Part shown: positions 1-5,316 of the stretch, piece after piece
How positions within the stretch are numbered: the first letter of the stretch is position 1
Layout: every line of letters starts with the position of its first letter
Assembly: GCA_002402535.1 (NCBI GenBank)
Contig: DHGB01000055.1
Coordinates: 1,093 to 6,408 of the forward strand
Direction of reading: 5' to 3'
DNA from: Candidatus Shapirobacteria bacterium UBA4809
GTDB lineage: Bacteria; Patescibacteriota; Microgenomatia; UBA12405
DNA: 5,316 nucleotides
Made by a program: the position numbers and the translations under genes
Notes under the pieces: model-generated
The model's input: only the letters and a program-made list of their open reading frames with translations
Database searches by the model: none
Told to the model about the DNA's origin: nothing

Positions 1-903
1 GGTTATTCTGTGGATAAAGCCATCAATATTGCTAAAGAACTGGGTTATATTAAGCTTGACGATTCTGATCTTATTACTCCGGAAAGGGCAAAAAACTTTC
101 CCGACAATAAACTATTATTCTTAGTGGCTGGTTTTGCCGGTCAACCAGACTCAGCTCTTTCCAAAATGGTTATGGGTAAACACCGTATAAAAATAAAATC
201 AGGCGACAAAGTAATTTTTTCTGCTCCTGATTATATTCCCGGTACTACCGGCAATATCTACGAAATGATTGATATCCTTTCCAAAATGGGCGCCGATGTG
301 GCCTATGGTGATAAAGAAGAACTCCACGTTTCTGGTCATGGTTATCAAAAAGAACATGCGCTTTTAATTTCTTTAACGAACCCTCGCTATTTACTACCAA
401 TCGGTGGAAATTATCGACATGTCAAAAGTTATTTTTCCATGGCCAAGACCATGGGTTTTAACGATGATCAGTTTATTACGCCTGATTACGATTCTGCGGT
501 CACTTTTTATACCAGTGGTAAAGTCGATACTAATTTTCACATTCCGATGCACAAAGTTTTAATCGATGGTCTTGGCATTGGTGATGTCGGCGCCACCGTT
601 CTTCGTGATCGAAAAACTCTCGCCGAAGATGGCATGTTTAGTGTTGTTTTAATGGTTAATAAAGAAGCCGGCACGATGTTTAAAGAACCGATAATTCTTT
701 CTCGTGGTTTTGTTTTTATGAAAGAAAATACTGACTTAATCGATTATCTAAAAGAAGAAGTTTTAAGAAAATTTAATGAAGTTACTAGTAAACCGGCCAA
801 TTTTGATTATATTCGGACGGAAATTCAAGCTTATCTCGAAACTATTATCAAAGAAAAAACCGGCCGTGAGCCTATGGTTTTACCATTGATCATCGAGATC
901 TGA
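1..903 (+). CDS. rnj: Ribonuclease J, C-terminal part (5' end outside window)
   Basis: RNase J is a cytoplasmic metallo-beta-lactamase/beta-CASP ribonuclease with 5'-3' exonuclease and endonuclease activity in mRNA decay and RNA maturation. The frame is open from base 1. The first residues (GYS, then VDKAINIAKELGY) align with the family stretch GRSM..NI.IA.ELGY, so the GTG at base 10 is an internal valine and the gene is cut by the window edge. About 300 residues are visible of a protein usually near 550-600. Numbering visible residues from base 1: beta-CASP part with AGFAGQP (43-49; family TGSQGEP) followed by DSALSKM; YIPGTT region; HVSGH (109-113, motif B); PIGGNYRH (133-140, motif C region); then the KH-like C-terminal domain ending RTEI...EKTGREPMVLP. 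The N-terminal HxHxDH metal site lies upstream, unseen. Odd: the motif C histidine (family PVHGEYRH) is glycine here. TGA stop at 901-903. Family assignment is firm; catalytic competence is uncertain. Confidence 0.93.
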   Translation, partial: GYSVDKAINIAKELGYIKLDDSDLITPERAKNFPDNKLLFLVAGFAGQPDSALSKMVMGKHRIKIKSGDKVIFSAPDYIPGTTGNIYEMIDILSKMGADVAYGDKEELHVSGHGYQKEHALLISLTNPRYLLPIGGNYRHVKSYFSMAKTMGFNDDQFITPDYDSAVTFYTSGKVDTNFHIPMHKVLIDGLGIGDVGATVLRDRKTLAEDGMFSVVLMVNKEAGTMFKEPIILSRGFVFMKENTDLIDYLKEEVLRKFNEVTSKPANFDYIRTEIQAYLETIIKEKTGREPMVLPLIIEI

Positions 904-947
904 AAATATGCCTCGTATCCTAAATTAATTATTTAAAAATAATAATC

Positions 948-956
948 TGTTAAAAT
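948..956 (+). promoter_or_regulatory. Candidate extended -10 promoter upstream of the intergenic hairpin
   Basis: TGTTAAAAT reads as an extended -10 (TG, one base, then TAAAAT at 951-956). The -35 region is AT-rich without a clear TTGACA. Transcription would start near 962-964, immediately before the hairpin at 965-1004. The same 9-mer recurs at 1013-1021. The region is AT-rich, so chance occurrence is possible; no experimental support is available. Confidence 0.35.
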
Positions 957-964
957 CTGAATAA

Positions 965-1010
965 GCTCGTCTTTGTCTCAGGATTTATCCCAGGCATGGC
1001 GAGCATTTTT
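965..1010 (+). terminator. Probable Rho-independent terminator (or attenuator) between RNase J and proS
   Basis: GCTCGTC (965-971) pairs with GGCGAGC (998-1004) in a 7-bp stem with one G-T wobble. An imperfect inner helix can continue: GTCT (975-978) with AGGC (992-995), then GGA (981-983) with TCC (988-990) closing a TTTA loop. The stem is followed by ATTTTTGTTGTT, a T-run expected on the + strand only. It lies about 60 bases after the RNase J stop and 17 bases before the proS start, so the simplest reading is the 3' end of the RNase J transcript. Because a -10-like element sits just upstream, it could also be a leader attenuator or a very short RNA. No T-box AGGGTGG motif is seen. Confidence 0.6.
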
Positions 1011-1012
1011 GT

Positions 1013-1021
1013 TGTTAAAAT
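1013..1021 (+). promoter_or_regulatory. proS: Candidate -10 element for leaderless proS
   Basis: TGTTAAAAT contains the extended -10 form TGtTAAAAT, with the hexamer TAAAAT at 1016-1021 only 5 bases before the proS ATG. Transcription from it would start at or next to the ATG. No Shine-Dalgarno-like purine run occurs in the preceding 20 bases, which read mostly T and A. The -35 region would fall in the hairpin's 3' arm and is poor, so this box would rely on the TG extension. GTTA and TAAC (1014-1024) also form a tiny palindrome. Confidence 0.4.
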
Positions 1022-1026
1022 AACTT

Positions 1027-2256
1027 ATGAAATACTCACAATTATTTGGCAAAACTAGCAAGACCGTTGCTTCCGATGCTGATAGTATTAACGCAAAATT
1101 ATTAACTCAGGCCGCTTTTATTCAAAAACAAATTTCCGGTGTTTACAATTATTTACCATTAGGTTTGAGGGTTTTAACAAAGATTCAAAATATAATCCGT
1201 GAAGAAATGAATAAAATTGATGGTCAGGAAATTTTGATGCCGGCCATGACTCAAGAGGAAAGTTGGATTACTACTGGTCGCAATACTATGGAGGTTCTTT
1301 TTCATCTCAAAGGTCAGGGTGATACTAATTTAGTTTTAAATCCCACTCATGAAGAAGTGGTTACTCCCTTAGTTCAAAAATATGTATTTTCTTATCGAGA
1401 TTTACCTTTGGCTGTTTATCAAATTCAAACAAAGTTCCGAAACGAGGCTCGGGCCAAATCTGGTCTTCTCCGTGGTCGGGAATTCAATATGAAGGATCTT
1501 TATTCTTTTCATATCGACGAAACTGATTTAAACCGTTATTACGAGATTGTTAAACAAGCCTATTTTAAAATATATGAACGAATTGGTATTGGTCAAGAAA
1601 CGGTATTAACCTTCGCTTCCGGTGGAAATTTTTCCCAATTTTCTCATGAATTTCAAACTTTAAACGAAGGTGGCGAAGATACTATTTATTTATGTCCCAT
1701 TTGTCGTGTCGCTGTCAATAAAGAAATAATTGACACCCAAAAAACTTGTCCTGAATGTGGCAGTGATAAATTGGAAGCTGTCAAAGCCACCGAAGTTGGT
1801 AATATTTTTAAATTAAGAACTAAATTCTCAGAAGCTTTTAAGTTTTATTATTCTGATTCTCAGGGACAGAAAAAAATTGTGGAAATGGGTTGTTATGGTA
1901 TGGGTCCCTCTCGGGTTATGGGGACTGTGGTTGAACTACGTCACGATGACGTCGGTATTATTTGGCCAAAAAACATTGCCCCTTATCAGATTCACTTAAT
2001 TGGTCTTGACGGTCTCGGTGAAGATTTATATCAGGAATTACTGTCAAAAAATGTTGATGTTATTTTTGATGATCGTGAAATTAGCGCCGGAGCAAAATTT
2101 GCTGATGCTGATTTAATTGGTATTCCTATTCGTCTTGTTATCAGTCAAAGAAGTCAGGAAAAAGGCGGCATAGAATTTAAATTAAGGTCAGAAAAAGAAT
2201 CTGAAATTATTGAAGCAAAAGACTTGGTCTCTAAGATTATTAAATTCTATAATTAA
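1027..2256 (+). CDS. proS: Proline--tRNA ligase (ProRS), compact form without INS editing domain
   Basis: Class IIa aminoacyl-tRNA synthetase that activates proline with ATP and loads it onto tRNA-Pro in the cytoplasm. The start is right: MKYSQLFGKT and the following YLPLGLRVL align with the family N-terminus. Visible elements are the motif 1 region (about 55-80), the proline-binding TxE loop NPTHEE (105-110), motif 2 FRNEARAKSGLLRGREF (137-153) continuing into MKDLYSF, motif 3 GCYGMGPSR (288-296), and the C-terminal anticodon-binding domain (about 319-409, with DDREISAGAKFADADLIG). At 409 residues it is far shorter than the usual bacterial form of about 570. The roughly 180-residue INS domain, which hydrolyses Ala-tRNA-Pro, is absent between SHEF (206-209) and EVGNIFKL (256-263). 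In its place is a short four-cysteine segment, CPIC (223-226) and CPEC (241-244), probably a zinc ribbon. Motif 3 has proline where GIGVSR is usual. Similar short enzymes are known in alphaproteobacteria. Confidence 0.96.
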   Translation: MKYSQLFGKTSKTVASDADSINAKLLTQAAFIQKQISGVYNYLPLGLRVLTKIQNIIREEMNKIDGQEILMPAMTQEESWITTGRNTMEVLFHLKGQGDTNLVLNPTHEEVVTPLVQKYVFSYRDLPLAVYQIQTKFRNEARAKSGLLRGREFNMKDLYSFHIDETDLNRYYEIVKQAYFKIYERIGIGQETVLTFASGGNFSQFSHEFQTLNEGGEDTIYLCPICRVAVNKEIIDTQKTCPECGSDKLEAVKATEVGNIFKLRTKFSEAFKFYYSDSQGQKKIVEMGCYGMGPSRVMGTVVELRHDDVGIIWPKNIAPYQIHLIGLDGLGEDLYQELLSKNVDVIFDDREISAGAKFADADLIGIPIRLVISQRSQEKGGIEFKLRSEKESEIIEAKDLVSKIIKFYN

Positions 2257-2268
2257 TTTATTGATTTT

Positions 2269-2299
2269 TAGAGTTTAGACTTTTTCTATTTTTACTCTA
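2269..2299 (+). repeat. Short inverted repeat upstream of ftsK, overlapping its -10 box
   Basis: TAGAGT (2269-2274) and ACTCTA (2294-2299) are perfect 6-base inverted arms separated by 19 bases of T-rich sequence. The left arm overlaps a tandem 7-mer pair, TTTAGAG (2267-2273) and TTTAGAC (2274-2280). The right arm overlaps the TATACT box. It could be an operator or a weak hairpin at the proS 3' end. The arms are short and AT-rich, so chance is a real alternative. Confidence 0.25.
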
Positions 2300-2303
2300 T
2301 ACT
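2274..2303 (+). promoter_or_regulatory. ftsK: Candidate promoter for leaderless ftsK
   Basis: TATACT at 2298-2303 is a strong -10 match (5 of 6 to TATAAT) ending 6 bases before the ftsK ATG. TTTAGA (2274-2279) is a partial -35 (4 of 6) at 18-base spacing. The predicted start falls at about 2309-2311, on the initiation codon itself. No ribosome binding site precedes the ATG. The 8-mer TCTATACT (2296-2303) recurs at 5051-5058 before the last gene at identical distance from its ATG. Confidence 0.55.
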
Positions 2304-2309
2304 GTATTT

Positions 2310-4448
2310 ATGCCTCGTGGACGCAAGAAAAACCGAATTCTCCCAACTCTAAAACTTAAACCAGATACCGTTAAATCAATCTTCTTTATTTTCTTTCTAA
2401 TATTAGCCATATTATCGGTATTTTCCTTTCTTCAGCAGGGGACTATTGCTACTGAGGTTAATTTAATCTTAACTAAATATTTTGGCTGGGGAGCAGTCAT
2501 GGTTCCTTTTTTATTTCTTTTAATCTCTTTTCTCTTTACCAAAGTGAAATCTGCTCTTCGTGAAGCCAATGTCTTTTTTGGTTTTACTATTATGTTTTTT
2601 GCTCTTCTTGGCCTTTTTAAGCAAGGCTTTCTCGGTGCCTTTTTTTGGGAGCAATTTTTGGCTCTATTTTCTGAAGTTCTCACCTTTATTATTTTCTTTT
2701 TTGCCCTAATTGTCGGCTTTGTAGTTCTTTTTGATACCAATGTCGCTCAGATTTTTAAATTCTTTGCTCATCTTTTTCAAATGATTAAAAAGTATTCTAT
2801 TGGTCAAAGTAATAAACTAAAAGATAAAAAAGCGAAGCAGTTAGCCCAAAACCCAATTTACCAATCAGAAATGAACTCTTCAGCCAATTCCGAATTAAAT
2901 TTAAGCCGGGATAAAGATATCTCAAAATCAAGTGCCAAGGCCGACTTTGGTGTTGTCAACATTCCTCCGGTTATGAAAAATTCTTCTCCTCTTACCTCTT
3001 CTGGCAATCAGACCTGGGTTTATCCTTCTCTTTCAATTTTTGATGACACTCCCGGAGCCAAGGCCGACAGGGGAGATGTTCGTAAAAATGCCCAGATTAT
3101 CGAAAAAACTCTCGATTCTTTCGGAATTACGGCTCGGGTAGCTGAGGTTAACAATAGCCCTTCTGTGACTCAGTACGCTCTCGAAGTTTCTCTTGGTACC
3201 AAGCTTGCCAAAATTTTATCTCTCAGTAATGATCTGGCTATGGCCCTGGCTGCTCCTGGTGGTCAAATTCGAGTTGAAGCACCCATTCCCGGTCGCTCTC
3301 TCGTTGGTATCGAAATGCCAAATCGTTCTCTAGAGGTGGTTCCCATTAGAACTGTCTTGGAGTCTGAGGCCATGAAAAATGCCAAAAGTAAAATTTCCGT
3401 TCCCCTCGGTCTCGATGTGGCTGGTCAGGCTAGAATTGCTGATATTTCTAAAATGCCCCACGTTTTAATTGCCGGTCAAACTGGGTCGGGAAAATCAATC
3501 TGTATTAATTCCTGGATTTCAACCTTACTTTTCAGGGCTTCTCCTGATGAAGTTCGTCTAATTATGGTCGATCCAAAGCGGGTTGAACTTTCACAGTACA
3601 ATGGTATTCCTCATCTACTTACCCCAGTTATCGTTGAACCAGAAAAAGTTGTTTCTGCTTTAAAATGGGCGGTTAATGAAATGGAGCATCGTTATAAACT
3701 GTTTACTGAAGTTGGAGCCAAAAACATTGAAGGTTACAACAATATGTCCGGTTTTCAAGCCATCCCCTATATTTTAATTATAATTGACGAGCTAGCCGAA
3801 ATCATGCTTTTTTCTCCCGCCGAAGTTGAAGACAACGTTTGTCGCATTGCTCAAATGGCTCGGGCCGTCGGTATCCATTTGGTCTTGGCCACGCAGCGGC
3901 CCTCAGTTAATATCATTACTGGTCTTATCAAAGCCAATATCCCCACCCGCATTGCTTTTGCTGTAGCTTCAATGACCGATTCCCGGGTTGTTTTAGATAC
4001 TCCCGGTGCCGAAAAGCTTCTCGGTCGCGGCGATATGCTCTATATTCCCCCCGATTTAGCCAAGCCCGTTAGAATTCAGGGATGCTTTATTTCTGACAAA
4101 GAGGTTAATCGCTTAATTGATTTTCTAAAAACTCAGCGCAGTGGTGATTACAATGATGAGATTACAAAACAACCAGTTAGCAGCCCCAATTCAATCAGTA
4201 AAAATATTATGGTCAGTGACGGTCAGGAACGAGATGCTGTTTTTGACGATGCTGTCAAGCTGATACAAGACACTGGTAAGGCCTCAGCCTCTTTCATGCA
4301 GCGTCATCTTAAACTCGGTTATGCCCGCGCCGCCCGGGTTCTCGACGAGCTTCAAGCAGCTGGTATTGTTGGTCCAGTTAATGGTGCTAAACCCCGAGAA
4401 ATTTTAATTCCCCATAAAAGTTCTTCCGATAATAGTTTGGAAGGATAA
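2310..4448 (+). CDS. ftsK: DNA translocase FtsK/SpoIIIE
   Basis: Membrane-anchored hexameric DNA pump that moves chromosomal DNA through or away from the closing division septum using ATP. Order of parts: basic N-terminus (PRGRKKNR); about four hydrophobic segments (roughly 23-44, 58-77, 88-110, 121-142); a short polar, low-complexity linker (about 160-240, Ser/Lys-rich); the alpha domain (about 255-345); the RecA-like motor with Walker A GQTGSGKS (389-396), DPKRVELSQY (421-430), Walker B IIIDELAE (490-497), LATQRPSVNIITG (526-538); and a C-terminal gamma winged helix (about 642-700, with LKLGYARAARVLDELQ) that in the family reads polar DNA sequences. At 712 residues it is complete and SpoIIIE-sized, without the very long linker of E. 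coli FtsK. The ATG at 2310 is the natural start, shortly before the first membrane segment. The stop TAA (4446-4448) lies 5 bases before the next gene, so the two are almost certainly co-transcribed. Confidence 0.96.
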   Translation: MPRGRKKNRILPTLKLKPDTVKSIFFIFFLILAILSVFSFLQQGTIATEVNLILTKYFGWGAVMVPFLFLLISFLFTKVKSALREANVFFGFTIMFFALLGLFKQGFLGAFFWEQFLALFSEVLTFIIFFFALIVGFVVLFDTNVAQIFKFFAHLFQMIKKYSIGQSNKLKDKKAKQLAQNPIYQSEMNSSANSELNLSRDKDISKSSAKADFGVVNIPPVMKNSSPLTSSGNQTWVYPSLSIFDDTPGAKADRGDVRKNAQIIEKTLDSFGITARVAEVNNSPSVTQYALEVSLGTKLAKILSLSNDLAMALAAPGGQIRVEAPIPGRSLVGIEMPNRSLEVVPIRTVLESEAMKNAKSKISVPLGLDVAGQARIADISKMPHVLIAGQTGSGKSICINSWISTLLFRASPDEVRLIMVDPKRVELSQYNGIPHLLTPVIVEPEKVVSALKWAVNEMEHRYKLFTEVGAKNIEGYNNMSGFQAIPYILIIIDELAEIMLFSPAEVEDNVCRIAQMARAVGIHLVLATQRPSVNIITGLIKANIPTRIAFAVASMTDSRVVLDTPGAEKLLGRGDMLYIPPDLAKPVRIQGCFISDKEVNRLIDFLKTQRSGDYNDEITKQPVSSPNSISKNIMVSDGQERDAVFDDAVKLIQDTGKASASFMQRHLKLGYARAARVLDELQAAGIVGPVNGAKPREILIPHKSSSDNSLEG
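4439..4445 (+). promoter_or_regulatory. Shine-Dalgarno sequence of the RodZ-like gene, inside the end of ftsK
   Basis: GGAAGGA, with AAGGA (4441-4445) complementary to the 16S rRNA 3' end, sits 8 bases before the ATG at 4454 and overlaps the last codons of ftsK. It supports the 4454 start and translational coupling to ftsK. It is the only convincing SD in the window. GATAAT at 4444-4449 also resembles a -10 box 4 bases before the ATG, a weaker alternative reading. Confidence 0.7.
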
Positions 4449-4453
4449 TCGAT

Positions 4454-5050
4454 ATGAAACGTGCTTCAGCTATTCTCGAGTCAGCTCGCCTTGATCGGGA
4501 AATTGATTTTGAAGAAATATGCAAAAAAACTAAAATTCCTCTCCGTTATCTTATCGCCTTTGAAAACGAAAACACTAAAGAATTTCCGGAGGAGCCCTAC
4601 TGTTCTTTGATGGTCAAGGATTATGCTCAGTTTTTAGGTTTAAATGGAGACGAACTTCTCTCCCTTTTTCGTCGCGATTACAACCGGCACTTGCCAACAA
4701 ACTCAACCCCTCGTTCCTTATTTTCCTTAACCCCCCAATTTACCTTTTCTTTTTTTATTGTTTTACTTTCACTTTCTTTTGTTGTTTATTTAGTTTCAGA
4801 GTATTTAAAATTCAATCGTCCACCCCCTCTTGAAGTTGTCTGGCCCGAGAATTTCTCCGAGTCTTCACTCAAAATATCCGGAAAAACCGATCCCCAGTCG
4901 ACCGTTAAAATAAATGATACTTTGGTTTTAGTTGATATTGAAGGTAATTTTACCAAAGAGATTCAAATTTCTACTCCCGAGGCTAAAATTGTCATTGAAG
5001 CTGAATCTCCCGCTGGCAAGGTCACCATTGATGAAAAAGTTCTAAAATAG
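4454..5050 (+). CDS. RodZ-like membrane-anchored helix-turn-helix protein with Ig-like outer domain
   Basis: Residues 5-75 form a RodZ-type helix-turn-helix (HTH_25-like): AILESARL, then DFEEICKKTKIPLRYLIAFE, FPEEPYCSLMVKDYAQFLGL and DELLSLF follow the family pattern L.EAR...L.LEE.A..TKI...YL.A.E....LP...Y...F...YA..LGLD..EL. A linker (76-95) precedes one membrane segment (about 96-117), so the N-terminus should be cytoplasmic and the rest outside. After a PPP turn (123-125), residues about 126-198 alternate beta-strand patterns with SGKTDPQSTVKIND and VDIEGNFTKEIQI, resembling Ig-like/glucodextranase-B-type domains. In rod-shaped bacteria RodZ links MreB filaments to wall synthesis through the HTH. 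The position 5 bases after ftsK fits a cell-shape or division role; ftsK and rodZ are also near each other in Bacillus. The HTH could be a protein-binding rather than DNA-binding module. Architecture is clear; exact function is inferred. Confidence 0.8.
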   Translation: MKRASAILESARLDREIDFEEICKKTKIPLRYLIAFENENTKEFPEEPYCSLMVKDYAQFLGLNGDELLSLFRRDYNRHLPTNSTPRSLFSLTPQFTFSFFIVLLSLSFVVYLVSEYLKFNRPPPLEVVWPENFSESSLKISGKTDPQSTVKINDTLVLVDIEGNFTKEIQISTPEAKIVIEAESPAGKVTIDEKVLK

Positions 5051-5058
5051 TCTATACT
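5028..5058 (+). promoter_or_regulatory. Candidate promoter for the leaderless 83-aa ORF
   Basis: TATACT at 5053-5058 ends 6 bases before the ATG at 5065, the same arrangement as before ftsK, within the shared 8-mer TCTATACT. TTGATG (5028-5033) is a partial -35 (4 of 6) at 19-base spacing, inside the end of the RodZ-like gene. No Shine-Dalgarno sequence lies in the 14-base gap. The predicted transcript would start at or beside the ATG. Confidence 0.5.
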
Positions 5059-5064
5059 ATTCCT

Positions 5065-5316
5065 ATGGATATCAATCAAATTGTCATCATTATCTCTCTT
5101 TTATCTATTTCTACTGTTGTTGTTATCGTCGGTATTTATCTTATCAAGCTGATAAAAGATTTAAGGGTAACCGTTAGAGAAACTAATCAAATCATTTCTT
5201 CTGTTTCTCGTCCTGTTTCTTCTTTTTCAGAATTTTTAATGGGTTTCAAAAATGGCTTTTCCCTTTTTAATTCCTTTTTTAATAAAGATAAAAAAGAAAA
5301 AAAAGATAATAGTTAA
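5065..5316 (+). CDS. Small single-pass membrane protein of unknown function (83 aa)
   Basis: I do not recognise this protein. Residues about 5-29 form one strongly hydrophobic helix rich in Ile, Val and Leu (IVIIISLLSIS to IVGIYLI). It is followed by positive residues (KLIKDLR), which suggests the C-terminal part stays in the cytoplasm. Residues 30-50 (DLRVTVRETNQIISSVSR) look helical and resemble the start of DUF948-type or YtxH-like small membrane proteins, but the match is only by general style. Residues 54-72 carry phenylalanines at 54, 57, 61, 65, 68 and 72, which would line one face of an amphipathic helix. The tail KDKKEKKDNS is highly charged. The gene is complete, with TAA at 5314-5316 on the window edge. 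It starts 14 bases after the RodZ-like gene and has its own TATACT box. Small size leaves some doubt, but the TM/charge layout and packing make it a credible gene. Confidence 0.7.
   Translation: MDINQIVIIISLLSISTVVVIVGIYLIKLIKDLRVTVRETNQIISSVSRPVSSFSEFLMGFKNGFSLFNSFFNKDKKEKKDNS

Follow-up and report, generated by a model that had tools for sequence, protein, structure and literature searches.

A −10 box that lies directly against the start codon and yields a leaderless mRNA is already known from Actinobacteria and Deinococcus. Related arrangements are the extended −10 σ70 promoter, TGnTATAAT, and the scheme of some archaea, in which first genes are leaderless and internal genes are led by a Shine–Dalgarno (SD) sequence. 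Gene finders in common use search chiefly for SD sites, and the CPR is a large, almost wholly uncultured portion of bacterial diversity.

Surveying 953 genomes, Zheng et al. (2011; PMC3160421) described TANNNT about 12 bases upstream as the −10 box of leaderless (TA-led) genes, with the form TAtAAT in low-GC genomes; the portion of that paper cited here names Actinobacteria and Deinococcus–Thermus, with TA-led genes exceeding 20% of genes. According to excerpts of Zhong et al. (2025; PMC12340547), the box directly before ATG in Deinococcus–Thermus is active without a −35 element, has irreplaceable bases at positions 1, 2, and 6, is carried by an average of ~30% of ORFs, and is useful for correcting gene starts; their wider survey excluded unclearly classified and symbiotic species. 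A GeneMarkS-2 survey of leaderless transcription covered 5,007 genomes, as told in an excerpt of the StartLink paper (PMC9581028). Among the literature matches listed, we found no report of box-abutting leaderless starts for CPR.

Genes and Start Signals in the Window

The window analyzed here is a stretch of 5,316 nt from Candidatus Shapirobacteria bacterium UBA4809 (GCA_002402535.1, contig DHGB01000055.1, positions 1,093–6,408, forward strand); its origin is Ca. Shapirobacteria-like (CPR/Patescibacteria), and all features described lie on the + strand. A proS-like gene (1027–2256) encodes a class II aminoacyl-tRNA synthetase core and an anticodon-binding domain (Pfam PF00587 and PF03129); the name is that of the preliminary description, and the domains by themselves indicate class II only (G, H, P, S, T). 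It is followed by an ftsK/spoIIIE DNA translocase gene (2310–4448; Pfam FtsK_alpha, FtsK_SpoIIIE, and FtsK_gamma), a RodZ-like gene 5 bases behind the ftsK stop (4454–5050; Pfam HTH_25, with a helix-turn-helix and a predicted membrane stretch), and a gene for an 83-aa small protein (5065–5316) with a hydrophobic N-terminal stretch and no Pfam match at E ≤ 0.001.

The preliminary description placed −10-like hexamers close to the ATGs of proS, ftsK, and the 83-aa ORF and held that these genes lack an SD; both points are borne out. The proS hexamer TAAAAT (1016–1021) ends 5 bases ahead of the ATG at 1027 and, alone among the window's three boxes, is preceded by TGn (TGT, 1013–1015), forming an extended −10 box at 1013–1021. 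TATACT at 2298–2303 ends 6 bases ahead of the ftsK ATG at 2310, and TATACT at 5053–5058, in the 14-base gap behind the rodZ stop, ends 6 bases ahead of the ATG at 5065. The 17 bases ahead of these ATGs contain no AGGA, GGAG, or GAGG core. All three genes are predicted to be leaderless, with transcription from the proS box predicted to start at or beside the ATG.

The ftsK and 83-aa boxes are kept across relatives in upstream sequence that has otherwise diverged. Orthologues of ftsK share the same start Met, and TATACT or TATTAT stands exactly 6 bases ahead of the ATG in seven of the eight relatives shown (L046–L051 and L054); the eighth, L053, with no box at that spacing, is distant and its upstream sequence is cut short. 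Orthologues of the 83-aa ORF, found in eight relatives by tblastn, all carry TATACT, TAAACT, or TATAAT 5–7 bases ahead of the ATG. The proS start could be aligned in two relatives (L047 and L049), both with TAAAAT or TATAAT 5 bases upstream.

The rodZ gene had been described as led by a good SD. GGAAGGA is indeed present at 4439–4445; it also lies within the final codons of the ftsK frame (stop, 4446–4448) and is not conserved. Eight relatives keep the same Met, 2–6 bases behind the ftsK stop in seven and 10 bases in L048 (gaps read by eye), and only two of the eight have an SD-like core ahead of it: L046 (weak gaaggg) and L047 (GGAG). GGAAGGA is probably not required, and rodZ translation is predicted to be coupled to that of ftsK.

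Genome-Wide Position of the Box

Genome-wide counts used a strict box, TA[AT][AT][ACT]T starting at −13 to −11, and gene starts derived solely from coding content, without upstream sequence. The sample comprised parts of 17 CPR genomes, the window's own included; one was set aside as masked (G063, whose GC reads 0.09 through heavy masking; box in 6/30 genes vs. 1.1). For the window's own genome, 307 genes were called and 286 used, leaving out contig run-offs and genes with <60 upstream bases. A strict box was present in 57 of the 286, compared with 14.5 as the mean of the other upstream bins (largest, 20) and a mean of 17.6 and maximum of 31 in 500 shuffles of 30 upstream bases. The excess recurs among the genome's divergent genes (15/70 vs. 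4.6 expected), in the family sample (187/755 vs. 38.2 expected), and in start-supported genes, whose Met1 aligns across species (66/158 vs. 7.8 expected); divergent genes within this last set show little signal (box 3/19, SD 4/19).

A −10 peak at −12 to −7, as predicted beforehand, is present in the window's own genome, in the members of its genus and family that were sampled, and in a portion of the class. The TANNNT-type peak about 12 bases ahead of starts exceeds shuffles, as for the TA-led genes of Zheng et al. (2011). Judged from sequence, the window's boxes are real and part of this genome-wide signal.

Seedless one-motif EM recovered TAaAAT at −12/−11 in the window's own genome (gain 171 vs. 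69 for upstream sequence shifted by 40 bases), TA[at]AAT-type boxes at −13 to −11 in G004, G010, G011, G020, G033, and G036 (each gain above control), and the same type of box in pooled loci L046–L052 and L054, seven titled Shapirobacteria and one, L048, Patescibacteria. With two motifs, EM gain was lower than that of the shifted control in G010 (68 vs. 72) and G041 (85 vs. 95) and barely exceeded it in G004 (127 vs. 119) and G023 (97 vs. 96); no TATAAT motif emerged in G023 or G034. As controls, E. coli gave a box in 1/75 genes, with EM yielding AAGGAG instead, and phage T4, AT-rich at 34% GC, gave a box in 0/80 and an SD in 41/80.

The leaderless share varies because it depends on start calls: With coding-only starts, box genes make up an excess of 15% for the strict box and 19% for TANNNT; in the start-supported set, which counts orthologues more than once, the excess is 37%. 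EM in the window's own genome assigned a posterior >0.5 to 122/294 genes, chance level still included.

TGn precedes 53/189 family boxes vs. 27/419 occurrences of the same hexamer elsewhere (P = 3 × 10−12), and 14/57 vs. 10/157 in the window's own genome (P = 8 × 10−4), so that the boxes as a class carry the TGn of extended −10 σ70 promoters. At the corresponding places of Saccharibacteria boxes, 31/61 have T and 28/61 have G. No positional signal of a −35 element appeared at spacers of 15–19 in the family or in Saccharibacteria, the latter without a TTGA peak; promoter activity of the boxes is therefore a prediction. A box adjoining ATG with no −35 signal resembles the Deinococcus–Thermus pattern, as far as absence of a signal can show. 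Strict boxes start at −12 or −11 in 157/187 cases and at −13 in 30/187. Pyrimidines, usual at position −1 of transcription starts, occupy −1 in 118/157 genes with a box at −12/−11 vs. 320/568 genes without a box. The alignment of RpoD with solved SigA chains extends through its C-terminal part.

The preliminary suggestion that the box could help in choosing gene starts was upheld: Of the adjudicable conflicts, 11 had a strict box at the signal-chosen start; in all of these, orthologues backed the box start, some of the 11 being orthologous to each other. The EM start model as a better overall start caller was rejected; where no strict box was present, orthologues favored the new start in 13 cases and the coding-only start in 19.

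SD Usage and Gene Arrangement

Boxes are commonest in tandem genes with gaps of 8–25 bases (54/89), and a promoter of their own is therefore probable for many of them. Among genes that touch or slightly overlap the one before, 25/147 carry a box vs. 4.2 expected, and genes at −5 to 7 bases show no start motif above control. Where a gene touches the upstream stop, box and SD are mostly both absent, which makes translational coupling likely.

The proposed division, in which first genes are leaderless and an SD leads the internal ones, is not supported in the family: SD cores are near background in both classes, and that of rodZ is unconserved. With the family pooled under one codon model, so that totals differ from the 187/755 scan, SD cores precede 17/186 internal genes (9.0 expected) and 30/359 first-like genes (23.3 expected; difference, P = 0.75), and boxes precede 75/359 first-like vs. 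29/186 internal genes (P = 0.17). In the window's own genome, the corresponding figures are 27/138 vs. 8/81 for boxes (P = 0.08) and, for SD, 9/81 internal vs. 13/138 first-like (P = 0.82). The division is seen in another CPR genome, G037 (SD in 16/38 internal vs. 5/40 first-like genes, P = 0.005; box in 3/38 vs. 10/40, P = 0.07), and partly in Saccharibacteria, where boxes precede 0/69 internal vs. 24/300 first-like genes (P = 0.01) and SD shows no such split; this pool holds 44 of 80 loci, which share the ftsK region and are non-independent, and two of its members, L071 and L117, bear no title narrower than Patescibacteria.

SDs are rare yet present in the window's own genome (29 vs. 19.7 expected), where two-motif EM found no SD motif; an RBS motif does appear as a second start signal in pooled Saccharibacteria. 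Box genes seldom have an SD (2/37 in Saccharibacteria, 5/181 in the family, 0/21 in G037), a scarcity that is partly geometric, because the box occupies SD positions, and that we do not take as proof. The anti-SD core of 16S rRNA is kept in relatives; in the window's own genome, the 16S end was not found. In the family's 16S gene, GAGG lies directly behind CCTCCTTT.

Discussion

Position, conservation, consensus, TG extension, and near-background SD, all read from the DNA, point to leaderless promoters: The boxes are very probably σ70-type −10 promoters, some extended, lying 5–7 bases ahead of the start and giving leaderless mRNAs. The leaderless half of the earlier proposal is, as a prediction, well supported. 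Housekeeping-sigma RNA polymerase would begin transcription on the A of the ATG or no more than a base or two away, and ribosomes would initiate on the 5′-terminal AUG. Genes that touch or overlap the upstream stop, such as rodZ, would probably rely on termination–reinitiation, and many genes behind 8–25-base gaps would probably be transcribed individually. SD-led initiation would probably be a minor route in the family, despite the kept anti-SD core in relatives.

In Bacteroidetes, SD is near background and an AT-rich non-SD signal binds the ribosome. Were the hexamer such a signal in RNA, and no promoter, its place directly ahead of starts, its frequency before short-gap tandem genes (at least that before divergent genes), and the similarly low SD level would be accounted for. 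We consider this unlikely, since the consensus is that of a σ70 −10 box with TGn, whose G is not A/T and which is lacking at the same hexamer elsewhere; TGn also occurs in Saccharibacteria of 48% GC, the box-to-ATG spacing matches the usual −10 to +1 distance, and genes at −5 to 7 bases, most in need of an RNA signal, give no motif above control.

The boxes might instead be −10 elements followed by leaders only a few bases long, or the true start codons might lie further downstream. The 30/187 boxes at −13 fit such leaders, and boxes beyond the range scanned (−13 to −11 only) would leave leaders of several bases; with 157/187 boxes at −12 or −11, orthologous proteins beginning at the same Met, and box starts matching orthologues in 11/11 cases, this is quite improbable. 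Chance, acting through AT-rich sequence and start choice, could draw on a GC of 36% and a strict-hexamer frequency of ~5% per 3-base bin, but it is scarcely credible given start calls that made no use of upstream sequence, 57 boxes against at most 31 in 500 shuffles, 0/80 in T4 at 34% GC, and the conservation of boxes across species.

As leaderless promoters, the boxes share with the TA-led genes of Zheng et al. (2011) a TANNNT-type core about 12 bases ahead of the start, whereas the lineage here belongs to CPR, not among the groups named in the cited portion of that paper, and its SD is near background. Deinococcus–Thermus genomes with the box show a clear RBS motif as well, according to excerpts of Zhong et al. 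(2025; PMC12340547); the family here differs in that respect, in being a CPR lineage, and in having boxes that also fill short tandem-gene gaps.

Like extended −10 promoters, the family's boxes are enriched for TGn at the right place and have no −35 signal; unlike them, they abut start codons, and only 28% carry TGn. The archaeal scheme is matched in its leaderless first genes, and in G037 in its SD half too, but internal genes of the window's family are not SD-led.

A box at fixed distance ahead of ATG would give a start predictor, in keeping with the 11/11 judged cases, and a promoter map together. A more far-reaching version is possible but doubtful: that the family has nearly abandoned SD-led initiation, with starts that would be leaderless or reinitiated, tandem genes mostly transcribed individually from boxes within the 8–25-base gaps, and the anti-SD masked by the adjacent GAGG of the 16S gene. 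In a lineage with an anti-SD and scarce SD use, translation without SD and the remaining role of the anti-SD become testable.

A lack of translation factors was rejected as the explanation of SD disuse. IF3 scores over the cut-off in 37/37 relatives, and S21 has a match in 32/37 (11 over the cut-off). An S1-like match occurs in 36/37, none over a cut-off that only 2/14 control genomes pass, and some of these matches are other S1-domain proteins by place and length. Loss of Era is ruled out, the protein scoring over the cut-off in 29/37 relatives.

Boxes Abut Start Codons in the Window and Its Relatives

The window (G000:C45:1093-6408, 5316 bases) encodes, in order, the C-terminal part of RNase J, a class II aminoacyl-tRNA synthetase (proS), ftsK, a RodZ-like HTH protein, and an 83-aa ORF; its genome is an 85% complete draft of 555,024 bases in 67 contigs. 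The proteins nearest to its FtsK are titled Candidatus Shapirobacteria, at 94% and 89% identity; next come one from a Patescibacteria bacterium (84%) and others from Shapirobacteria (80% and 79%), which places the source in CPR/Patescibacteria. The start sites are best explained, with high confidence on our part, by sigma70-type −10 boxes that abut the ATG and would yield leaderless mRNAs. The preliminary description had placed such boxes before proS, ftsK, and the 83-aa ORF, and the sequence bears out all three: The box ends 5 bases before the ATG of proS and 6 bases before the other two. Among relatives, the ftsK box stands 6 bases before the ATG in 7/8 rows (TATACT, but TATTAT in locus L050), and the distant L053, with its upstream sequence cut short, shows none at this spacing. 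For the 83-aa ORF, a box lies at 5–7 bases in 8/8, and for proS at 5 bases in both relatives with alignable starts. A GGAAGGA run, assigned to the RodZ-like gene as its Shine–Dalgarno (SD) sequence, is indeed present, but it is ftsK coding sequence, and an SD-like core recurs in only 2/8 relatives.

On contig C45 (L025), an N run adjoins window base 1 upstream and splits the RNase J gene, whose N-terminal part lies upstream in another frame; the frame change is thus an assembly gap. The 83-aa ORF (window 5065-5316) has a hydrophobic stretch and orthologues in 8/9 relatives (L046-L054); a Pfam match was sought and none found.

The Box Is Enriched Genome-Wide

Genes and starts in the own genome were called on codon content alone, leaving upstream signals out of account (305,319 bases; 307 genes, 286 usable), and a strict box was TA[AT][AT][ACT]T starting at −13 to −11. 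The genome-wide TANNNT-type peak expected under the leaderless proposal is present: 57/286 genes carry a strict box vs. 14.5 expected (largest control bin, 20; at most 31 in 500 shuffles). Divergent genes alone gave 15/70 vs. 4.6, and omitting tandem genes whose stop codon might overlap the box gave 49/266 vs. 13.7. In a family sample—own genome, G004, G010, G011, G020, and eight FtsK-search loci; 767 genes, 755 usable—the count was 187/755 vs. 38.2. Among 158 genes with a first Met that lines up between species, a set that repeats orthologues, 66 are boxed vs. 7.8, and SD cores (AGGA/GGAG/GAGG) number 12 vs. controls of 12, 8, and 13; its divergent genes are the exception (box 3/19 vs. 1.8; SD 4/19 vs. 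1, 0, and 1).

A single-motif EM, started at random and left free in position, with upstream sequence displaced by 40 bases as the control, recovered AAGGAG in E. coli K-12 and, for the own genome, TAaAAT at −12 (0.33) and −11 (0.13), where the gain was 171 vs. 69 for the control. TATAAT-type boxes at −13 to −11 emerged in G004 (86 vs. 66), G010 (57 vs. 45), G011 (81 vs. 41), G020 (88 vs. 59), G033 (72 vs. 42), and G036 (61 vs. 26), and TAtAaT in pooled L046-L052 plus L054; G023 and G034 gave no TATAAT. With two motifs, G010 and G041 gained less than their controls, and G004 and G023 only marginally more.

AT richness as the sole source of the peak is ruled out because phage T4, at 34% GC, shows no box in any of 80 genes, where 4.0 would be expected, and has SD in 41. 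Loss of translational parts is likewise ruled out as the cause of SD disuse, since relatives retain them: The anti-SD core CCTCC was matched at the 16S tail in 27/37 genomes (8/10 of the same genus), IF3 was found in 37/37, and S21-like and S1-like matches in most of the 37. The 16S end of the own genome was searched for and not found.

In 14 family 16S tails compared (L132-L145; four further family matches left out), TTTGAGG directly follows the anti-SD in 14/14 and, from the 16S gene sequence, is predicted to fold back on its core (4–5 pairs, −4.1 to −5.5 kcal/mol). Such pairing is kept with other letters in 8/8 nonfamily tails (L126-L131, L206, L207; −2.8 to −5.8 kcal/mol); the E. coli tail has none.

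Gene Context and SD Use

By context, family boxes occur in 44/174 divergent genes (11.2 expected; SD cores 15, controls 17, 8, 12), 32/194 with gaps >60 bases (10.3; SD 18, controls 11, 13, 11), 20/65 with gaps of 26–60 (4.3; SD 3, controls 0, 5, 5), 54/89 with gaps of 8–25 (3.8; SD 5, controls 6, 7, 6), 25/147 with gaps of −5 to 7 (4.2; SD 16, controls 12, 6, 8), 5/51 with deeper overlaps (2.7; SD 2, controls 1, 1, 2), and 7/35 at contig edges (1.8; SD 4, controls 2, 5, 2). EM restricted to the −5 to 7 class gained 115 vs. control 120. On these counts and this EM result, small-gap genes frequently bear their own box, and genes touching an upstream stop are most likely translated by reinitiation. 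At 8-base gaps between same-strand family neighbors, 8/10 genes are boxed, and the upstream stop codon can form the box start; at 13–15 bases, 17/23 are boxed, with stop, box, and ATG in succession and almost no spare bases.

The suggested division into leaderless first genes and SD-led internal genes fails in the window's family, where internal genes are not SD-led, but occurs elsewhere in CPR. In G037, another CPR genome, internal genes have SD in 16/38 and boxes in 3/38, and first-like genes have SD in 5/40 and boxes in 10/40. Saccharibacteria follow it for boxes (24/300 first-like vs. 0/69 internal), with SD in both classes (123/300 and 28/69). Two start signals coexist in 44 pooled Saccharibacteria loci (among L057-L125): AAGGAG (share 0.49) and AtAATA at −11/−12 (0.40).

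Promoter Features and Earlier Reports

TGn precedes 53/189 family boxes at the start-site position vs. 27/419 elsewhere (p = 3e-12), and 14/57 vs. 10/157 in the own genome (p = 8e-4); in the pooled Saccharibacteria loci (44, 48% GC), the T of TG is present in 31/61 and its G in 28/61. Position −1 is a pyrimidine in 118/157 genes with a box at −12/−11 vs. 320/568 without a box. A −35 signal was sought in the family and Saccharibacteria and none was seen, as at extended −10 promoters. The own RpoD aligns with solved SigA chains over residues 4–360, nearly full length (E 2.5e-118). TGn, the −1 pyrimidine, and RpoD indicate that the boxes are most likely promoter elements.

A −10 box placed before the ATG of leaderless genes is already described by Zheng 2011 (PMC3160421) and Zhong 2025 (PMC12340547), the latter with a Deinococcus −10 motif active without −35. 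The boxes here resemble that motif in showing no −35 signal, and the evidence for them comes from sequence. Among the papers searched, none combined leaderless genes with Microgenomates, and those combining them with Patescibacteria, CPR bacteria, or Saccharibacteria were, as far as the matches listed show, on other matters; the matches listed for SD or transcription start sites included no CPR report, and genome surveys may include CPR members. New here are the lineage, SD at close to background level alongside an anti-SD that relatives retain, and the putative promoter boxes in short intergenic gaps.

The Strict Box Predicts Gene Starts

The strict box predicts gene starts and the remainder of the EM model does not, in keeping with the earlier proposal that the promoter could serve as a start predictor. 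Adding the signal to start calling moved 156/765 family starts, 43 of which had orthologues with unmoved starts to judge them by. Where the new start lacked a strict box, orthologues backed it in 13 cases and the coding-only start in 19; where it had one, they agreed in 11/11, some of the 11 being mutual orthologues.
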